In this document: one piece after another, positions 1 through 64,000 of the stretch
How the letters are laid out: each line of letters begins with the position of its first letter
Numbering within the stretch: position 1 is the stretch's first letter
Source: a virus
Reading direction: 5' to 3' (one strand)
IMG/VR virus record: IMGVR_UViG_3300032118_003132
Span: 1-64,000 of that record
DNA: 64,000 nucleotides
Notes under the pieces: model-generated
Told to the model about the DNA's origin: nothing
Database searches by the model: none
The model's input: the letters and a program-made list of their open reading frames with translations, nothing else
Program-made: the position numbers and the translations under genes

Positions 1-663
1 TATGGCGTTCGTTTTGGATGTCTCAAACTGGGACAAGGGCGCCTGGCGAAAGACCCTATGTTTGATATACATTTGCAGAATTTTGAAAGACTAAAAGTGC
101 CGTGGGATTTATATTGGTTTTGTGACTATCGTTATTCCGGAGCCGATAATGTTAAGAATCTAATCGCAAAAGCGGCCGGCAATTATGGCCGTAAACATCC
201 CGTTTGTGACTTGGAGTTCTATGATGGTTTTGGCCCGAGACCTGACGGATTGCATATGCGCCGGTTTGCATTGGATTTCTTCCAGGAATTAAAGGCCCAA
301 ACAGCCCTGCTTTGCATGTTCTATACCAATCGGGATATGATCAACCAGATTTTGGTAGGAACGAACCATAATGGTAATGCACTGCCAATTAGCCCTGAGG
401 ATAGAGCAAAGTTCCTACGGCATGATCTGTGGCTAGCAACTCACAGCATGTTTGGCAACCCTAACCCATGGCCTAAATACAAACTGAACCAATATGAATT
501 GGATTTAACTGTTGGATGGTCTAACAGTACTGTTGATTTAAATGATTTCAATGGAACTGAAGAAGAATTCGCTGTGTGGTCAAGTACAATCCCAGTTCCT
601 CCAATTCCCAAACCATTGACTCTAGAAGAGCGAGTATCAGCTTTGGAAAAACGCTGCTTATAA
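1..663 (+). CDS. Endolysin, glycoside hydrolase family 25 (5' end cut by window)
   Basis: The reading frame is open from base 1, so the N-terminus lies outside the window. The visible part fits a GH25 (Chalaropsis-type) lysozyme that cuts the glycan strand of peptidoglycan to release progeny. A D-x-E pair sits in CDLEFYDG, the strand that holds acidic catalytic residues in this family, and LYWFCDYR resembles the conserved G-Y-Y strand just after the first helix. The C-terminus (IPKPLTLEERVSALEKRCL) looks like a proline linker plus short coiled coil, not a full wall-binding domain. An ATG at 58 exists, but the preceding in-frame residues still look like GH25, so I do not take it as the start. 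Placement just before the terminase genes is common for lysis genes at the end of a late operon. Family call fairly sure. Confidence 0.75.
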   Translation, partial: YGVRFGCLKLGQGRLAKDPMFDIHLQNFERLKVPWDLYWFCDYRYSGADNVKNLIAKAAGNYGRKHPVCDLEFYDGFGPRPDGLHMRRFALDFFQELKAQTALLCMFYTNRDMINQILVGTNHNGNALPISPEDRAKFLRHDLWLATHSMFGNPNPWPKYKLNQYELDLTVGWSNSTVDLNDFNGTEEEFAVWSSTIPVPPIPKPLTLEERVSALEKRCL

Positions 664-708
664 AGTAGGTTGAATTTTTGAATTAATAAAAGTAGGAGGT
701 AATATGGT

Positions 709-1008
709 ATGACAAAACTTATTGGCACACTTGGAAATAAGAATATAGAGACTATCTTGCTAAAGGCAGGAAATATGCCTGGTCTGGCCAAACATCTAGC
801 GAAAAAACTAGGAGGTGATCCACACTTCTTTACAAAATGTATGGAAGATGAGACCATTGCTGGTTATGATGAGGATCAGAAGTCTGGTATATGCGCAAAG
901 GCTCATAAGATAGTAACAGGCATATGGCCAGGAGAGCATGGTGGCGAGAATCCCAATGGTCCTGAAAAGAAGCAGATAAGATGGAAGCTTGTACCAAAGA
1001 AGAAATAA
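709..1008 (+). CDS. Small conserved phage-type protein, unknown function
   Basis: 99 residues behind a strong ribosome-binding site (AGGAGGT at 694-700). A competing ATG at 704 gives only two codons, so 709 is the start. Residues around FFTKCMEDETIAGYDEDQKSGICAKAHKIVTGIWPGEHG hold two cysteines spaced like the short C...C segment often seen next to prohead-protease or portal proteins in other phages. The C-terminus is lysine-rich. I do not recognise a named family. The gene lies between the endolysin and the terminase-like gene and is probably co-transcribed with them. Confidence 0.7.
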   Translation: MTKLIGTLGNKNIETILLKAGNMPGLAKHLAKKLGGDPHFFTKCMEDETIAGYDEDQKSGICAKAHKIVTGIWPGEHGGENPNGPEKKQIRWKLVPKKK

Positions 1009-1009
1009 C

Positions 1010-1024
1010 ACAAGTTTAGTTATT
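1010..1024 (+). promoter_or_regulatory. Recurrent ACAAGTTTAGT element, copy 1
   Basis: ACAAGTTTAGT followed by TATTG, just after the stop at 1008 and 25 nt before the GTG start at 1036. It is one of eight intergenic copies of the same motif and is a candidate phage promoter element. Confidence 0.5.
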
Positions 1025-1035
1025 GAGGAGTTATT

Positions 1036-1713
1036 GTGCTACAACTCTCTGAGGTTAAAATTGTCCGAAAGGAAAAAGGCACTGTTGGGGGTAATACTTT
1101 CCACGTAATTTTGCCTGGAAAGATTAAGAGCCAGCCTATCTGTCTGCGTCAGATCCATAAAGTGCCAGGATATTATTGTACACGAACTGCGGGTATGGGA
1201 ACTGACCATGTAGGTTCAGGAGCCTGTAGAAAGCATGGAGGGTGCAATAATATCACAGCTGCCACAAAAATAACCACTGGCAGGAATGCTGTATCTACCA
1301 GAAACCGATTAGCTGCCGATGTAGATATTTATCTGAATATGGATAGAGATAAACTCCTGGATTTGACCAGTGAGTTTGCATTGCTTAGAGCGGTGCTGGA
1401 TGAGTATATGGCACAGTTTCCCACTCCACAGGAAGACCATTATTATCCTGCAATAGATAGGTTACAGTCTGTGATAGGTACACTGGGTACTCTGGTAGAC
1501 AAAATGAGTAAAATCTCTAATCGCAGTGTTTTGACTACAGCGCAAGTCCTTTACCTAAGAGCTACAATAGTAGATATCTTTATGCGATACATAGATGACC
1601 CATCTATGAGAGAACGTGCAGTAAAGGAGCTCGCTATCAGAATAGGGGGAGATATTTCTGTAGAATTAATGCCATCAGAGATATCCAGATCAGGAGCGAT
1701 AATAGATGCCTAG
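1036..1713 (+). CDS. Terminase small subunit-like protein
   Basis: 225 residues, GTG start 5 nt after GAGGAG. The N-terminal part has the pattern C-x-R-x-A-G-x-G-T-D-H-x-G-x-G-x-C-x-x-H-G-G (residues ~47-69), a Cys/His knuckle I associate with terminase small subunits of actinobacterial and environmental siphoviruses. The rest is predicted helical and fits the oligomerising DNA-recognition part of such proteins. Role by family: recognises the packaging site and loads the large subunit. The large terminase lies 3.6 kb downstream, with the multi-enzyme gene between them. Stop overlaps the next start by 8 nt. Alternative: another DNA-binding packaging accessory. Confidence 0.6.
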   Translation: MLQLSEVKIVRKEKGTVGGNTFHVILPGKIKSQPICLRQIHKVPGYYCTRTAGMGTDHVGSGACRKHGGCNNITAATKITTGRNAVSTRNRLAADVDIYLNMDRDKLLDLTSEFALLRAVLDEYMAQFPTPQEDHYYPAIDRLQSVIGTLGTLVDKMSKISNRSVLTTAQVLYLRATIVDIFMRYIDDPSMRERAVKELAIRIGGDISVELMPSEISRSGAIIDA

Positions 1714-4700
1714 AGTTGTGACTATTAAGCAGACTGATGTTAAAGTCCTAATGCCTTTAGTAGTCACTATGCTCAAGGGAGGTCCAGGTTCAGGATTTCA
1801 TGGTCATGCTGGTAGACCTGGTGAGGTAGGTGGGAGTCTTTCTGAGGGAGGAATGGCTCCCAATGATATCTATGAGTTTCAGAAAAAGATTAATATAGCA
1901 ACCTATGATAAGACATTACATATTCATAATGGGGATACTCTCTCTGATGTTATGATGAGTGCACCTTATGACACCCGGGAGGAGTTTGCCAAGAAGTTTG
2001 TTGATGAGCATCCTGTTCCTAGGGCCAATAAGAATGCTAAACAGTGGGATGCAGAGTATTTCCTATATGGTATTCGAGAGACACTCAGAGAATATGGTGG
2101 AAATCCGAGTGCTATTGATGGAAAAGATTTGGAGCGTCATACTGGTCTCAATGGGCGAGATCTGGACTTCTCATACAGCAGAAATATGAGAGAATGGATT
2201 AGTGCGGAGCATACTCATGGTTTATATCAGTTTAGAGTTAATAGTTCTAGAGGTTATAGATTTGATAGAGATAATGGAATAATCTCTGTTGCCGAGACAT
2301 TGAACAAGGCAATGCGAGAGTTTGGCTTCCGAAAGCCAGAGAAATTATATGATTATCTCATGACTTTGAATAAAGAGAGGAAACCAATAATTGTCACTAA
2401 AGATTCTCATTCCGATACTGCTATGATAGCATTTGACTGCACCAATGATAAACAATTATCAGATATTCAGTCTGAGATAAAAGGTGATTCTGTAAAAGAT
2501 TTGCATATTACGTTGTTATATTTAGGAGAGATAATAGGTAAAGAGGTAAGGCAGGAGATAAAAGAGGATATTATAGATACGCTGCGGAGTTTTTCCTCTA
2601 AACATGCTCCAATAACTGGGAAGTTCAATGGTTATGCCATATTTAATGAGCCAAATGATAACAATAAATTGCCAATAGTATTGTTATATGATAGTCCTGG
2701 TTTGCCAGGATTTAGGGAGGCACTCAATCAGTTATTTCCATTTTCAGAGAAAGATCATGGCTTTATGCCTCATATGACCTTGGCATATATATCAGATACG
2801 CAATCGGTAGACTCAGAGAAGATCAATAAGACATTTGATAAGATATGTCTATATTGGAGTGGTGAGAAGATAGAGTTTCCATTATCAGGGACACTGGCAT
2901 ATAAAAGTAAGAAACCTATTGTTATTCTCAAGGGAGGAGTTGGTAGCGGAAATTTCCAACATCATGGCAGACCTGGTAAAGTTGGAGGCTCAGCACCAAT
3001 AGGAACTGCTTGGCATAATTATAATGAGCCAGGTTATACTAAAGTTTATCATGGTGCTCCATTATCAGTACTTGATGATATATCAAAAGAGGGATTGAAA
3101 CGTAGTGGTATAGAATGGATGGGCAGAAAATCATCTATTTATTTCGTAAAGAATGAAGAATATGCAATATACTGGATGAGATATAAAATTGGCAGTTTGA
3201 TTGACTATATGCCAGTTAATAAGAAATATAAAACTTATTTTGCTATTGTGGAATTTGTAATTCCTGATGAATTAGATAAAGATGTTAAATTTGATAATTG
3301 GGCAGCAGAAGATTTTACTTGGACTCACTCTTTTAGAATAGAGAAAGATATTCCAGCGAGATATATCCAAAATATAAAATTATATAAAATTGTTACTGTT
3401 GGGTTAGGAACACAAAATCATTTTGTTGGGAATTATAGTAGAGAAGACATAATAAATATGCATGGAAATATTCTTGAAGAACTGAAATCTTCTGAAATTT
3501 GTTACACTGTAATAATGATTATTGGGGATAATGAGCCAATTGTTGTGAAAGCCAAAAATCCACCGACTGTAACAGCCTCCAGGAAGCTCCAGGTTGAGTT
3601 TGGAGAGGTTTTAGGTAGCAAGTTACCCATTGTGGTCAAGGGAGGTAAAGGGAGTGGATTTCATGGTCACTCAGGTAGACCTGGTGAGGTAGGAGGGAGC
3701 CAATCAGAAGGAAATGGCAAAGTTGTTTCGGATGGAACTGGAAATAAAACAGACCTTGGAACATTGGGAGTATCGGTTAATAGCAGTAGAGAAGAATTAG
3801 AGGTAGCAGGTTTTATAGCAGTTTACCGTGGAGGAGGAAAGAGAGGAATGACAGCTTTTCGCACCAATCCAGGATTGTTGGGCGATGAGGTTTATTTCTA
3901 TACTGATCCAATAGCTGCACGCTCCTATGCTACAAGAGGTGGTGGAATAGCTACAGCATATGTGCACCCATTCTATTCCGAATTTTCTAATGTACCGGGA
4001 CGTGAATATCAATTAGTAACCTCACATAGTTTAGGGGCAATAATAAGGAGAGGAGTAGTGTGGGAAGGCGATAACATTTCCGGAGATAAATGGCGACAGA
4101 TGAGTGATGATGCTCTAAATCAAATATGGGAAGGTTATAAGCATACTAAAAGCATAGTTATAACCAAAGGGGGAAAAGGATCAGGATTTCATGGACATCC
4201 TGGTGGGCATATTGAGGGAGGTAAACTGAAAAGAGGAGGCTCTAGATCAAATGGCGCAGCTTTTATTGGTGCTAAACCGATGAGTTATTATACTGACATT
4301 GTAAAAAAGGCTCCATGGCATACGCATGAGGCAATATATGGGAATCCTCCATGGAAGTCCAGAGATATAAGATCTGTTGTAGGAGAAAATGATCCCGATC
4401 TTGGCTTATTAATGGGAATAGAAAATGAAATACGAAATGTACCTAGAAATTATAAAATGTCATTTGAGGAATATCAAAAAGAAGTAGAAGATGAATTACG
4501 CAAACAGCTAGCAGATTGTGATGTCTATATGCGAATGACCCCAGAAAATCTTGAAGAGGCATTAAGAGAAGGAACTCTTGAAAATACCTTTACCTCTAAG
4601 AAAACTGGAGCAGAATATAGAGCAAATAAAATGTCATATAAGAAATATCTAGAAGAGAGAATAAATGGTGAGTCTACCACACTAGGAGTGCCAAAAGATA

Positions 4701-5107
4701 CATCTGGAGAGGATCGTCCTATTTATGGATATTGGTCTAAGACTGGTGGTATTAATAAACATATGGATACATGGCTGGACCAATATGGTAGTATAGCTAT
4801 ACAATTTAATAAATCTAAAATCGCTGATTCAGTAACATTCACCAATACTGATTCTTTAGATATGTTAGGTCGTGTGAGATCTTCAGATTGGAGAAATCCC
4901 AGTATAACATCAACGTGGGGATTGACTAATGGAACATATATGACTGACAAAATAAAAGAAGGTCCAGAAGGTGATACATTCTGGGAAGCACAGATATATA
5001 ACCATAGTGTTTCAAATATTCGGATGGTAACAAGTCGTAAGCCATTTTCTGCTTCTCTAATAAAGTTATTAGATGAGAAAGGGATACCATGGGAAATCGT
5101 GCAATAG
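1706..5107 (+). CDS. Multi-enzyme polyprotein: 2H phosphoesterase plus three ADP-ribosyltransferase-like modules joined by repeated Gly-rich linkers
   Basis: 1133 residues, ATG with AGGAG upstream at 1692. Four copies of a linker of the form KGGxGSGFHGHxGRPGxVGGS start near residues 23, 408, 644 and 820 (the last is degenerate), each preceded by a short hydrophobic strand (LPIVV, PIVIL, SIVIT). Between them: residues ~45-225 of unknown fold; ~226-400 a 2H phosphoesterase with both catalytic motifs, HITL (267-270) and HMTL (356-359); ~446-560 an ADP-ribosyltransferase-like module starting VYHGAPL with SIYFVKNEEYA; ~700-795 a second one starting AVYRGG with YFYTDPIAARSYA; ~940-1130 a third with RPIYGYW, SVTFTNTDSL and WEAQIYNHSVSNI, resembling DUF3626-type domains. 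The linker and two-histidine motifs are direct observations; the ART calls rest on motif memory. It may be a virion-carried effector, perhaps cut at the linkers. Confidence 0.7.
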   Translation: MPRVVTIKQTDVKVLMPLVVTMLKGGPGSGFHGHAGRPGEVGGSLSEGGMAPNDIYEFQKKINIATYDKTLHIHNGDTLSDVMMSAPYDTREEFAKKFVDEHPVPRANKNAKQWDAEYFLYGIRETLREYGGNPSAIDGKDLERHTGLNGRDLDFSYSRNMREWISAEHTHGLYQFRVNSSRGYRFDRDNGIISVAETLNKAMREFGFRKPEKLYDYLMTLNKERKPIIVTKDSHSDTAMIAFDCTNDKQLSDIQSEIKGDSVKDLHITLLYLGEIIGKEVRQEIKEDIIDTLRSFSSKHAPITGKFNGYAIFNEPNDNNKLPIVLLYDSPGLPGFREALNQLFPFSEKDHGFMPHMTLAYISDTQSVDSEKINKTFDKICLYWSGEKIEFPLSGTLAYKSKKPIVILKGGVGSGNFQHHGRPGKVGGSAPIGTAWHNYNEPGYTKVYHGAPLSVLDDISKEGLKRSGIEWMGRKSSIYFVKNEEYAIYWMRYKIGSLIDYMPVNKKYKTYFAIVEFVIPDELDKDVKFDNWAAEDFTWTHSFRIEKDIPARYIQNIKLYKIVTVGLGTQNHFVGNYSREDIINMHGNILEELKSSEICYTVIMIIGDNEPIVVKAKNPPTVTASRKLQVEFGEVLGSKLPIVVKGGKGSGFHGHSGRPGEVGGSQSEGNGKVVSDGTGNKTDLGTLGVSVNSSREELEVAGFIAVYRGGGKRGMTAFRTNPGLLGDEVYFYTDPIAARSYATRGGGIATAYVHPFYSEFSNVPGREYQLVTSHSLGAIIRRGVVWEGDNISGDKWRQMSDDALNQIWEGYKHTKSIVITKGGKGSGFHGHPGGHIEGGKLKRGGSRSNGAAFIGAKPMSYYTDIVKKAPWHTHEAIYGNPPWKSRDIRSVVGENDPDLGLLMGIENEIRNVPRNYKMSFEEYQKEVEDELRKQLADCDVYMRMTPENLEEALREGTLENTFTSKKTGAEYRANKMSYKKYLEERINGESTTLGVPKDTSGEDRPIYGYWSKTGGINKHMDTWLDQYGSIAIQFNKSKIADSVTFTNTDSLDMLGRVRSSDWRNPSITSTWGLTNGTYMTDKIKEGPEGDTFWEAQIYNHSVSNIRMVTSRKPFSASLIKLLDEKGIPWEIVQ

Positions 5108-5307
5108 CAAAGAATGAGAATTTCATTCTTTATGCAATAAATGATGAAAATGGATATGTAAAAGATATATCTAATGGGAAGATATATGAAACTCATACAA
5201 TTACATCCATTTTATCTAAAGGAATTTGGGAGTTATTGACAGACAAAAAACAGGCAAAACCAAAGTCTCTCAAAACCAGAGTAAACCTCTCTGATACCTC
5301 TAAATAG
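5089..5307 (+). CDS. Small hypothetical protein
   Basis: 72 residues overlapping the end of the polyprotein gene by 19 nt, with AGAAAGGGA before the ATG. Content is mixed alpha/beta (NENFILYAIND, NGKIYETHTITSIL) with a basic tail. No family recognised. It fills the space before the large terminase and is probably translated by coupling with the upstream stop. Confidence 0.55.
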   Translation: MGNRAIAKNENFILYAINDENGYVKDISNGKIYETHTITSILSKGIWELLTDKKQAKPKSLKTRVNLSDTSK

Positions 5308-5333
5308 ACATAATATCTGTTAAGGACAATAAG

Positions 5334-7328
5334 ATGGCAGGAGAATTATATACCATTCAGGATCTCGTCAGATCTATCTCGGTACATATCAACACGGATA
5401 GTAAGTTCAGACATTTCCAGAGAATGTATAGAAATGATCGGATAGCATTCATATATGATATCATGCCAGATCTAGGAAAGACTATCACGGATTATCAGAT
5501 AGAGATATTAGGATATTTCGACAGTGGAGCCAGCAGAGTAGCAGTAAGAAGTCCTCATGGGGCAGGCAAGACTACGTTAGCATCAGTTATGGTACATCAC
5601 TCTGTTCTCACAGCAGAGGAGGACTGTAAAGTCCCAACTACAGCATCTGCCTGGAGACAACTAGAGAAATATCTTTGGCCAGAGGTTAGAAAGAGTGCAC
5701 GATTGTTAGACTGGAATAAGATAGGCAGAGAGCCATATGATAATAGATCCGAGTTCTTAAAACTATCAATAAGACTTAGGGAAGGCACAATAGAGGCATT
5801 TGCATTATCCTCTGATGATCACCAGACCATTGAGGGGGCACATGCAACGAGGTTAGTCTATATATTCGATGAGGCTAAAGCAATACCAAGAGATACCTGG
5901 GATGCTGCTGAGGGAGCATTCGCTAATGCAAACATCTTGTTGCCAGCAGATGTTTCCCAGAGCATCCTTAATATAGATAATTACCCTGAGGATCTAATAG
6001 TACCAGAGATAATCGAGCCAAAACTAATAGAAACTAATTTGAGAATTCCAGGAATAGCAGCATATGAGGTAGGGAAAGAGAGAAAGAGTAATAAGATAAG
6101 TAGGATAGTAGATAATAAGAATGCTCCTAGTGTAAGAGAATTGGGTATGTTACAGGGAAATAGACTTAGTGTAGATAATGTTATTATTAATGTATTAGAT
6201 AAAGGAATAGAGAATTCACAATTAGGAGATAATGGTTCAACCAATTCGTCCAATAGAGGATTAGTGTCACCACCATCTGTGCCTGCCTCGCAACCCATAG
6301 ATCGACAGAACCAACAGAATTCCGCAGTGATGAGCGATTTTCCAGGAAAGTTTCTAACTCCTACTAAGCAAATTAGATGGTCTGATCATCGCTACACTAA
6401 AGCAGAGAAAGTCAAGACCAATCTAGCATATATGCAACAAGTAGTTACTTACGAAGCTATTGCGTTAGCTATTAGTACTCCAGGAAATCCCAGTGGACAG
6501 TTCTATGATATTATGTCTAAACATAAAGGATATGAGCATTGGAAGACTAAGCACATAACATTAGATGAGGCAATCAATGCACATAGGATTAGTCCATCAT
6601 GGGCAGAGCAGATGAGGAGACAGTGGGGAGAGTACTCATCTCAGTATCAGAATAGAGTATTAGGTAACTTCGCAGAAGAGAGTGAAGAGACTGTTATTCC
6701 TCTCACATGGATAGAGTTAGCTGTGGATAGATGGTATGTCTGGCACAAGTCTGGTCACAGAGAAGTGTCTGGAACTCGCACGCTTGGAGTAGATGTTGCT
6801 CGGCTTGGGACGGACAAAACGGTCATCGCCGCGAGGTCTGCGTCGGTCGTGGAAAATATCTACTCATTTGCAAAACTCCGAACCACCGAGACCTCTGGCA
6901 GAGTAAAAGCTCTGTGCTCCAATAGGAAAATCAAGATAGAGATGGATGGTGGTCTAGGTGCAGCTGTATATGATATGCTACGAGAGTTCGATGACATAAA
7001 GTCCAATCTCTGTCCTATCACTGTATCTGCCAAGACTGCTCACAGAGATAAGTCCGGACAATTAGGTTTTATCAATGTTAGGTCTGCTATGTGGTGGAAT
7101 ATGCGTGAGCTACTGGATCCAGAGAATGGTATTGACGTATGTCTGCCCGATGTAGACGAGCTAATAGGAGATCTAAGTGCTCCAAAGTGGGAGATGCTGA
7201 AAGACGCAGTTATAAAACTAGAATCGAAAAAAGAGATCATTGCAAGACTTGGAAGATCTACGGACTATGGAGATGCTGTCTGCTTAGCATTCTGGGATAC
7301 ATCTCGTGGAGGAGGAGTAGTGTTCTGA
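5334..7328 (+). CDS. terL: Terminase large subunit with a ~170-residue internal insertion
   Basis: 664 residues; ATP-driven DNA packaging motor and headful/site nuclease. ATPase: Walker A SPHGAGKTTLA (73-83), Walker B LVYIFDEA (174-181). RNase H-like nuclease: GVDVARLGTDKT (485-496), EMDGG (536-540) and STDYGDAV (642-649) supply the acidic residues. Between EGAFA (~196) and ALAISTPG (~377), where relatives usually have a loop of about 10-20 residues, this protein has about 170 extra residues rich in Asn, Ser, Pro and Ile/Glu. The insertion lacks intein-like Cys/Ser and His-Asn junctions. Start ATG has AAGGACA upstream. Function certain; role of the insertion unknown. Confidence 0.93.
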   Translation: MAGELYTIQDLVRSISVHINTDSKFRHFQRMYRNDRIAFIYDIMPDLGKTITDYQIEILGYFDSGASRVAVRSPHGAGKTTLASVMVHHSVLTAEEDCKVPTTASAWRQLEKYLWPEVRKSARLLDWNKIGREPYDNRSEFLKLSIRLREGTIEAFALSSDDHQTIEGAHATRLVYIFDEAKAIPRDTWDAAEGAFANANILLPADVSQSILNIDNYPEDLIVPEIIEPKLIETNLRIPGIAAYEVGKERKSNKISRIVDNKNAPSVRELGMLQGNRLSVDNVIINVLDKGIENSQLGDNGSTNSSNRGLVSPPSVPASQPIDRQNQQNSAVMSDFPGKFLTPTKQIRWSDHRYTKAEKVKTNLAYMQQVVTYEAIALAISTPGNPSGQFYDIMSKHKGYEHWKTKHITLDEAINAHRISPSWAEQMRRQWGEYSSQYQNRVLGNFAEESEETVIPLTWIELAVDRWYVWHKSGHREVSGTRTLGVDVARLGTDKTVIAARSASVVENIYSFAKLRTTETSGRVKALCSNRKIKIEMDGGLGAAVYDMLREFDDIKSNLCPITVSAKTAHRDKSGQLGFINVRSAMWWNMRELLDPENGIDVCLPDVDELIGDLSAPKWEMLKDAVIKLESKKEIIARLGRSTDYGDAVCLAFWDTSRGGGVVF

Positions 7329-7345
7329 ATAAGAATTGGGAGATC

Positions 7346-7426
7346 ATGATACGAATAGTTACCATAGTCATTATTGTATTAGTGTTACTATTCATATTTG
7401 TGACCAGATATTGTATTCCTCTATGA
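7346..7426 (+). CDS. Possible 26-residue membrane peptide
   Basis: ATG with TGGGAG upstream, coding one continuous hydrophobic segment (IVTIVIIVLVLLFIFV) with short charged ends, so a single membrane span. It fits exactly between the terminase and the next promoter-like motif. Too short to assign; coding status is plausible, not proven. Confidence 0.4.
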   Translation: MIRIVTIVIIVLVLLFIFVTRYCIPL

Positions 7427-7440
7427 CAAGTTTAGTATTG
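7426..7440 (+). promoter_or_regulatory. Recurrent ACAAGTTTAGTATTG element, copy 2
   Basis: ACAAGTTTAGTATTG followed by AGGAGA and an ATG at 7458 (31 nt from the CAAG). Identical core to the other intergenic copies. Confidence 0.55.
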
Positions 7441-7457
7441 CAGGAGAATGAAATATA

Positions 7458-7679
7458 ATGAATACTACACTAATTATCTTTTACATACTATTAGTCATTT
7501 TGTGGTTGACCTTGATACTCATGGCAATACTCAACCAACATCTGTCAAGATGGTTTTGTGACCATTTAGGTTGGCATCTTCCACCAATAAGTCAAGGATT
7601 TGATGGAGCCAGTCTCTATGGTACATGTCCCAGATGTAAGGAGAGAATTCTGCAAGATGGTCAAGGGAACTGGTTCTAG
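7458..7679 (+). CDS. Small membrane protein with C-terminal zinc-ribbon half
   Basis: 73 residues with AGGAGA upstream. An N-terminal hydrophobic helix (residues ~4-27) is followed by FCDHLGWHLPP and GTCPRCKERILQDGQGNWF. The C-terminal C-x-x-C with a D-G-Q-G-N-W-F ending is typical of small DUF1660-like phage proteins, with FCDHLGWH supplying possible further Cys/His ligands. It probably sits in the inner membrane with a zinc knuckle in the cytoplasm. First gene of the small-gene belt. Confidence 0.65.
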   Translation: MNTTLIIFYILLVILWLTLILMAILNQHLSRWFCDHLGWHLPPISQGFDGASLYGTCPRCKERILQDGQGNWF

Positions 7680-7803
7680 TATTCACAAAGAGTATGGAGA
7701 GATAATAATACGAGGATTCCTTGCTGGCATCACAATTGGTTCGATAATCACTATTATATGCCAGGCAACATTCTTGTTATTTTTGATATTATCATCTATA
7801 TAA
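7657..7803 (+). CDS. Small membrane protein
   Basis: 48 residues from the ATG at 7657, overlapping the previous gene by 23 nt. It has a polar N-terminus, then a hydrophobic stretch (GFLAGITIGSIITIICQ and ATFLLFLILSSI) that gives one long or two short membrane spans. The ribosome-binding site is weak. An in-frame ATG at 7600 would extend it deep into the upstream gene and is less likely. Confidence 0.45.
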   Translation: MVKGTGSSIHKEYGEIIIRGFLAGITIGSIITIICQATFLLFLILSSI

Positions 7804-7806
7804 AAG

Positions 7807-7820
7807 GCAAGTTTAGTATA
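7807..7820 (+). promoter_or_regulatory. Recurrent GCAAGTTTAGTATAAT element, copy 3
   Basis: This copy ends in a perfect TATAAT (7816-7821), which supports reading the motif as an extended -10 promoter element. It lies 27 nt before the GTG start at 7835. Confidence 0.55.
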
Positions 7821-7834
7821 ATAAGAGAGTTATC

Positions 7835-8065
7835 GTGAACAATAGTACATATGGCAGCAATGTATGTCACAGACTTTGTCCCAGATGTCTTAATCGTATT
7901 GATGAGCATCCAGCTTTGAGTCGTAGAGATAATGAGAGCGAGATATGTTCTCATTGTGGACGAGAGGAGGCTGTGGTAGATATGTTTAACTCTATACATG
8001 AAGAGATTCCACCAGACCAAAAGATAAAAGAAGAGCGGATGTATAAGTATCTAACACAAGTGTAA
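7835..8065 (+). CDS. Small zinc-ribbon protein
   Basis: 76 residues, GTG start after AGAGAG. CPRC (residues ~15-18) and CSHCG (~38-42) form a four-cysteine zinc ribbon; the segment ALSRRDNESEICSHCGREEA matches a small protein type common in actinobacterial and other environmental phages. Probably a nucleic-acid or protein-binding accessory. It ends with the codons for T-Q-V-stop (ACACAAGTGTAA), a diverged form of the recurrent motif. Confidence 0.7.
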   Translation: MNNSTYGSNVCHRLCPRCLNRIDEHPALSRRDNESEICSHCGREEAVVDMFNSIHEEIPPDQKIKEERMYKYLTQV

Positions 8066-8067
8066 CT

Positions 8068-8496
8068 ATGAATATTACAGCATTCAATGGAGAGTACAGG
8101 TTCTTATCTAACTTTTATCCTTGCAAGATAAGAGTAAGAGGATTAATATATCCTTCTGCCGAGCACGCATATCAGGCATGCAAGACTTTGGATATGACTG
8201 AGCGTGAGAAGATACGTAAAGCAAGATCGGCTGGATCGGCTAAGAGACTTGGCAAGACTTTGACTATACGTCTAGACTGGGAAGATATCAAGATAGAGGT
8301 TATGAGAGCTATCTTAAAACAGAAATTCAATAGTCATCCTACGTTGAGAAAGTTATTATTAGATACTGATAATAGTAATATAATAGAAGTCAATGTCTGG
8401 AATGACACTTTCTGGGGAGAATGTAATGGTATAGGAGAAAATCATCTGGGAAAGCTATTGATGGAAGTGAGAGAATACGTGAGAACACAAGTTTAG
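8068..8496 (+). CDS. NADAR family protein (YbiA-like)
   Basis: 142 residues, close to the usual ~150 for the family. Diagnostic features: FNGEYRFLSNFYPC at the N-terminus, SAEHAYQACK with the conserved Glu (residue 32), and VNVWNDTFWGECNGIGENHLGKLL at the C-terminus. NADAR proteins are N-glycosidases acting on N-glycosidic bonds in NAD/ADP-ribose-linked compounds; YbiA acts on riboflavin intermediates and other members remove ADP-ribose from guanine. In this phage, three ADP-ribosyltransferase-like modules are encoded 3-6 kb upstream, so a role in reversing or protecting against ADP-ribosylation is attractive but inferred. Family call firm. Confidence 0.9.
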   Translation: MNITAFNGEYRFLSNFYPCKIRVRGLIYPSAEHAYQACKTLDMTEREKIRKARSAGSAKRLGKTLTIRLDWEDIKIEVMRAILKQKFNSHPTLRKLLLDTDNSNIIEVNVWNDTFWGECNGIGENHLGKLLMEVREYVRTQV

Positions 8497-8500
8497 TATT
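8487..8500 (+). promoter_or_regulatory. Recurrent ACAAGTTTAGTATT element, copy 4
   Basis: Overlaps the last codons (Q-V-stop) of the NADAR gene and lies 29 nt before the ATG at 8517. Same core and spacing as the other copies. Confidence 0.55.
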
Positions 8501-8516
8501 GTAAAGGCAAATTATC

Positions 8517-8732
8517 ATGAAAATTATTCTGTTGATTCTATCGATTTGTTTCCTTACATATCTATGGATTATATCTACCGAGATTTATCAATATATTACT
8601 TGGATCTATACTGGTATGATAGGGAGTGCAATGTTTTATATTCACTCTAAATGGGTGAATGATTTTATAGATAGTTTACAGAGAGATTCACCATCTTGGT
8701 ATTATGTGGAGAATGATATATGGTATTTCTAG
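8517..8732 (+). CDS. Small membrane protein
   Basis: 71 residues with AAAGG upstream. Two hydrophobic segments (IILLILSICFLTYLWII and YITWIYTGMIGSAMFYI) suggest two spans, followed by a soluble tail rich in Trp and Tyr. No family recognised. Confidence 0.55.
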   Translation: MKIILLILSICFLTYLWIISTEIYQYITWIYTGMIGSAMFYIHSKWVNDFIDSLQRDSPSWYYVENDIWYF

Positions 8733-8944
8733 ATAAATATGAAACTATGATACAAGAACTGCGTAAGATAAATACTGAGTTGTTTGGAGAATCTTCCAAA
8801 CCATCCTTTGCAGATAAAACCTTTACAATCATCTCATTAATTGCTTATACGATAGTCTGGTGGATACTGATGATACCTATTGCAATTGTGGGAGGTATCT
8901 TTAAAGCTATTAGAGATTTAATAGATAAAATGATTGAGGTGTAA
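8720..8944 (+). CDS. Small membrane protein
   Basis: 74 residues, overlapping the previous gene by 13 nt; GGAG lies just upstream. Residues ~1-35 are polar and helical (KYETMIQELRKINTELFG), followed by a membrane segment (IISLIAYTIVWWILMIPIAIVGGIF) and an amphipathic C-terminus. ATG codons at 8738 and 8748 are close alternatives. Function unknown. Confidence 0.5.
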   Translation: MVFLDKYETMIQELRKINTELFGESSKPSFADKTFTIISLIAYTIVWWILMIPIAIVGGIFKAIRDLIDKMIEV

Positions 8945-8963
8945 TACGAGTATTAGACATTTG

Positions 8964-9167
8964 ATGTCATTGTATGAGTACCTTGCATATATGTTTGTCA
9001 TACAAGTGGCAGACTTGTCTAATGATATAACTTATAATAAGGTCATTACTACTGATGACTTAACCGAGTTGTTGACGGACTTGAATACCAGTAAGCATAT
9101 TTTACAGGGTACTGGTTATGCAGTTATATCTAATACACTTATACTCAATACGGACTCTAAAATATGA
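8964..9167 (+). CDS. Small hypothetical protein
   Basis: 67 residues from the ATG at 8964; the frame is also open upstream to a TTG at 8934, and neither start has a clear ribosome-binding site. Sequence is polar and probably alpha/beta (DLTELLTDLNTSKHILQGTGYAVISNTLIL). The stop overlaps the next ATG (ATGA), supporting a real coupled gene. Confidence 0.5.
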   Translation: MSLYEYLAYMFVIQVADLSNDITYNKVITTDDLTELLTDLNTSKHILQGTGYAVISNTLILNTDSKI

Positions 9168-9367
9168 ATGATATAACTCACCAAATGTATGCAACAATAC
9201 AGACTCCTACTAAGGAGGCTATGGAAAAGTGTCTCCGGGAAGTATATCATTTTGTAGTTACAGATGAGAATCACGCAATAGAGACCACATTTGGCAATTG
9301 GGAAGGATGTTGGGAAGAGCACGATGGTCAGTTCTATGCTATGCTATTCAAAAGGGTGCAAGTTTAA
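9164..9367 (+). CDS. Small hypothetical protein
   Basis: 67 residues, ATGA overlap with the upstream stop. It has a helix (TPTKEAMEKCLREVYHFVV), then an acidic and Trp-rich part (TTFGNWEGCWEEHDGQFYAML). It ends in V-Q-V-stop, where the stop lies inside a copy of the recurrent motif. No family recognised. Confidence 0.5.
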   Translation: MNDITHQMYATIQTPTKEAMEKCLREVYHFVVTDENHAIETTFGNWEGCWEEHDGQFYAMLFKRVQV

Positions 9368-9370
9368 TAT
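9358..9370 (+). promoter_or_regulatory. Recurrent motif, variant copy 5 (GCAAGTTTAATAT)
   Basis: One mismatch in the core (TAATATATT in place of TAGTATATT), 26 nt before the ATG at 9385. Position relative to the next gene matches the other copies. Confidence 0.45.
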
Positions 9371-9384
9371 ATTAGAAGGCTAAA

Positions 9385-9576
9385 ATGAACCTAATGATAT
9401 TTGTGTTAATTTTAATTATACTTATATTATTGATTACTATAGGTTTATTGAGATTTCGACAGCGAGAACTTATTAATGAAATCCAAGTTCTAAAACAATG
9501 TCGTAGTGAATTGGAAAAAGATAATTGGGAAGAAATAAGTATATTCTTGACTGATAATAGAGAGGTCGGGAAATGA
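9385..9576 (+). CDS. Small membrane-anchored coiled-coil protein
   Basis: 63 residues with AGAAGG upstream. An N-terminal span (LMIFVLILIILILLITIGLL) is followed by a charged helix with heptad-like spacing (RQRELINEIQVLKQCRSELEKD). The shape resembles inner-membrane spanins, but no outer-membrane partner is nearby and the endolysin lies far away, so I do not assign lysis. Overlaps the next ATG by 4 nt. Confidence 0.5.
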   Translation: MNLMIFVLILIILILLITIGLLRFRQRELINEIQVLKQCRSELEKDNWEEISIFLTDNREVGK

Positions 9577-9905
9577 AAGCCAAAGAGTATGCTCAGAGAA
9601 TTACTCATAGTATACAGTTGCCTGGTACAGAATTCGATAAAGTAATATACTCTGTAATTCAGGATTTATTTGGAGAGATAGTTACTCTTGTTAAAATAAG
9701 ACATTGTGGGTGTGACTCTGCCTATACTGCTGTATTCGATGAGATAGATAATAAATGGATAACTATCTGTCGAATAGTAAATGAGCAATGCAATAATACT
9801 ATTATTAGACCTATTGGCTTCCGAGAACTTGCATTTCACATAGCAGATAAAGCAGGTATGTGGCAGATGAGAATGGCATGGAAACCCAAAAGGATATCTG
9901 TATGA
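9573..9905 (+). CDS. Conserved hypothetical phage protein
   Basis: 110 residues, ATGA overlap with the upstream gene. The middle part (IRHCGCDSAYTAVFDEIDNKWITICRIV) follows the pattern R-x-G-C-x-x-D-x-A-x-x-A-x-F-D-E-x-x-x-K-W seen in small phage proteins of unknown function. The C-terminus (GFRELAFHIADKAGMW) looks helical. No catalytic motif visible. Confidence 0.6.
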   Translation: MKAKEYAQRITHSIQLPGTEFDKVIYSVIQDLFGEIVTLVKIRHCGCDSAYTAVFDEIDNKWITICRIVNEQCNNTIIRPIGFRELAFHIADKAGMWQMRMAWKPKRISV

Positions 9906-10162
9906 GTACAACAATACCTATTATGTCTAATCCACTCCCTAAACATATCATACCACATCTAAGAATATATAAACGTAGACATAAGGATGGTGGTTCTTTA
10001 TATCTTGTTCTGATACAAGGTAGTATTGCATATAGCACCATAAGAGTTTGTATAAATTATGCAAAGAGCATTAAGGATTGGGATGCTGTAATGATTGGAA
10101 ATCTTATGATGAGATTAAGTCATGAACAGAAGAGACAGGTTCTATTGAAACTTGGAGAATAA
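9902..10162 (+). CDS. Small hypothetical protein
   Basis: 86 residues from the ATG at 9902, which overlaps the upstream stop (ATGA). A longer frame to 9860 would run inside the previous gene. Basic and helical at the C-terminus (MMRLSHEQKRQVLLKLGE), with a strand-rich middle (GGSLYLVLIQGSIAYSTIRV). Function unknown. Confidence 0.55.
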   Translation: MSTTIPIMSNPLPKHIIPHLRIYKRRHKDGGSLYLVLIQGSIAYSTIRVCINYAKSIKDWDAVMIGNLMMRLSHEQKRQVLLKLGE

Positions 10163-10163
10163 A

Positions 10164-10484
10164 ATGCCAACATTACCTTTAAGTTCAGAGGATATTGAGA
10201 AAGATAATATTGAGCATGTCAAACAGGCATATGCCGAACATCAGAGAGTACAGAACCTCCCTGCGGTGGAAGTAAAAATTATAGAAGATAATGTGAAATA
10301 CACTATCACTATACAGATAGATGGAAATAAATTGATACTTAAACCTAATCAGGCTCTAGATTTATCTATAAAATTACGACAAGCATGGAATAATTTGCGT
10401 GAGCATAATAAAAAGCAATTTAAGAAATATCATGGTAGAGCAAAAGGAGATAATAATGAAAAGGATAGAGATAACAGTCAATGA
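10164..10484 (+). CDS. Small hypothetical protein
   Basis: 106 residues from the ATG at 10164 with TTGGAG upstream. The central part (VEVKIIEDNVKYTITIQIDGNKLILKPNQALDLSIKLRQAW) is a beta-hairpin-like fold plus helix. The C-terminus is lysine/asparagine-rich. No family recognised. Confidence 0.55.
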   Translation: MPTLPLSSEDIEKDNIEHVKQAYAEHQRVQNLPAVEVKIIEDNVKYTITIQIDGNKLILKPNQALDLSIKLRQAWNNLREHNKKQFKKYHGRAKGDNNEKDRDNSQ

Positions 10485-10677
10485 TAATACGAAACAGACT
10501 GATATAGATTATCTTGCAAATAAGATAACTGAACTGTTAGATGATCAGGGTATAACTGGAGTTATCTTAGTACATGTTGCAGAAGATAAAAAACTAAATG
10601 CACCCATCTATGGTAATGTCGCCAAATTTCCTCATGTTCCTCCTCCACCTTCCATTCTACCAGAAGGGAAATTCTAA
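10456..10677 (+). CDS. Small hypothetical protein
   Basis: 73 residues. The ATG at 10456 has AAAAGGAG at ~10441-10448, a much better site than upstream in-frame starts. Overlaps the previous gene by 29 nt. It has an N-terminal beta strand, a helix (DIDYLANKITELLDDQG) and a proline-rich tail (FPHVPPPPSILPEG) that may bind a partner. Confidence 0.55.
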   Translation: MKRIEITVNDNTKQTDIDYLANKITELLDDQGITGVILVHVAEDKKLNAPIYGNVAKFPHVPPPPSILPEGKF

Positions 10678-10910
10678 TGGAAAAGTATAATGTCACGATA
10701 ATTCTCTACACGAGAGAAGGGGAAGTCATTGCCAAGTCTCAGGAGATGGATGAGGATAGACTAAAAGAACTGCGTGATAGTTTGGGTTATAAGTTGGTTA
10801 GTCCTAGTTATTATCTGGATCTGGATACTAACTCTGGCTTTATATTAGTTCCCCATGATATATTAATAAATTCAGTTATTGATGTTAAAGTAGAGAAAAT
10901 TATATCATGA
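10677..10910 (+). CDS. Small hypothetical protein
   Basis: 77 residues; the ATG shares its first base with the upstream stop and GAAGGGAA precedes it. Predicted alpha/beta (YNVTIILYTREGEVIAKS; DRLKELRDSLGY). It overlaps the HAD hydrolase start by 4 nt (ATGA), so the two are translationally coupled. Confidence 0.55.
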   Translation: MEKYNVTIILYTREGEVIAKSQEMDEDRLKELRDSLGYKLVSPSYYLDLDTNSGFILVPHDILINSVIDVKVEKIIS

Positions 10911-11305
10911 CCTGGATAGAATCCCGTAAGACCGTCTGTGTGGACTTTGACGGTGTATTAAATGACTATCGAGGGTATGTTGAAGGGCATACATATCCAC
11001 TAAATCAGACTGGAATTGAATTCCTTAGACAATTGAAAGAGATAGGTTTCAGAGTTGTTGTCTTATCTAGTGCCAGACTTGCGGATATAGAGAGAGCATT
11101 GCATGACGCATACTTAGATGATGTTGTAGATCAGATAACGAATGTCAAGGTGCCAGCAATAGCATATATTGATGATAGAGCCATAACTTTCAGAGGAGAT
11201 TTCCAAGAAACATTAAGAGAGTTGATGAATTTCAAGGCGTGGTGGGAGGACGAAAATCATGTAGAAACTCACGGATTCTCAGATAAATCATCTAAAAAGG
11301 AGTAA
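10907..11305 (+). CDS. HAD-superfamily hydrolase
   Basis: 132 residues, a compact phage-type HAD phosphatase. Motif I is VDFDGVLND (residues ~12-20, nucleophile Asp in DFDG), motif II is VLSSAR (~53-58), and the acidic motif is YIDDRAI (~87-93). The family removes phosphate from small molecules or nucleotides. The gene sits directly before a thymidylate-synthase-family gene, so a job in nucleotide metabolism is likely but not shown. Fold assignment is confident, substrate unknown. Confidence 0.85.
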   Translation: MTWIESRKTVCVDFDGVLNDYRGYVEGHTYPLNQTGIEFLRQLKEIGFRVVVLSSARLADIERALHDAYLDDVVDQITNVKVPAIAYIDDRAITFRGDFQETLRELMNFKAWWEDENHVETHGFSDKSSKKE

Positions 11306-11308
11306 AAT

Positions 11309-12430
11309 ATGCCATTTCTTAACAGTTATGACTTTCAGACTGCATTTATTACATTGCTAGGAGAGTTGGTAGAGAATGGTCAGGACGTGGAGGTAAGAGG
11401 CAAGAAGACTAAAGAATTGCTCTCTTGCCATATCTCCATTGCTAATCCTCTACAACTCTGTTACTTTGTACCATTCCGCAAGGATAATATCTTCGCACGC
11501 ATAGCAGAGACATTGTGGGTTTTGCAAGGGAGGAATGATATAGAGTGGTTGAGTTATTATTTACCGAGGGCTAAAGATTATTCTGATGATGGCAATACCT
11601 GGAGGGCAGGATATGGTAAACGTCTGCGCAGGTGGCAATTAGATTCTGGTGATCCCATATTCGGTGGTAGTATATTAGATGAATACGACCAACTATCAGT
11701 GGCAATCAAAAAGTTGCAGATAAATCCATATACTCGTCAGGCAGTCATGTCCATATGGAGACCAGATGAGGATAATAAATCTTCTCTAGATATCCCATGT
11801 AACAATTGGCTGCATTTCATCCTGCGAGACTTTGGTATTACCAGGTTTGCATTCTTGTTGGTGGCACAGCGGTCAGCCGATATCTTTTGGGGTTGGAGCA
11901 ACATCAATGCCTTTGAGTGGTCTATACTTTTGCAGATGATGGCTTTCTGGACAAACTCTGAGGTTGGAAAAATAGATTGGCTCGTGACCTCTATGCATAT
12001 GTACGAGCACCATTATGAGACTGCTAATAAGATTCTGGAGACATATCCTAAAACATACAGTAGTTCTGATATAAACTTTGTGCCTCCAAAGTTCTCTACT
12101 GAGTTTGATTTACTAACCAGTAAACTGCAAAAATTGATGCAGGTCGAGACTATATTTAGGAATTCAGTTCCTGATGATGTGCCGACTCATGAGTGGACAG
12201 GAGATGATTTGCTAGATACCTTCCTGCATATGCTCTTGATTTACATCAAGTTGCAGCAGAATTCCAGTACCTGGCTATTATCACATTTGCTTGGAGAGAT
12301 GGATGAGTCTGAATATAAATATGCAGCGATGTTACATGTAGCAAGACAGAGAAAAGACCTGTTTACATGTATTCCAGAGAGTAATAAATACATTGATTTG
12401 GTAAAGTCTGTTATTTTGTCTGAGAATTAA
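11309..12430 (+). CDS. Thymidylate synthase family enzyme; possible dUMP hydroxymethylase
   Basis: 373 residues, ribosome-binding site AAAGGAGT. Family motifs: AGYGKRLRRW (100-109), catalytic cysteine in DIPCNNW (C164), phosphate-binding QRSAD (187-191), SNINAFEWS (197-205) and a His/Tyr-rich SMHMYEHHY. The C-terminal third has no obvious counterpart in ordinary ThyA, which is ~264 residues. Enzymes of this fold either methylate dUMP (thymidylate synthase) or add hydroxymethyl to dUMP or dCMP. Because the phage also encodes a 5-hmdU-DNA-kinase-like protein, its helical partner and a DNA transferase, I favour dUMP hydroxymethylase; sequence alone does not decide it. Confidence 0.8.
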   Translation: MPFLNSYDFQTAFITLLGELVENGQDVEVRGKKTKELLSCHISIANPLQLCYFVPFRKDNIFARIAETLWVLQGRNDIEWLSYYLPRAKDYSDDGNTWRAGYGKRLRRWQLDSGDPIFGGSILDEYDQLSVAIKKLQINPYTRQAVMSIWRPDEDNKSSLDIPCNNWLHFILRDFGITRFAFLLVAQRSADIFWGWSNINAFEWSILLQMMAFWTNSEVGKIDWLVTSMHMYEHHYETANKILETYPKTYSSSDINFVPPKFSTEFDLLTSKLQKLMQVETIFRNSVPDDVPTHEWTGDDLLDTFLHMLLIYIKLQQNSSTWLLSHLLGEMDESEYKYAAMLHVARQRKDLFTCIPESNKYIDLVKSVILSEN

Positions 12431-12513
12431 AGATATTTGTTATCCCATCTACATTGTACACTTACACAATCGACCGCTGTGTAATTGGTAACTCGATAAG
12501 TATATATTATAGT

Positions 12514-12625
12514 TAAGTACTTAAGTACCTTACCATTCAACCATTCAGTGGTTGAGTACTTCACCACTCGAGTGCTCGAGAACTCGAGTCCTTGAGTTGT
12601 TAAGTAATAATGTATTAATGTATAA
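12514..12625. repeat. Degenerate 8-bp tandem array (14 units) in an intergenic gap
   Basis: The 230-bp gap between the thymidylate-synthase-like gene and the portal gene holds 14 consecutive 8-mers in one register, for example TAAGTACT, TAAGTACC, CAACCATT, GAGTACTT, GAGTGCTC, GAGAACTC, GAGTCCTT, GAGTTGTT. Most have A at position 2 and many end in CTT, CTC or GTT. Several neighbours form palindromes (CACTCGAGTG, CTCGAG) or hairpins (CAACCA-TTCAG-TGGTTG). The rest of the gap (12431-12513, 12626-12660) shows no gene or terminator. It could be a protein-binding array, origin or leader; no function is established. Confidence 0.6.
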
Positions 12626-12660
12626 AGAGAAACAGACATTCGCTCTGGGACATAAGACTT

Positions 12661-14643
12661 ATGAGTTTATTCAATAGAATCAATAGAGGGATTAGGATAG
12701 GTTTAAGAGCATTCCAGAATGTTCCAGATATGGATTTAGTTGCTAAACAATTAGATATCGCTATTGCCTCGGGTGCTCTTCCAGTTATAGAGGAGAAAGA
12801 GAAACCTATCTCCCAACTCGATATTAGAAGTACTGATAGAGATATGACGTTGAGTATGGCTTATGGCTCTCTTAGGGCATTCTTTTCTCATCATCCTATA
12901 GGTATCACACCTTACGGTACACCAGGGAGAGATACATATCTTTCTGAGTTTTGGAGATCTGAGCCAATATTGGCTGGTGCGGTCTATTCCATGTCTGCTA
13001 AAATGTCATCTCTTAGTTGGATTATGAGTGGTCCTAGATTAAAGGCTCTGAAGGCTGCTAGGTTGCTTGCCAGAGCTGCTCATATGGGAGGTCAGGATTG
13101 GGGTGGTTTCCTGTCTCCTTCAGCACAGGATTGGTATGCAACTAATAACGGAATATTCTGGGAGACTGCTAGAGATAATATTGGTCTTGGAAATCTCAAT
13201 AATCTGGCTGGTCCTCTGGCAGATATAGGACATATTGACTCTTTATGTTGTACCCTGACTGGTAATACTGATCTGCCAATGCTATATGTCTCAGAGATAT
13301 CTGGACAGACTCTTAGGTTCAGAGAGGGTGAGTATATCCATTTTGCATCTCTTCCTAGTGCACGTGAGCAATATCTTGGCATAGGTTTCTGTGCTGTTGA
13401 CAGAGCATATAGAGCTGCTAAATTGATAATGGGTCTTCATGATTACGATGCAGAAAAATTAGCCAATCTTCCTCCTGAGGGTATAGCAACAGTCACTGGT
13501 CTGACCATGGATGAGTTTATGGATGCTCTTAGACTTTGGAAATTGCAAAGAGAGAAGGATAATTCCCTCACGTTTCCTCAGATATTGTGGCTCATTGGTT
13601 CACAACCAAACACAGAAGTCAAGGTTGCGATTGAAGGATTTTCTCAAATTCCTGAGAGCTTTGACAGAGACAGTGTTATGAGCCATTATATTTCCACTCT
13701 TGCTTTGGACTTTGGTGTAGATGCTAGAGAGTTTTGGCCAATAAGCTCGGGTGCTTTGGGAACAGCATCTGAATCCGAGATTCAGCACCTTAAGGCTAAA
13801 GGCAAAGGTCCAGGAGAGTTTATATCTACTTCTGAGAGAATGATTAATGGGGAACTGCCAGAGGGTGTGGACTTTGCATATGATACTCAGGATATCGAGG
13901 AAGACCAGAATGCTGCCACAGTTGCAAAAGCCTGGGTAGATGTATATTATCCTCTGTATCAAGGCACTCCTGCCGGCAAGACTGGTCAAGGTGTCTCACA
14001 ACCTGAGCAGAAAGAAACTCCTGCAAGAACTGCCGAGACGGATTTCCAAAAACCTCCTAAGAATGGTATGATAGGAGACCAACAACCTAAGAATCCTCAG
14101 GAGAAACCTGGTGGGTTCCCCACAGGAATGCCTGGTAACTTTGGTGCTCCTCAAGTAGAGCAACTTATTACCAAAGACCAAATGATTCGACTTTTAGTAG
14201 ATAAACGAGTATTGCCAGAATACATGATTAATGATGAGCGAATTAGTGTGTATGATTATGAGGTTCATCTTACTAAGGAGAATAAGGAAGATGATGCTAA
14301 GTTTGTGTGGAGTAAGGGAGTTCTGAAAGAGGTGCGACTCTCTCCCATTGTTATATATTCCAAGCCGACCGACCAGTCAATACCCGAGGTAGAGCCAGCT
14401 TTGGAAATTCAGACTTCTGAGGATAAAGTCTTAGAGTATCTCAAACAGAAGGAAAATGAGATCTTTGAGTCTAAACGTGATATAACTGGCAAACCTATTC
14501 CTGAAGGGGAAGTAGTTAGGGGAGCCTCTGTGACCAAAGTTACTATCCGTGATGAGATTAATCGATGGCGTGCACATCCCGTACTTTCTCTATATGTTCC
14601 CACAACCGAGGAACTAGAAAAGCTATTGGGAGGTGCCAAATGA
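12661..14643 (+). CDS. Portal protein
   Basis: 660 residues; forms the dodecameric ring at the capsid vertex through which DNA enters. Recognised from the pattern of the central part: RSEPILAGAVYSMSAKMSSL, FREGEYIHFASLP, YLGIGFCAVDRAYRAAKLIMGL, and the segment SHYISTLALDFGVDAREFWPI with its SESEIQHLKAKGKG continuation. The C-terminal ~170 residues are a low-complexity Pro/Gln/Glu-rich linker and an extra domain. There is no obvious ribosome-binding site near the ATG; the CTCTGGGA upstream is weak. Followed directly by a GIY-YIG gene overlapping its stop. Confidence 0.85.
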   Translation: MSLFNRINRGIRIGLRAFQNVPDMDLVAKQLDIAIASGALPVIEEKEKPISQLDIRSTDRDMTLSMAYGSLRAFFSHHPIGITPYGTPGRDTYLSEFWRSEPILAGAVYSMSAKMSSLSWIMSGPRLKALKAARLLARAAHMGGQDWGGFLSPSAQDWYATNNGIFWETARDNIGLGNLNNLAGPLADIGHIDSLCCTLTGNTDLPMLYVSEISGQTLRFREGEYIHFASLPSAREQYLGIGFCAVDRAYRAAKLIMGLHDYDAEKLANLPPEGIATVTGLTMDEFMDALRLWKLQREKDNSLTFPQILWLIGSQPNTEVKVAIEGFSQIPESFDRDSVMSHYISTLALDFGVDAREFWPISSGALGTASESEIQHLKAKGKGPGEFISTSERMINGELPEGVDFAYDTQDIEEDQNAATVAKAWVDVYYPLYQGTPAGKTGQGVSQPEQKETPARTAETDFQKPPKNGMIGDQQPKNPQEKPGGFPTGMPGNFGAPQVEQLITKDQMIRLLVDKRVLPEYMINDERISVYDYEVHLTKENKEDDAKFVWSKGVLKEVRLSPIVIYSKPTDQSIPEVEPALEIQTSEDKVLEYLKQKENEIFESKRDITGKPIPEGEVVRGASVTKVTIRDEINRWRAHPVLSLYVPTTEELEKLLGGAK

Positions 14644-15233
14644 CTTGTGGTGTATATCAAATACAAAATGTTATTAATTATCATAGATATATAGGTTCTT
14701 CTATAAATATAGAAGGTCGAATTAGTGGTCATTCCAGAGGGTTGGAAAGAAATTGTCACAGCAATATGCATTTACAGAGAGCTTTCAATAAATATGGAGA
14801 AGATAGTTTTGAATATGATATATTGATGATTTGTGATTTGAACATGTTGAGTTGGTATGAGCAAAGATGTTTAGATAAGTTTAAACCTGAATATAATATT
14901 GCTACAGACACTATTTCTCCAATGAGAGGAAAGAAATTTTCAGAAAAATATAGAAATAAAATATCTAAATCATTAATTGGCAATAAGAATATGCTAGGAC
15001 ATAGACATACTGAAGAGTCTAGGAAAAAGATGTCTGAAGTTCAGAAAGGTCATCCACCGAGTAATAATAAGGGGGGTTTTACAGGGCATAAGCATAATGA
15101 TGAAACTAAGAAAAAATTATCATTAATGAAAATAGGACATATACATAGTGATGAAACTAAGAAGAAAATATCTGAAGCCAGGAAACACTATTGGATAAAA
15201 AGAAATAATGGAAAACTATTAGGAGGTAAGTAA
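14640..15233 (+). CDS. Free-standing GIY-YIG homing endonuclease with NUMOD3 repeats
   Basis: 197 residues from the ATG overlapping the portal stop (ATGA), with GGGAGG upstream. N-terminal GIY-YIG nuclease: GVYQI and YIGSS, conserved R in GRISGH, N in FNKYGEDSF and catalytic E in WYEQRCLDKF. The C-terminus carries several NUMOD3-type DNA-binding repeats (HTEESRKKMSEVQKG, HNDETKKKLSLMKIG, HSDETKKKISEARKH). It is very AT-rich compared with its neighbours, as expected for a selfish insert between two virion genes. One of three such genes in the window. Confidence 0.9.
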   Translation: MTCGVYQIQNVINYHRYIGSSINIEGRISGHSRGLERNCHSNMHLQRAFNKYGEDSFEYDILMICDLNMLSWYEQRCLDKFKPEYNIATDTISPMRGKKFSEKYRNKISKSLIGNKNMLGHRHTEESRKKMSEVQKGHPPSNNKGGFTGHKHNDETKKKLSLMKIGHIHSDETKKKISEARKHYWIKRNNGKLLGGK

Positions 15234-15234
15234 T

Positions 15235-15690
15235 ATGCCATCAGCAGCGGAGATTTATCTAGAAAGAATATGGAAAAAATTAGGGGGTATCGGAGGTATG
15301 AGTTCATTATCCGTTGAAGATATATTGACTGAAACATTGGTCATAACTACAACAGGTGGTGCAGGTGTGGCAACTGGAAATAGAATAATGACTTTGACAC
15401 CTGTTGGTTTCTTATTGGATGTGCGTTTGAATTATCATGCAAGTTGTCCTGCCACAGCAGATGTGACAATTTCAGATCCGATTTTTGGAAATATTATGGT
15501 TAAGAGTAATAATGCAACAAGTATATGGCTTGCTCCTCGTATTGCTACAGTAGACGTTGCAGCTGCTGTAACAGGTTTATATGATTTAATTCCGTTGAAT
15601 GCACCATTGACAGTCAGTATTGTTCAGGCAAATGCATTGGCATCATGTTTAGTGGTAATAATTCGTTGGATATCTGTAAAGGAGAATTAA
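15235..15690 (+). CDS. Putative virion protein
   Basis: 151 residues, ribosome-binding site AGGAGGT. Ala/Thr/Val-rich beta protein without signal peptide (TLVITTTGGAGVATGNRIMTLTPVGFLLDVRL). The C-terminal ~40 residues (AAVTGLYDLIPLNAPLTVSIVQANALASCLVVIIRW) are repeated in the short gene just downstream. Location between portal and tail-spike-like genes suggests a head or fibre-associated structural role. Family not recognised. Confidence 0.65.
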   Translation: MPSAAEIYLERIWKKLGGIGGMSSLSVEDILTETLVITTTGGAGVATGNRIMTLTPVGFLLDVRLNYHASCPATADVTISDPIFGNIMVKSNNATSIWLAPRIATVDVAAAVTGLYDLIPLNAPLTVSIVQANALASCLVVIIRWISVKEN

Positions 15691-15694
15691 TATT

Positions 15695-15844
15695 ATGCAT
15701 AACTGTCATAAGAAAGACGCAGCTGGTGCAGCCACGGGATTATATGACTTATTCCCTCTGAATGGCTCGATAACCATGACGGTCACATTGAGCAATGCTT
15801 TGACTGCCGCATTGGTCTGCACGCTCAGATATTTGCAGTTATAG
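15695..15844 (+). CDS. Mini-gene duplicating the C-terminus of the upstream protein
   Basis: 49 residues behind AAAGGAGAA. AAGAATGLYDLFPLNGSITM and LSNALTAALVCTLRY align with the last ~40 residues of the preceding gene, so it is a partial tandem duplicate, too short to hold a full domain. It has a clean start and stop and may still be translated. It could also be a decaying remnant. Confidence 0.5.
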   Translation: MHNCHKKDAAGAATGLYDLFPLNGSITMTVTLSNALTAALVCTLRYLQL

Positions 15845-15846
15845 CC

Positions 15847-16491
15847 ATGTTACCGATATTGTTGCACAATAGAGGAATACCCTGGTATTTGCGGGGCGGT
15901 ATACCAAAAGCGAATTGTTTGGCTGCATATCAACCCAAAAGTGCTGCAAGTTACGCAGTGAGTAAGGTCAATCTTGTCCTTCCAGGTACTTATGACTTAG
16001 TAGATGGGGTAGCATTTCCTACGTGGGATATAACCAATGGTTGGATTTTTCCTTCTCCAAGCATACAGGCAATTCTAACCTCAACTGTAACCCTATCCAA
16101 TGCGACTACGGTTCTGTGTCGCTTTGTGGGTGGTAATCCTACAATAGTCAATGGACGCCTGTTCAATAATAGTGCTGATTCCTTCCTTGTCATATTGGAT
16201 ACCGGAGCAACACATCAATATAAAAATGGTACCGTGGGTTTAAATGTGGGGGCTGGATTAACGGGATCGCACATAATTGGGATTGCGGGTGCATCTGCAA
16301 TATTGGATGGGGCGGTTGATGGCACGATTACAACCGCAGACATTGGAACAACTACAACTCTTGTAGTTGGCAATCGTTCATCTGATACTGCACGGCAAGT
16401 TTATGCCAATATTCAGGCGCTTGTAGTTTATAGTGTAACCTTAACACTTCCTCAGATTGTGGCAGTCACCAATGCCATGAATTTATTATGA
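15847..16491 (+). CDS. Putative virion protein with lectin/LamG-like domain
   Basis: 214 residues. The pattern of a laminin-G/concanavalin-like jelly roll is visible: TVTLSNATTVLCRFVGG, DSFLVILDTGATHQYKNG, LVVGNRSSDTARQVYANIQALVVYSVTLTLPQIVAVTNAMN. The latter resembles the end of phage LamG domains, where the last strand precedes a helix. Likely a carbohydrate-binding decoration or fibre part on the virion. Begins 2 nt after the upstream stop. Confidence 0.6.
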   Translation: MLPILLHNRGIPWYLRGGIPKANCLAAYQPKSAASYAVSKVNLVLPGTYDLVDGVAFPTWDITNGWIFPSPSIQAILTSTVTLSNATTVLCRFVGGNPTIVNGRLFNNSADSFLVILDTGATHQYKNGTVGLNVGAGLTGSHIIGIAGASAILDGAVDGTITTADIGTTTTLVVGNRSSDTARQVYANIQALVVYSVTLTLPQIVAVTNAMNLL

Positions 16492-16586
16492 CACCGCGAA
16501 ATAAAATTACATTAAAAGCATATTTTAATGGCATTTTTATAAATTCTATTAGGAGATTGACTATATTGTGGGATCAACGAGTGTAG
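16488..16586 (+). CDS. Possible 32-residue ORF
   Basis: Short frame opening at an ATGA overlap with the upstream stop. Basic, no motif. It overlaps the next small gene and may only serve for coupling, or be non-coding. Confidence 0.3.
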   Translation: MTPRNKITLKAYFNGIFINSIRRLTILWDQRV

Positions 16587-16720
16587 AGATGCTATTGCAT
16601 CTGATAAGAACAATCGGAAGTGCATTCTTGGAATTGAGAGGATTTCTTCTTAAATTAGAATCCTCGGATTATTTGCTATTGGAATCTAGCGACAAACTGA
16701 TATTTAATGCCAGAGATTAA
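16568..16720 (+). CDS. Small putative virion-associated protein
   Basis: 50 residues from a GTG, with AGGAG 13 nt upstream (long spacing). The ending SSDYLLLESSDKLIFNARD resembles the L-L-L-E-S-G/S-D-x-L repeats found in many phage structural genes next to fibres. It fills most of the gap before the tail-spike gene. Confidence 0.45.
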   Translation: MGSTSVEMLLHLIRTIGSAFLELRGFLLKLESSDYLLLESSDKLIFNARD

Positions 16721-16732
16721 GGAGTTTGTATT

Positions 16733-18355
16733 ATGGCAGACCAAAAATTAACCGCACTTGTAGATTTACCCACTCCATCTTCGGACGATATTCTCTATAT
16801 CGTAGATGCTCCTAGTGGAACACCAATTAGCAAAAAAGTGACGGTTGGAAATCTGTCCTTTGTTATGAATGGTTTTTATAATGTTAAATTCTATGGCGCA
16901 CATTCTATAACTGAACCGGGATATGCGACATTTGATAGTTCAACGGCAATCCAGGCGGCGTTAAATGCGGCATTTGCGGCAGGTGGCGGGCAAGTATATA
17001 TTCCTAGAGGAAAATATCTCTTATCGTCTTCGTTAATGCTTAAGCGAGGGGTTTCTATTCATGGGATTTATCCCGGGATAACGCCTACCGATCCAGGCAT
17101 TGACCATTGGGATAATGGCTGGCTGGTAAGTACAGGTTCAATTCTTACATATCCTGGTGGAATAGTATTTACCCATGATTTAACCGCGGGTTTTGGATTT
17201 GTTACAGCCGTGGATGGAATTGTTGTAGAGAAACTTGGATTTGATAATGTTGCTTCGATCATGACAGCGGGGGATGCAAATAAAACGGGAATTTGTGGCT
17301 CTGTAATTCGTGATATATATGCTTCAAATGTGACTGGTGTGGCTTTTGATTTGACCAATTCCATGCATCTTCATATGAGTAATATTAAGGCGGCTTTGGT
17401 CTATCAGTTGCTCCGAATCACTAATGCTCATGATAGTACTATTGGAGATAATCAACCTGGCAACAGTTATTTTGAAGATTTTTATGGATTTATTACTGCC
17501 GCCGGTCATGCACAACCCTCCATTCATATCCGTTCCTTGAATACTGGCGGCAATGGCACTAATATGAATTATCTATATTTCAATCGAATGCAAGTTAATC
17601 GTTTCTTATCTACTAATTTAACTGGAAATCATTTGCGCATTGAGGGTGATACTGCAACTCAATCTATTACATCATGCAATTTCGATGGATTGGATTTTGA
17701 GGGTTATGCAGATAAACGCATATATATTAATAATGTCACCAAAACGAAATTGCAATTTGCGGGTAATGCATTAGCCAATGTAAATTCCGACCTTTACGTA
17801 CGCAATTCTAATATAGAAGTGGACTGCCCCGATTCAGGAATGCTTTTAGATATGGATGGTACGGCAAGAGTAATATGGAATGGATCAATGAAAAACGTCA
17901 TGGGAGGAGGCAAATTCCCTTATGGCTTATGGTATGACCAAACATTGAATGAACCAAGGCTGGGACTTGATAAATTTGGAATAGGAACAATTCATTCCGC
18001 GGGTAATGATGGTATTACAACAATGCCAATCATGTATATGGATTTTCCATCGGGGGGTGATGTGCGACAAAGGGTAATAAACTGGGGAGGAGATGTGGTA
18101 CTCATAAACTGTTATTTGGGATGCAACACATTATCCTTAAATAACGACCAAGCTGTTACCTTACCAGACGCGGCATTGTGCAAGGGTCAATCCACGACAT
18201 TTAAAAAGATCGGTACACCAGGAACCGTAACTATAACCGGACACAATGGTCAGCATATTGATGGTGCAGATACAAATATCTGGCTGGATACTCAATATAA
18301 ATATATTACACTTCAATCGGATGGAGCGAATTGGCTCATAATATCAAAGGGATAA
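16733..18355 (+). CDS. Tail spike-like protein, right-handed beta-helix (pectate-lyase type)
   Basis: 540 residues, AAGGAG upstream. The first ~45 residues (TALVDLPTPSSDDILYIVD) are a phage fibre attachment-type head; NVKFYGAHS with STAIQAALNAAFAAGGGQVYIPRGKYLLSSSL (~55-100) is the start of a pectate_lyase_3-type beta helix. A small beta-sandwich-like C-terminus follows (QAVTLPDAALCKGQSTTFKK). Such proteins bind or degrade surface polysaccharide of the host. Good candidate receptor-binding protein. Codon use is slightly richer in GC than the surrounding glycosyltransferases. Confidence 0.75.
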   Translation: MADQKLTALVDLPTPSSDDILYIVDAPSGTPISKKVTVGNLSFVMNGFYNVKFYGAHSITEPGYATFDSSTAIQAALNAAFAAGGGQVYIPRGKYLLSSSLMLKRGVSIHGIYPGITPTDPGIDHWDNGWLVSTGSILTYPGGIVFTHDLTAGFGFVTAVDGIVVEKLGFDNVASIMTAGDANKTGICGSVIRDIYASNVTGVAFDLTNSMHLHMSNIKAALVYQLLRITNAHDSTIGDNQPGNSYFEDFYGFITAAGHAQPSIHIRSLNTGGNGTNMNYLYFNRMQVNRFLSTNLTGNHLRIEGDTATQSITSCNFDGLDFEGYADKRIYINNVTKTKLQFAGNALANVNSDLYVRNSNIEVDCPDSGMLLDMDGTARVIWNGSMKNVMGGGKFPYGLWYDQTLNEPRLGLDKFGIGTIHSAGNDGITTMPIMYMDFPSGGDVRQRVINWGGDVVLINCYLGCNTLSLNNDQAVTLPDAALCKGQSTTFKKIGTPGTVTITGHNGQHIDGADTNIWLDTQYKYITLQSDGANWLIISKG

Positions 18356-18412
18356 GAAACTAAACGATAGAATATTGTGGTTCAGATATTAGCGAGATTA
18401 TAAGGTGGCGTA

Positions 18413-18784
18413 ATGTTCCAGCGCATTTTGCAGTGGATTAGGGAGCAATTGATACATAACCGCAATAATGGTATAGGATTAAGATTGTGTTTTATCCGTT
18501 TTGGTAAAATTCCATCTTCAGGAAGATCTATGAATTATTTGATGAAAAAATCAGAGATGGGAATTTCGGTATATGAAGCCATAGAAAGAAATGGCAATTA
18601 TATGATCCTTATGCCCTCTTTGACTGGTTCGGCTTGTGTGACATTATCTGGAGAATTAGACAATCCGATGTATGAGGTCTGTGGACAAATTGTTGGTATT
18701 GGAAGTGATGGGGAACCTTTACTTTCAAATTGTAGAATAATAAAAGAAATCATTCAAGTAAGAGATTCTCAGGGCTGGACATAA
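18413..18784 (+). CDS. Conserved hypothetical phage protein
   Basis: 123 residues, AAGGTGG upstream. KKSEMGISVYEAIERNGNYMILMPS and VCGQIVGIGSDGEPLLSNCRIIKEI match a widespread small phage protein pattern (E-x-G-V-S-V-Y ... V-G-x-G-S-D-G-E-P-L-L). Function unknown; usually encoded among head genes. The first residues (MFQRILQWIREQL) reappear in the next mini-gene. Confidence 0.65.
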   Translation: MFQRILQWIREQLIHNRNNGIGLRLCFIRFGKIPSSGRSMNYLMKKSEMGISVYEAIERNGNYMILMPSLTGSACVTLSGELDNPMYEVCGQIVGIGSDGEPLLSNCRIIKEIIQVRDSQGWT

Positions 18785-18785
18785 T

Positions 18786-18884
18786 ATGTTTGTTAAAATT
18801 CTCCAGTGGATACGTGAGGTAATAAATAAAATGATCGGACAAACTTCTGTTAAGGATGCATTGAAAATATATGTTGCTAGATAA
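18786..18884 (+). CDS. Possible 32-residue peptide similar to the upstream N-terminus
   Basis: ATG frame coding an amphipathic helix (MFVKILQWIREVINKMIG) nearly matching the start of the previous gene product. It overlaps the next start by 14 nt. It could be a partial duplicate or a translated coupling leader. Confidence 0.35.
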   Translation: MFVKILQWIREVINKMIGQTSVKDALKIYVAR

Positions 18885-19524
18885 TATTATTGTTGCAAAG
18901 CAACTCCCAATAGATGAGGCTTCTAGGCAGAGACTTATAGATATTCGTACTTCTATCTTTAATAATGATGTGGAGAATCTGGCTGAGCGAGTGTTCACTG
19001 GGGAGGTATCGGTAGGGCAATTTGAGGAATCTATGAAAAAGTTAATCCGAGAATTGCACACTGCAAATGCTGCAATAGGCAAGGGTGGTTGGAATGAGAT
19101 GACCTGGCAGGACTGGGGACGATTAGGTCCTATTATGAAAGAGCAATATAGATATTTACATGGTTTCTCTGAGTACATTGCAGATAATAAAGACACTATG
19201 TCTATAGAGTACCTAAAGGCACGTTCTAGGATGTATGGGAATGCTTCAAGTCAAGTTATATCTATGATGACTGCTGGATTTGAAGTTTCTAATAAATTGC
19301 CATGGTTACCAGGTGATCCTAGCACACGATGTCAAGGAAACTGTCTCTGTAGATGGGAGTTAAATATTATTGGAAAGTCTGGAGAGTTTAATATTGTTAA
19401 AGCGGTGTGGAGATTAAGTCCTGCCGAACATTGTGAGACGTGTTTAGGTAGGAATGGATATGAAGTCACATTTAAATTATATCAAACAATTGAAGTTCCT
19501 AAAATTATAGGACATAATCCATGA
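18871..19524 (+). CDS. MuF-like minor capsid / head morphogenesis protein
   Basis: 217 residues. The C-terminal part has the MuF-type cysteine pattern: LPWLPGDPSTRCQGNCLCRW followed by SPAEHCETCLGRNG, which gives two C-x-x-C-type pairs likely binding metal. The helical N-terminus (EEFESMKKLIRELHTANAAIGK-like heptads) fits the oligomerising half of such proteins. By family it is a low-copy head protein near the portal. Location between portal and prohead protease agrees. Confidence 0.75.
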   Translation: MLLDNIIVAKQLPIDEASRQRLIDIRTSIFNNDVENLAERVFTGEVSVGQFEESMKKLIRELHTANAAIGKGGWNEMTWQDWGRLGPIMKEQYRYLHGFSEYIADNKDTMSIEYLKARSRMYGNASSQVISMMTAGFEVSNKLPWLPGDPSTRCQGNCLCRWELNIIGKSGEFNIVKAVWRLSPAEHCETCLGRNGYEVTFKLYQTIEVPKIIGHNP

Positions 19525-20258
19525 TCATTTCGTATACCATACTTCATTATGGGAAAGAATGGTTGAAGTGGTCAATTCGCTCAGTCATAGACCAAGTCGA
19601 TGAGGCACATATATTTTATACTCCTTATCCTTCGCACGGGCATGAAACAGATGCCATTAATCCAGAGACTAAAGAGCAATTATATGCCGAGGTATCCGAT
19701 TATCTAAATAATGGTCTGTTTTGGCATGATTGTAATGATATGTTTCCTAATGAGATATGGCAGCGGAAATTTGCATTTGACTCATGTGTTCAGAGAGGTG
19801 CCGATACAATATTGGTTGTGGATGCAGATGAGATCTGGGATCCAGAGGTGCTTCGATTAGCACTCTTTGATTGTCAAAGAATTGAGGCGAACTATTTCAG
19901 GATCAACATGGCTCACTTTTGGAGATCTCTCAAATGGGTATGCTATGATGGTGCTATGCCTGGTCGCATAATAAGACCTAATATGCCACAATCAGAGAAT
20001 TATTTGCCAGGTAGAGTGTTTCACACTGGATACGCTCAAACGCCAGAAATTATTAAATACAAAATGCAGATACATGGGCATAGTAATGAGATAATTCCTG
20101 GATGGTATGAGAATAAATTCTTGCCTTGGCAACCTGGTATGGGGGATGTTCATCCTGTTGACCATGATTATTGGAATCCAATACCATATATTGACAATGG
20201 AACTTTAGAGAGACTTGTGGGAGATCATAAATTTTGGAATATAGAGATGATAATATGA
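19521..20258 (+). CDS. Glycosyltransferase-like protein (GT-A fold)
   Basis: 245 residues, ATGA overlap with the MuF-like gene. IISYTILHYGKEWLKWSIRSV resembles the start of GT2-type enzymes and VVDADEIWDPE contains the D-x-D that would bind Mn and nucleotide sugar. First of five glycosyltransferase-like genes among head genes. Acceptor unknown: capsid protein, modified DNA base or host surface are all possible. Confidence 0.7.
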   Translation: MIISYTILHYGKEWLKWSIRSVIDQVDEAHIFYTPYPSHGHETDAINPETKEQLYAEVSDYLNNGLFWHDCNDMFPNEIWQRKFAFDSCVQRGADTILVVDADEIWDPEVLRLALFDCQRIEANYFRINMAHFWRSLKWVCYDGAMPGRIIRPNMPQSENYLPGRVFHTGYAQTPEIIKYKMQIHGHSNEIIPGWYENKFLPWQPGMGDVHPVDHDYWNPIPYIDNGTLERLVGDHKFWNIEMII

Positions 20259-20851
20259 TAACTATCAAGAAACTCATAGAGATTTCCAAAAGGATTATGG
20301 ATGAGCCAATAGGTTTGGGAGATCCACAATTGGCTGCTCGTTGGGAAACCTTTCATCCTTATTATAGATTTTTACATGCTGTGATGAAAGAGTTTAGGAT
20401 GAAAGTTGCAGTCGAATGTGGGGTACAGAGAGGTGTTGCTACCGAACATATGATACTCTCATCCGAGGATAGTTTCATCATTGGTATAGATAGAGATTTC
20501 CATCCTGAGTATTTGGGAGTATATGAGCGTCATCCAAAAAATGTTGTTTTTCTGTGTGCAGATACCACTGCATCTGGCAATAGAGTTAGGGAATTGTTGG
20601 AGGGTAGAACTATCGACTTACTTTTCATAGATTCCGACCATGATGGCATAACTCCTACCAAGGAGTTCGAGCAATTCTCACCGATGTTCTCGGATGTTGC
20701 AGTGGTGTGCTGTGATGATACAGGATATGGAGAGGGGATGCAGATATTTTGGAAATGGCTGCCTGGTGAGAAAGTTGAATTGAATGATCTACATTGTTGG
20801 CAACTTGGTGGCGCACCGACAGGGTTTGGGGTATCAGTGGTTCGTCGTTGA
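20255..20851 (+). CDS. SAM-dependent methyltransferase-like (class I, cephalosporin-hydroxylase type)
   Basis: 198 residues from the ATG overlapping the upstream stop. Motif I is VAVECGVQRGVATEHM (E-x-G-x-x-x-G), the acidic residue is in IIGIDRD, and LLFIDSDHDGI fits motif IV of the Methyltransf_24/CmcI group. It could methylate a sugar added by the neighbouring glycosyltransferases; that is inference. Confidence 0.7.
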   Translation: MITIKKLIEISKRIMDEPIGLGDPQLAARWETFHPYYRFLHAVMKEFRMKVAVECGVQRGVATEHMILSSEDSFIIGIDRDFHPEYLGVYERHPKNVVFLCADTTASGNRVRELLEGRTIDLLFIDSDHDGITPTKEFEQFSPMFSDVAVVCCDDTGYGEGMQIFWKWLPGEKVELNDLHCWQLGGAPTGFGVSVVRR

Positions 20852-20865
20852 TATATAGGAGATAA

Positions 20866-21654
20866 ATGAATATAACTTATTGCACCTATTATGACCATAT
20901 TATAAGAGGTGGTTATTATCCAGAACTTGTTGTTGAGAATTGGAATAATTGTACCAAACGTCTCATCACTTGTGCCAATGGACAATATGATGTGCTTAGA
21001 GATATGAAACTTGATGCCGAGATAATTGGCATAGGAATTGATATCAATATTCCCTCGGATATTCCCAGAGCATTCAATAGGACTTTGGATATAGGTTTTG
21101 ATTTGGGAGCAGATGTGGTTGTGTTTATACATGGGGATATGTACTTAACAGATAGAGGGGATGAGCATTTATTTCGCATGATAAATAATAATCCTAATCC
21201 ACTAGGTAGTATGTATGGTATGGGTGTGCAATTATATGCTTGGCAATATAATCATCCATTTCAGCTTACGATCTCATCAAGAGATCCCGAGAGACGAGCC
21301 ATTGTAGATCCTAAAGGGGATGGTGAGAACATGATTAGAGGTGGTGGCTCCTGGACTGAAGATATAACTATGCTCTTGGATATAGGATACTATAACTCAT
21401 TTCAATATTATACCAGACTTAAGAGTCACGTGAATGTGTGGGGACATGAGGGTTGGAAGGATGAAGTAATCAAATTATATGAGAGTGGAGAGAAGAGACA
21501 GGCAATTGCTAGAGCATATAAGGAGATAAGAGCATGGGCAAGGAAACCTTTGGAGCCAGCAAATATGGAGCCATATAGGAACCTGATGGATAGGTTTGAC
21601 TTATGGGAAGATCATAAGTTCTGTTTAGATATATTAAAGGATTATTTAATATAA
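20866..21654 (+). CDS. Glycosyltransferase-like protein
   Basis: 262 residues with TAGGAG upstream. AFNRTLDIGFDLGADVVVFIHGDMYLTD is the nucleotide-sugar/metal site pattern of GT-A enzymes (hydrophobic strand then D-x-x, here HGDMY). WTEDITMLLDIGYYNSFQYYTRLKSHVNVWGHEGW looks like the acceptor-side half. Together with the previous two genes it forms a sugar-modification set. Confidence 0.65.
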   Translation: MNITYCTYYDHIIRGGYYPELVVENWNNCTKRLITCANGQYDVLRDMKLDAEIIGIGIDINIPSDIPRAFNRTLDIGFDLGADVVVFIHGDMYLTDRGDEHLFRMINNNPNPLGSMYGMGVQLYAWQYNHPFQLTISSRDPERRAIVDPKGDGENMIRGGGSWTEDITMLLDIGYYNSFQYYTRLKSHVNVWGHEGWKDEVIKLYESGEKRQAIARAYKEIRAWARKPLEPANMEPYRNLMDRFDLWEDHKFCLDILKDYLI

Positions 21655-21688
21655 ATGATAATTGGAGTATATATTGTTAGGAGTAGAT

Positions 21689-23119
21689 ATGCCATATTCT
21701 TCGATAAGTGAAGCACGTATAAAAAAGCTCAATGGTACATCGTTGACGCTTACACAGATCAATAGTATTGCTTCTATGGCTGATGCCATAGGTGGGGAAT
21801 ATGGGTGGCCTACAGCGATCAGCAAATTCAAAAAGTCTCATCATGTAGAGGGTGGTGCATGGGTAAAGAATGCAGAAGAAAAGGAATTCTCTGAATTCAT
21901 TATTTCCAAAGAAGACGATAAGTGGAAGATTGTTGCTATCTCTACTGCTGCGTTCAAAGATCAGGATGATGAGACATTTACAACTCAGTGTATAGATTAT
22001 GACGCTGCTGCTGCAAAACAATATGATGATTATCCGGAATTCCGCATGTTCCATAAAAAGTGGCTTGCGTTTGGAAAAGTCACCAAGATGCGAAGAGTTG
22101 GTCCTTTTGCCGTCGATGAGGGTTATGCTTATGATGATGAGTTCTCAAAAGAGGTTTGTGAGAATGTTCTCTCAACCAATGATGGCAAATGGCGTGTAAG
22201 CAGAGGTTTCTATGTTAAGGAGGTTTCAGGTGGATGTCCCACCTGTAGCACACAATTGCTTCTACAACAGAAGCATATGATTGCTGGTTTCAGGTGTCCA
22301 ACCTGTAAATCTGTTCACTTAAGCAAGGGAGTGCTGAAAGATAGGCACTTTCTTAAAGCCAGAACTTTCGACGTGACGGTCACAGACATCCCCTGTGTAC
22401 CTTATACGGGAGTCGGCGCATATAAAGAGAACATTGTGATGGAGGATTTTGTCATGAATAAGAAAGAATTACGCAAGAAACTACTTGAAGCTGGTCTCGA
22501 TGAGGCAGTCGTTGATGAAAGACTCAAGGACGTAACCGATGTCCAGCTGAAAGAAATGTCCGACTTGCCAGATGCAGAGGTTCTGAAGGAGTTCACCGAG
22601 GAAGAAGAGGAAGAGGAAGAGAAAAAGGAGAAGTCAGAACCTGAAGAATCCGATGAACAGACCTTTGTCTTGGACGATGCCGTTCTGGAGTCCTTTGCCA
22701 AAATCGTCAAGAAAGAAGTTGCCGAGCAGTTGACAGAGCAATTAGCCAATATGGAAGTACAGGTTGCTGACCTGAATGGGTTCGATATTGACCTGAAAGA
22801 ACTTCCTCAGTTGGCAGAACTCTTAACTGAGGTCAAGGGTTTGTCCAGTAAAATCGACAAGTTGTTAACGATCGATAAGGAACGTGTCGAGAAGATGCTT
22901 GGTGAGATGCCTCGCAATGGCAAGTTACGAATTCGTCGCTTCAAGTCTCAGAAAGAGGATGAGGAAGATGCCGATGAAGAGGATGCTACCGATGAGGACG
23001 GCAATCCTATCCCTGAGAAGATTTCCAAACAACGTCTTGAAGAAGGCATTGTCATGGGTCCAGAGGGCGATGTTGCCCGCTCACTGACTGAGTTTGTATT
23101 TGGCAGCGGAGGTAAATAA
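21689..23119 (+). CDS. Prohead maturation protease fused to scaffold
   Basis: 476 residues from the ATG at 21689 (TTAGGAG upstream); an earlier in-frame ATG at 21662 lacks a site. Residues ~60-210 (DYDAAAAKQYDDYPEFRMFHKKWLAFGKV, VGPFAVDEGYAYDDEF, VSRGFYV) fit a phage head-maturation protease. A four-cysteine zinc ribbon (CPTCSTQ ... CPTCKS, ~180-205) follows, then an acidic Glu-rich coiled-coil scaffold (~260-476). Directly upstream of the major capsid gene, as usual for protease-scaffold fusions. Catalytic residues could not be pinned down by eye. Confidence 0.75.
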   Translation: MPYSSISEARIKKLNGTSLTLTQINSIASMADAIGGEYGWPTAISKFKKSHHVEGGAWVKNAEEKEFSEFIISKEDDKWKIVAISTAAFKDQDDETFTTQCIDYDAAAAKQYDDYPEFRMFHKKWLAFGKVTKMRRVGPFAVDEGYAYDDEFSKEVCENVLSTNDGKWRVSRGFYVKEVSGGCPTCSTQLLLQQKHMIAGFRCPTCKSVHLSKGVLKDRHFLKARTFDVTVTDIPCVPYTGVGAYKENIVMEDFVMNKKELRKKLLEAGLDEAVVDERLKDVTDVQLKEMSDLPDAEVLKEFTEEEEEEEEKKEKSEPEESDEQTFVLDDAVLESFAKIVKKEVAEQLTEQLANMEVQVADLNGFDIDLKELPQLAELLTEVKGLSSKIDKLLTIDKERVEKMLGEMPRNGKLRIRRFKSQKEDEEDADEEDATDEDGNPIPEKISKQRLEEGIVMGPEGDVARSLTEFVFGSGGK

Positions 23120-23121
23120 GC

Positions 23122-24642
23122 ATGAAGACACGCTTTGATAGTCATAAAGTAAAAAAGACAGATATGGAAATGCTCGGTGACTCGATTGGTCAGTCAGTCG
23201 GACGTGCCATATTTGGATATCAAAATGCTTCTCGACCAAGTGCATTTGCCCCGATGTATAAAGAGACATTTGGCATTCATGCTCCGGCGACAAGCATTTA
23301 CGGTCGTAATTCCATCTTTGACTGCTGCTCACCAGGTGATGTGTTCGGTTTGCAGGTTTCTACCAATGGTCTGATGCAGTGGCTGGGATGGAGACCTAAT
23401 CGGTTCTATCGTCGCCGAGTGGACTTTATCCCGTGGTATGGTCCAGAAGGCACTCACGAGGGAAGCCCTGGAACTGGTGCAAATAGCCCTTGCGATACTC
23501 CTGATGGTTGGGAATATGCGGTCTGTGGTTATGATCTGTGCCACAAGTCCTGGTATTCCATCGCAAGTGAGGGTCTAGATCCTCATACAATCGTGCAAGA
23601 TCGTTGTGAGACTTCTCCAAGATTCCGCTTGAATGGCATTATGATTGCGGATGACGTCGAGTGGCAGATGAACGGCATCATGAACGTTCTGGCACAACAG
23701 ATCCGACGTGCACAGGTTCATGGTTCCCACGACAATGCCAATGAGATGAATGGTCTGGAAAGTCTAGTCCGTGCCGGTTACGTCAATGATGATGGCACTA
23801 CTTGTCCGTTTGTCGACTCGATCATGGTAGATTGGGATAATGATGATCTGGATGGTGTAGATAATGGATTTGGAAATTTCTTCGACTATCTGGATGAGGT
23901 CGTAACGGATATAGAATATCGTGCTCAAGATCTGGGCGGTATTGCCGAGACAGATATGATTCTATTAACTTCTCGCTTCATGGCGACCTGTCTGCTGGAT
24001 GCATATGCTTGTTATACTACTTGTGGTCGCAATAACATTGTGGATGGTAGTTGGACAGGTGATGCTGGTGTTACAGAGGCTGCTATGCGTGCTCAACAGA
24101 GAGCTGCTCGTATGGCTCTTAATGGTGGTCCGTTGTATGATGGCACCCGAGCGGTTGGGTTCTTGAACCTGAAAAGTGGTCGTCGCATCCCGATTATTGT
24201 TGAGGATGTTTTGGACATAGGCAGTCATGCAGCCACTTATTGCACCGATATTTACCTGCTCACACGCCAGATTGGTTCATTGGGTGTGCTATATGGCGAG
24301 TATCTGGACATGCGGGACTATGAGTCCAGAGTTAAGAAACAGATGCCTACATTCAGTGTTCGCACCGATGCTGGTGGACGTTTCGCAATGAAGGGCAAAG
24401 AAGACAACTTCTGCCTGAGTTTGGAAATGGGAACCTCACCGGAAATCTACCTGGCTGCACCATGGGCACAGGCAAGATTCTCGGATGTCTGCTGTGGTCG
24501 CAAACGCAAGCCACTAGTAGGTGATCCATTCCAACCTGGGTTTATGCCTGGAGGATATCCACTCCATGTAGCAACTAAAGAACCTGGTTGTGATGAGTGC
24601 TATGAGGGTGAAGGTCCTGTAGCTTTAAGAATTCAGGATTAG
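23122..24642 (+). CDS. Major capsid protein
   Basis: 506 residues, probably HK97-fold. Assigned from position after the protease/scaffold, length, absence of enzyme motifs, and strong codon bias with more C/G third positions than nearly all neighbours, a mark of high expression. Features include RFRLNGIMIADDVEWQMNGI, a typical long capsid helix region (IEYRAQDLGGIAETDMILLTSRFMA), and a Cys-rich C-terminus (DVCCGRKR; CDECYEGEG). Followed by a strong terminator hairpin. Confident by context. Confidence 0.85.
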   Translation: MKTRFDSHKVKKTDMEMLGDSIGQSVGRAIFGYQNASRPSAFAPMYKETFGIHAPATSIYGRNSIFDCCSPGDVFGLQVSTNGLMQWLGWRPNRFYRRRVDFIPWYGPEGTHEGSPGTGANSPCDTPDGWEYAVCGYDLCHKSWYSIASEGLDPHTIVQDRCETSPRFRLNGIMIADDVEWQMNGIMNVLAQQIRRAQVHGSHDNANEMNGLESLVRAGYVNDDGTTCPFVDSIMVDWDNDDLDGVDNGFGNFFDYLDEVVTDIEYRAQDLGGIAETDMILLTSRFMATCLLDAYACYTTCGRNNIVDGSWTGDAGVTEAAMRAQQRAARMALNGGPLYDGTRAVGFLNLKSGRRIPIIVEDVLDIGSHAATYCTDIYLLTRQIGSLGVLYGEYLDMRDYESRVKKQMPTFSVRTDAGGRFAMKGKEDNFCLSLEMGTSPEIYLAAPWAQARFSDVCCGRKRKPLVGDPFQPGFMPGGYPLHVATKEPGCDECYEGEGPVALRIQD

Positions 24643-24665
24643 TCATTTTCTCCCCTCCTGAGTAC

Positions 24666-24700
24666 GCTGGAGAGGACCAATCCTCCTCTCCAGCATGTTT
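24666..24700 (+). terminator. Terminator hairpin after the major capsid gene
   Basis: GCTGGAGAGG pairs perfectly with CCTCTCCAGC (10 bp, 9-nt loop), followed by ATGTTTATA. The T-run is weak, so termination may be partial, lowering expression of the glycosyltransferases downstream relative to the capsid gene. Confidence 0.75.
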
Positions 24701-24714
24701 ATAAGATTTAATTA

Positions 24715-25554
24715 ATGGAAATCGTATTTGTCCGTACTCGTTATCATTACGATAGTTATATTGATTTTTGGAAGTTAGTTGAGTTATCTGGTTTCCCCAC
24801 TTGTTACACCGATGAAGTGAATATTCATAAGAATGTGACTTATCTGGTCTCTCCCTATAATGGTGAATGGCGACCAATCATTGATGCCAAGAATACTTTC
24901 CGAAAAGCCAGACTATTCATGTTGAATCTGGAGCGACCAGGGGGCAGTGGATCGCTAGAGAAATACATCTCAGATAATAATGAGCACATACAACTCAGAT
25001 ACTTTGACAATATATTCGTTGTAGATAAGGAATTATCTAGGTTATCTGGGTTTCCCTATATGATGATAGGTGGACACGAAGGATTTGGTTCAATTGGAAA
25101 TCGTTTCAATAAGGTCTATGATATCATAACATTATCTTGTTATAGTCCAGCAAGAGCCTGGATGTTCGACAATTCTCAATATAAGTTGCATAGCCATCTA
25201 GGTGGGATGAAGATGGCTCCTAATGCTCCAATTGGAGACCTAAGGGATATCCTGTTGAAATCAAGTAAGGCTATACTAAATGTGCATCAGGACAATTTTA
25301 ATTTTATTGAGCCTCTGCGTTTTATTATTGCTATAATGTATGGTCTTCCTATCTTTACTGAGGAATGTGATATTAGTAATTATCCATCATGCCACAAGTT
25401 TAGTAAATTTAGTGAGTATTCACATATGATTAAGGATTTATTGGATAATGATTATAATCGATTATATGATGAAGCAATACAAGCCAGAGTCTTATTTACT
25501 ACTGAATATACATTTCGTAATATGATCTTGAGAGCTATTAATGGAAAAAATTAG
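24715..25554 (+). CDS. Glycosyltransferase-like protein (GT-B type)
   Basis: 279 residues. ILNVHQDNFNFIEPLRFIIAIMYGLPIFTEEC resembles the GT-B C-terminal nucleotide-sugar site (E-P-x-R-x-x-x-A-x-x-x-G-x-P), with a preceding Rossmann-like half. No strong ribosome-binding site is visible (AAGATTTAATTA before the ATG). It overlaps the next gene by 14 nt, suggesting one unit with two more transferases. Confidence 0.6.
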   Translation: MEIVFVRTRYHYDSYIDFWKLVELSGFPTCYTDEVNIHKNVTYLVSPYNGEWRPIIDAKNTFRKARLFMLNLERPGGSGSLEKYISDNNEHIQLRYFDNIFVVDKELSRLSGFPYMMIGGHEGFGSIGNRFNKVYDIITLSCYSPARAWMFDNSQYKLHSHLGGMKMAPNAPIGDLRDILLKSSKAILNVHQDNFNFIEPLRFIIAIMYGLPIFTEECDISNYPSCHKFSKFSEYSHMIKDLLDNDYNRLYDEAIQARVLFTTEYTFRNMILRAINGKN

Positions 25555-27250
25555 ACCGCTGATTTCTGTTGTATCTGGTACATATAATCGTCTGCCATAT
25601 TTACAACAGATGGTTAATTCTGTGCAAAGTTCGATATTTAATCTATTGTATGAAATAATAATCATCGATGGTGGTTCATCTGATGGTACTCAGTTATGGT
25701 GTGCTGAGCAATCTGATATTCGATTAATTTCGCATGGCAGATTGCTAGGTGCAGTAAAAGCCTTCAACGATGGTGCCTATGCAGCGATAGGGAAATACGT
25801 TGTCTTAGCGAATGATGACATAATATTTAATGATGAATCTTTGTTAGCTGCTTACTCGTTCATGGAGGACAATCCCACTATAGGTATCGGATGTTTTTAC
25901 CAGGATAGAAGTCAGAAACATTGGCATGTAGACAGAATGTCAGCAGTTAATCCAGATGGTAGCATGGGGTGGGTATATTATGGTCAAGTATGCATTGTGC
26001 CTCGTGAGTTGGGGAATGAGGTAGGGTGGTGGCAAACTTATTTGCGTACGTATGGCGGTGACAACGAGATGAGCTGCAATATTTTGGAGTTGGGTTATAA
26101 AGTGGAGCCAATACCATGTGCTTGCATTAATGACCTGGAACCTATGGATGAATTAAGAACAATTAATCAACAAAATCTGAAAAAGCATCCGGATTCTACT
26201 ATTTGGGGGATAAAGTGGACTAGGGATAAGAAGTTAGGTCCAAGGTTACCTGAAGTATGGAAATCCAGAGTATATACTAAGGAATTGCGTATATTATATG
26301 CTCCAATATATGAACAGGGTTATCAGGTTCAAAAGATACAAAAACGTGGTTTGAGAGTGGCTTTGGAGAGAGTGGCTTCAGTTGTGGAGATAGATTGGGT
26401 ATCTGCCTCTTTGGATTATGTTCATGATGTGGCATTATCATTTAAACCTAATATATTCTTATTGCAGATACATAATCCTGATAATATAGATGCTATAGAT
26501 GCAATTAGAAAAGAGTTTCCAGAATCCATATTGATAAATTGGAATGGTGATTATCATCCTGAGATGCTATTTAGTCAGAGATATATAGATTATTTGAAAT
26601 CATTTGATCTTACAGGATTGGTTACAACATCAGTCAATGATATCTATGACAAACAAAGAATTAATCATTTTTATTGGCAGATAGGTTATGAGGATTCTGA
26701 TGCTACTCCAGATTTTCATACACCTGAGCATGATGTATTATTTTTAGGAAACTCATATACATTAGAGCGGAATACTTTTGGCAGATTTCTTCGAGGATTA
26801 CCATATAATGTTGGATTATATGGTAATTGGGCACAAGAATTGAAACCTAATGGTAATACTCTATATAATTTCGATGAGGGAGCAAAGTTATATAGAGCAT
26901 GTAAGATAGCAGTTAGTGATAGTCAATGGCCACAAGCCACAGGGTTTGTATCTAATAGATTGTTTCAGGCTATGGCTGCTGGAGCTTTTATGTTGCAGCA
27001 ACATTTTGATGGTATGGGGGAATTGTTAGGACTTGAAGATGGTGTTCATTTGGTAACTTGGAAATCTTTGTCGGAGTTATATGATAAGATAAAATATTAT
27101 TTAGATAATTCAGGAAAGAGAACTCATATAGCTAAGACAGGACATAAATATATATTGGAACATCATTCATTTGATTCTAGGGTTAAGGAATTGTTATATG
27201 AACTTAAGCAACGTGGTCGTGATTATACCAGTGTATATAACCACCGATGA
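25541..27250 (+). CDS. Two-domain glycosyltransferase (GT2 + CgeB-like GT-B)
   Basis: 569 residues. N-terminal GT2: SVVSGTYNRLPYLQQMVNSV, IIIDGGSSDGT and VLANDDIIF (D-D metal site). C-terminal half from ~245: LRILYAPIYEQGYQVQKIQ, INWNGDYHPEML, DVLFLGNSYTLERN, and SNRLFQAMAAGAFMLQQH, the pattern of spore-coat CgeB-type transferases. The fusion may add two sugars in turn. Long overlap (53 nt) with the next gene. Confidence 0.75.
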   Translation: MEKIRPLISVVSGTYNRLPYLQQMVNSVQSSIFNLLYEIIIIDGGSSDGTQLWCAEQSDIRLISHGRLLGAVKAFNDGAYAAIGKYVVLANDDIIFNDESLLAAYSFMEDNPTIGIGCFYQDRSQKHWHVDRMSAVNPDGSMGWVYYGQVCIVPRELGNEVGWWQTYLRTYGGDNEMSCNILELGYKVEPIPCACINDLEPMDELRTINQQNLKKHPDSTIWGIKWTRDKKLGPRLPEVWKSRVYTKELRILYAPIYEQGYQVQKIQKRGLRVALERVASVVEIDWVSASLDYVHDVALSFKPNIFLLQIHNPDNIDAIDAIRKEFPESILINWNGDYHPEMLFSQRYIDYLKSFDLTGLVTTSVNDIYDKQRINHFYWQIGYEDSDATPDFHTPEHDVLFLGNSYTLERNTFGRFLRGLPYNVGLYGNWAQELKPNGNTLYNFDEGAKLYRACKIAVSDSQWPQATGFVSNRLFQAMAAGAFMLQQHFDGMGELLGLEDGVHLVTWKSLSELYDKIKYYLDNSGKRTHIAKTGHKYILEHHSFDSRVKELLYELKQRGRDYTSVYNHR

Positions 27251-28502
27251 GCAACTTGAGTGGTTTGATGAGTGCCTAAAAAGCGTTGTTGGACAGGGTT
27301 GTAAAGTCTCTATTCACGATGATGGTTCGAAGGTTGACATTACCAAGATAATAAGTAAATATTATAAGAAGACTACTGCAATATTCTCTCGCTCAGAGAC
27401 CAATGTTGGAGTATCCCATGCGAGAAATGAGGCAGTCAGGAATGCTCCGGATAATAGTCTGATATTTCCTCTAGATTGTGATGATACACTCAAAGAGGGA
27501 ACAATTAGCAAGTTAGTTAATTCTTGGAATGGTGTACCGTTATATCCGGATGTGGCAAAATTTGGAGATGAGAATGTAGAACATTACGTTTTGATGGAGT
27601 TTGATTGTTCTCACCTTTGCAATTTTGTGGGTTATACATCTGTTAATGTTCTACATTCTAAAGAGCAATGGAAAGCTCTTGGAGGTTGGAATGAGGAGTT
27701 GGATTTCTATGAAGATGGAGAATATAATGCGAGATTGTTTGGGACTTATCGAGCAAAAAGATTTCCTGAACCTCTTGTAAATTATAGAATTCATCATGGA
27801 CAGCGCACCAAACTGTACAGTGGTGTTTCTAAGAAGTATGCAGATAAGATTTTGAGTTATATTAGGAGGTTAGACATGGCAGGTTGTCCTGGTGGTTGTG
27901 GTGGTAAAAAAAGAAATGGTGGTTCTGGAATAACAAGGACCTCTAACAGTAAAGTTCAAATAACAGGTCAAAGAGGAGAGAATATTATGGTAGATAACGC
28001 AAATTTGCCTTTGGAGTTCGAGGGTAAGGTGCTTGCTAGATATGTTGGTGGTAAAGGAAAAGGCAAACATTATTATCAGGGTTTGGGTTCAAAGACATAT
28101 TACCGAAATGTACAGTATGGGGTATTGATATATGCTGATCCTCGTGATGTTTCCGAGGAAGAGGGTAATCCTTCTAAGTTGATAAAGGTTAAACACACTG
28201 TTATACCGTCTAGATCTGTTCCGATCGCTGCTCCTGCTTCAATTAAGAAACCTGAACCAATAGAATTGGAAAGATCTATTGTCGAGGAGGAAATTACTAG
28301 GATTCCTAAGGTTGAGGTTGAGAAAGCACCTGTTACTGAGGAAGTAGAAGTCGATTTTGATGACATTTCCAAGATGTCTCTTAAGGACTTGAAGGGTGTA
28401 GAGATAACTTGTGAGGATGCCAAGGAATTGCTTGCCATTGAGGAAAAAGGCTCTAATAGACCCTCCGTTATCCGATATCTGAAGAGTTTATGTTCAGAAT
28501 AG
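27198..28502 (+). CDS. GT2 glycosyltransferase fused in frame to a small virion-type protein
   Basis: 434 residues from the ATG at 27198 (AAGGA upstream); an earlier in-frame start lies at 27171. Residues ~1-215 are a GT2 domain (VVVIIPVYITTDEQLEW, SIHDDGS, IFPLDCDDTL with D-x-D-D, and WNEELDFYEDGEYNARLF). Residues from ~227 on (MAGCPGGCGGKKR) form a different module: Cys/Gly-rich head, a beta domain (VLARYVGGKGKGKHYYQG), an acidic linker and a C-terminal helix. The second module has its own strong ribosome-binding site, so two products from one frame are likely. Confidence 0.65.
   Translation: MNLSNVVVIIPVYITTDEQLEWFDECLKSVVGQGCKVSIHDDGSKVDITKIISKYYKKTTAIFSRSETNVGVSHARNEAVRNAPDNSLIFPLDCDDTLKEGTISKLVNSWNGVPLYPDVAKFGDENVEHYVLMEFDCSHLCNFVGYTSVNVLHSKEQWKALGGWNEELDFYEDGEYNARLFGTYRAKRFPEPLVNYRIHHGQRTKLYSGVSKKYADKILSYIRRLDMAGCPGGCGGKKRNGGSGITRTSNSKVQITGQRGENIMVDNANLPLEFEGKVLARYVGGKGKGKHYYQGLGSKTYYRNVQYGVLIYADPRDVSEEEGNPSKLIKVKHTVIPSRSVPIAAPASIKKPEPIELERSIVEEEITRIPKVEVEKAPVTEEVEVDFDDISKMSLKDLKGVEITCEDAKELLAIEEKGSNRPSVIRYLKSLCSE
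27876..28502 (+). CDS. Internal in-frame gene product (Cys/Gly-rich virion-type protein)
   Basis: 208 residues starting at an ATG preceded by TTAGGAGG at 27860-27867 (8-nt spacing), one of the best ribosome-binding sites in the area. The N-terminus MAGCPGGCGGKKRNGG resembles small C-x-x-C-x-G-G proteins encoded near capsid genes in other phages. The C-terminal part (DISKMSLKDLKGVEITCEDAKELLA) is a SAP-like or HeH-like helical segment. It probably was an independent gene that lost the stop of its upstream neighbour. Confidence 0.5.
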   Translation: MAGCPGGCGGKKRNGGSGITRTSNSKVQITGQRGENIMVDNANLPLEFEGKVLARYVGGKGKGKHYYQGLGSKTYYRNVQYGVLIYADPRDVSEEEGNPSKLIKVKHTVIPSRSVPIAAPASIKKPEPIELERSIVEEEITRIPKVEVEKAPVTEEVEVDFDDISKMSLKDLKGVEITCEDAKELLAIEEKGSNRPSVIRYLKSLCSE

Positions 28503-28822
28503 AAGATTTTATAGTACTATCATTAGTAGTATTTACCTTAACAGTGTTGTTTAAGGATACTGAGGGTCCATTTCACATCTTTGAGAAGGCAAGGAATTTT
28601 CTGGTAGGTTCTGAGGGACATGAGAGAAAATTCTTTGTAGAATTGTTAGCCTGTCCATGGTGTGTAGGAACTTGGATGTCATTACTAGTGACATTGCTAT
28701 ATTGGTTGGTGAGTAAATGTACATTTCCAATATTTTTAGCATATTGTATAGCAGCCATAGGTGTAACAGGACTCTTATATGCTATGTTGTATTCATTCGT
28801 GAGTGATGGAGGAGAAAAATGA
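28490..28822 (+). CDS. DUF1360 family membrane protein
   Basis: 110 residues. LLACPWCVGTWMSLLVTLLYW is the DUF1360 signature (C-P-W-C-V-G-x-W) within the middle of three membrane spans (~8-22, ~52-72, ~77-100). Function unknown, although common in phages. Overlaps the previous stop by 13 nt. Confidence 0.8.
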   Translation: MFRIEDFIVLSLVVFTLTVLFKDTEGPFHIFEKARNFLVGSEGHERKFFVELLACPWCVGTWMSLLVTLLYWLVSKCTFPIFLAYCIAAIGVTGLLYAMLYSFVSDGGEK

Positions 28823-28959
28823 GGAATTTAGTGTGGAATATTCGAGTTAGGTTGGGAGATTGGTGGCGAGTGATGTATCGGAAGATACGACCTGCCAAAA
28901 AGCATTATGTTTTGGAAATTCATGATTCAAGTCTAAAGATAGGAGATGACGATGGCTAA
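28819..28959 (+). CDS. Small basic hypothetical protein
   Basis: 46 residues, ATGA overlap with the upstream stop and GGAGGAG just before. Basic and tryptophan-rich N-terminus (NLVWNIRVRLGDWWRVMYRKIRP). It overlaps the next start. No family recognised. Confidence 0.5.
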   Translation: MRNLVWNIRVRLGDWWRVMYRKIRPAKKHYVLEIHDSSLKIGDDDG

Positions 28960-29320
28960 AAGTGCACATTCAGATGTTTTGGATGGGTGTGGTGGAGTTG
29001 TCAAGAGTAACTGTAACTTGATGATTGCCTGTTCACAAGAGCCGACTACCAGGACTGAGGCAGTTACGACTTATGCCTTGGCTGATGTGGCAATGGCTTC
29101 AGGTGACTTTACTCCAGCAGTAGATGGTACAGGAAGAAAGCTCACAGTTGGTGCTAAAAGTGCTGTTCCGATTGATGTAACTGGATCGGCAACACATATT
29201 GCTTTTGTTGATGCAACTAGATTATTGTATGTGACCTTATGTACTAGCCAATTGCTGACCTTGGGTGGGACGGTAGACCTTCCCTCACATAATATCTGTA
29301 AAATACCCCAACCGACATAA
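28952..29320 (+). CDS. Conserved virion-associated protein
   Basis: 122 residues from the second ATG (28952), which has correct spacing to TAGGAG; the first ATG at 28946 is too close. HSDVLDGCGGVVKSNCNLMIACSQEP, TYALADVAM, FTPAVDGTGRKLTVGAKSAVP and LLYVTLCTSQLLTLGGTV follow a pattern common to small phage structural proteins that precede fibre genes. Probably a head decoration or neck component; exact role unknown. Confidence 0.65.
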   Translation: MAKSAHSDVLDGCGGVVKSNCNLMIACSQEPTTRTEAVTTYALADVAMASGDFTPAVDGTGRKLTVGAKSAVPIDVTGSATHIAFVDATRLLYVTLCTSQLLTLGGTVDLPSHNICKIPQPT

Positions 29321-29332
29321 TAGTATGTTGGT

Positions 29333-30847
29333 ATGACGACTATACTGTATCTGCCGATATCAGGTGCACCGCCACTTGCGTCATTAGCGGTTAATTCGAA
29401 CTGGGAATATTCAAACAACCTAGTTCGTCTGCCGTGCTTTACTACAAAACAGAATAGTGCTCTTACAACTTATACTTATCAGCCACCTACGGCATCGGGA
29501 ACTTATCAATGGGTATGGCGACAATGGCAGAGTGATATTCTCAAGGCTGCTTATAACTGGACTACTTCTGATACAGTCTCTATGGTTATCGGTAAGTGCG
29601 GAGAGACCTCAAATAGTGGCGATGCACATTTAGCTTATATCATTAGGGTAGTAAGTGGAGATGGTTCAGTTATTCGAGGTGTCATTGGTCTATTTCACGC
29701 TACTAGCACAGAATTTCCACTCATAGGAACTGCACCTGCTACCCGTATCCATAATGCCAGGGTAGATGGAGCAACAACTTTTTCTAGTCAAATTGGGGAT
29801 AGAATAATTATTGAAATTGGTCTGCATCTGGTAACTCCTGCTATTGAGAATATGCAGATGCGGTTTGGTGACCCAAATGCGGTTGCCGACTTTGCACTTA
29901 CTGCCGGACTTACCACCGACCTTGACCCATGGGTTCGACTTTCTCAAACAGTCGAATTTGGCAATCCTCCCCTGGCGATTCAAGATGCTGCTAGTGCTCA
30001 TACGGCTGATAGTCTGGCACTAATTCAACATAACATCTTGGCAATACAGGATGCCTCTAATGCTCATACATCTGAAAATATTGCTCTGGCGCAGCATAAT
30101 ATTCTCTCAATTGCAGATAGTATTCATGGACATACAGCCGAGAATATTACACTAACGGTGCATGAGGCAAATACTCAATTGGTTATTCAGGATGCTTCTC
30201 ATGGACATATCTCTGAATCTATAACTTTAATTCAACATAACATTCTTGCAATTCAAGATGGTACTCACATTCATACTACTGAAAGTCCTGCATTAATACA
30301 ACATAATGTTTTATCAATTATGAATGCTGCGCATGGGCACACTACAGATAATATCAGTTTGACTCAGCATAATATTCTCTCGATTGCATATGCATCACAT
30401 GCTCACATTGCTGATAGCCTGAATCTGGTACAACATAATATTCTATCAATCTCTGATGCCTCTAATGGACATTATGCAGATAATCTTGAATTAATACAAC
30501 ATAATATATTGGCTGTACAGAATGCTAATCATGGGCATATATCAGAAAATGTTAGTTTAACACAACATAATATTCTATCAATTGCCGATGGTTCTCATGA
30601 GCATACTGCTGGAAATCTTATCTTAACTCAGCATAATGTCTTATCAATTGCTGATGCTTCCAGTGGGCACATGGCTGATAATATAACTCTTATTTACCAT
30701 TCACCAGGTGCAGTGGTATTGATAATTGCAGATGCTACTCATGGACATATGGCAGATACTGTCATTTTGGTGCAACATATTCATCCTATAAATCCTGAGG
30801 TGTTTATTAGAGTGTTTGATCCTATAATCAAAGGAATCTTTAATTAA
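29333..30847 (+). CDS. Fibre-like virion protein with twelve 22-residue H-x-H repeats
   Basis: 504 residues. The N-terminal ~210 residues are a beta-sandwich-like head (WEYSNNLVRLPCFT, WVWRQWQSDI). From residue ~214 come about 12 tandem 22-residue units of the form L-[AS]-I-x-D-A-[ST]-x-G-H-x-[AS]-[DE]-[NS]-x-x-L-x-Q-H-N-[IV]. Each carries a H-x-H plus a Q-H pair. Histidines at fixed spacing in a repetitive trimeric fibre can line up to bind metal, as H-x-H motifs do in T4 gp37. Likely a long thin fibre or decoration rod. Confidence 0.7.
   Translation: MTTILYLPISGAPPLASLAVNSNWEYSNNLVRLPCFTTKQNSALTTYTYQPPTASGTYQWVWRQWQSDILKAAYNWTTSDTVSMVIGKCGETSNSGDAHLAYIIRVVSGDGSVIRGVIGLFHATSTEFPLIGTAPATRIHNARVDGATTFSSQIGDRIIIEIGLHLVTPAIENMQMRFGDPNAVADFALTAGLTTDLDPWVRLSQTVEFGNPPLAIQDAASAHTADSLALIQHNILAIQDASNAHTSENIALAQHNILSIADSIHGHTAENITLTVHEANTQLVIQDASHGHISESITLIQHNILAIQDGTHIHTTESPALIQHNVLSIMNAAHGHTTDNISLTQHNILSIAYASHAHIADSLNLVQHNILSISDASNGHYADNLELIQHNILAVQNANHGHISENVSLTQHNILSIADGSHEHTAGNLILTQHNVLSIADASSGHMADNITLIYHSPGAVVLIIADATHGHMADTVILVQHIHPINPEVFIRVFDPIIKGIFN
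29972..30784 (+). repeat. Twelve ~66-bp coding repeats
   Basis: DNA coding the 22-residue units of the fibre-like protein. Units 3 and 11 carry small insertions (HEANTQ; HSPGAVV). Nucleotide identity between units is moderate while residue spacing is strict, so selection acts on the protein. Confidence 0.75.
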
Positions 30848-30883
30848 TAATAATGTATATCATATATAGGAGTAATTTACCTC

Positions 30884-31501
30884 ATGACAAAATGGCTTGA
30901 AACTGATACAAATATAGATATCGATATTTCAACAATGACTATAATTGGATCTTATATTGCTGATGAAGACAGTATGATTATAGCACAGATATTTGCTTCT
31001 CAGGTGGCTGGGGCAGGTAATTATATATTCCACGCAGGATTGCAAATTGGTGGTATTGGATTGAATTATGCTATGATTCCAAAGACAACTGCTGCTGCCG
31101 ATGTTGGAGAAACTGCCATTGGAGCACAATCCTCCTTGATAGCCATGCGTAATGGAGATATATTGACCATTTACATTGAAGGTTTGCCAGGAGATAATAC
31201 TACACCAGATACAATTGTCCGATTCTTCAAACTTGCTAATTTATTTCCAGCAGGAGCAATTCCATTTACTTATATAGTTACAGATGATATAACTCATTTG
31301 CCAATTGATGGTGTTGATGTATGGTTTAGTACAGATAATCCTGCAATCAATATTGTTTGGAAAGGTAATACGGATACTTTCGGTGTGGCTCGTGACGTAT
31401 ATGGAAATCTCCCTAATCTTGATGTAGGAGTTTATTTCGTCTGGCGACAAAAAACAAATTATTTATTTATTGATCCCGATACGGAGGTAATATCACCATG
31501 A
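30884..31501 (+). CDS. Putative virion protein with Ig-like/carboxypeptidase-regulatory-type domain
   Basis: 205 residues, TAGGAG upstream. The C-terminal ~80 residues (FTYIVTDDITHLPIDGVDVWFSTD, GNTDTFGVARDVYGNLPNLDVGVYFVWRQ) show the pattern of a carboxypeptidase-regulatory-like beta-sandwich, often used as an adhesion module on phage virions. The N-terminal half is a separate beta domain. Overlaps the next gene by 4 nt. Confidence 0.6.
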   Translation: MTKWLETDTNIDIDISTMTIIGSYIADEDSMIIAQIFASQVAGAGNYIFHAGLQIGGIGLNYAMIPKTTAAADVGETAIGAQSSLIAMRNGDILTIYIEGLPGDNTTPDTIVRFFKLANLFPAGAIPFTYIVTDDITHLPIDGVDVWFSTDNPAINIVWKGNTDTFGVARDVYGNLPNLDVGVYFVWRQKTNYLFIDPDTEVISP

Positions 31502-32595
31502 GTCCTACGAGCGGTAGTGGTACAGGTATGCATATTTCCGGCACTCTGGGTATTGGTGGTGGAACTTGTGATATAAACATACTTAATGGAGTCCAATTAG
31601 GACTTACATTGGATCGTTACCAGGAGTTGATGCGATTGCCTCCTGCTGCCTTTAATGGTCTAAATAAGCCGGATGAGGTAGGATGTTATGACTGTGCTGC
31701 TATATGGAAGCAGACCGATAGGGATGGTATGGCTATCGTAATAGCAGAGGCAGAGGAAATGCGTGAGCGGGAATTGAGTTATCATGTGGCTCCTAAATGG
31801 GAGATAGAGGAGCAGGATTTTACATATAGTGGTATGTATTTCTTACGCATGAAACATCTAATAAAGATTGGCACATATGTCTCTTCTGATATTTCCATTT
31901 GCGAACCTGTGGTTCTTACCACATTGCATGGTGGATTGCAAGACCCTGTTATATTAACAGTGGTAACAACAGTAATAGATCCGGATGAGATATGTGTATT
32001 CCACCCAGATACAGATATTATGATTTATCCATCTAAGATTACAATAAGTGGTGGGATTGCTACGATTTGTATTCCCAGACCAAGATTGCGATTGCTAAGT
32101 GTGGATACTAATTGTGATCCTCCTCCGGATTACGATGACGACGATAATTTCGAGACTTGTGTTGATATAAAGCGTTGTTATATTGATGAGACGGATGGGG
32201 TGGTTATTGTTTGTAGACATCACTGTAGTTGTGATACCACAACTGTGACAGATACTTGCTCTTATATAAGAGACTACCGTTTGTCGGTAATAAATGTGGT
32301 TCCAACCTCATGTTTAGCATTATGTTGCCATCCAAGTAAGACTATTATTCCGTACTTATCAGGTATACAATCCTCGATTTATACAGAGATGATGACTGCA
32401 TCACTGGCTCATTCTCTATTAAAGGATATAATTCCTGGAATGGTAAACTTATGTGATTGTTGGAAGACAGATATGGAAGTCAGTGATAATGCAGACTATA
32501 ATCCATATGGCATATCAAATGGAGCTGTTAAGGCATGGCTGGCTGATAGTCGCGCGAAATGTGGACAGGGCGGTAAGTTTCCAAGAGTTAGATAG
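31498..32595 (+). CDS. Cysteine-rich structural protein, probably head-tail connection
   Basis: 365 residues with GGAGGTAA upstream. LDRYQELMRLPPAAFNGLN near residue 40 resembles the start of phage connector proteins. Many cysteines in pairs (CYDCAA, CRHHCSCD, CLALCCH, CDCW) suggest metal binding or a stabilised fold. Precedes the end of the head module. Family not certain. Confidence 0.55.
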   Translation: MSPTSGSGTGMHISGTLGIGGGTCDINILNGVQLGLTLDRYQELMRLPPAAFNGLNKPDEVGCYDCAAIWKQTDRDGMAIVIAEAEEMRERELSYHVAPKWEIEEQDFTYSGMYFLRMKHLIKIGTYVSSDISICEPVVLTTLHGGLQDPVILTVVTTVIDPDEICVFHPDTDIMIYPSKITISGGIATICIPRPRLRLLSVDTNCDPPPDYDDDDNFETCVDIKRCYIDETDGVVIVCRHHCSCDTTTVTDTCSYIRDYRLSVINVVPTSCLALCCHPSKTIIPYLSGIQSSIYTEMMTASLAHSLLKDIIPGMVNLCDCWKTDMEVSDNADYNPYGISNGAVKAWLADSRAKCGQGGKFPRVR

Positions 32596-32597
32596 AT

Positions 32598-33332
32598 ATG
32601 ATATCTGGCGTATATTGTATTAAGAATGTGATAAGTAATAAAATGTATATTGGTTCTTCTTGTAATGTAGAAGATAGAATCTATATGCATTTTTATGATT
32701 TAGAGAATGGAAATCATTTTAATCATCATTTGCAAAGTGCATATAATAAATATGGTGATGATACTTTCATAACCATATTATTGAAGACCTGTAAAAGGAA
32801 GAATTTATTTTATTGGGAACAAGCATTCATAGATGATTATAATCCATCTTATAATATACGGAAAATAGTTGAAGGTCCAGGAAAGAATTCAGAAGAATCT
32901 AGACACAAAATGTCCTTGGCATTGAAATTGCGCAAAGAACGTCTTGGATATACGCATTCTCCAGAAACCAAAAGAAAGATATCTGAAACTTTGAAGGGTC
33001 GTATTTCTCAAATGAAAGGGAAGAAAATGTCTAAAGAATCTAGACATAGAATGTCTCTTTCTAAGATAGGTAAACCCCCACCAAATAAAGGTAAGAAGAT
33101 GTCTAAAGAATTTAGAGATAAAATATCGAAAGCTGGGATTGGTAGAATTCCATGGAATAAAGGTAAGAAAATGTCCGAAGAATTTAGGAAAAATGTATCA
33201 GAAGGTCATAAAGGTCATGTTCCTTGGAATAAAGGTAAAGTAGGATATAAAATATGTAAAATATCCGAAGAAACTAAGAAGAAAATATCTAGGACATTGA
33301 GATATAGATATAGTATGATGCATTCAAATTAG
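32598..33332 (+). CDS. GIY-YIG homing endonuclease with NUMOD3 repeats (second copy)
   Basis: 244 residues. GIY-YIG core: GVYCIKN, MYIGSS, R in EDRIYMH, YNKYGDDTF, catalytic E in YWEQAFIDDY. The C-terminus carries five or six NUMOD3-type repeats (SEESRHKMSLALK, SPETKRKISETLKG, SKESRHRMSLSKIG, SKEFRDKISKAGIG and more) with NKGKKMS spacers. It sits between the head module and the helicase gene and is more AT-rich than neighbours. Paralogue of the genes at 14640 and 40851. Confidence 0.9.
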   Translation: MISGVYCIKNVISNKMYIGSSCNVEDRIYMHFYDLENGNHFNHHLQSAYNKYGDDTFITILLKTCKRKNLFYWEQAFIDDYNPSYNIRKIVEGPGKNSEESRHKMSLALKLRKERLGYTHSPETKRKISETLKGRISQMKGKKMSKESRHRMSLSKIGKPPPNKGKKMSKEFRDKISKAGIGRIPWNKGKKMSEEFRKNVSEGHKGHVPWNKGKVGYKICKISEETKKKISRTLRYRYSMMHSN

Positions 33333-33345
33333 AGTAACGAATATG

Positions 33346-33360
33346 ACAAGTTTAGTATTA
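33346..33360 (+). promoter_or_regulatory. Recurrent ACAAGTTTAGTATTA element, copy 6
   Basis: Lies directly before the structured segment at 33361-33483, not before a start codon, as would be expected if it is a promoter whose transcript begins with that RNA. Confidence 0.55.
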
Positions 33361-33483
33361 CAGAGCAATCGAATTCCTTTTCTGTAGATCAGAAATCCCC
33401 TCCTTAGTCCGATTGCTCACGATCCTTTGGTGTGTCCCCTGAGTTTCTGAAGTCGCTAAGCGTCCCTCAGGACTCAGGGGACA
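33361..33483 (+). ncRNA. Structured RNA element, two hairpin domains, with anti-Shine-Dalgarno-like stretch
   Basis: Domain 1: GAGCAATCG (33363-33371) pairs with CGATTGCTC (33410-33418), enclosing hairpin TTTCTG/CAGAAA (33379-33395) and an unpaired CCTCCTTA (33399-33406), which equals the anti-Shine-Dalgarno core of 16S rRNA. Domain 2: TGTCCCCTGAGT (33433-33444) pairs over 12 bp with ACTCAGGGGACA (33472-33483), enclosing CTGA/TCAG and CGC-TAA-GCG. No open frame fits. It could be a 5' leader controlling the helicase gene 10 nt downstream or a separate small RNA. Confidence 0.65.
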
Positions 33484-33493
33484 TAGGCTCAAA

Positions 33494-34834
33494 ATGAAAA
33501 TAAAAGTTGATGACATTTATAGTCAAGTGCTGAAACCTATTTACTTCCCTGGTCTGGATATAGTTAGAGAAGTATGTAGAGCTAGACCATCCGGATTTCT
33601 GTTTATGCCAAAATATAAATCTGGCAGGTGGGATGGCTATATTTCCCTTATGGGCAGCAATACGAAGTTCCCAACTGGTCTGCTGGATAGAGTTATTTCA
33701 GCACTTGCTAATAAAGATATAAAGGTGGAGTTAGAGTCTTCTAAGATCTATAACTCAGATTGGGATATTGGAAATGATGAGTTAAACGGCATAACTCTGC
33801 GAGATTATCAGATAGAGGCTGCTAAAAAACTTTTGAGCATGGGGAGGGGAGTTGCTAAGATGGCAACCAACTCTGGCAAGACAGAGGTCATGGCTGTTAT
33901 TATCAAAAAATTATCTCTTCCAACAGTTGTGATTGTGCACCGTAAGGAGTTATTATATCAGACTGCCGAGAGACTTAGCAAGAGGATAGGTTGCAAAGTA
34001 GGCATGATAGGGGATGGTGTAGCAGATATGCAGGATATAACGGTTGCTATGGTGCAAACATTGAGCAATCGTAACATAGACTTTTCCAATAATAAAGTTT
34101 TAATAGTGGATGAATGTCATCATATATCCTCTGACCAGATGTTGAATGTGGTATTTAGAATACCTGGGGAATATAGATTTGGGTTCTCTGGAACTCCCCT
34201 GAAGCATGAGGTTCTATCTGACCTGAAGTTAATTGCTGCGACTGGAGAGGTTCTGATAGATATTTCCAATAAATATTTGGTAGATTCTGGTTATAGTGCT
34301 AAACCAAAGGTGCATATAATAACTGTGGAAAGTACCGATATTGATGAGTGGGAGACCTCTTATTTTGAGGCATATGAATCATTTATAGTAAACAATACTA
34401 AAAGGAATGCAATCATTGCTGAGATAGCGAGTATTTCCAGTGGTACGGTGCTGATTTTGGTTGAGAGAATAGAGCATGGGGAGATATTACATAGCCTTAT
34501 ACCTGGGTCTGTGTTTGTGAATGGCTCTATGGATACGGAATATAGGAGAGGTGTTTTGGAAAATATGAAAAGTGGTGGGGTGTTCATAGCAACTCCTATA
34601 TTTGATGAGGGTATTGATGTACCCTCCATAAGCACTCTCATTGTTGCTTGTGGAGGCAATTCCAGTAATAAACTACTTCAGAGACTTGGTCGTGGTATGC
34701 GCAAAAAGGTATATGAGAATGTTATCCAGGTATATGACTTCTTGGATGATACTAACCAATATTTGTTCAAACATTCTGATAAAAGAATTGAGACTTTCAT
34801 AGAGGAAGGATTTGAGGTGGTAAAATATGGATAA
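33494..34834 (+). CDS. SF2 DNA helicase, UvsW-like
   Basis: 446 residues. Motifs in order: Q-like LRDYQIEAAKKLL (~103), Walker A MATNSGKTEV (~122), VHRKELL (Ia), VDECHH (DEAH-box variant DECH), FSGTP (III), FIATPIFDEGIDVPSISTLIV (V) and LLQRLGRGMRK (VI). The N-terminal ~95 residues match the substrate-recognition domain of UvsW-type helicases (KYKSGRWDGYISLM). Role: branch migration and restart during recombination-dependent replication. Immediately follows the structured RNA. Confidence 0.9.
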   Translation: MKIKVDDIYSQVLKPIYFPGLDIVREVCRARPSGFLFMPKYKSGRWDGYISLMGSNTKFPTGLLDRVISALANKDIKVELESSKIYNSDWDIGNDELNGITLRDYQIEAAKKLLSMGRGVAKMATNSGKTEVMAVIIKKLSLPTVVIVHRKELLYQTAERLSKRIGCKVGMIGDGVADMQDITVAMVQTLSNRNIDFSNNKVLIVDECHHISSDQMLNVVFRIPGEYRFGFSGTPLKHEVLSDLKLIAATGEVLIDISNKYLVDSGYSAKPKVHIITVESTDIDEWETSYFEAYESFIVNNTKRNAIIAEIASISSGTVLILVERIEHGEILHSLIPGSVFVNGSMDTEYRRGVLENMKSGGVFIATPIFDEGIDVPSISTLIVACGGNSSNKLLQRLGRGMRKKVYENVIQVYDFLDDTNQYLFKHSDKRIETFIEEGFEVVKYG

Positions 34835-35237
34835 TGAATTGAAAGTGAAAACAGAAATAGAACAATTTCATGAATTAGCAAATATTACTAGAAAGTTGGA
34901 TATTCCAATAACTATGAGTGTCAATTCAATTGTATCATTATCAGATGAAATAGATATCCTACAAGAACAGATTAAAACTTTGAAGTCTGGGCATTTGGTT
35001 TTTAGTGATGGTTATGAAAATAAATGGATAAAACAAGAAGATTACAATGCCCTGTAAGCCAAACTGGAGGCAATGACCGAAAATATACGAGTATTTCAAC
35101 ATCGCGGCGATACTTTGCAAGCCAAGTTGGATATTGTGAGGGAGGCAATAAAGAGAGCAAAATTCGAATTATGGGGCATGCCAGGACGTGCCGATCATAT
35201 CCTTGAAGATGCACTGGAAAAGATAAAGGAGGCATAA
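34827..35237 (+). pseudogene. Coiled-coil gene interrupted by an in-frame TAA
   Basis: The first 76 codons end at TAA 35055-35057. The same frame then stays open to 35237 and continues the match to the paralogue at 36319: WIKQEDYNAL-stop-AKLEA here versus WIRKENYDALQAKLDE there, and ALEKIKEA versus TLEKIKEA at the ends. A CAA-to-TAA change explains the break. The downstream part has its own ATG at 35073 with TGGAGG upstream, so a 54-residue C-terminal product (35073-35237) may still be made. No function recognised. Confidence 0.65.
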
Positions 35238-35597
35238 ATGAGCGAAGAATTGAAATTATGCTCACATTGTGGACATGAGGGAGAAATAAAATTATATCCA
35301 TGCAATCAGAAATGGGTGAGTTGTCTGAATCCAGATTGTTCTGCAATGCTACCATTTGAGTCTTGGCAACGTCGCCCCATTGAAGATGCCCTCCGCAAGC
35401 AGCTGGAAGAACAAAGCCACAATTTGGATATTGCAATTGGACAGAATGAAATAATCGATGCCCAATTAGAGGCGGCGATTGGAGCACTGAAAAGTATGTC
35501 TAATCAGGCTACGTGTCGGGTTTACGTTAGAGAAAAACTTGCCGAAATCGAGCGAATAGGGAAGGAGGCTGGAGATGTTAAGCCGAAAGACGATTGA
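35238..35597 (+). CDS. Zinc-ribbon (Lar-like) protein with coiled-coil tail
   Basis: 119 residues, AAAGGAGG upstream. The N-terminus LKLCSHCGHEGEIKLYP with CLNPDCSAMLPFESWQRRP follows the pattern of Lar-type restriction-alleviation and other short phage zinc ribbons (C-x-x-C ... C-x-x-x-x-C ... W-x-x-R). The rest is a helical tail related to the neighbouring coiled-coil proteins. An anti-restriction role is possible but the ribbon alone is not proof. Confidence 0.6.
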   Translation: MSEELKLCSHCGHEGEIKLYPCNQKWVSCLNPDCSAMLPFESWQRRPIEDALRKQLEEQSHNLDIAIGQNEIIDAQLEAAIGALKSMSNQATCRVYVREKLAEIERIGKEAGDVKPKDD

Positions 35598-35985
35598 GTT
35601 ATTGATTAAAGTATTGATTTATTATGATGGTGGCGAATGGTATGAGCCAAAAGAACGCGCAGATATTGATATTGCCACTCTAGAACTCGAAGCCGCGCTG
35701 AAAGAATTGGAGGCGACCAATGCTTCGAATGATGATATTGAAATTATAAAAGCCAATCTCGAATTTCTACAGAACGCCAAAGATGAAATATTTACTATGT
35801 TTGAAGAAGTTCGCAGCAATTTTGATGGTAGTGATTATCAACAAGGCGAAAAAAATGGGTTGCGAATTGCTTTATCGATATTAGGGAATGTTGAAATGAT
35901 AGATTTCAATCGCGGCAATTCAAGGGCAAGAGAAGGACTAGGCAAAAACGAACGAATCTCCTCCTTGCCATCGGAAACTATTTGA
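35575..35985 (+). CDS. Hypothetical helical protein
   Basis: 136 residues, GGAGG upstream and a 23-nt overlap with the previous gene. Long helices (DIATLELEAALKELEATNAS; DIEIIKANLEFLQNAKDEIFTMFEEV) suggest a coiled coil. The C-terminal tail is Asn/Arg/Ser-rich. No family recognised. Confidence 0.55.
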   Translation: MLSRKTIELLIKVLIYYDGGEWYEPKERADIDIATLELEAALKELEATNASNDDIEIIKANLEFLQNAKDEIFTMFEEVRSNFDGSDYQQGEKNGLRIALSILGNVEMIDFNRGNSRAREGLGKNERISSLPSETI

Positions 35986-36018
35986 CGATTGTTTTCAATA
36001 CGAATGAAAGGATGAGAG

Positions 36019-36204
36019 ATGGAAGAAACCGAAGATTTATCTCATGTTGAAGAATTTATAGACGAAATATTGGATGTTCTTGATTTGGGGAATGCCGATG
36101 GGGGATATGGGGAAACTATTTATGGATTGTCGCGTGGGACTGATAAACAAGAACAACTTAGAAAAATTCGTGATATTGTGAAGAAATATTTTTCTGGCAT
36201 TTGA
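36019..36204 (+). CDS. Small acidic hypothetical protein
   Basis: 61 residues with AAGGATGAGAG upstream. Acidic helices at the N-terminus (EETEDLSHVEEFIDEILDVLDLG) and a basic helical C-terminus (QLRKIRDIVKKYF). No family recognised. Confidence 0.55.
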   Translation: MEETEDLSHVEEFIDEILDVLDLGNADGGYGETIYGLSRGTDKQEQLRKIRDIVKKYFSGI

Positions 36205-36223
36205 TGGTATTTATGACGAAAAA

Positions 36224-36328
36224 ATGAACAAACTTTTATATTACTTCGTGTTGGTCATATTAACTATATTCGCTGTAATGCAGGGGATATGGGGATTGTT
36301 AAAGAAATGGAGTGTGAAATGCCGATAG
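36224..36328 (+). CDS. Possible 34-residue membrane peptide
   Basis: ATG frame with one hydrophobic span (LLYYFVLVILTIFAVMQGIW) flanked by basic residues. No good ribosome-binding site. It overlaps the next start by 10 nt. Plausible but unproven. Confidence 0.35.
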   Translation: MNKLLYYFVLVILTIFAVMQGIWGLLKKWSVKCR

Positions 36329-36648
36329 CAGATGCGAGCCAATATTCACCCGAGGAAATGTTCAAGAAGATGCATCCTGAAATGGAGAGTAAAATGAATG
36401 ACGAAGATATAAATCCAACTTTTCCAGAATTAGAGGGTAGTTGGATTCGCAAAGAAAACTACGACGCCCTGCAAGCCAAATTGGATGAATGTGAACTGGC
36501 GCTGGACGATATGCGCTTAGGTAAGGCAATCGCAGAGAGTAAGTTGGATGATGCGAGGGAGGGACTGATGGATATAAACGCGGAATTCGTGGGTACACCA
36601 GCCGGAATTATTGCAAGAGAAACGCTGGAAAAGATAAAGGAGGCATAA
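36319..36648 (+). CDS. Coiled-coil protein, intact paralogue of the interrupted gene at 34827
   Basis: 109 residues from the ATG at 36319 (GGAG 6 nt upstream); in-frame ATGs at 36289 and 36307 are alternatives. Central part WIRKENYDALQAKLDECELALDDM and the ending ETLEKIKEA match the interrupted gene. Predicted dimeric coiled coil. Function unknown. Confidence 0.55.
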   Translation: MPIADASQYSPEEMFKKMHPEMESKMNDEDINPTFPELEGSWIRKENYDALQAKLDECELALDDMRLGKAIAESKLDDAREGLMDINAEFVGTPAGIIARETLEKIKEA

Positions 36649-36649
36649 T

Positions 36650-37264
36650 ATGGATGATTATCCACAGATTGTGTCATATTATATAAGTGCTACGAGGAAA
36701 GTATTTGGGCATGGCATTCGGGTTAGTCCAAGTAATTATTCTAAGTTCAGGGTATTGGAGGATGATTTGCGTGATGTTGGTGCTGATTCTAGAGTATATG
36801 CCTATACAGTTATGACTATGCTTAAGGATTGGGCACAGAAACGTAATATGAATTTCTTGTCAGTTAATATGTTCTGTGGGGACTTTGCATTCAAGAAATT
36901 CTTGAAGGTTTGGAAATCCAAGACTGTGGTTATAGAGCATAATCCAGAGATTGAATTAATTCATTCGGAGAAGATGGTTGCAGAAACATATATTTCTAGT
37001 AATCTTGTTCTTGGCAGTAATAAATCATTTGAAGATGCGGTCAAAGAACTGAGACCATTGTTATCAAAAGAGTGGTTGGAAATGTTTAAATCTGGTAAAT
37101 ACCGACCTTGTACCGATGAGGTATTAGAGGATTTATGCTCAAAGTACAAGGTCTTATATGCTAGGGATTATCATATGTTGTTGGAAAAGATCACGCAGGG
37201 ACAGGTCTTTAACAAATTGACCACCAAGTTTGTAAAAGATGCAAGACCATTACGAGTTCGATAG
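36650..37264 (+). CDS. Hypothetical protein in the replication block
   Basis: 204 residues with AAAGGAGG upstream. It has no recognised motif; mixed helices and strands, with a FCGDFAFKKFLKVWKSKTVV segment. It overlaps the DnaB-like helicase gene by 26 nt. Position before a replicative helicase suggests a helicase-loading or replisome role, but nothing in the sequence confirms it. Confidence 0.6.
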   Translation: MDDYPQIVSYYISATRKVFGHGIRVSPSNYSKFRVLEDDLRDVGADSRVYAYTVMTMLKDWAQKRNMNFLSVNMFCGDFAFKKFLKVWKSKTVVIEHNPEIELIHSEKMVAETYISSNLVLGSNKSFEDAVKELRPLLSKEWLEMFKSGKYRPCTDEVLEDLCSKYKVLYARDYHMLLEKITQGQVFNKLTTKFVKDARPLRVR

Positions 37265-38534
37265 AACTTTTCGCATAAAGATTTTAGCGTGTTTACTAGA
37301 TCCTGTCTGGTATAGCATGCATTCTACTATTATCAAGCCAGAGTATTTCCCATTGGAGGATGAGTCAGAATTCGTAACAGCGATTGATAGATATCATGAG
37401 CAGTATTCCCGTATACCTTCAGATCCATATGACTTGGAGGTATTAATTACCAATTCTGATGGCATAGAATTAATTCATATAGTATTTGATACATATGAGC
37501 AATATGACTTATTTCTTGCAGCGGATAAAGCATTAGAGTTTGCCAAACAACAAGCTGTGAAGTTAGCTATTCTTCAATCGGTTGATGATATAGATACAGG
37601 AGATTTATCACTTATTGTAGACAGAATGAAGGATGCTTTGGCAGTTGGTTCTGATATGGGTTCTATAGGTTTAGATCCATATGCAGATGTGGATAAATGG
37701 CTGTATGATTATTGGAAGGATAAAGTTAGAACTGGTTGGTTACACATAGATAGAGCACTAGAGGGAGGATTATCTCCAGGAGAGTTGGGAGTTATACTTG
37801 GTCCTCAACATCGTGGCAAGAGCATGTCTTTGATTAATTTAGGTTTTGGTGCTGCTTCTATTGGTTCGGGTAAGAATGTTGTTCATATAACTCATGAGAT
37901 GAGTGTGGCTCAAACAGCAAAACGCTATGCAGCTAGAACTGCATTTAGATTTCCAAATGTGGATGATAATCTAGATGATTACAGTGATGAGTTATATAAG
38001 GCTGCTCATAGATTAATAACAGGTAAAATAAGAATATTAGGAGCAACTGATGTAAAGAAATCTGCTGGTAGTATGAGTGTTGTGGATGTTCGTTCCAGAC
38101 TTGCAACATTGCAAAATAGTGGATTTAATATTGATTTGATAATAGATGATTATGCTGATCTGCTTAAACCTTCTAGACGTTTCAAGGAGAGAAGGTTTGA
38201 ATTGTCTGATATATATCAATCATTGCGTGAATTAGGAGGGGAATTTGGTTGTCCTATTTGGACTGCATCACAATCTAGCAGAGCTTCTCATTCTAAAGAG
38301 ATTATAACAATGCAGGACATTGCAGAGGATATAAATAAGGTTTCTATTGCCGATGTGATAATATCACTTTGCCAGACCAAGGAAGAGCATGACTCTAATT
38401 TATGCAGACTTTTTACTGCTAAAGTCAGGGATAATAGTAGTGGTGTAACATTTGGTGCAAAGTTTTATTCAAAAATGCAAGCCATTATTACGACCGGAAT
38501 TGCCGAAAAGAAAGTGAATGAAAAAGATGCTTAG
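37239..38534 (+). CDS. DnaB-like replicative helicase
   Basis: 431 residues. A divergent N-terminal domain (~1-140) and a RecA-type motor domain: Walker A GPQHRGKSMSL (~188-198), HITHEMS after the next strand, Walker B IDLIIDDYADLL (~304-315), and ASQSSRAS as the sensor-type Q/R segment. Unwinds DNA at the fork, pairing with the primase next door (overlap 17 nt). The start codon lies inside the upstream gene with no clear ribosome-binding site, so coupling is likely. Confidence 0.85.
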   Translation: MQDHYEFDRTFRIKILACLLDPVWYSMHSTIIKPEYFPLEDESEFVTAIDRYHEQYSRIPSDPYDLEVLITNSDGIELIHIVFDTYEQYDLFLAADKALEFAKQQAVKLAILQSVDDIDTGDLSLIVDRMKDALAVGSDMGSIGLDPYADVDKWLYDYWKDKVRTGWLHIDRALEGGLSPGELGVILGPQHRGKSMSLINLGFGAASIGSGKNVVHITHEMSVAQTAKRYAARTAFRFPNVDDNLDDYSDELYKAAHRLITGKIRILGATDVKKSAGSMSVVDVRSRLATLQNSGFNIDLIIDDYADLLKPSRRFKERRFELSDIYQSLRELGGEFGCPIWTASQSSRASHSKEIITMQDIAEDINKVSIADVIISLCQTKEEHDSNLCRLFTAKVRDNSSGVTFGAKFYSKMQAIITTGIAEKKVNEKDA

Positions 38535-39426
38535 AATAGATTCCTTTATTAATAGATATTTTCCAGAGGCTATGGCATATGGTAGTCCGATCACGGACAT
38601 GGCTGTGAATTGTCCATTCTGTGGGGATACTAAGAGGCATCTAATGATAAGCCTGAATAAAGAGGTATGTCATTGTTTTAAGTGTGATTATAAAGCCTCT
38701 TGGATTAGTCTTGTAATTATTATAACTGGACTGTCCTATTATAAGGCATTGAATGAGTTATATTACCAGCCAAAGTTATTAGACACTGACTCCATAATAG
38801 CTAAGTTACATAATATTTCCAATAAGTTGGAGACTAAGGGTAATATTGCAGAATTGCCAAAGGATTTCAAGTTATTGACAAATAACAATTTAATTGCAGC
38901 TAGGATGATCAAGCAATATCTCTCACATAGAGGATTTGATGAGTATTATTGGCAGAAGTATAATCTTGGTATGTCAGAGACATATCCTATGAGAGTTATC
39001 ATTCCAATAGAACACGGATATTGGCAGGGTAGATCTATTGTTAATTGGAATGAGCCAAAGTATATCAATCCGAAAGCCAGTGCCAGGAATGTAATATTCA
39101 ATGCTGAAGCCTTGGAAATGTCTGATGAGATAGTGGTCTGCGAGGGAGCATTCTCCGCTATGGCTGTTGGTAGTAATGCTATAGCTCTTATAGGTAAAGA
39201 AGTTACAAAGGAAAAATTGCAGCGCATAATTAACTCTAATGCCAAACGGATAATAATTGCCTTGGAGCTAGGAGCTTTCAACAGTATGCAGGTTCTTATG
39301 GAAACAGTCTATATGCATGATAAAGAGGTAATCGTTTGGAAATATAATGCAGGAGATCCGGCAGACTCTACGAATTTTGAAATCATAAACTATAATCTTA
39401 AGGAAAATATTTTGTTGCGATGGTGA
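38518..39426 (+). CDS. DnaG-type primase with altered Toprim site
   Basis: 302 residues. Zinc-binding domain: CPFCGDTKRHLMISLNKEVCHCFKCDYKA (four cysteines, residues ~32-60). Toprim domain: EIVVCEGAFSAMAVGSNAIALIGKEVT (~205-231) has the conserved Glu, but the usual D-x-D strand reads IIIALELGAFN (~244-254), so both metal-binding Asp appear lost or replaced by the single Glu. Short for a primase, as usual in phages. It may be weakly active, or the acidic residue may come from elsewhere. Confidence 0.8.
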   Translation: MKKMLRIDSFINRYFPEAMAYGSPITDMAVNCPFCGDTKRHLMISLNKEVCHCFKCDYKASWISLVIIITGLSYYKALNELYYQPKLLDTDSIIAKLHNISNKLETKGNIAELPKDFKLLTNNNLIAARMIKQYLSHRGFDEYYWQKYNLGMSETYPMRVIIPIEHGYWQGRSIVNWNEPKYINPKASARNVIFNAEALEMSDEIVVCEGAFSAMAVGSNAIALIGKEVTKEKLQRIINSNAKRIIIALELGAFNSMQVLMETVYMHDKEVIVWKYNAGDPADSTNFEIINYNLKENILLRW

Positions 39427-39433
39427 GGAAGAT

Positions 39434-40018
39434 ATGAGTAGATTAGAACCTAGTATGGGAGTTGAGATTATAAATGATATTCGCCTTGCACATACATGGT
39501 ATGAGGTATCTGTGTTAGAGAATTTTATCAAAGAGCAAAAACCCAAATACTTTATCGAGATTGGAATTCATGAGGGTGGACTATCTTATGCATTAATACC
39601 GAAATTATCTTGTTATTATATTGGGATAGAAATAAATTGTGAAGTGATTAGACATGAAGTTATAAAAATATATGAAGATTATATTATGACTGCCACTCTC
39701 ATGTGTTTTGATTGTTTCAATCTTGTTATATATAATCATCTTATTGGATTAGATAATAAGATTATTTATTGCGATGGTGGAAATAAAGCACTGGAATTAT
39801 CGCATTTCAAGTCTTCTTGTAATCTTGGTGATATTATCATGGCTCATGATTTTCATGATGGGATTAGACAAGTAAGAGATATTCCAACAGAGTATTTGCA
39901 ACCTGAGATAAGGTTGGATGATGTACAGGTTTATGAAAGTGATCCAATGTTCGAGCGTTTATCAGAGGATATATTCAAGGAAACAAGAATTATTGGATGG
40001 AAAAGAATAGGAGAATGA
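39434..40018 (+). CDS. SAM-dependent methyltransferase-like protein
   Basis: 194 residues, GAGGAAG upstream. [19 protein letters not shown] is motif I (E-x-G-x-x-x-G-x), YYIGIEIN motif II with acidic residue, [14 protein letters not shown] and [11 protein letters not shown] fit later strands of the Methyltransf_24/cephalosporin-hydroxylase type. Similar overall shape to the protein encoded at 20255. Target unknown. Confidence 0.65.
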
Positions 40019-40019
40019 T

Positions 40020-40604
40020 ATGCCAGGATTATTGCCTGATTGGAGAATAAAACAACTTGTTGAATTGCAGGGCATGATATATCCGTTTATCGAAAAGCAG
40101 GAACAGTTAGGTGGGTTTGATGAATTTTCAGATAAAGTTATCTCATTTGGGTTATCATCCTATGGTTATGACATGCGTGTGGCAGGTGAATTCAAGATAT
40201 TCAATAATGCCAATTATGGGATCATAGATCCAAAAGATTTTATGGAAAGTGCCTCTGTAATAAAAAGTATGGGAATGCCTGTGGTTATACCTCCAAACTC
40301 ATTTGCTCTGGCATGTTCTGTAGAATATTTCAAAATACCTCGCAATATTATGTGTTTATGCATAGGTAAAAGTACATATGCCAGATGTGGGGTATTAGTG
40401 AACGTGACAGCATTTGAACCTGAATGGAAAGGTTATGTGACAATAGAGATTTCCAATACTACACCTTTACCTGTCAGGATATATCCATTTGAAGGTATAG
40501 CTCAGGTATTATTCTTTGAAGTTGAAAAAGAGTGTGCTGTATCTTATGCCGATAAGAAGGGTAAATATCAGGATCAATATGGTATAACTCTTCCAATTGT
40601 ATAG
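40020..40604 (+). CDS. dcd: dCTP deaminase
   Basis: 194 residues, typical length. [65 protein letters not shown] and KYQDQYGI are the family signature, including the catalytic Glu in the T-A-F-E-P-x-W-x-G-Y segment. Converts dCTP to dUTP, feeding dUMP to the thymidylate-synthase-family enzyme at 11309; in a phage that probably uses hydroxymethyluracil this is the expected entry step. Whether it also has dUTPase activity is not clear. Confidence 0.92.
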
Positions 40605-40605
40605 G

Positions 40606-40634
40606 TTGCTTAATATTTGAAAAAGGAGTATAAT
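40606..40634 (+). promoter_or_regulatory. Sigma-70-like promoter
   Basis: TTGCTT (40606-40611), 17-bp spacer, perfect TATAAT (40629-40634). Expected transcription start ~40641, which coincides with the ATG at 40642, so the transcript for the broken DUF4031 gene would be leaderless. Confidence 0.7.
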
Positions 40635-40641
40635 TGGGAAA

Positions 40642-40846
40642 ATGGTAGTTACGGATGGTGTTCATTTAGTTTCAAAAGACCTTGCAGAGCTGCACGAATT
40701 TGCCGCAAGGTGTGGCATAAAACGATGTCATTTCCAAAGTGGTAGAAAACATAGATATCCCTAAATTTATTGGGTGGAGTTTATTGGTAAATCGCGGTGC
40801 TTGGTTAGTCACTACTAGAGAATTATTAAATTTTCTAAAAATATAA
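40642..40846 (+). pseudogene. DUF4031-like gene with a frameshift
   Basis: The first 40 codons (HLVSKDLAELHEFAARCGIKRCHFQSGRKH) match the N-terminal half of DUF4031 proteins, and the stop falls at 40762-40764. The second half is found in another frame (DIPKFIGWSLLVNRGAWLVTTRELLNFLKI, stop 40844-40846). The frames join around 40750-40757 by a one-base change. DUF4031 has no firm function. Could be a true mutation, a sequencing error or programmed frameshifting; no slippery run is visible. Confidence 0.65.
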
Positions 40847-40850
40847 TTTG

Positions 40851-41519
40851 ATGAATAAGAGTGGTATTTATTGGATAAGAAATAAAATTAATAATCATAT
40901 TTATATAGGATCATCTATAAATATGATTGGTAGGAAACATAAGCATTCTCGTTTGTTAAATAGGAAAGCACATGAAAATAGTCATTTACAAAATGTGTAT
41001 AATAAATATGGTCTCAAGAATTTTAGATTTAAAATATTAATAATCTGTGATCCAAATATGTTATTATTCTATGAGCAACAATTTTTGGATTATTTTCATC
41101 CTCAATATAATATATGTCCAACTGCTGGTAATAATGGAGGTCATAAATGTTCTGAAGAAACTAAAAGAAAAATATCTTTGGCACATATAGGATATAAATT
41201 CTCTAAAGATGCCAAGAAGAATATGTCTATTGCACAAATGGGACACAAACGAAAAGGATGGAAATTATCAAAAGAAACAAAAAAGAAAATATCTATTGCG
41301 CGTAAAGGGCATATGGTATCTGAAGAAACAAAAAAGAAAATATCAAAATCAAATGTTGGACAAAAACGTTCTGAAAATACCAAACATAAAATATCAGAAT
41401 GTTTGATAGGTAATAAAAATAGTAAAGGACGTAAATGGTCTGATGAGGATAAACGTAAAATATCAGAACGTATGAAAGGTAATAGGAATTGGGACAATGG
41501 ATATAATGATTGGAAATAA
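40851..41519 (+). CDS. GIY-YIG homing endonuclease with NUMOD3 repeats (third copy)
   Basis: 222 residues from the ATG at 40851. Core: GIYWIRN, IYIGSS, YNKYGLKNF and catalytic E in FYEQQFLDYF; then NUMOD3-type repeats (SEETKRKISLAHIG, SKETKKKISIARKG, SEETKKKISKSNVG, SDEDKRKISERMKG). Very AT-rich. Located between the broken DUF4031 gene and tRNA-Asn, and may have disturbed this locus when it arrived. Confidence 0.9.
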   Translation: MNKSGIYWIRNKINNHIYIGSSINMIGRKHKHSRLLNRKAHENSHLQNVYNKYGLKNFRFKILIICDPNMLLFYEQQFLDYFHPQYNICPTAGNNGGHKCSEETKRKISLAHIGYKFSKDAKKNMSIAQMGHKRKGWKLSKETKKKISIARKGHMVSEETKKKISKSNVGQKRSENTKHKISECLIGNKNSKGRKWSDEDKRKISERMKGNRNWDNGYNDWK

Positions 41520-41528
41520 TTTAAATCT

Positions 41529-41600
41529 GCTCCTGTGGCTTAATGGTAAAGCAAACGGCTGTTAACCGTGAGATTGCAGGTTCGAATCCTGCCAGGAGCG
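41529..41600 (+). tRNA. tRNA-Asn (anticodon GTT)
   Basis: 72-nt cloverleaf: acceptor GCTCCTG/CAGGAGC, D arm with AATGGTAA loop, anticodon loop CTGTTAA giving GTT, T arm GCAGG-TTCGAAT-CCTGC. CCA is not encoded. Asn codons are frequent in this AT-rich phage, so extra tRNA-Asn would help translation. A terminator follows directly. Confidence 0.95.
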
Positions 41601-41601
41601 C

Positions 41602-41615
41602 AGACCAATTGTCTA
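41602..41615. promoter_or_regulatory. Operator-like repeat AGACCAATTGTCTA, copy 1
   Basis: 14-bp direct repeat that is nearly palindromic (AGAC-CAATTG-TCT). This copy forms the left arm of the tRNA terminator and lies just upstream of a promoter. Confidence 0.4.
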
Positions 41616-41636
41616 TATTGGGTCTTTACTTTTTCA
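41602..41636 (+). terminator. Terminator after tRNA-Asn
   Basis: AGACCAAT pairs with ATTGGGTCT (one bulged G) around a TGTCTAT loop, followed by TTACTTTTTC. Ends the tRNA transcript. Confidence 0.65.
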
Positions 41637-41652
41637 TAAAAAGGAGTATAAT
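41625..41652 (+). promoter_or_regulatory. Sigma-70-like promoter
   Basis: TTTACT (41625-41630), 16-bp spacer, perfect TATAAT (41647-41652), directly after the tRNA terminator. Only a 23-codon frame (41659-41730) follows before the next promoter. Confidence 0.6.
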
Positions 41653-41677
41653 GATATTATGAAGTCTTGTTTTGAGA

Positions 41678-41691
41678 AGACCAATTGTCTA
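41678..41691. promoter_or_regulatory. Operator-like repeat AGACCAATTGTCTA, copy 2
   Basis: Exact copy of the 14-mer at 41602, lying between the two promoters. Two identical near-palindromes 76 bp apart suggest a repressor or DNA-bending site, unproven. Confidence 0.4.
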
Positions 41692-41710
41692 AGCAATATC
41701 TGTTTTACCC

Positions 41711-41739
41711 TTGCTTTTTTGGAGATGTAGTAGTATAAT
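41711..41739 (+). promoter_or_regulatory. Sigma-70-like promoter
   Basis: TTGCTT (41711-41716), 17-bp spacer, TATAAT (41734-41739), identical in both hexamers and spacing to the promoter at 40606. Expected start ~41746, giving a short leader with AAGGAGG before the ATG at 41765. Confidence 0.7.
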
Positions 41740-41764
41740 GAGTTTAACCTAATAAGGAGGATGA

Positions 41765-42187
41765 ATGAAAACACTGGATGTCAAATTCACTCGCAATCCC
41801 AAGTTTACCCCAGTCAACCTAACTGATCGACAAATGTCACGTATAGAGTGGCTAGTCAAGGCTACATTTGCCAGGCACCTGCCTCGCTATGTTATGGGGG
41901 ATTGGGAAATCCATTCTGGTAAGGATGCACTTGCCAGTTTGACTACAAAATGGTTTGCACCCTATTGGATGTTTGAACATATATCTGGCATACCTGAAGA
42001 TAAGATAGTACCACAGCGTAAAATTGCTCATGATCATGTTATGCTCTGGCTGACTGGTGATTGTGCCAAATATTTTGTTTCATGCTGGAATTATCTACTT
42101 GCAGTCGCCAGGAATAATGGTGAATTGCACAATGCAGAAAGACATTCTCGTGCTTATTATGCAGAGAAATATTCAGGGTATAACTAG
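41765..42187 (+). CDS. Hypothetical protein, first gene of a promoter-driven operon
   Basis: 140 residues with perfect AAGGAGG. Trp- and His-rich (RYVMGDWEIHSGKDALASLTTKWFAPYWMF; HDHVMLWLTGDCAKYFVSCWNYLLAV). No recognised domain. Strong promoter and ribosome-binding site suggest early, abundant expression, so a host-interacting role is possible but not shown. Confidence 0.65.
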   Translation: MKTLDVKFTRNPKFTPVNLTDRQMSRIEWLVKATFARHLPRYVMGDWEIHSGKDALASLTTKWFAPYWMFEHISGIPEDKIVPQRKIAHDHVMLWLTGDCAKYFVSCWNYLLAVARNNGELHNAERHSRAYYAEKYSGYN

Positions 42188-42215
42188 GAAGGGATAACCG
42201 AATAAGGAGGCTGAA

Positions 42216-42392
42216 ATGACAATAAAAGTAATATTGAATTATACGAATGATAAAGCCAGGGGGTTGAAATGGTTATTGGGTAAGAAATATGGGAAAAGAA
42301 AATCATTGGAAGCTTTGATAAAGTTGGCTGCCAATGATATTGCTTTAGAGGAAGCCAAAAAAGAAGTTGAAGAAAGTTTAAAAAGAATTTAG
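42216..42392 (+). CDS. Small basic helical protein
   Basis: 58 residues with AAGGAGG upstream. N-terminal strand (TIKVILNYTND), then basic (KWLLGKKYGKRKS) and a helical tail (LEALIKLAANDIALEEAKKEVEESLKRI). Size and charge pattern recall small DNA-binding ribbon-helix-helix proteins, not certain. Confidence 0.55.
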   Translation: MTIKVILNYTNDKARGLKWLLGKKYGKRKSLEALIKLAANDIALEEAKKEVEESLKRI

Positions 42393-42475
42393 GAGGCTAA
42401 AATAGTAAAATATATAACATATTGCTCTTACTAATAGTCTGTATTAACTCATATTTGTGGGATAAAGAGGCTGAA

Positions 42476-43084
42476 ATGATAAATAACCAGACAAGCAAGT
42501 TTAGTGCAATAGAGAATGATGAGCTTTTCCAGGAATTACAAGGTTTAGTAAATTGGTTTGCTTATCATGGATCGAATCCGGAAAATGTTATGTTAAGTTT
42601 CGACGATGTCAGACAAGAGTTGATGATAGAGCTGATGAAGGGTTTGCGATATTACGAGGATAAACCATTACCGGAGAAGAGAAAACTTGTCAAGACAATG
42701 ATGGATAGGAGAGTTAAAGAGTTGCATTATCGTTATTATGTTACCCATCGTGGTTTGGGTAACAGTGCTGTACAGTTGGATGATATAGAGTTCGTTGCCG
42801 AGACGGTGGCGACGGATGCTGACAGTCATGAGTTCATAGAGACTTTATCAGAAAAACTCTCTCTTGAATCCAAAAAGGTCTTGGAAGTCATTATAAAACC
42901 GAGCAGTGCTATGGCTGCAACTCTGTCACTATCGGCACTGCGATATAAGCAGTTGAATAAAGTTCGCAATCGTAAACCCTGGTATCTTATTCAGCCCTGG
43001 CACGTTGCCGAGGTTTTGGGGATGGACATAAGGAAATGCCGATTATGTTTCAATGAGATACGATTAGCAATGAGTGGAGGCTGA
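42476..43084 (+). CDS. Sigma-factor-like protein
   Basis: 202 residues from the ATG at 42476 (AAAGAGG upstream); the frame is open further to a TTG at 42422. SFDDVRQELMIELMKGLRYYED with LVKTMMDRRVKELHYRYYV resembles sigma region 2 (core binding and -10 recognition). WHVAEVLGMDIRKCRLCFNEIRLAM near the end looks like a region-4 helix-turn-helix. Middle residues are divergent. It would direct host RNA polymerase to phage promoters, perhaps the ACAAGTTTAGTAT elements. A copy-like CAAGTTTAGTGCAAT lies within its own first codons. Confidence 0.5.
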   Translation: MINNQTSKFSAIENDELFQELQGLVNWFAYHGSNPENVMLSFDDVRQELMIELMKGLRYYEDKPLPEKRKLVKTMMDRRVKELHYRYYVTHRGLGNSAVQLDDIEFVAETVATDADSHEFIETLSEKLSLESKKVLEVIIKPSSAMAATLSLSALRYKQLNKVRNRKPWYLIQPWHVAEVLGMDIRKCRLCFNEIRLAMSGG

Positions 43085-43085
43085 A

Positions 43086-43328
43086 ATGATATATAAACTC
43101 ATAATACGTAAGAAAATAGAATATCAAAAGTCATTTAGGGAACAAATTTTGCCATTTATGATCTCTAATCCAACTACGGATTTAATTAATCAAACATGGG
43201 CAGCATTTATACGGGCATGTTATGATGATGGAGATGATATTTCTAAAAAGGAACTATACCGTTGGACTAGAGAAGGTTTTATTAGTCAAAAGACCAGATA
43301 TTGGAATATGAGACATACTGGAGGCTAA
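43086..43328 (+). CDS. Small hypothetical protein
   Basis: 80 residues from the ATG at 43086 (GGAGGCTGAAATG arrangement, the same used by several neighbours). Basic and Trp-containing (KKELYRWTREGFISQKTRYWNM). No family recognised. Confidence 0.55.
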   Translation: MIYKLIIRKKIEYQKSFREQILPFMISNPTTDLINQTWAAFIRACYDDGDDISKKELYRWTREGFISQKTRYWNMRHTGG

Positions 43329-43329
43329 A

Positions 43330-43536
43330 ATGACTGATAAACCGAAATATCCAAACATCGAAGTTGAATTGTCGGGTAAAGATGGCAATGCGTTTGCCAT
43401 TTTAGGTAGGGTGAAAACAGCCATGCGTAAGGCAAACGTTCCCGTTGCAGATATTACTGAGTTCCTTTCTGAAGCGATGGCAGGTGATTACGATGACCTT
43501 CTTCAAACCTGTATGCGTTGGGTAGAGGTATTATAA
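43330..43536 (+). CDS. Conserved small phage protein
   Basis: 68 residues, GGAGGCTAAAATG. IEVELSGKDGNAFAILGRVKTAMRKANV and EAMAGDYDDLLQTCMRWVEV match a widespread phage protein pattern (V-x-L-x-G-x-D-G-N-A-F-x-I-L ... S-G-D-Y-D-x-L-L). Function unknown. Stop overlaps the next ATG. Confidence 0.7.
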   Translation: MTDKPKYPNIEVELSGKDGNAFAILGRVKTAMRKANVPVADITEFLSEAMAGDYDDLLQTCMRWVEVL

Positions 43537-44000
43537 TGTTAACTGATCTGGACTGTGTAAAGATATTTGAGAAACCTGAGTTATTGGAAATCGCAAAGGA
43601 ATTAGATATTGCCATTGATATATCTGTTCCTTATACGAAAATTTATGGTCTCATCATGGATGACATAAAGGATAAGGGAGTGCCAGAGATTGACGAAAGT
43701 ATATCTGATTTGCTTGGCTCTTTCCTTGTTACAGTTGGTTTCGTTGATGAAGATGGCAATCTATTGGAAATAAATTCCGAGGGAGAGGAGGAGGAACAAA
43801 TAAAGCCACCCTGCTGGTCATTCCACAGCGAGTATGACCCTGCATGTCAGGGTTGTAAAGTAAAAGGTAGATGTGAACTCGCACGCATAACCAATAGACC
43901 GGAATGTTTTGGCAGGTATGAGGCAACTGATGATAATTGCAAACAGTGTTTAGAATTAACCGAATGTAATAAAATCCAGTTTGCTGGAATTAATCAATAA
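43536..44000 (+). CDS. Hypothetical protein with two cysteine clusters
   Basis: 154 residues from the ATG at 43536. The helical N-terminal half (EIAKELDIAIDISVPYTKIYGLIMDDI) is followed by an acidic linker and two Cys-rich patches (PPCWSFHSEYDPACQGCKVKGRCELA and CKQCLELTECNK) that could bind zinc or an iron-sulfur cluster. C-P-x-C-x-x-C spacing like DACQGCKVKGRC is common in DNA-associated phage proteins. No named family. Confidence 0.55.
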   Translation: MLTDLDCVKIFEKPELLEIAKELDIAIDISVPYTKIYGLIMDDIKDKGVPEIDESISDLLGSFLVTVGFVDEDGNLLEINSEGEEEEQIKPPCWSFHSEYDPACQGCKVKGRCELARITNRPECFGRYEATDDNCKQCLELTECNKIQFAGINQ

Positions 44001-44022
44001 TCTAACAAAAGGAGAGTAACAA

Positions 44023-44727
44023 ATGGTTATCAAAAGGCGTTTAATCCGTCGCAAGCCAGTTGAGGAAGAAGTCGAGGACGAAGAAGTAGAGGAAGTGGAA
44101 GACACCGAGGTGGAAGAGGATGAGGTGGATGTCGAGGAAGAAGATGAGGATTATGAGGAAGAGGGTGAGGAAGAAGAACCTCAACCTGTCAAGAAACTCG
44201 TATCTCGTGGCATCGCTCCGAGACCTGTTGCCAAACTCCCTATGGTTCAAGCCAAACCTGTTCCCAAACAACTGAAGTTGGAAAAGGTTGAGGAAGAAGT
44301 GGCACCTGCCAAGACAGTCAAGGTTATGAAAGTTGAAGAGACTGTGGTTGCCTCTGTCCTGATGGAAGCCATGAAGCAGTTGGCTGATGGAAAGGTTATG
44401 ATCGTTACGAACCTGGGAAATGGCAAGTTCAGTATTGGTCATTCGGACAATCTTCCCACTGGTGCAACTAGTAAACTGCGTGGCAATGCTTACTATGATG
44501 CTGTGGTAAGTCCTGAGTACGAGAAGTGGTCTGCTGAATGGAAAACCAAGACCTACGAGGAGAAGGTGAGGTTTGCTCAGAAGAAGAAAATCACCTGGGA
44601 TGAATATCCTAATCCTAAGGTGGACGTGATCCGTCTGACTGAAGCAGTTCGGACTGCACTAGGGATCGAGAAATATCGTCCAGAATATCGGACGAGGGCA
44701 TCTCGCGCAGCTCTTCGTGGTGGATAA
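44023..44727 (+). CDS. Acidic-tailed phage protein, highly expressed codon use
   Basis: 234 residues with AAAGGAGAG. After a basic start (MVIKRRLIRRKP) come ~45 mostly Glu/Asp residues, a Pro/Lys/Val linker and a C-terminal domain (VMIVTNLGNGKFSIGHSDNLPTGATSKLRGNAYYDAVVSPEYEKW). Codon choice resembles that of the capsid and tail-tube genes. A strong terminator follows. Possibly a DNA-mimic or chaperone; not recognised. Confidence 0.6.
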   Translation: MVIKRRLIRRKPVEEEVEDEEVEEVEDTEVEEDEVDVEEEDEDYEEEGEEEEPQPVKKLVSRGIAPRPVAKLPMVQAKPVPKQLKLEKVEEEVAPAKTVKVMKVEETVVASVLMEAMKQLADGKVMIVTNLGNGKFSIGHSDNLPTGATSKLRGNAYYDAVVSPEYEKWSAEWKTKTYEEKVRFAQKKKITWDEYPNPKVDVIRLTEAVRTALGIEKYRPEYRTRASRAALRGG

Positions 44728-44748
44728 ATAATTCAATATATGATCACA

Positions 44749-44784
44749 CTGGGAGACTCAAAAGGTCTCCCAGCAATTCTTTTG
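44749..44784 (+). terminator. Terminator hairpin
   Basis: CTGGGAGAC pairs with GTCTCCCAG (9 bp, loop TCAAAAG), followed by CAATTCTTTT. Separates the operon starting at 41765 from the inositol-phosphate synthase and DNA-modification block. Confidence 0.8.
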
Positions 44785-44796
44785 GAGAGTGAAGAA

Positions 44797-45885
44797 ATGA
44801 ATAAACAAGTAAGGGTTGCCATAATCGGTGTGGGTAACTGTTGTTCATCTCTGGTTCAGGGAGTGCAGTTCTATCATAATATTAAAGAGGGTGCCGAGAT
44901 TCCTGGATTAATGCATGTGAATTTAGGTGGTTATCATATCAATGATATAATGTTTACGGCAGCATTCGATGTTGTAGAGGGGAAGGTTGGTAAGGACTTA
45001 TCGGAGGCTATTTTCGCCTATCCAAATAATACATATAAATTCTGTGATGTGCCATACTCTGGTGCATTGGTTTATAGAGGAATGACTCTTGATGGTCTAG
45101 GAAAATATCTGTCTGAGATATTAAAGAAAGCTCCTGGTCCGACAGCTAATATTGTTGAAATCTTGAAAGAGACCAAAACAGATGTTGTAATAAATTACTT
45201 GCCTGTTGGTTCTGAGGATGCTACTAGATGGTATGTTGAGCAGATATTAGAGGCAGGTTGTGCTATGATAAATTGCATTCCTGTGTTTATTGCTAGTTCT
45301 AAGTATTGGGCAGACCGATTTTCCGAGAAAGGATTGCCTGTCATTGGAGATGATATCAAGAGTCAGGTAGGAGCCACCATAGTTCATAGGGTACTAACTA
45401 CTCTGTTTGAGGATAGAGGAGTTTATCTGGATAGAACCTATCAATTGAACTTTGGGGGCAATACTGATTTCCTTAATATGTTGGAGCGCGAGCGTTTGGA
45501 ATCTAAGAAGATTTCCAAAACCAATGCTGTGAAGAGTATGTTATCAAGGGAGATAGCTCCCGATGACATTCATGTTGGTCCAAGTGATTATGTTCCCTGG
45601 CTCACAGATCGTAAGTTCTGTTATATCCGTATGGAGGGAACAACCTTTGGAAATGTTCCTCTAAACCTCGAGTTAAAGCTAGAGGTATGGGATTCTCCCA
45701 ATTCAGCAGGAGTTGTCATTGATGCAGTCCGCTGTGCAAAGTTAGCTTTGGATAGAGGTCAATCTGGGTCATTGGCTCTGCCGTCAGCTTACTTTATGAA
45801 AAGCCCGAGCATACAGTTTGAGGATGGTTTGGCTAGGGACAGTCTTGAAGAGTGGATTCGCAATGGAAATGTATCAACATCCTAG
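44797..45885 (+). CDS. Inositol-3-phosphate synthase
   Basis: 362 residues from the ATG at 44797 (TTGGAGAG upstream); an in-frame ATG at 44740 lies before the terminator and is unlikely. The fit to the actinobacterial/archaeal enzyme is long: [20 protein letters not shown] (NAD-binding), [76 protein letters not shown], and the [12 protein letters not shown] / [11 protein letters not shown] block. Makes inositol 3-phosphate from glucose 6-phosphate. Unusual in phages. Overlaps an FkbM methyltransferase and stands at the head of the DNA-modification genes. Confidence 0.9.
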
Positions 45886-46522
45886 TGGTGTGTGGTTGAG
45901 GAAAGATACCCACGATAAGTATGTGGTAGGTCAGATATCACAATATAAACTGTTGGATATTACACCTGGATGTAGAGTGTTGGATATTGGTGGGCATATA
46001 GGTTTATTTTCCAGATATGCTGCTAATAGGGGTGCAGGTTATGTATTAGCCATTGAGCCTCATCCCGGTAATTGTGATATGTTTATGCTGAATCTAAAGA
46101 ATTATGATTGTGTTGAGTTGATAGAGGCTGCTGTTGTTTCTAATAATTATAAACAGAAAACTATGAAATTATATGAGAGCAACACAGATACCAGTGCACA
46201 CTCACTCGTTCCTACCAGAGGACGTAATAAGATGGTTGTCAATACCATACATTTCGGTTATGCATTGGTTGAAGCACAACCTAGTGTTGTGAAGATTGAC
46301 ATTGAGGGTTATGAGTATGATTTGCAAGATGAGATTCTTGGATTATTTCCAAAGAATAATATTAAATCATTTGCCATAGAATTTCATCTAAATAGAAAAG
46401 ACTGGCGACAGAAAGCCAGGGAATTTGTAAAACAAATAGAGAAGATTTATAAACCTGTACGGATTGCCAATATTACTGAGAGAGCCTGGAACGCTACAGG
46501 GGTTTGGTGTATAAATGGGTAA
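45863..46522 (+). CDS. FkbM family methyltransferase
   Basis: 219 residues from the ATG at 45863 (overlaps upstream stop by 23 nt). [18 protein letters not shown] is motif [19 protein letters not shown] motif [19 protein letters not shown] is the FkbM K-I-D-I-E-G-x-E signature. O-methyltransferase family acting on sugars and alcohols. An inositol or sugar hydroxyl is a natural substrate given the neighbour; inference. Confidence 0.85.
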
Positions 46523-46607
46523 CTTATTACCTAAACTCACTATAAAACGCTCCTGTCTCTTCCTGGAATACAATGTAGAGGGTGGGATATGGCTCACAGG
46601 GATTTAA
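46515..46607 (+). CDS. Possible 30-residue ORF
   Basis: Short ATG frame (LLPKLTIKRSCLFLEYN) bridging the FkbM gene and the next start, overlapping both. AGGGG lies 12 nt upstream. Could be a coupling leader peptide only. Confidence 0.25.
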   Translation: MGNLLPKLTIKRSCLFLEYNVEGGIWLTGI

Positions 46608-47632
46608 ATACCGTCGACCATTTATCCACCGAACAGCACTGGGATAACTTTGCCGATTTCTGTTATTATGATATGTTATCGGGTGGTCCAGACGCTCACC
46701 TAACTCTGGCAGGTTATATGAGTAAGGATTTGCCTTTGCGTGAGCGGTTATGGCATGCTGGGGTTTATGTTGGTGTATACAATGTTCCAACTGCTGAAAT
46801 CATTTGGTCGACCTTCTCTCATAAGGATATGATGAAGATATCCCACAAGGATTTGACTTATTGGCTAACAGAGAATTGGAAAGGTATAACTACTCGCACC
46901 GAACGCAAGTGTGTGCGAGTGCCAGCCAATATGGCATTCTACTTTAAGAATTATGCTGAGTGGGTAGACTCATATCCTTGGAAATCTCTACAAGCATATA
47001 CACCAGAGCAAAGATATGAGAACTTATGGGTAGAATCACAAAAGTCTGTGAAGTTCCTTGGCAGATATAGTGGCTTCAAGTTATTAGAATATTATACAAA
47101 ATGGTGTGATATTCCCATTAAACTGCCAGATATAAGACCTATTGGAGGGTGGTCTCCTCGTAGTATGTTATCTATTTTGTATCCAGATTATAAAGATATT
47201 TTATTAGGAGATGATTCACCAAAGAACATTGCTACAATAAATGATATATCTAATAATCTATTAGATTGGCTTAATAGTCATAAGGGTACAAAGTGGATAA
47301 ATGGCATGGACTTATATAAAATGGAGGTATTCCTATGCGACTATAAGCAGTGCTATTTTGGTAGAAGGCAATACCCTGGCAGGTCTCAGGACTCTGAAAT
47401 ACAATATCATGAGAAAATATCAGCCTATTGGGACTATGACTTTGAGATGATAAGAGCCAGGAGCGAGATATTTCCAAATTGGACATTGGGGGAGAAGAAT
47501 GGTTGGACTAATGTTAGGAAAGAGTTAGGGACGGTGTTATATGATTATGGTTACATGTGGTCGGACTCATTATATGATTATAAAAATACTCTGGACTTGT
47601 CGGTACCAACTCCGAAAGTGTGCAAGATATGA
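46589..47632 (+). CDS. Amino acid:DNA transferase-like protein
   Basis: 347 residues with AGAGGGTGG upstream. EQHWDNFADFCYYDMLS, then RERLWHAGVYVGVYNVPTAEIIW, follow the H-W-D-N-F-x-x-F-C-x-Y ... R-x-W-x-A-x-x-Y-x-x-x-Y-x-V-P-T-A pattern that I associate with the amino acid:DNA transferase domain defined by comparative genomics of thymidine-hypermodifying phages. In those systems it attaches an amino acid or amine to activated 5-hydroxymethyluracil. The DNA kinase and helical-partner genes lie 0.4-1 kb downstream, which supports the call. Confidence 0.65.
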   Translation: MAHRDLNTVDHLSTEQHWDNFADFCYYDMLSGGPDAHLTLAGYMSKDLPLRERLWHAGVYVGVYNVPTAEIIWSTFSHKDMMKISHKDLTYWLTENWKGITTRTERKCVRVPANMAFYFKNYAEWVDSYPWKSLQAYTPEQRYENLWVESQKSVKFLGRYSGFKLLEYYTKWCDIPIKLPDIRPIGGWSPRSMLSILYPDYKDILLGDDSPKNIATINDISNNLLDWLNSHKGTKWINGMDLYKMEVFLCDYKQCYFGRRQYPGRSQDSEIQYHEKISAYWDYDFEMIRARSEIFPNWTLGEKNGWTNVRKELGTVLYDYGYMWSDSLYDYKNTLDLSVPTPKVCKI

Positions 47633-48075
47633 AGTTCTATGCTATCTTACCTGATAATTTATATCAGAGAGGGGAATTCATCAAGGCAAGTTTAGATGAG
47701 AAACTAGCAGCATTGAAATCCATAGGAGCGGATGTGATAGTCAATGTTTGGACTCATGAGGATAAAGAGATTATTCCCTACTTGGATGAGTACATTTATT
47801 ACCCTATGACGGATGGAAATAACTTTGATCCTCTTGAATTGATAGATTTGGCAGAGTATGTTGCCGATGTGATTTGGTCTGGGCACTGTGTTATTATACA
47901 CTGTCATGCTGGCAGAAATCGTAGCAGTCTGGTAAGTGCTCTGGTGCTAAGAGAGTTATATGATATGACCGGAGAACAAGCTATGGATTGTGTCTGTGTT
48001 TGCAGACCTAATGCCTTTGGAAATAAATACTTTGCAGACTTCTTGAAAGGATTACCGAGACCGAATGATAATTAA
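47629..48075 (+). CDS. Dual-specificity-type phosphatase
   Basis: 148 residues from the ATG overlapping the upstream stop (ATGA). Signature HCHAGRNRS (residues 91-99, nucleophile C92, R98) in a C-x-x-x-x-x-R loop, general acid probably D62 in PMTDGNN. Not part of the published thymidine-hypermodification gene sets that I know of. Lying between a DNA transferase and a DNA kinase, it could remove phosphate from inositol phosphate or from a modified base intermediate; it could also act on host proteins. Confidence 0.8.
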   Translation: MKFYAILPDNLYQRGEFIKASLDEKLAALKSIGADVIVNVWTHEDKEIIPYLDEYIYYPMTDGNNFDPLELIDLAEYVADVIWSGHCVIIHCHAGRNRSSLVSALVLRELYDMTGEQAMDCVCVCRPNAFGNKYFADFLKGLPRPNDN

Positions 48076-48673
48076 TGTCAGAGGTACGTCAGGCTCAGGA
48101 AAAACATATACAGTTAGAAAGTTCATGGATTTCTATGGTCCAAGCACTATGATAAATGATAATGATGGAAAACCTATTGCGCATGTTATATTTTATAATA
48201 TGATGCCTGTATATTTCATAGGTTCCTATGCTAATGTATGTGGAGGATGTGATAATGTTCCTACTCAGGATATGATATGTAGTCTAGTGAGACATTTTTC
48301 ACAATTTGGTCATGTCATTTTCGAAGGTTTAATTATGAGTCATAGTTATGCTCGGTATGCTGCTTTGTGGAAAGAATTGACAGAACTATGTATACCATTT
48401 ATATTTGCTTACATGGATACATCTCTTCAGGATTGTCTTGAAAGAGTTAAACAGCGCAGATTAGATAAAGGTAACACGAAAGAATTCAATCCTCAGAACA
48501 CTATCTCTGCTTATGATAGTATATGGGGAACTATGAAGAAATTTCAAGATGCTGGTGTAGATACGACCATAATTAAGCATAAAAAAGATCCAATTATGCA
48601 GATCATAAATTTGCTGGATAAAGATAAAGAATTGCGATTCGACTATAGCTATAGAGAAGAGAAATTTCGATGA
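48065..48673 (+). CDS. P-loop kinase, likely 5-hydroxymethyl-dU DNA kinase
   Basis: 202 residues, 11-nt overlap with the phosphatase. Walker A GTSGSGKT (7-14); VCGGCDNVPTQD (58-69) matches the G-G-C-D-x-x-x-T-Q element I remember from HMUDK proteins; FEGLIMSHSYARY and ERVKQRRLDKGN supply the lid-like basic segment. The family phosphorylates the 5-hydroxymethyl of uracil in DNA, priming it for substitution. Next-door helical-domain protein strongly supports this. Confidence 0.8.
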   Translation: MIINVRGTSGSGKTYTVRKFMDFYGPSTMINDNDGKPIAHVIFYNMMPVYFIGSYANVCGGCDNVPTQDMICSLVRHFSQFGHVIFEGLIMSHSYARYAALWKELTELCIPFIFAYMDTSLQDCLERVKQRRLDKGNTKEFNPQNTISAYDSIWGTMKKFQDAGVDTTIIKHKKDPIMQIINLLDKDKELRFDYSYREEKFR

Positions 48674-49587
48674 AAAATATTTATATGGAACTTCTTCGAT
48701 GGTTTTGGTATTATATAAGTGAGCGACATTCAATTTGGATAAGGCGAGATAGAGGAGATTCATTCCCATGGACTGAGGATGAAATACTTTCTACATATAA
48801 ATTCTGTAATGTATTTCGGGAATTGGACAAAGGCACAATCTGGTGCAGAAAAAATATCCGTGAGCCATATGCCAATCATCCCGAGTTATTCTTCAATATT
48901 GCTGCATATAGACTTTACAATCTGGTCTCCACAGCCACTGAGATAATGGAAAAAGTTGGCTTTATAGAGAAACAGAGCCAATTAAATGATGTTGTGAAAG
49001 TGGTGCGTGCTAGAAGAGCAAGAGGGGAGCGGATATTCACTGGTGCACACATGATAACTGGCACATTGGGTGGAGATAAGATTCATCAGATATTCGAGAT
49101 ATGTTTGCCAAAGTTATGGCAGAATAGGCGACTACTGGAGCCTATTGATGGCAACACCTTGGAAATCGCATTCAATAGATTATGCAGTCACACACCTGGA
49201 TATGGTCCGTTCACGAGTTATGAGGTTATCACAGATCTGAGGCATACCAGATATTTACAGAATGCCTCAGATATAATGACCTGGGCTAATCCTGGTCCAG
49301 GAGCAAAGAGAGGAATTTGCAGACTGTTAGGATTACAGGTGAGAACTACGAATGGTGGAACTCCATCTTTGGAAATAAGACATCAATATCCAAAGAGAGA
49401 AGAATATATTGAATATATGAAATTTATCCTAAATATATCCGGAGTTTATCTAAATTCTTGGATTTCACCATTAGAAATGAGGGACGTGGAACATTCACTC
49501 TGCGAATGGGATAAGTATGAGAGAACAAGACTAGGTGAGGGTAGACCTCGCTCTAAATATGTCCCACCGCATTTGCGACAAGTTTAG
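48670..49587 (+). CDS. 5-hmdU DNA kinase helical-domain / alpha-glutamyl-putrescinyl-thymine pyrophosphorylase-like protein
   Basis: 305 residues, ATGA overlap with the kinase gene. PWTEDEIL (33-40), KFCNVFRELDKGTIW (44-58) and ELFFNIAAYRLYN give the D-x-I-L ... F-x-N-x-x-R-x-x-D-x-x-T pattern of the HMUDK-helical and pyrophosphorylase clades, described as helix-hairpin-helix glycosylase-like folds that act on phosphorylated 5-hmdU. GDKIHQIFEICLPKLW and YGPFTSYEVITDLRHT follow. Exact clade uncertain. Ends at the recurrent promoter-like motif. Confidence 0.75.
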   Translation: MKNIYMELLRWFWYYISERHSIWIRRDRGDSFPWTEDEILSTYKFCNVFRELDKGTIWCRKNIREPYANHPELFFNIAAYRLYNLVSTATEIMEKVGFIEKQSQLNDVVKVVRARRARGERIFTGAHMITGTLGGDKIHQIFEICLPKLWQNRRLLEPIDGNTLEIAFNRLCSHTPGYGPFTSYEVITDLRHTRYLQNASDIMTWANPGPGAKRGICRLLGLQVRTTNGGTPSLEIRHQYPKREEYIEYMKFILNISGVYLNSWISPLEMRDVEHSLCEWDKYERTRLGEGRPRSKYVPPHLRQV

Positions 49588-49590
49588 TAC
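49578..49590 (+). promoter_or_regulatory. Recurrent ACAAGTTTAGTAC element, copy 7
   Basis: Overlaps the last codons (R-Q-V-stop) of the helical-domain gene and lies 26 nt before the ATG at 49605, with CAGGAG between. Confidence 0.55.
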
Positions 49591-49604
49591 ATCAGGAGAA
49601 ATAA

Positions 49605-49880
49605 ATGGACGGAAAATTATCTATTGAAATACCTAAACAATATCTATTAATCATAGCAGTACATGGAAATATGGGAGATGGTGAATTACCAGATATAATG
49701 CGTATTTGGGCACAAAATGAATGCAGACGTTTAGGTATTGAAAAGCAACTTATTGAACTTCAGAATGACCATCTACGAGAATTAGAGAAACGTATGAGGA
49801 ATGTATTAGGGGATGATGTAATGGATAAATTGACAACAAATATTAAAAAGGTTGCTAAAGCAATAAGTGATACAAAATAG
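49605..49880 (+). CDS. Small hypothetical helical protein
   Basis: 91 residues with CAGGAG. The helical C-terminal two thirds (KQLIELQNDHLRELEKRMRNVLGDDVMDKL) looks like a coiled coil. No family recognised. First gene after a copy of the recurrent motif. Confidence 0.55.
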   Translation: MDGKLSIEIPKQYLLIIAVHGNMGDGELPDIMRIWAQNECRRLGIEKQLIELQNDHLRELEKRMRNVLGDDVMDKLTTNIKKVAKAISDTK

Positions 49881-49891
49881 AAAATAAATTT

Positions 49892-50155
49892 ATGATTGGC
49901 AAACTAATATATTTTAGGAACATGGATAAGAAGGGATTATTAACTGAGGTGGTGGTCAATAAAATCATACATGATTTTACAGTAAAAATGCATTATCCTC
50001 CAAAGGAGATTGTAGCCAGGAGAGAGGATGTTGGTGATGATATTATTGATATGGTTACTTCAGTGAATAAGGGGTTACAGTTAGGACATGTCCTTGTATA
50101 TCCAATAATAAATAGAGAACCAATGCGATTTCAGGGAGAGAGGACGCCTGTATGA
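49892..50155 (+). CDS. Small hypothetical protein
   Basis: 87 residues. Mixed alpha/beta (KLIYFRNMDKKGLLTEVVVNKIIHDFTV). No clear ribosome-binding site. ATGA overlap with the next gene. Unknown function. Confidence 0.5.
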   Translation: MIGKLIYFRNMDKKGLLTEVVVNKIIHDFTVKMHYPPKEIVARREDVGDDIIDMVTSVNKGLQLGHVLVYPIINREPMRFQGERTPV

Positions 50156-50568
50156 ATAAAGTAGTTGTGACGAAAGAGGAATTTGAAAAAATACTTTTAC
50201 AGGCTTGTAATATAAAAGATCTTGTAGATCTCATAAAGGAAATCACTGATTTGGTATATGATAAAAATCAGGATTATGGTGATGCATGGCAGCGATATGG
50301 TATCTTCACTCCGCTCATCCGCATCAATGACAAAATCCTACGTATTGAGAAATTATCAGATGGACGTCATGCACTTATAAATAATGAGAATATTGAAGAT
50401 ACCTTGAAAGATATTGTGGGTTATGCAGTGTTAGCTCTAATGTGGTTGCATAATATTAAATTACTATCGCAGTCTAAATTTCCCAATGATGATGATCCTA
50501 AAGAACTTGAAAAAGAATTTGATAATATGATTGAGCGATTACGATATCATGAACCCAGGAAAGAATAA
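50152..50568 (+). CDS. Nucleotide modification associated domain 1 (DUF1599) protein
   Basis: 138 residues. KNQDYGDAWQRYGIFTPLIRINDKILRIEKL and ENIEDTLKDIVGYAVLALMWL are the DUF1599/Nmad1 signature (N-x-D-Y-G-D-A-W ... R-x-x-D-K-x-x-R ... D-T-L-x-D-x-x-x-Y). The family co-occurs with DNA base-modification genes and is thought to handle modified nucleotides, in a MazG-like way. Presence here supports the hypermodification reading. Confidence 0.8.
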   Translation: MNKVVVTKEEFEKILLQACNIKDLVDLIKEITDLVYDKNQDYGDAWQRYGIFTPLIRINDKILRIEKLSDGRHALINNENIEDTLKDIVGYAVLALMWLHNIKLLSQSKFPNDDDPKELEKEFDNMIERLRYHEPRKE

Positions 50569-53107
50569 TCCTATTTGTAGAGAATGTAAACTCTGGGAGA
50601 ACTGTTCCTCACCATTTATGAAGCCAGATGGTTCCTCATCATTTATCACGAAAGCTCTTGTTATAGGTGAGGCTCCAGGTGAGGAAGAGGATTTAGTTGG
50701 TAAACCATTCGTTGGTAGGTCTGGAACATTATTGCGCACCGCTATTGATGGTATAGGTTTATCTAAGGATGATGTTGTATATACTAACATAGTACGGTGC
50801 AGACCTTCAAATAATAAGATTTCCAAGGTAGCAATAAATTTCTGTAAAGCGTTTGCTATTCAGGATATCGAAGAATATAAGCCAAAATTCGTTCTCCTTA
50901 TGGGAAATAGTCCCTTGGAAGGTATATTAGGGGAGACAGGCATAACAAATTGGAATGGAATAATTATAAAGAAAAATGGTAGAAAATATTTGCCTTTATA
51001 TCATCCTGCATATATACTTAGGAATCCAGGTGCAACGGATGATTGGTTGACTGGATTCCTGTCTATGGAAGATAGTGATGTATCTTCTAGCGAATATAAA
51101 TTGGTTGTACCTAGAAATCTTAAAGAAGTCAAGGATATGCAGGATGAATTGGTGCTTTATAATTATATTGCCTATGATACTGAGGTAATATCTCTCAATC
51201 CTTTCTCTGTTGGTAGCATCCTGTTAGCAGTTTCCTTTGCTGTTCCAGATAAAAAATTTGCTGTTCCTATTGACCATAAAGATAGTTGGTTTAAAGGAAA
51301 TGGAAATGTTAAAGATATAATCATAAATATATTGAAGACTCATGATAATGCTATCATTGGGCATAATCTGAAATTCGATCAGATGCAGTCTGTTAAACAT
51401 CTAGGAGTGAAGTTTAGTGGTTGTGCTGATACAATGCTAATTAGTCATATGCTTGATAGCCGGCAAGGGATACATGGTCTGAAGAGATTGGCTGGCGTAT
51501 ATTGTGGGATGTATGGTTATGATAGAGAGTTGGAGGCATATAAATTATCTCATCCTGAGGCTAATCCTGATAAGGGTGGTAACTATGGAGAGATACCTTT
51601 GGAAATATTATTGCCTTATGCTGCCAATGATGTCGAGGCAACCACCAAATTGTATTTAGCATTATACAATAAATTGACGATTAAACAGAAATATATACAT
51701 GAAGAGATGATTATGAAGTTCAGTGATATGCTATGTCAGGTGCAATGTAATGGTGTGGTATTAGACTCTGATATGGCACATTGGTATAAGGCACTTTATA
51801 ATACTTTTCATGATGATATGTATCAAGGACTTCTAAGCAATAAATATGTAACCAAATTATGGGTAAATCATAAGGATAAGAAGGGTTATATATTCAATCC
51901 TAACTCATCCGTGCAACTCTCGGAATTATACTTTGATATTTGTAAGATACCTGTGGTAGAATATACTCCAACAGGGAAACGCTCTACAAAAGCAGAACTC
52001 TTCAAGATTATGGAAGACAAATTTCCAATATTATATCAGGTTAGGCAATATAAATTATTAGGGAAAATGTTATCTACTTATCTTAATCCTGCCACAGATG
52101 GTTCTTGGTTATCTAATGATGGTAGAGTGCGGTCAACATATAATCTACATGGAACAAAGACTAGTCGTATATCTAGTAGTAATCCAAACCTTCAGAATAT
52201 TCCAACTCCAGAGAAGGAACCTGGAACTTTATTGGAATATAAACCTATAAAGAATGTCTTCACGCATTCCTATATAAACCATGCAGCAAAAGGTTATGTA
52301 GATAGGTATTGTGATGGAGTAACGCTATCGGCAGATTATTCTGGTGCAGAATTGCGAGTATTTGCCAGTCTTTCTAGATGTAAACCTATGATAGATATAC
52401 ATAAAAGTGGTAAGGATTTCCATTCTTGTATTGCTATTATGACTATGGAAGGTAAATACCCGAGTGAGATAACTATGGAGGATATCAAGGCTCTTCCAAA
52501 GGCTGTGAGATATATCTATAAGTGGACAAACTGGACTCTCTTATATGGTGGTGGTATTGGTACTCTTATCTCTATGTATAATATTAAAGAGGATAAAGCC
52601 AAAGAGGCAGTTAAGAAATATTATGAATTGTTTCCAGAAGTATTAGAATATCGTGAGGAATGTATAGATTTTGCTACGACTCATGGTTATATTGAGAGTC
52701 CATTTGGTAGGATAGAGAATCTTCCTGATATAAATAGTCAGGATATGAAGAGGCACAATAAGGCTGTCAGAGAGGCTATAAATATGCCAACACAGTCGGG
52801 TGCCTCAGATCTGACTTTATGTTCTGCCCATATTGTTTCTAAGAAAATACAAGAATATAAAGATTTAAGGTCTAAAATAATAAATACGGTGCATGATAGT
52901 ATAGTTCTAGATGTTCCTAAGAATGAAATATATTCTATTGCTCATATATGCACTGATGCGATGGAAAATATAAAAACTTTGGGTAAAGTACATTTTCCTC
53001 ATATTGATTTTGATTGGTTAATCTGCCCTCTTAAGGCGAATATAGAAATCGGGACGCATTATGGCTCCGAAATAGGTTTGAAAGAATGGGTTAGTCTCTA
53101 TGGATGA
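50549..53107 (+). CDS. Uracil-DNA glycosylase / DNA polymerase I fusion
   Basis: 852 residues from the ATG at 50549. N-terminal family-4-type glycosylase (1-~175): CRECKLWENC (10-19), VIGEAPGEEEDLVGKPFVGRSG (38-59), C84 and C99 as further iron-sulfur ligands, LYHPAYIL (150-157). 3'-5' exonuclease: YDTE (209-212), GHNLKFD (271-277), AANDVEAT (358-365). Polymerase: motif A SADYSGAELR (594-603), O-helix region YKWTNWTLLYG (655-665), motif C TVHDSIV (778-784). Glycosylase and polymerase in one chain would remove uracil at the fork, useful when a large dUTP pool is made by dCTP deaminase. Confidence 0.88.
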   Translation: MNPGKNNPICRECKLWENCSSPFMKPDGSSSFITKALVIGEAPGEEEDLVGKPFVGRSGTLLRTAIDGIGLSKDDVVYTNIVRCRPSNNKISKVAINFCKAFAIQDIEEYKPKFVLLMGNSPLEGILGETGITNWNGIIIKKNGRKYLPLYHPAYILRNPGATDDWLTGFLSMEDSDVSSSEYKLVVPRNLKEVKDMQDELVLYNYIAYDTEVISLNPFSVGSILLAVSFAVPDKKFAVPIDHKDSWFKGNGNVKDIIINILKTHDNAIIGHNLKFDQMQSVKHLGVKFSGCADTMLISHMLDSRQGIHGLKRLAGVYCGMYGYDRELEAYKLSHPEANPDKGGNYGEIPLEILLPYAANDVEATTKLYLALYNKLTIKQKYIHEEMIMKFSDMLCQVQCNGVVLDSDMAHWYKALYNTFHDDMYQGLLSNKYVTKLWVNHKDKKGYIFNPNSSVQLSELYFDICKIPVVEYTPTGKRSTKAELFKIMEDKFPILYQVRQYKLLGKMLSTYLNPATDGSWLSNDGRVRSTYNLHGTKTSRISSSNPNLQNIPTPEKEPGTLLEYKPIKNVFTHSYINHAAKGYVDRYCDGVTLSADYSGAELRVFASLSRCKPMIDIHKSGKDFHSCIAIMTMEGKYPSEITMEDIKALPKAVRYIYKWTNWTLLYGGGIGTLISMYNIKEDKAKEAVKKYYELFPEVLEYREECIDFATTHGYIESPFGRIENLPDINSQDMKRHNKAVREAINMPTQSGASDLTLCSAHIVSKKIQEYKDLRSKIINTVHDSIVLDVPKNEIYSIAHICTDAMENIKTLGKVHFPHIDFDWLICPLKANIEIGTHYGSEIGLKEWVSLYG

Positions 53108-53297
53108 TGATGAATTGCTGATTCAAGCCAAAGGATTACAGTCTTGCGTTGAAATGGTAAATTCTCTTAAAGCACAGAATCAGGAGTTGATAGCAGCCTT
53201 AGAAAGGATTGTGTTAGCAAAGTATTGGATTGGCAGAGATTATAAATTATTTGCTGAAGGAATTTTGTTAAAGACAAAGGAGAAATACAATGGCTAA
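53100..53297 (+). CDS. Small hypothetical protein
   Basis: 65 residues, 8-nt overlap with the polymerase gene. Predicted helical (LQSCVEMVNSLKAQNQELIAALERIVLA), coiled-coil-like. Overlaps the next gene by 8 nt. Confidence 0.5.
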   Translation: MDDDELLIQAKGLQSCVEMVNSLKAQNQELIAALERIVLAKYWIGRDYKLFAEGILLKTKEKYNG

Positions 53298-53793
53298 AGT
53301 AATTGAGGTTATATTCCCTGGTAAGGAAAAGGTTCTAATCAACCTTGATGAATTATTGGAAATCCATGAGGAGAACCTGGTTGCCGAATATGCCAAACAG
53401 GCATCATTATATGCCTATCATGGTACACTATATAATCGGGCTGATAAATCGGTTATGGAATTGGAGGCAGCTAAGGACTCATCTTATGCCGAGTTAGATT
53501 TGGCATATCGGGAAGACTTGAAGGATGAGAAGACTACCGAGACTAAAATAAAATCCATGGTATTAACAGATAAAGGTTATGATGAGATTTTGGGAAAGCT
53601 GAACTATGCAATTTATCGTAAAGGCATTATGCGTACTCTTATGGATGCTCTAAAAATGAGAGCCGATATGCTGGTCTCTATGGGAGCACATCTCCGTGCA
53701 GAGTTTGAACAGACTGGCATGAGCCTTAAAGCAGATAAATGGCTGAAGGATTTCGAAGAAAGTTTGGATAAGATAAAGAATAAACAAGTTTAG
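53290..53793 (+). CDS. Helical protein upstream of the ssDNA-binding protein
   Basis: 167 residues with AAGGAG. N-terminal strands (KVIEVIFPGKEKVLINLDELLEI), then long helices (DKSVMELEAAKDSSYAELDLAYRE; GIMRTLMDALKMRADMLVSMGAHLRAEFE). It resembles helical proteins encoded next to phage ssDNA-binding proteins, perhaps a recombination mediator. Stop lies in a copy of the recurrent motif (Q-V-stop). Confidence 0.55.
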   Translation: MAKVIEVIFPGKEKVLINLDELLEIHEENLVAEYAKQASLYAYHGTLYNRADKSVMELEAAKDSSYAELDLAYREDLKDEKTTETKIKSMVLTDKGYDEILGKLNYAIYRKGIMRTLMDALKMRADMLVSMGAHLRAEFEQTGMSLKADKWLKDFEESLDKIKNKQV

Positions 53794-53799
53794 TATATT
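53784..53799 (+). promoter_or_regulatory. Recurrent ACAAGTTTAGTATATT element, copy 8
   Basis: Directly precedes the structured RNA region. Ends in TATATT, close to a -10 hexamer. Same arrangement as copy 6 before the other structured RNA. Confidence 0.55.
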
Positions 53800-53813
53800 A
53801 TGACTACTCTACT

Positions 53814-54102
53814 CATCTCGTGTCGCTTGACAGCACTTTGGCGTGATTTCCGAGATGCAGGGTCGCACCCTTGTCTTGGTTGTCTTGGAGCAAAGGTCGC
53901 AACTTAGACGAATGAATGGAGTAATCATAACTAGCCGAGAGGGTTGCATTAAAGACCCGTGAGAGGGAAACCTCTCCTCGGCTACATCTTGCCAGTCTCT
54001 GCACCCAACCGAATTCAGCCCCTTTGGGTGGGCAGGTAAAAGGGTCCGAATCCCGGACTGGCACTTGGAAGACTGTCAGAAATCTCATAGAGCCTGGTGA
54101 CA
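53814..54102 (+). ncRNA. Large structured non-coding RNA (candidate new class)
   Basis: A 370-bp gap without a gene holds an ordered set of helices: CATCTCG/CGAGATG (53814-53820 with 53851-53857) enclosing two small hairpins; AGGGT/ACCCT (53859-53871); GTCT-GTTG with CAAC-AGAC (53873-53909); a perfect three-way junction closed by AGCCGAG/CTCGGCT (53933-53939 with 53977-53983) with GGGT/ACCC and GAGAGG-GAAA-CCTCTC arms; a tRNA-like domain closed by TGCCAGTC/GACTGGCA (53990-53997 with 54056-54063) holding CTGC-ACCCAA with TTGGGT-GCAG and a T-arm-like GGG-TCCGAAT-CCC; then TGTCA/TGACA (54074-54102). It starts just after a promoter-like motif. I could not match it to tmRNA, RNase P RNA, 6S or a self-splicing intron. 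Confidence 0.75.
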
Positions 54103-54163
54103 TGGTTGCATAGAGACAAAAATGAGTCCGCAAAGACTGCAAAATCTTATGTAAAGGAGAAAT

Positions 54164-55009
54164 ATGGCTACAAAAGTAAGTCCCACCAAACAGGTAAGTA
54201 AATTGGATAAACTAAAAGAGCGACTCTCCAAGATCGATATGGGCTTCGGCTCCGGTTTCTTTGGTCCAAAAGAGGGACGCAATGTTATCCGCATTCTGCC
54301 TCCTGTGGGCGATATGGAATATTTCTTTCAGACCGTTGGAAGACATTATTTCCCACCCGATGGAAAGAAGAATGTGTATTGTCCCAATTTCACCAGTGAT
54401 GGAGAGTTGTCTTGTCCAGTTTGTGAATTGGTTACACAACTGAAGACAGCTGGTGAAAAGAAGATGGCTGATGATCTGAAACTCCGTCGTAACTTCTGGA
54501 TGAATATTATCAACAGAGACGATGTGGGTGCAGGAGTGTTAATTTATACTCCTGGTATCATAGTCTTCAGTGAACTTTCCAGTCTGATCTCAGATCCAGA
54601 CTATGGTGATATCACAGATATCAATAATGGTTATGATATCATTATTGAAAAGAGTGGTACAGGTAGAGATACCGAATACCATGTTAAACCTCGTCCAAAA
54701 GTAACTCCCTTAACCGATGACCAGGATGAACTAGATAATTGGCTGGAAAAAGCCAATGATTTATCCTTTGTGGAGGTTAGTGAAGATCCAGAAGAGGATA
54801 AGGAATTATCCAAGGGACATACCCTTTATGTTCTGCCATATGATCGGATTGTGAGGGAATTCCAACTCGATGAATTGACAGAGACAGAAGAAGATGAAGA
54901 AGTTGAGGAGGAGGAAGAAGAAGCCGAGGAAGAGGAAGTACCTGTAAAAAAGCATGCCGTAAAAGAAGAGGTTAATTTCCGTCGGAAGCGACGTGCTATC
55001 AGAAGGTAA
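54164..55009 (+). CDS. Single-stranded DNA-binding protein, T4 gp32-like
   Basis: 281 residues with AAAGGAG. SGFFGPKEGRNVIRILPP starts the OB fold; CPNFTSDGELSCPVCELV supplies a C...C-x-x-C zinc site as in gp32-like proteins; the C-terminal ~45 residues are almost all Glu/Asp before a short basic end (FRRKRRAIRR), whereas most SSBs end acidic. It covers ssDNA during replication and recombination. Codon use suggests high expression, and the structured RNA just upstream may be its leader. Confidence 0.85.
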   Translation: MATKVSPTKQVSKLDKLKERLSKIDMGFGSGFFGPKEGRNVIRILPPVGDMEYFFQTVGRHYFPPDGKKNVYCPNFTSDGELSCPVCELVTQLKTAGEKKMADDLKLRRNFWMNIINRDDVGAGVLIYTPGIIVFSELSSLISDPDYGDITDINNGYDIIIEKSGTGRDTEYHVKPRPKVTPLTDDQDELDNWLEKANDLSFVEVSEDPEEDKELSKGHTLYVLPYDRIVREFQLDELTETEEDEEVEEEEEEAEEEEVPVKKHAVKEEVNFRRKRRAIRR

Positions 55010-55014
55010 TTGAT

Positions 55015-56199
55015 TTGAAAATTTGTCACTTTGCGGACTCACATATTGCTGCAAGTATGGATGGTCCAACGGATCCAGGAACTGGTTTGAATGGGAGAGT
55101 ACTAGATTTCTTGGATTCGTTGGACTGTTTAATTGATTATTGTATAGATAATGATGCTGATCTAGTATTATTTGCAGGAGATGCATTTCATAAATCTTCT
55201 CCAAATACTGTTATATTGAATGAATACACTAAACGCATATATCGTCTCTCCAAACAATGCCCTATTGTTCTTTTGGTTGGAAATCATGATGCTCCTTACA
55301 GCAATACTGAAAAAGTATCCTCGATTGAGGTTTATAATTCTTTAAAAATACCAAATATTGTAATTGGAAATAAATATGAAGTCATATCAATAGAAACAAA
55401 GAGTGGTATAATACAGATTGCAACATTCCCTTATCCTTCTAGACAAATATTCAAGACTGCAAAAGATATTTCCAATAAAATAAAATCATTGGAGAAATGT
55501 ATAACTCAATCATCTCCTGCTATATTCCTAGGGCATTTTGGTATAAAGGGTGCCAAAGTTGGCTCAGAAAGTGAATATATCATATCTGATGAGGCACAAT
55601 TGGAAGTCTCTTGGTTAACCAGAGGTCCTTGGGATTATGTTGCTCTAGGACATATACATAATTATCAATGTTTGAATGAGGGAGAAATTCCTCCAGTTGT
55701 ATATCCTGGAAGTCTGGATAGAGTAAACTTTGGGGAGGAGAATCAGGATAAAGGTTTTATATGGTTGGAAATAACTAAGGAGACAATAGATTATTATTTT
55801 GTCAGTGTAAATCCTAGACCAATGATAACATTGGATTATGAGTTTGATAATGCATCTAGGCATATTACCAGAAAGATAGTAGAGGATATAGAAAGTAGAG
55901 ATTTGCGAGATAGCATAGTGCGAGTTAGGATAAAAATACCTGATAGATTATCTAATATGCTTAGAACTGTTGAGATTTATGAGGCTCTCAGAGGATGTTA
56001 TTTTATACATTCATTATCAATTTCTAGGACTAGAGAACTAGAGGAAACTAGGTTGGGAGATTTAGGTGTGCCATTATCATCCTTACCAAGTTTAGAATTA
56101 TTAGATAAGTACTTTACTTCCATTGTTCCAGTGGTAGGCGATGGAAAGCGCAAATTATTGAAATTAGCAACGGAGATTATGGAGGAAAGCAATGAATAG
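55015..56199 (+). CDS. SbcD/Mre11-like DNA repair exonuclease
   Basis: 394 residues, TTG start after AAGG. Metallophosphatase motifs: FADSHI (6-11), GDAFH (55-59), GNHD (89-92), LGHFG (~174) and ALGHIHNYQ (~211-219). By analogy with T4 gp47 and SbcD it should pair with an SMC-like ATPase (gp46/SbcC), but none is found in this window; it may lie outside. Role: DNA-end processing in recombination. Long C-terminal part agrees with the capping domain. Confidence 0.9.
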   Translation: MKICHFADSHIAASMDGPTDPGTGLNGRVLDFLDSLDCLIDYCIDNDADLVLFAGDAFHKSSPNTVILNEYTKRIYRLSKQCPIVLLVGNHDAPYSNTEKVSSIEVYNSLKIPNIVIGNKYEVISIETKSGIIQIATFPYPSRQIFKTAKDISNKIKSLEKCITQSSPAIFLGHFGIKGAKVGSESEYIISDEAQLEVSWLTRGPWDYVALGHIHNYQCLNEGEIPPVVYPGSLDRVNFGEENQDKGFIWLEITKETIDYYFVSVNPRPMITLDYEFDNASRHITRKIVEDIESRDLRDSIVRVRIKIPDRLSNMLRTVEIYEALRGCYFIHSLSISRTRELEETRLGDLGVPLSSLPSLELLDKYFTSIVPVVGDGKRKLLKLATEIMEESNE

Positions 56200-56395
56200 T
56201 GATTTGAGTATGGCTCAAGGAATTATAATTATTAGTCTTTGTCTAATTATGATATTTGGAGTAATAAATATGATGAGAGTGCATGTTCGCACTCAGAAAT
56301 ATATCAAAAGAATTAGAGAAGAAAGAGAAACTGAAAGAGAATTGGAAAAGCAATCTCAAGAGGATATGAAAGAAGCCATGAGGCATTATGACTGA
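56192..56395 (+). CDS. Small membrane-anchored helical protein
   Basis: 67 residues, 8-nt overlap with the nuclease gene, GGAGGA upstream. One membrane span (GIIIISLCLIMIFGVINMM), then a charged helix (KRIREERETERELEKQSQEDMKEAM). Function unknown. Confidence 0.5.
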   Translation: MNSDLSMAQGIIIISLCLIMIFGVINMMRVHVRTQKYIKRIREERETERELEKQSQEDMKEAMRHYD

Positions 56396-56633
56396 TAGTC
56401 GAGATATGTTTGGAATGATTATGGGGATTAAGATATTTTATTCTTTGGCTATGGATGATGTTAAAATAGTCAGTCGTACATGGAAAGAACGATTATTCTC
56501 ATTACCTTGGAAGCCACTCCAACGGATCAAAGTCATCCATAAACCCTATTGTGCTATTATAAATAACAATTTATATGCACACCCATCACTTAAAGAAGAA
56601 ATCGAACATATCTGCAAAAAGGTAACTATATGA
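56388..56633 (+). CDS. Small hypothetical protein
   Basis: 81 residues, overlaps both neighbours by 4-8 nt. Basic with a strand-rich second half (WKPLQRIKVIHKPYCAIINN). No recognised motif. Confidence 0.5.
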   Translation: MTDSRDMFGMIMGIKIFYSLAMDDVKIVSRTWKERLFSLPWKPLQRIKVIHKPYCAIINNNLYAHPSLKEEIEHICKKVTI

Positions 56634-57607
56634 CTAAGATTTCCGATGATCTGAAACAAAAGAAATTGAGTGTTATGTTCCTTAATGATGAGGAATCTCC
56701 CTGTGTTGTATCGGAATGGGTGAGTACTGGCTGTTTGGCTCTTGATGCCATAATGGGTGGTGGTTTGCCAGTCGGGAGATTAGTGGAAATATTCGGAGAT
56801 CCCTCTACTGGTAAATCTTTAATAGCTTCTCAGATAGCAGCTATTGCTCAACAGATGGATGCCATAGTGCTGTATATTGATACTGAGACAGCGGTATCTA
56901 AGGATATGATGGCTGAGGTTGGAGTGGATATTTCCAAACTTTTATATGCTTCTCCAGATACAGTAGAAGAAGTATTCACCATAATTTCTGAGACTATAGA
57001 CTCTAAAATTAGTATCGATCCTGATTGTTTATTAGTGATAATTTGGGATAGTATTGCTGCCACTTCTATAAAGCAGGAGATGGAGGCTGAGTTTGGAAAA
57101 GCCACTATGGGGAGACATGCTGCTCTGATAAGTCAAGGACTGAGGAAGATTACTAGAAAAATATCAAAGAATAAGGTTTGTTTTGTGGTATTGAACCAGA
57201 CTAAGGAAAAGTTAGGTATTCTGTTTGGGGATAATGTTACCACTTTTGGTGGCAAGGCAGTATCATTCCATTCTTCTATCCGTCTTCATCTTCACATGAG
57301 TGGCAAAATTAAGTTAAATAAACATATTATTGGGATTAATGTGAAAGCTGTTACCGATAAGAATAAGATAGCAGTACCATATAGGGAGGCAATCCTCCCG
57401 ATTTACTTTGGGCACGGAATAGATGATACAGAGGCATCACTTTTATTTCTTAAGGATGCTGGCATAATTACTACCAGTGGAGCATATTCTTATATTTCTA
57501 TCACCGGAACAAAATTCAAATTTCAGAGACAGGGATGGGATAAATTATATGAAAATAATTATAATGCTATTGAGGAAATAGTGATGAGTGTCTATGATGC
57601 AAACTAA
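56630..57607 (+). CDS. RecA/UvsX-like recombinase
   Basis: 325 residues, ATGA overlap. WVSTGCLALDAIMGGGLPVGRLVEIFGDPSTGKS carries the Walker A (GDPSTGKS, 56-63); YIDTETAVS has the catalytic Glu; LLVIIWDSIAA is Walker B; FVVLNQTKEKLGILFG and TTFGGKAVSFHSS match the loop regions L1/L2. Drives strand exchange together with the SbcD-like nuclease, ssDNA-binding protein and UvsW-like helicase. Confidence 0.9.
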   Translation: MTKISDDLKQKKLSVMFLNDEESPCVVSEWVSTGCLALDAIMGGGLPVGRLVEIFGDPSTGKSLIASQIAAIAQQMDAIVLYIDTETAVSKDMMAEVGVDISKLLYASPDTVEEVFTIISETIDSKISIDPDCLLVIIWDSIAATSIKQEMEAEFGKATMGRHAALISQGLRKITRKISKNKVCFVVLNQTKEKLGILFGDNVTTFGGKAVSFHSSIRLHLHMSGKIKLNKHIIGINVKAVTDKNKIAVPYREAILPIYFGHGIDDTEASLLFLKDAGIITTSGAYSYISITGTKFKFQRQGWDKLYENNYNAIEEIVMSVYDAN

Positions 57608-57797
57608 ACCAGAACCTTATTGCCCTGTATGTGGTGCAAAAATGATTTTGCGTCAACCAAAACCTAATCAATCTTGGAAATCTTTTTGGGGATGTGGTCA
57701 ATATCCTGATTGTAAAGGCACAAGAAATATTAATCCAGAAACAGGAAAGCCAGTAGATGACTTTGATGATGACGATGATTATTTATTGGATGATTAA
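57588..57797 (+). CDS. Topoisomerase-type zinc-finger protein
   Basis: 69 residues from a GTG; ATGs at 57594 and 57597 are alternatives. CPVCGAKMILRQPK ... FWGCGQYPDCKGTRNI is the four-cysteine finger found at the C-terminus of bacterial topoisomerase I, here as a stand-alone protein with an acidic tail (DDFDDDDDYLLDD). Probably binds ssDNA or structured DNA. Confidence 0.75.
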   Translation: MSMMQTKPEPYCPVCGAKMILRQPKPNQSWKSFWGCGQYPDCKGTRNINPETGKPVDDFDDDDDYLLDD

Positions 57798-57825
57798 ATG
57801 ATACTTCTGGTGGATAGGAGATAAT

Positions 57826-57969
57826 ATGGCACTTCGTGATAATTTGAAATGGGAAGATTGGATTTGTCCCGAATGTGGAATATTTGTTAAAAGAGGAATA
57901 AATCATCGTTGTCATCCTAAAGCAATTCGGATAAATAGAAAGATAACAAAAAAAGACAACAAAAAATGA
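57826..57969 (+). CDS. Small zinc-finger protein
   Basis: 47 residues with TAGGAG. WICPECGIFVKRGINHRCHPK gives a C-x-x-C ... H-x-x-C-type zinc knuckle with a basic tail. ATGA overlap with the exonuclease gene. Function unknown, probably nucleic-acid binding. Confidence 0.6.
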   Translation: MALRDNLKWEDWICPECGIFVKRGINHRCHPKAIRINRKITKKDNKK

Positions 57970-58925
57970 TACTTTTGATTGACGGGAACAACATGGCTTA
58001 TAAATGTAAATTTGTATTTAGTCTATCCAATAAGGGGATGAATGTTTCCGTCACTTATGGGTTTATTCATACACTCAACAGTCTAATGGCAAGATACAAT
58101 CCATCCTCCATAATTGTCTGTTGGGATGGAGGAATTCCGGATTTCAGGCGTCAAGCTCTGCCCCAATATAAAGCCAACAGAGTCAAGGATTGGGACGATG
58201 TTGAGCGCGAGGATTTCTATAGGCAGATAAATGAGTTGGCTGATTTTGTACTCCCAATTATGGGAGTTATTTCCATTAGGCAGTCTGGTGCCGAGGCAGA
58301 CGATTTATTATATCATGCATCTAAAATCATATGTGATAAAGATATAATAATAGTCACATCGGATAAGGATTTATTTCAGGCTTGTAATGGAAATGTTAGA
58401 GTTCTGAAAGGTGATAAATTAATAACTACGAAAGAGGTAGAGGAATATATAGGTTTGCCATTCTGTGAATTTATAGAATGGAGAGCATTACAGGGTGATA
58501 AATCTGATAATATTCCAGGAATACCTGGTGTTGGGGAGGTTACAGCTACCAAGTTATTGAATACCTTTGGAGATATATCATGCCTATGGAACTCTGCTAA
58601 TGGGGCAAGTCCTAAAAAGAATCTAATGAACTTAAAGATGGCAGATAAGATAAAATCGTTTGGATTTCAGGCATTGGTAACAAACATAGTTGTATCTAGA
58701 TTATATATTGACAAGGTTGGAGCCAGATTGGCACTCATTTCCAATATCTATCCTTATAGCGGTGCAAATATACGTATGCTAAAAGGATTCCTTATATCTA
58801 GAACCTTCACATCATTATTGGCTTCAGAATTATTTACAAATGTGCGGAAATTGAAGCCTCCTAGAATAAAGCATAATATGGTATTCCCAGTAAATATTGG
58901 GAGGAGGTATCCAGTTGGAATATAG
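57966..58925 (+). CDS. 5'-3' exonuclease / flap endonuclease
   Basis: 319 residues. LIDGNNMAYKC (metal Asp), FRRQALPQYKANR (the arginine/lysine-rich arch segment), SGAEADDLLYHASK (E-A-D-D site), VTSDKDLFQ (second metal Asp pair) and GDKSDNIPGIPGVGEVTA (H3TH motif). This activity is missing from the polymerase fusion, which lacks a 5' nuclease domain, so the two together recreate a full DNA polymerase I set. Removes RNA primers and flaps. Confidence 0.92.
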   Translation: MILLIDGNNMAYKCKFVFSLSNKGMNVSVTYGFIHTLNSLMARYNPSSIIVCWDGGIPDFRRQALPQYKANRVKDWDDVEREDFYRQINELADFVLPIMGVISIRQSGAEADDLLYHASKIICDKDIIIVTSDKDLFQACNGNVRVLKGDKLITTKEVEEYIGLPFCEFIEWRALQGDKSDNIPGIPGVGEVTATKLLNTFGDISCLWNSANGASPKKNLMNLKMADKIKSFGFQALVTNIVVSRLYIDKVGARLALISNIYPYSGANIRMLKGFLISRTFTSLLASELFTNVRKLKPPRIKHNMVFPVNIGRRYPVGI

Positions 58926-59418
58926 ATATTTTATGGGAATTGACCCTGGTAAGTCTGGGGGAATTGCTGTTATAAATATAAGGGATAATCTTGTATCTGT
59001 GACACCAATGATATTTGATGGAAAATTTATTGATTTTCATAAGATGGCACAATGGATTAAGGCTCATTGTGGTTATGGGATTAATCAAGCAAATGCGATT
59101 GGTAGCACTATTGTTGCTATCGAGAAAGTCAATGCTATGCCAGGTCAGGGTGTAGTATCTATGTTTAGTTTTGGTACATCATTTGGAGGGATGCTTGGTA
59201 TACTTGCAGCTTTGGAAATCCCAACTATCATGGTTCCACCTCAGAGGTGGAAGAAATTTACTCTTGCCGATACTGATAAATCCAAAGAGGCTGCCATAAC
59301 ATTCTGCACTATGGCATATCCTAATGTAAATCTTCGTGCCACTGAGCGATCTAAGAAACCGCACAGTGGCATTTGTGATGCTCTGTGTATTGCATACTAT
59401 GCTTGCTATACTTACTAA
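58915..59418 (+). CDS. RuvC-like Holliday junction resolvase
   Basis: 167 residues from a TTG at 58915 with AGGAGG 7 nt upstream. FMGIDPGKSGGIAVIN (first catalytic Asp), VAIEKVNAMPGQG (Glu) and SGICDALCIAYYAC (C-terminal D) fit the RNase H-like RuvC nuclease. Resolves branched DNA before packaging. Confidence 0.88.
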   Translation: MEYRYFMGIDPGKSGGIAVINIRDNLVSVTPMIFDGKFIDFHKMAQWIKAHCGYGINQANAIGSTIVAIEKVNAMPGQGVVSMFSFGTSFGGMLGILAALEIPTIMVPPQRWKKFTLADTDKSKEAAITFCTMAYPNVNLRATERSKKPHSGICDALCIAYYACYTY

Positions 59419-59430
59419 CATTGATGACTA

Positions 59431-60129
59431 ATGATATTCGATGCAGAGAATGTAAAGAAGTCGGTTATCGAGTGGCAGTGCACGAAATCTGTTACTGTTC
59501 TTGAACGCATTTATGTTGGTACAAATAAGCTAATAGAAGTAATAGTTTCATCCTATGATCCACTTTTCAGGGACGACATGATTCAGGAATGTCGTCTCAA
59601 ATTAATTACAGGAGCATTGCAGGGTTATGACTCGGGATATTCCCTGCATAATTATCTTACAACAGTATTTCATAATTGTTGTAGGACATATATGAAAAAG
59701 CAATATAAGATTTCCAATTTGTTCGAGGATTTTGAGGTTGTAGAGCATATTCCAATTATAATTTCTAATGATACTGAAATCATGGATGATGCTATATGTC
59801 GTAACCGCTCAAGATTTCCATCTTTGCCAGTGGAAGTCATAGATGATGTCACTGAATATGTATTGATTAGGTTGGCAGGTGATATGGGGAAGAAACGTGG
59901 AATTGTTGCAGAGATAATGGAAAATTTTAATATCTCTAGGCATATTGCCACAGTTATTTATCATAGTATTATGATATATATTAGGGGGAAATATGATGCC
60001 AATGTTATGGATATTCCCAAAGAGTTAAATGAATTTTCATTGTTACCAGATTTGCGTGAGGAATTAGGAGACGCTGCTGTTCAGAGATTGTTGTTAGTGT
60101 TCTCTGGATTATGCATTCGTATCCCATAA
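59431..60129 (+). CDS. Sigma-factor-like protein (second)
   Basis: 232 residues. DPLFRDDMIQECRLKLITGALQGYDSGYSLHNYLTTVFHNCCRTYMKKQ fits sigma region 2 (acidic Q-E helix followed by the -10 helix in a long run of Leu/Tyr). The C-terminal part (GIVAEIMENFNISRHIATVIYHSIMIYIRGKY) resembles a helix-turn-helix of region 4. Sits just before the tail module, so a late-gene specificity factor is a natural guess. Confidence 0.5.
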   Translation: MIFDAENVKKSVIEWQCTKSVTVLERIYVGTNKLIEVIVSSYDPLFRDDMIQECRLKLITGALQGYDSGYSLHNYLTTVFHNCCRTYMKKQYKISNLFEDFEVVEHIPIIISNDTEIMDDAICRNRSRFPSLPVEVIDDVTEYVLIRLAGDMGKKRGIVAEIMENFNISRHIATVIYHSIMIYIRGKYDANVMDIPKELNEFSLLPDLREELGDAAVQRLLLVFSGLCIRIP

Positions 60130-60153
60130 GCGTATATATTCTTAGGAGTATAT

Positions 60154-60651
60154 ATGCTCTTTGTATTTAAGCAAATTAAACCTGCTAGGTTGAAGGTTGA
60201 TGCCTTGAGGCTTGCACTCTTAACAGGTATACATGAGGTGCAGCGTGAAGCCTTGAAGGATTATAAAGCTATTACAGAGACATGGGAACATAAGGTAGTG
60301 TGGGATACTGCCATTTCTCTCATGGGTGGTCCAACAATAATCATAGGCTCTGATGATCAGATATTACGATGGTTGAATGACGGTACTCCTCCTCACGATA
60401 TACCTAAAAGGAGAGGAGCAAAGACTTTGAAATTTCAGAGTGGTTTTATTCCTAAAACTTCACCCGGATGGATAGGCTCACGTAAAGGTGGAAAATCTGG
60501 TGATTATGTCAAACGCAAAAGAGTTAGGCATCCCGGATTTGAAGCAAGAAATTATGAAAAAGTCTTAGGAGATAAATGGAAACCAAGATTTAAACGTCGC
60601 ATGGAGCAGGCAATGAGGGATGCTGCTAAAGCTTCAGGTCATGGAGTGTGA
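60154..60651 (+). CDS. Tail completion/neck-type protein (HK97 gp10-like)
   Basis: 165 residues, TTAGGAG. WLNDGTPPHDIPKRRGAKTLKF, KTSPGWIG, the basic GDYVKRKRVRHPGFEARNYEKVL and a helical C-terminus (FKRRMEQAMRDAAKAS) match phage tail-completion proteins. First gene of the tail module. Confidence 0.7.
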   Translation: MLFVFKQIKPARLKVDALRLALLTGIHEVQREALKDYKAITETWEHKVVWDTAISLMGGPTIIIGSDDQILRWLNDGTPPHDIPKRRGAKTLKFQSGFIPKTSPGWIGSRKGGKSGDYVKRKRVRHPGFEARNYEKVLGDKWKPRFKRRMEQAMRDAAKASGHGV

Positions 60652-60653
60652 AT

Positions 60654-61013
60654 ATGATAGTTATTGTTAAGAGCAGAGAAAAGAAAGCTGTAGTCGTCGA
60701 GTATCTTGATGATAATAGTGTAAAGCAGCGATGTATAATTCCGGAGGAATCTCTTGGAGATGGAAATGTAGTCAGGGATGAACTACTCTCCGCATCTATT
60801 CCTTATGGGGTAGATTGGGAATTCCATTTAGAGGGAGTGGTCGGAAATGTGACCTCGGCATCAATCGCTGAAGAATTCCACAAAGTCGGTTTATGGACAG
60901 CAGAGGATATCATGAAAAATCCTGGTAAAGTCCAGGGAGCATTGCAGTCTGCCTATGGACTGGACTACGCTGGAGTCATAAATATTGCTAAGAATTTAGC
61001 AAGAAAAGTGTAG
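60654..61013 (+). CDS. Hypothetical tail-module protein
   Basis: 119 residues from the ATG at 60654 (GGAG upstream). Beta-rich N-terminus (MIVIVKSREKKAVVVEYL), then a helical end (VQGALQSAYGLDYAGVINIAKNLA). Position between tail completion and tail tube suggests a small terminator or adaptor, not proven. Confidence 0.6.
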   Translation: MIVIVKSREKKAVVVEYLDDNSVKQRCIIPEESLGDGNVVRDELLSASIPYGVDWEFHLEGVVGNVTSASIAEEFHKVGLWTAEDIMKNPGKVQGALQSAYGLDYAGVINIAKNLARKV

Positions 61014-61023
61014 GAGGTTTATT

Positions 61024-62517
61024 ATGTCTGAAGGCTATTCGTTAGCTGGTGAAGGAGTAATCTGGATACAACCAGAGGGTCCTAACACTGAGCCAAAGGT
61101 TCTTGCCTGTCACATGATAGGAGATATTGCAGAGCCTCAAGGCGATGTTACACGCTTCTATTGTCCAGATCCGGAAATTCCCAATAAGTTCAATGTGAAA
61201 GGCAGTTTCCAGGGTGAGCCTGGTGCCATAACTTTTGCTATTGAAACCGATATGATGAAGACGTTTGATTACTTGGAAAAAGTCCATTGCCCTGTGTCTA
61301 TTTATGTTGGTAAAGTGAGTTGTGGTCGCAAGAATGTGTTTGGAGCATATGACCGCATGTTTGTTATGGAGAGAAGTTGGCTCACTTCTAAGGGCATGAG
61401 TAATATGGTTGCAAGTGATCCTGCATCTCAAGAGCGTACCAAACAAAAATTCGAAATCAGTCCGGAAATAATGCTAAGAGTCTTCAAGCGTGAGGCTGCG
61501 AGAGTAGCTATTGCCGAGACTGAAGGATTGAACACCATAACTGCTTGCAGTGAATTCCAATGTGCAGGTGATTGTGGTAATGCCACGAACCTAGGAGATA
61601 ACCTATTCGTTGGTGGTGATACTTTGGCAGGTTCTCCTGTCAATACCGCAGATGTTTGGGAATCTGAAGATGCGGCAGGTAGTTGGGATTTAGCTCCAAC
61701 AGATCCGTTTGTTGCAGCAGAAATTATTGCTGCTATCAAATGTGTGAAAATTGACCGAGATACCGTCCGGATAATCGTCACATGTGGTACAACTGGAGCT
61801 GGTCATGCACACATTGCTTATAGTGATGACGGTGGTGTGACCTGGGCACAAGTGGATGTTGGTGATGTAGATACTGCATATTTCACTGGTCCAAAATCTC
61901 TATTTGTATTGGATTACTATAATATCTGGGCAGTTACCACCGATGGTCATATCTATAAAAGTAGTGATGGTGCTACTACCTGGGTTGAGCAGGGTATTGG
62001 TGTTACCATTCAAGACTTGAATGCGGTTAGTTTCTCTGATAGTCTAAATGGTTACGTCGTTGGAAATTCCAATGTAATCCTAAAAACAGAAGACGGTGGA
62101 AATCTGTGGTATATCGTTACCGCTCCTATTGCTCAAGCTGGCTTCGATATTCTTAGTGTGAAGTGTCATAGTAAACATCGAGCATTCATCGGTTATGACA
62201 CTAACACTGGGGAATTGTACTATACCCATAATGGTGGTATCGATTGGTATAGGCGTGCTACTCCGGTGTCGGGTGCTGGCGCGATTGTGGCAATGGATTG
62301 GTACGACGAACATGTTGGTGCGTTTATCCATAATACCGCTGGTCTGGTTGGTTCCATCTACTGGACAGTGAATGGTGGATACACCTGGGAAGTTGTGCCA
62401 TTATCAGAATCCAACTCTGGCTTGAATGATATCATCATGATTGATGTGAATACAGCCTATGTGGTTGGAGAAATTGATGGTGGTACAGCAATGATTTACA
62501 AAGTAACAGGTGGATAA
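61024..62517 (+). CDS. Major tail protein with C-terminal beta-propeller (Ycf48/BNR-like)
   Basis: 497 residues, TAGGAGG. Residues ~1-165 (VIWIQPEGPNTEPKVLACHMIGD, GAITFAIETDMMKTFDYLEKV) form the tail-tube part. Residues ~180-497 are repeats of the Ycf48/photosystem-II-assembly or sialidase BNR type: YSDDGGVTWAQVD, KSSDGATTWVEQG, KTEDGGNLWYIV, YTHNGGIDWYRR, WTVNGGYTWEVV. Codon use indicates high expression. The propeller probably protrudes from each tube ring and may bind sugars. Function of the tube part is by position and shape. Confidence 0.75.
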   Translation: MSEGYSLAGEGVIWIQPEGPNTEPKVLACHMIGDIAEPQGDVTRFYCPDPEIPNKFNVKGSFQGEPGAITFAIETDMMKTFDYLEKVHCPVSIYVGKVSCGRKNVFGAYDRMFVMERSWLTSKGMSNMVASDPASQERTKQKFEISPEIMLRVFKREAARVAIAETEGLNTITACSEFQCAGDCGNATNLGDNLFVGGDTLAGSPVNTADVWESEDAAGSWDLAPTDPFVAAEIIAAIKCVKIDRDTVRIIVTCGTTGAGHAHIAYSDDGGVTWAQVDVGDVDTAYFTGPKSLFVLDYYNIWAVTTDGHIYKSSDGATTWVEQGIGVTIQDLNAVSFSDSLNGYVVGNSNVILKTEDGGNLWYIVTAPIAQAGFDILSVKCHSKHRAFIGYDTNTGELYYTHNGGIDWYRRATPVSGAGAIVAMDWYDEHVGAFIHNTAGLVGSIYWTVNGGYTWEVVPLSESNSGLNDIIMIDVNTAYVVGEIDGGTAMIYKVTGG

Positions 62518-62533
62518 AGTATTTCCAAAACTC

Positions 62534-62589
62534 GGAGAGTTATGTCATCCTTGCAGTTGGTGCGAAACTCTCCCGCATCAGCTGCAAGG
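62534..62589 (+). promoter_or_regulatory. Predicted H-type RNA pseudoknot in tail operon
   Basis: GGAGAGTT (62534-62541) pairs with AACTCTCC (62566-62573), and CCTTGCAG (62549-62556), inside that loop, pairs with CTGCAAGG (62582-62589). Two interleaved perfect 8-bp stems with 7-9-nt connectors. Lies between the major tail gene and the tail chaperone; could set their expression ratio. Confidence 0.65.
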
Positions 62590-62610
62590 TTGAGATAGAG
62601 GACAAATAAA

Positions 62611-63201
62611 ATGACTAAGAAAGTGGAAATCCCTAAAAAAGAGAAAGATATAGTTACATTTACAACCAGTCTTGGTAAGACTGTGATAATTAGGAAAATT
62701 CCTCAATTACTGTTGGATAAAATTCAGGCTTCTATTGATAGACCTGAACCTCCAAAGTATAAAATAATTACTGCTAGTGGTGAGGAAGTATGGGAGTCTC
62801 ATACTGAGAATACTTTGGAAACAGATGATGATAAACTTTTATACAAGAAATATAAAGAGGCAATGACTGAGGCTGATAATAAACTTAACGAGAATATGTT
62901 CAAGGTTATTATTATGCGAGGTATAGATATTCCTTTGCCAGAAGATACTTCATGGATAGATATGCAGCGTTTCTTAGGAGTGAAGATACCCGATGATCCT
63001 CTAGAACTGAAATATCTATATATTCAGACAGAGATCATAGGTACTGCCGAAGATATCGTGGCACTGACCTCTATGGTAATGGAAATGACTGGTGTCCCGG
63101 AGGACGCTCTGGCTGAAGCCAGGAAATCCTTTCAGGGTATTGTTCAAAGGACAGCAACTCCTGAAAATGGAGAACCTGGTGAGCAACAGGTGGAAAGCTA
63201 G
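62611..63201 (+). CDS. Tail assembly chaperone, short form
   Basis: 196 residues. Acts with the tape measure protein during tail assembly. Position (between major tail protein and tape measure), size and the overlapping second frame are typical. VTFTTSLGKTVIIRKIPQLLLDKI and DPLELKYLYIQTEIIGTAEDIVALTSMVMEMTGV resemble the conserved helical body. Upstream is a pseudoknot, ribosome-binding site AGAGGACA. Confidence 0.75.
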   Translation: MTKKVEIPKKEKDIVTFTTSLGKTVIIRKIPQLLLDKIQASIDRPEPPKYKIITASGEEVWESHTENTLETDDDKLLYKKYKEAMTEADNKLNENMFKVIIMRGIDIPLPEDTSWIDMQRFLGVKIPDDPLELKYLYIQTEIIGTAEDIVALTSMVMEMTGVPEDALAEARKSFQGIVQRTATPENGEPGEQQVES

Positions 63202-63367
63202 TCCTGGTTTTGCTCTTTTACAAACTGCTAAAGATTGGGGTTACAAACCGAGTGTTTTAGGTTTATGTGACCCAGAAGAAGACCTGCTATATATGGTGGC
63301 TTATACTGCCACGGTGGCAGACATGGAAGCAGTAGAGAAAAAAGAAACCGAGGCAAGTAATACTTAA
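63092..63367 (+). CDS. Tail assembly chaperone, frameshifted extension
   Basis: Overlapping frame (+1 or -2 relative to the short form) whose useful part begins near 63180-63204 (WKASPGFALLQTAKDWGYKPSVLGL) and runs to 63367. Expressed as a C-terminal extension by programmed frameshifting as in lambda gpG-T and related phages. The exact slip site is not certain; the stretch GGTGGAAAGCTAG just before the short-form stop is the best candidate. The ATG at 63092 is not expected to be used. Confidence 0.65.
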   Translation: MSRRTLWLKPGNPFRVLFKGQQLLKMENLVSNRWKASPGFALLQTAKDWGYKPSVLGLCDPEEDLLYMVAYTATVADMEAVEKKETEASNT

Positions 63368-64000
63368 TGGAAAAGATTGGTCTTGAGGCACAGCTAAAAG
63401 ATGCAGTGTTTACTGCTGCTATCGACGCCTATATGAAAGGTATCGATAAATTGAATATGGCAAACCAGAAGTATGTTGGTAGTGCTGCTCAGATCAATGC
63501 TGCAAGTAAAGGAATAAATACAAGCCTTGGAGATTTGGCAGAGTCTTATGGGGATGCAGGCTCAGGATCAGAGGGATTTAATATAAAATCCATGGCATTG
63601 GCTGTCACTCTTGGAAATATTTTAGCCAATGCCATTACATCTGTAATAAGTAAATTAAAAGAAATGGTATCAGCTGGAATTATGTCGGCAGCTAGAGTGG
63701 AGGAAATGGATGTTGTTCTTCAGCTTATTGGTGGTAGGGCAGGATATACAGCAGAACAATTAGATGAGATGGTTGCCAGTATTGTGAAATTAGGTATTCA
63801 AACAGATGTTGCTCAGAATACTTTACAGCAATTTATTAGATATAATATGAAATTAGAAGATGCCTCAAAGTTGGCTCGGGTTGCTCAGGATGCAGCCGTT
63901 ATTGGTATGATAGATTCAAGTCAGGCTCTAGATCGTTTGATTTGGGGTATTCAGAGATATGATACTCAGATTTTACAGGGTATAGGAATTAACATCAGAA
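63367..64000 (+). CDS. Tape measure protein, N-terminal part (3' end cut by window)
   Basis: Starts at the ATG at 63367, whose first base is the last base of the upstream TAA, and stays open to the window edge (211 codons seen). Helical start, then SMALAVTLGNILANAITSVISKLKEMVSAG, a membrane-like segment usual in tape-measure proteins, and VEEMDVVLQLIGGRAGYTAEQL-type repeats. It would set tail length. Confidence 0.85.
   Translation, partial: MEKIGLEAQLKDAVFTAAIDAYMKGIDKLNMANQKYVGSAAQINAASKGINTSLGDLAESYGDAGSGSEGFNIKSMALAVTLGNILANAITSVISKLKEMVSAGIMSAARVEEMDVVLQLIGGRAGYTAEQLDEMVASIVKLGIQTDVAQNTLQQFIRYNMKLEDASKLARVAQDAAVIGMIDSSQALDRLIWGIQRYDTQILQGIGINIR

What the first reader, a model, noticed from the sequence alone, without database searches (positions are those of the whole stretch)
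53814..54102. Candidate new class of large structured RNA
About 290 nt with at least seven helices, including a perfect three-way junction with a GAAA-capped arm and a terminal tRNA-like domain (8-bp closing stem plus 3-bp T-arm-like hairpin with loop TCCGAAT). It is the only gap over 300 bp in the window, begins after a promoter-like motif and precedes the ssDNA-binding protein. It did not match the RNAs I know.
Basis: seen in the sequence. Interest (0 to 1): 0.82.

Follow-up and report, generated by a model that had tools for sequence, protein, structure and literature searches.

The report
tRNA-mimic RNA before phage SSB gene
A phage carries, in the gap just before its single-stranded-DNA-binding protein gene, a conserved RNA that copies the upper half of a tRNA; related phages have it in the same gap, and many other phages carry smaller versions between their genes, apparently undescribed marks where the phage message may be cut.

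Summary
The structured RNA is real, but it is a composite, not one conserved 290-nt class. Its conserved core is the tRNA-like domain at 53991-54064: 7-bp acceptor stem, T-arm, hairpin replacing the D/anticodon part, then unpaired A-C. Six relatives (L008, L009, L010, L013, L014, L100) carry it in the same gap before the SSB gene. The upstream long-stem domain and three-way junction (about 185 nt) and a 55-nt stretch downstream are extra in this phage. The three-way junction scores just above Rfam's cut-off for DUF3800-VI (37.6 vs 35 bits) but lacks that family's context.

Following the core led to a much larger class: minimal 40-nt tRNA mimics (5-bp acceptor, GGCANACA loop, 6-bp T-stem, TTCGAGT loop, A-C tail), up to 15 per phage genome. 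In annotated phages 42 of 43 model hits lie in gaps that make up 15% of the sequence, usually 5-15 nt after a stop codon. Stems covary, the base at 73 is always a purine and at 74 is C in 98%; no U-run follows. I found no Rfam family and no paper.

Best mechanism (inferred): RNase P substrates that punctuate phage mRNAs, as tRNAs do in mitochondria. No cleavage was tested. The window element does not match the short-element model; it is a longer relative or analogue.

The parts
53290..53793 (+). upstream gene, UvsY-like recombination mediator (weak profile match); ends ...KQV-stop
   Evidence: ORF; phrog_231 E 2.3e-4, phrog_2058 E 8e-21
53798..53930 (+). long imperfect stem domain, inside the lineage-specific 5' insertion (insertion about 53804-53987)
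   Evidence: z -3.7; absent from L008, L009, L010, L100
53931..53985 (+). three-way junction with GAAA-capped arm; RF02915 (DUF3800-VI) match at 53932-53984, 37.6 bits, gathering 35; also inside the 5' insertion
   Evidence: z -5.3
53991..54064 (+). tRNA-like domain: acceptor 53991-53997 / 54056-54062, T-stem 54041-54044 / 54052-54055 (outer A-G mismatch), T-loop TCCGAAT 54045-54051, A73 at 54063, C74 at 54064; predicted RNase P cut between 53990 and 53991
   Evidence: descriptor scan; exact string and pair table; relatives
53999..54035 (+). hairpin that replaces the D/anticodon part; conserved loop GAATTCAGCC at 54011-54020 followed by GGG and GGCA
   Evidence: alignments; L100 folds into the same shape
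54068..54122 (+). second segment absent from L008, between CTTG and GAGTCCGCAAAGACT; no stable fold of the tail
54124..54138 (+). short hairpin AGTC-CGCAAA-GACT, identical in L008; other sequences with small hairpins stand there in L009 and L010
   Evidence: sequence
54153..54159 (+). Shine-Dalgarno AAAGGAG of the SSB gene
   Evidence: sequence
54164..55009 (+). single-stranded-DNA-binding protein gene
   Evidence: phrog_1192 E 6e-37; relatives

Best explanation
53991-54064 is a tRNA mimic placed in the mRNA between the UvsY-like and SSB genes. I infer that host RNase P recognises its stacked acceptor/T-arm and A-C end and cuts before G53991. This would separate the two messages, giving the SSB mRNA a 5' end buried in a stable fold and the upstream RNA a defined 3' end. 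In this phage a separate structured segment (long stem plus three-way junction) has been inserted upstream and would be released as the 3' end of the upstream product. Shown: anatomy, conservation, position, insertion. Inferred: RNase P, and any effect on mRNA stability or SSB expression. The short elements in other phages point to the same job done many times per genome; whether the two types share ancestry is not shown.
For: Six relatives have the domain between the same two genes (L013/L014 with one extra ORF); acceptor pairs are kept in 7 of 7 sequences with a C-G/T-A/T-G change at pair 6, and T-stem pairs 3 and 4 change on both sides while pairing in 6 of 7. Descriptor hits are confined to that gap plus the tRNA-Asn. 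Short analogues: 188 of 201 pattern hits have 5/5 acceptor pairs although the pattern did not ask for it, with 28 acceptor sequences among the 178 fully paired; 99.5% paired cells and 392 cells changed on both sides in 135 distinct sequences (model-fitted); 42 of 43 in gaps, 5-15 nt after the stop typically; purine at 73 in 100%, C at 74 in 98%, G1-C72 in 94%, no T-run in 161, ribosome-binding site and start downstream in 107 vs 16-20 in controls. The RNase P review PMC11143913 says that hairpins of acceptor + T-stem + T-loop are efficient substrates, that the 12-bp acceptor/T stack acts as a ruler, that R73-C74-C75 pair with the enzyme RNA, and that T4 gene 32 mRNA (own knowledge: T4's SSB gene) was the first mRNA reported as a substrate.
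Against: No cleavage, transcript or 5'-end data. The window copy is weaker than its relatives: C at T-loop position 55, an A-G mismatch in the T-stem, ACT rather than ACC at the 3' end, and a fold energy not clearly better than shuffles (z -1.4). It is not hit by the short-element model. The first five acceptor pairs never vary in the long type, so covariation there is thin. L001, L011, L015, L016 and L017 lack the domain, so it is not essential in this phage family.
Confidence: 0.48

Rival explanations
1. A cis-regulatory leader of the SSB gene: the tRNA mimic is bound by a protein or the ribosome (for example SSB itself, an aminoacyl-tRNA synthetase or EF-Tu) and controls translation of SSB, without being cut.
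For: Always just before SSB in the window's relatives; invariant first five acceptor pairs and conserved loop GAA(T/A)TCAGCCTCC look like a binding site; phages are known to regulate their SSB translation (T4 gene 32, own knowledge).
Against: The short elements stand before many unrelated genes, up to 15 per genome, which argues against an SSB-specific regulator if the types are related; the domain is missing in relatives that still have SSB.
Confidence: 0.22
2. One reading: the whole 290-nt stretch is a discrete noncoding RNA of a new large class.
For: Low free energy of the 5' insertion (z -4.6); large single gap; RNase P cutting at G1 would free a structured RNA of about 190 nt.
Against: Only the tRNA-like core is conserved; the remainder is missing from every relative and was not found in viral contigs or phage records (the last an exact 19-mer only).
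Confidence: 0.12
3. A decayed tRNA gene or integration-site relic without present function.
For: T-arm and acceptor are tRNA-like; the window copy has drifted.
Against: The same derived shape and position persist in relatives whose DNA polymerases are 47-66% identical, with paired changes; ARAGORN and RF00005 do not see a tRNA.
Confidence: 0.08
4. The three-way junction marks a DUF3800-VI RNA and the insertion is part of a DUF3800-linked mobile element.
For: 37.6 bits, above the gathering score; same junction bases A and GU.
Against: No DUF3800 gene in the record; members found in Gemmatimonadota score mostly 52-62 bits, share GGTTGGGAGGGCTG or a near form and are followed by a T-rich stretch, neither seen here.
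Confidence: 0.04
5. Transcription terminators or attenuators.
For: Stable stems between genes.
Against: No T-run of 4 within 14 nt after any of 161 short elements, and T is depleted there (12%); the window domain is followed by ACTTGGAAG.
Confidence: 0.02

Closest known systems
Model RNase P hairpin substrates (AT1: acceptor stem + T-stem + T-loop; PMC11143913)
   Same: coaxial acceptor/T-arm of about 12 bp, T-loop, purine 73 and C 74
   Different: AT1 is synthetic; here the shape occurs naturally between phage genes, without a full RCCA end in the window
Plant mitochondrial t-elements and MALAT1 mascRNA / menRNA (PMC4919922)
   Same: tRNA-like structure inside a longer transcript that marks where tRNA enzymes cut
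   Different: organelle or nuclear; different sequence and anatomy; one phiScoe3 element scores 26.2 bits to the mascRNA-menRNA model, below its 42.5 cut-off
T4 gene 32 mRNA, bacteriophage M3 RNA and P1/P7 C4 RNA as RNase P substrates (PMC11143913)
   Same: phage RNAs cut by RNase P; gene 32 encodes T4's SSB (own knowledge)
   Different: not compared by sequence here; not a repeated intergenic element
tmRNA tRNA-like domain
   Same: acceptor and T-arm without an anticodon arm
   Different: no tag frame or pseudoknots, 75 nt, not seen by ARAGORN, 3' end is not CCA
DUF3800-VI RNA (RF02915)
   Same: three-way junction with A and GU joining bases
   Different: no DUF3800 gene, no T-run, lower score

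Membership tests
DUF3800-VI RNA (RF02915) | score above the gathering cut-off | tested here: met
   37.6 vs 35 bits; ten matches in Gemmatimonadota score 39-62
DUF3800-VI RNA (RF02915) | linked DUF3800 gene and T-run after the junction | tested here: not met
   no PF12686 in the record; L296 has a DUF3800-like ORF (by eye) 99 nt from the RNA start, and all eight fetched loci have a T-rich stretch after the junction
tRNA | cloverleaf with anticodon arm | tested here: not met
   no ARAGORN or RF00005 match at 53990-54065
tmRNA | tRNA-like domain plus tag reading frame | tested here: not met
   ARAGORN finds none; no Rfam tmRNA match
RNase P minihelix substrates (works like) | stacked acceptor + T-stem of about 12 bp with T-loop | tested here: met
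   7 + 4 positions in the window (one mismatch), 7 + 5 in L009, L013, L014, L100
RNase P minihelix substrates (works like) | 3' R73-C74-C75 | tested here: inconclusive
   A-C-T in the window and L008, A-C-C in L009, L010, L100
RNase P minihelix substrates (works like) | cleavage 5' of G1 | not testable with these tools
   needs enzyme assay or RNA ends
Short phage intergenic tRNA mimics (model R1, built here) | match to the covariance model | tested here: not met
   window has only a partial 11-bit hit, to the tRNA-Asn T-arm
Short phage intergenic tRNA mimics (works like) | acceptor/T-arm with R73-C74, between a stop codon and the next ribosome-binding site | tested here: met
   distance from stop is long in the window because of the insertion
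Large ornate RNAs (GOLLD, ROOL, OLE) | match to the Rfam model | tested here: not met
   none at gathering threshold in the window, none up to E 5 at the locus

The most novel reading that the evidence does not exclude
Phages of several host groups use minimal tRNA mimics as punctuation marks of their operons: host RNase P reads each mimic and cuts the polycistronic message between genes, giving each gene its own mRNA end. The window's domain is an elaborated form that also releases a lineage-specific structured RNA.
Probability: 0.35. Interest if true: 0.9.

Novelty: new variant of a known kind. Interest (0 to 1): 0.72.

Why it matters
tRNA-like processing marks in mRNAs are known from mitochondria and a few nuclear RNAs. 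A dispersed, multi-copy version between genes of bacterial viruses would be a general way of shaping phage gene expression that annotation has passed over: of the 60 phage records listed for one element (849 matching places in 145 records), none has an annotated feature under the match (one of the 60 has no annotation at all). It makes the open question of how far RNase P takes part in mRNA metabolism directly testable, because each element predicts a cut at one nucleotide.

Tried and rejected
DNA search of the whole gap in 50,697 phage records: no match. DUF3800-VI-like patterns in viral contigs: one chance hit in coding sequence (L007); strict DUF3800-VI pattern: none in viral or genome contigs. 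Shared AAGGTCGCA between the window and L001: too short, about the number expected in the window. Bacterial Y RNA: the GACGAATG similarity was only a recollection and was dropped untested. Loop CCTCC as an anti-Shine-Dalgarno mimic: it resembles the 16S rRNA 3' end, but the relatives' SSB ribosome-binding sites do not follow it; left open. Greedy ORF calling on GC-rich contigs to place short elements failed, so annotated records were used. phiC31, Bxb1, R4, T4, lambda and SPO1 carry no short element, so they are not universal. RF02915 in 395 genomes of the Dysgonomonas phylum: none. MAFFT alignment of the long type misplaced the L008 T-arm, so pairs were tabulated from exact strings. Exact 19-mer of the three-way junction in viral contigs: none.

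Full report
WHAT IS AT THE COORDINATES. The gap 53794-54163 lies between a UvsY-like gene and an SSB gene, inside a replication block (family A DNA polymerase, UvsY-like, SSB, SbcD-like, UvsX-like) of a 70.9-kb virus record. It folds better than shuffles as a whole (z -3.0; -3.5). By domain: a long stem 53798-53930 (z -3.7), a three-way junction 53931-53985 with a GAAA-capped arm (z -5.3), a tRNA-like domain 53991-54064 (z -1.4) and an unremarkable 3' tail.

RFAM. At gathering thresholds the only match besides a tRNA-Asn gene is RF02915 (DUF3800-VI) on the three-way junction, 37.6 bits against 35. I tested that lead. The record has no DUF3800 gene. Eight of 298 genomes from one phylum (that of the Gemmatimonadota genome in L263) carry matches, mostly 52-62 bits. 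Nearly all share CRGTTGGGAGGGCTG, are followed by a T-rich stretch, and at least L296 has a short ORF starting MHLLYLDDAGSAG nearby, which I read by eye as DUF3800-like without running Pfam on it. The window's junction has none of that context. I treat it as a look-alike or remote relative.

RELATIVES. An alignment of the DNA polymerase fetched related phages. In L008, L009, L010, L013 and L014 the gap before SSB holds a domain with acceptor GCCAG.. / ..CTGGC, a T-arm around TTCGANT, and A-C after it; L100 was found by pattern. L001, L011, L015, L016 and L017 lack it. L008 aligns with the window up to TATGA and again from the acceptor stem: the window has about 185 extra nt before the domain, holding both large helical domains, and about 55 extra nt after it. 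So the 290-nt feature is a conserved tRNA-like core plus lineage-specific insertions.

HOW STRONG IS THE CORE. A descriptor asking for a T-loop, T-stem, 5-7-bp acceptor and R-C finds five places in 921 kb of window and related loci: the tRNA-Asn, the window domain, L008, L009 and L010; five shuffled sets gave 0, 0, 1, 2, 1. Across seven sequences all acceptor pairs hold; pair 6 is T-A, C-G or T-G, and T-stem pairs 3 and 4 change on both sides. The first five acceptor pairs never vary, so the covariation evidence for the long type is modest. L100 folds exactly into acceptor, hairpin and T-arm (z -3.7); L008, L009 and L010 taken alone do not fold better than shuffles. The window copy is the most worn: C55 in the T-loop, one T-stem mismatch, ACT at the end. 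ARAGORN and the Rfam tRNA model do not see it.

A MUCH LARGER CLASS. Of 201 viral matches 188 have all five acceptor pairs and 190 all four free T-stem pairs, with 28 acceptor sequences among the 178 fully paired. The pattern did not ask for these pairs, so this is the cleanest test; the 99.5% paired cells and 392 double changes come from a model-fitted alignment and the 100% partly from selection. Copies per record reach 13 in Mycobacterium phage Rope (three of them weak), 8 in Streptomyces phage phiScoe3 and 15 in an IMG/VR contig; phiC31, Bxb1, R4, T4, lambda and SPO1 have none. BLAST with one element finds 849 places in 145 phage records, mostly Streptomyces phages; of the 60 records listed none has a feature annotated under the match. 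In annotated stretches of six phages 42 of 43 model hits lie wholly in gaps (15% of sequence, binomial P 6e-34, which ignores that some of the phages are related), and 41 of 54 gaps of 60 nt or more hold one. Distances are regular: 5-15 nt from stop to acceptor, 33-53 nt from A73 to the next start in most. A purine stands at 73 in 100% and C at 74 in 98%; no T-run follows; a ribosome-binding site and start follow in 107 of 161 against 16-20 in controls. No Rfam family matched six such loci at E up to 1, apart from sub-threshold hits, and I found no paper in the library, which holds open-licence papers only.

MECHANISM. The shape is that of the classic RNase P model substrate; the review PMC11143913 describes acceptor/T-arm hairpins as sufficient, the 12-bp stack as a ruler and R73-C74-C75 as the part that pairs with the enzyme RNA. 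The conserved, unpaired R73-C74 is what RNase P would need and what a plain hairpin would not. T4 gene 32 mRNA was the first mRNA reported as an RNase P substrate (PMC11143913), and gene 32 is T4's SSB (own knowledge), an analogy only. The inferred outcome is a cut before G53991. No enzyme assay or RNA end supports this yet. The main rival is an uncut tRNA mimic that controls SSB translation.

RELATION OF THE TWO TYPES. The window domain does not match the short-element model. It shares position, acceptor/T-arm geometry, the T-loop class and R73-C74. Common descent is not shown; I claim only that it probably works alike.

NOVELTY. tRNA-like processing marks exist elsewhere (t-elements, MALAT1; PMC4919922), so the kind is known. 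A dispersed intergenic class in DNA phages appears undescribed.

Noticed in passing
L101, L102, L290, L291, L292, L293; IMG/VR loci L135-L247: Multi-copy 40-nt tRNA-like elements in gaps between phage genes (Streptomyces, Mycobacterium, Gordonia, Microbacterium phages and many IMG/VR contigs; a fragment-length hit in a cyanophage), not annotated and without an Rfam family.
   Followed up: yes
L013 and L014, gap before SSB: Very long version of the tRNA-like domain with a large insert between acceptor and T-arm, preceded by an extra ORF.
   Followed up: partly
L263 (CP070815), L273, L283: Clusters of short elements in bacterial genomes (5, 4 and 11 copies within a few kb), possibly prophages or satellites.
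   Followed up: no
L294-L301: DUF3800-VI RNAs in Gemmatimonadota genomes (8 of 298) with a promoter-like TTGAC upstream, a T-rich stretch after the junction and, at least in L296, a DUF3800-like ORF nearby.
   Followed up: partly
L102 2968-3036: Mycobacterium phage Rope gene 59 as annotated begins over a longer tRNA-like structure (ends GAGGTTCGATTCCTC); the start codon may be called too early.
   Followed up: no
L095 7439-7499: Sub-threshold type II hammerhead ribozyme match (31.7 bits, cut-off 37) in an IMG/VR phage contig.
   Followed up: no
window 14565-15233, 32598-33332, 40848-41519: Three GIY-YIG-type homing endonucleases, the last directly before the phage's tRNA-Asn (41529-41601).
   Followed up: partly
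window 54011-54020 and relatives: Loop GAA(T/A)TCAGCCTCC of the hairpin is the most conserved stretch of the long type and resembles the 3' end of 16S rRNA; its role is unexplained.
   Followed up: partly
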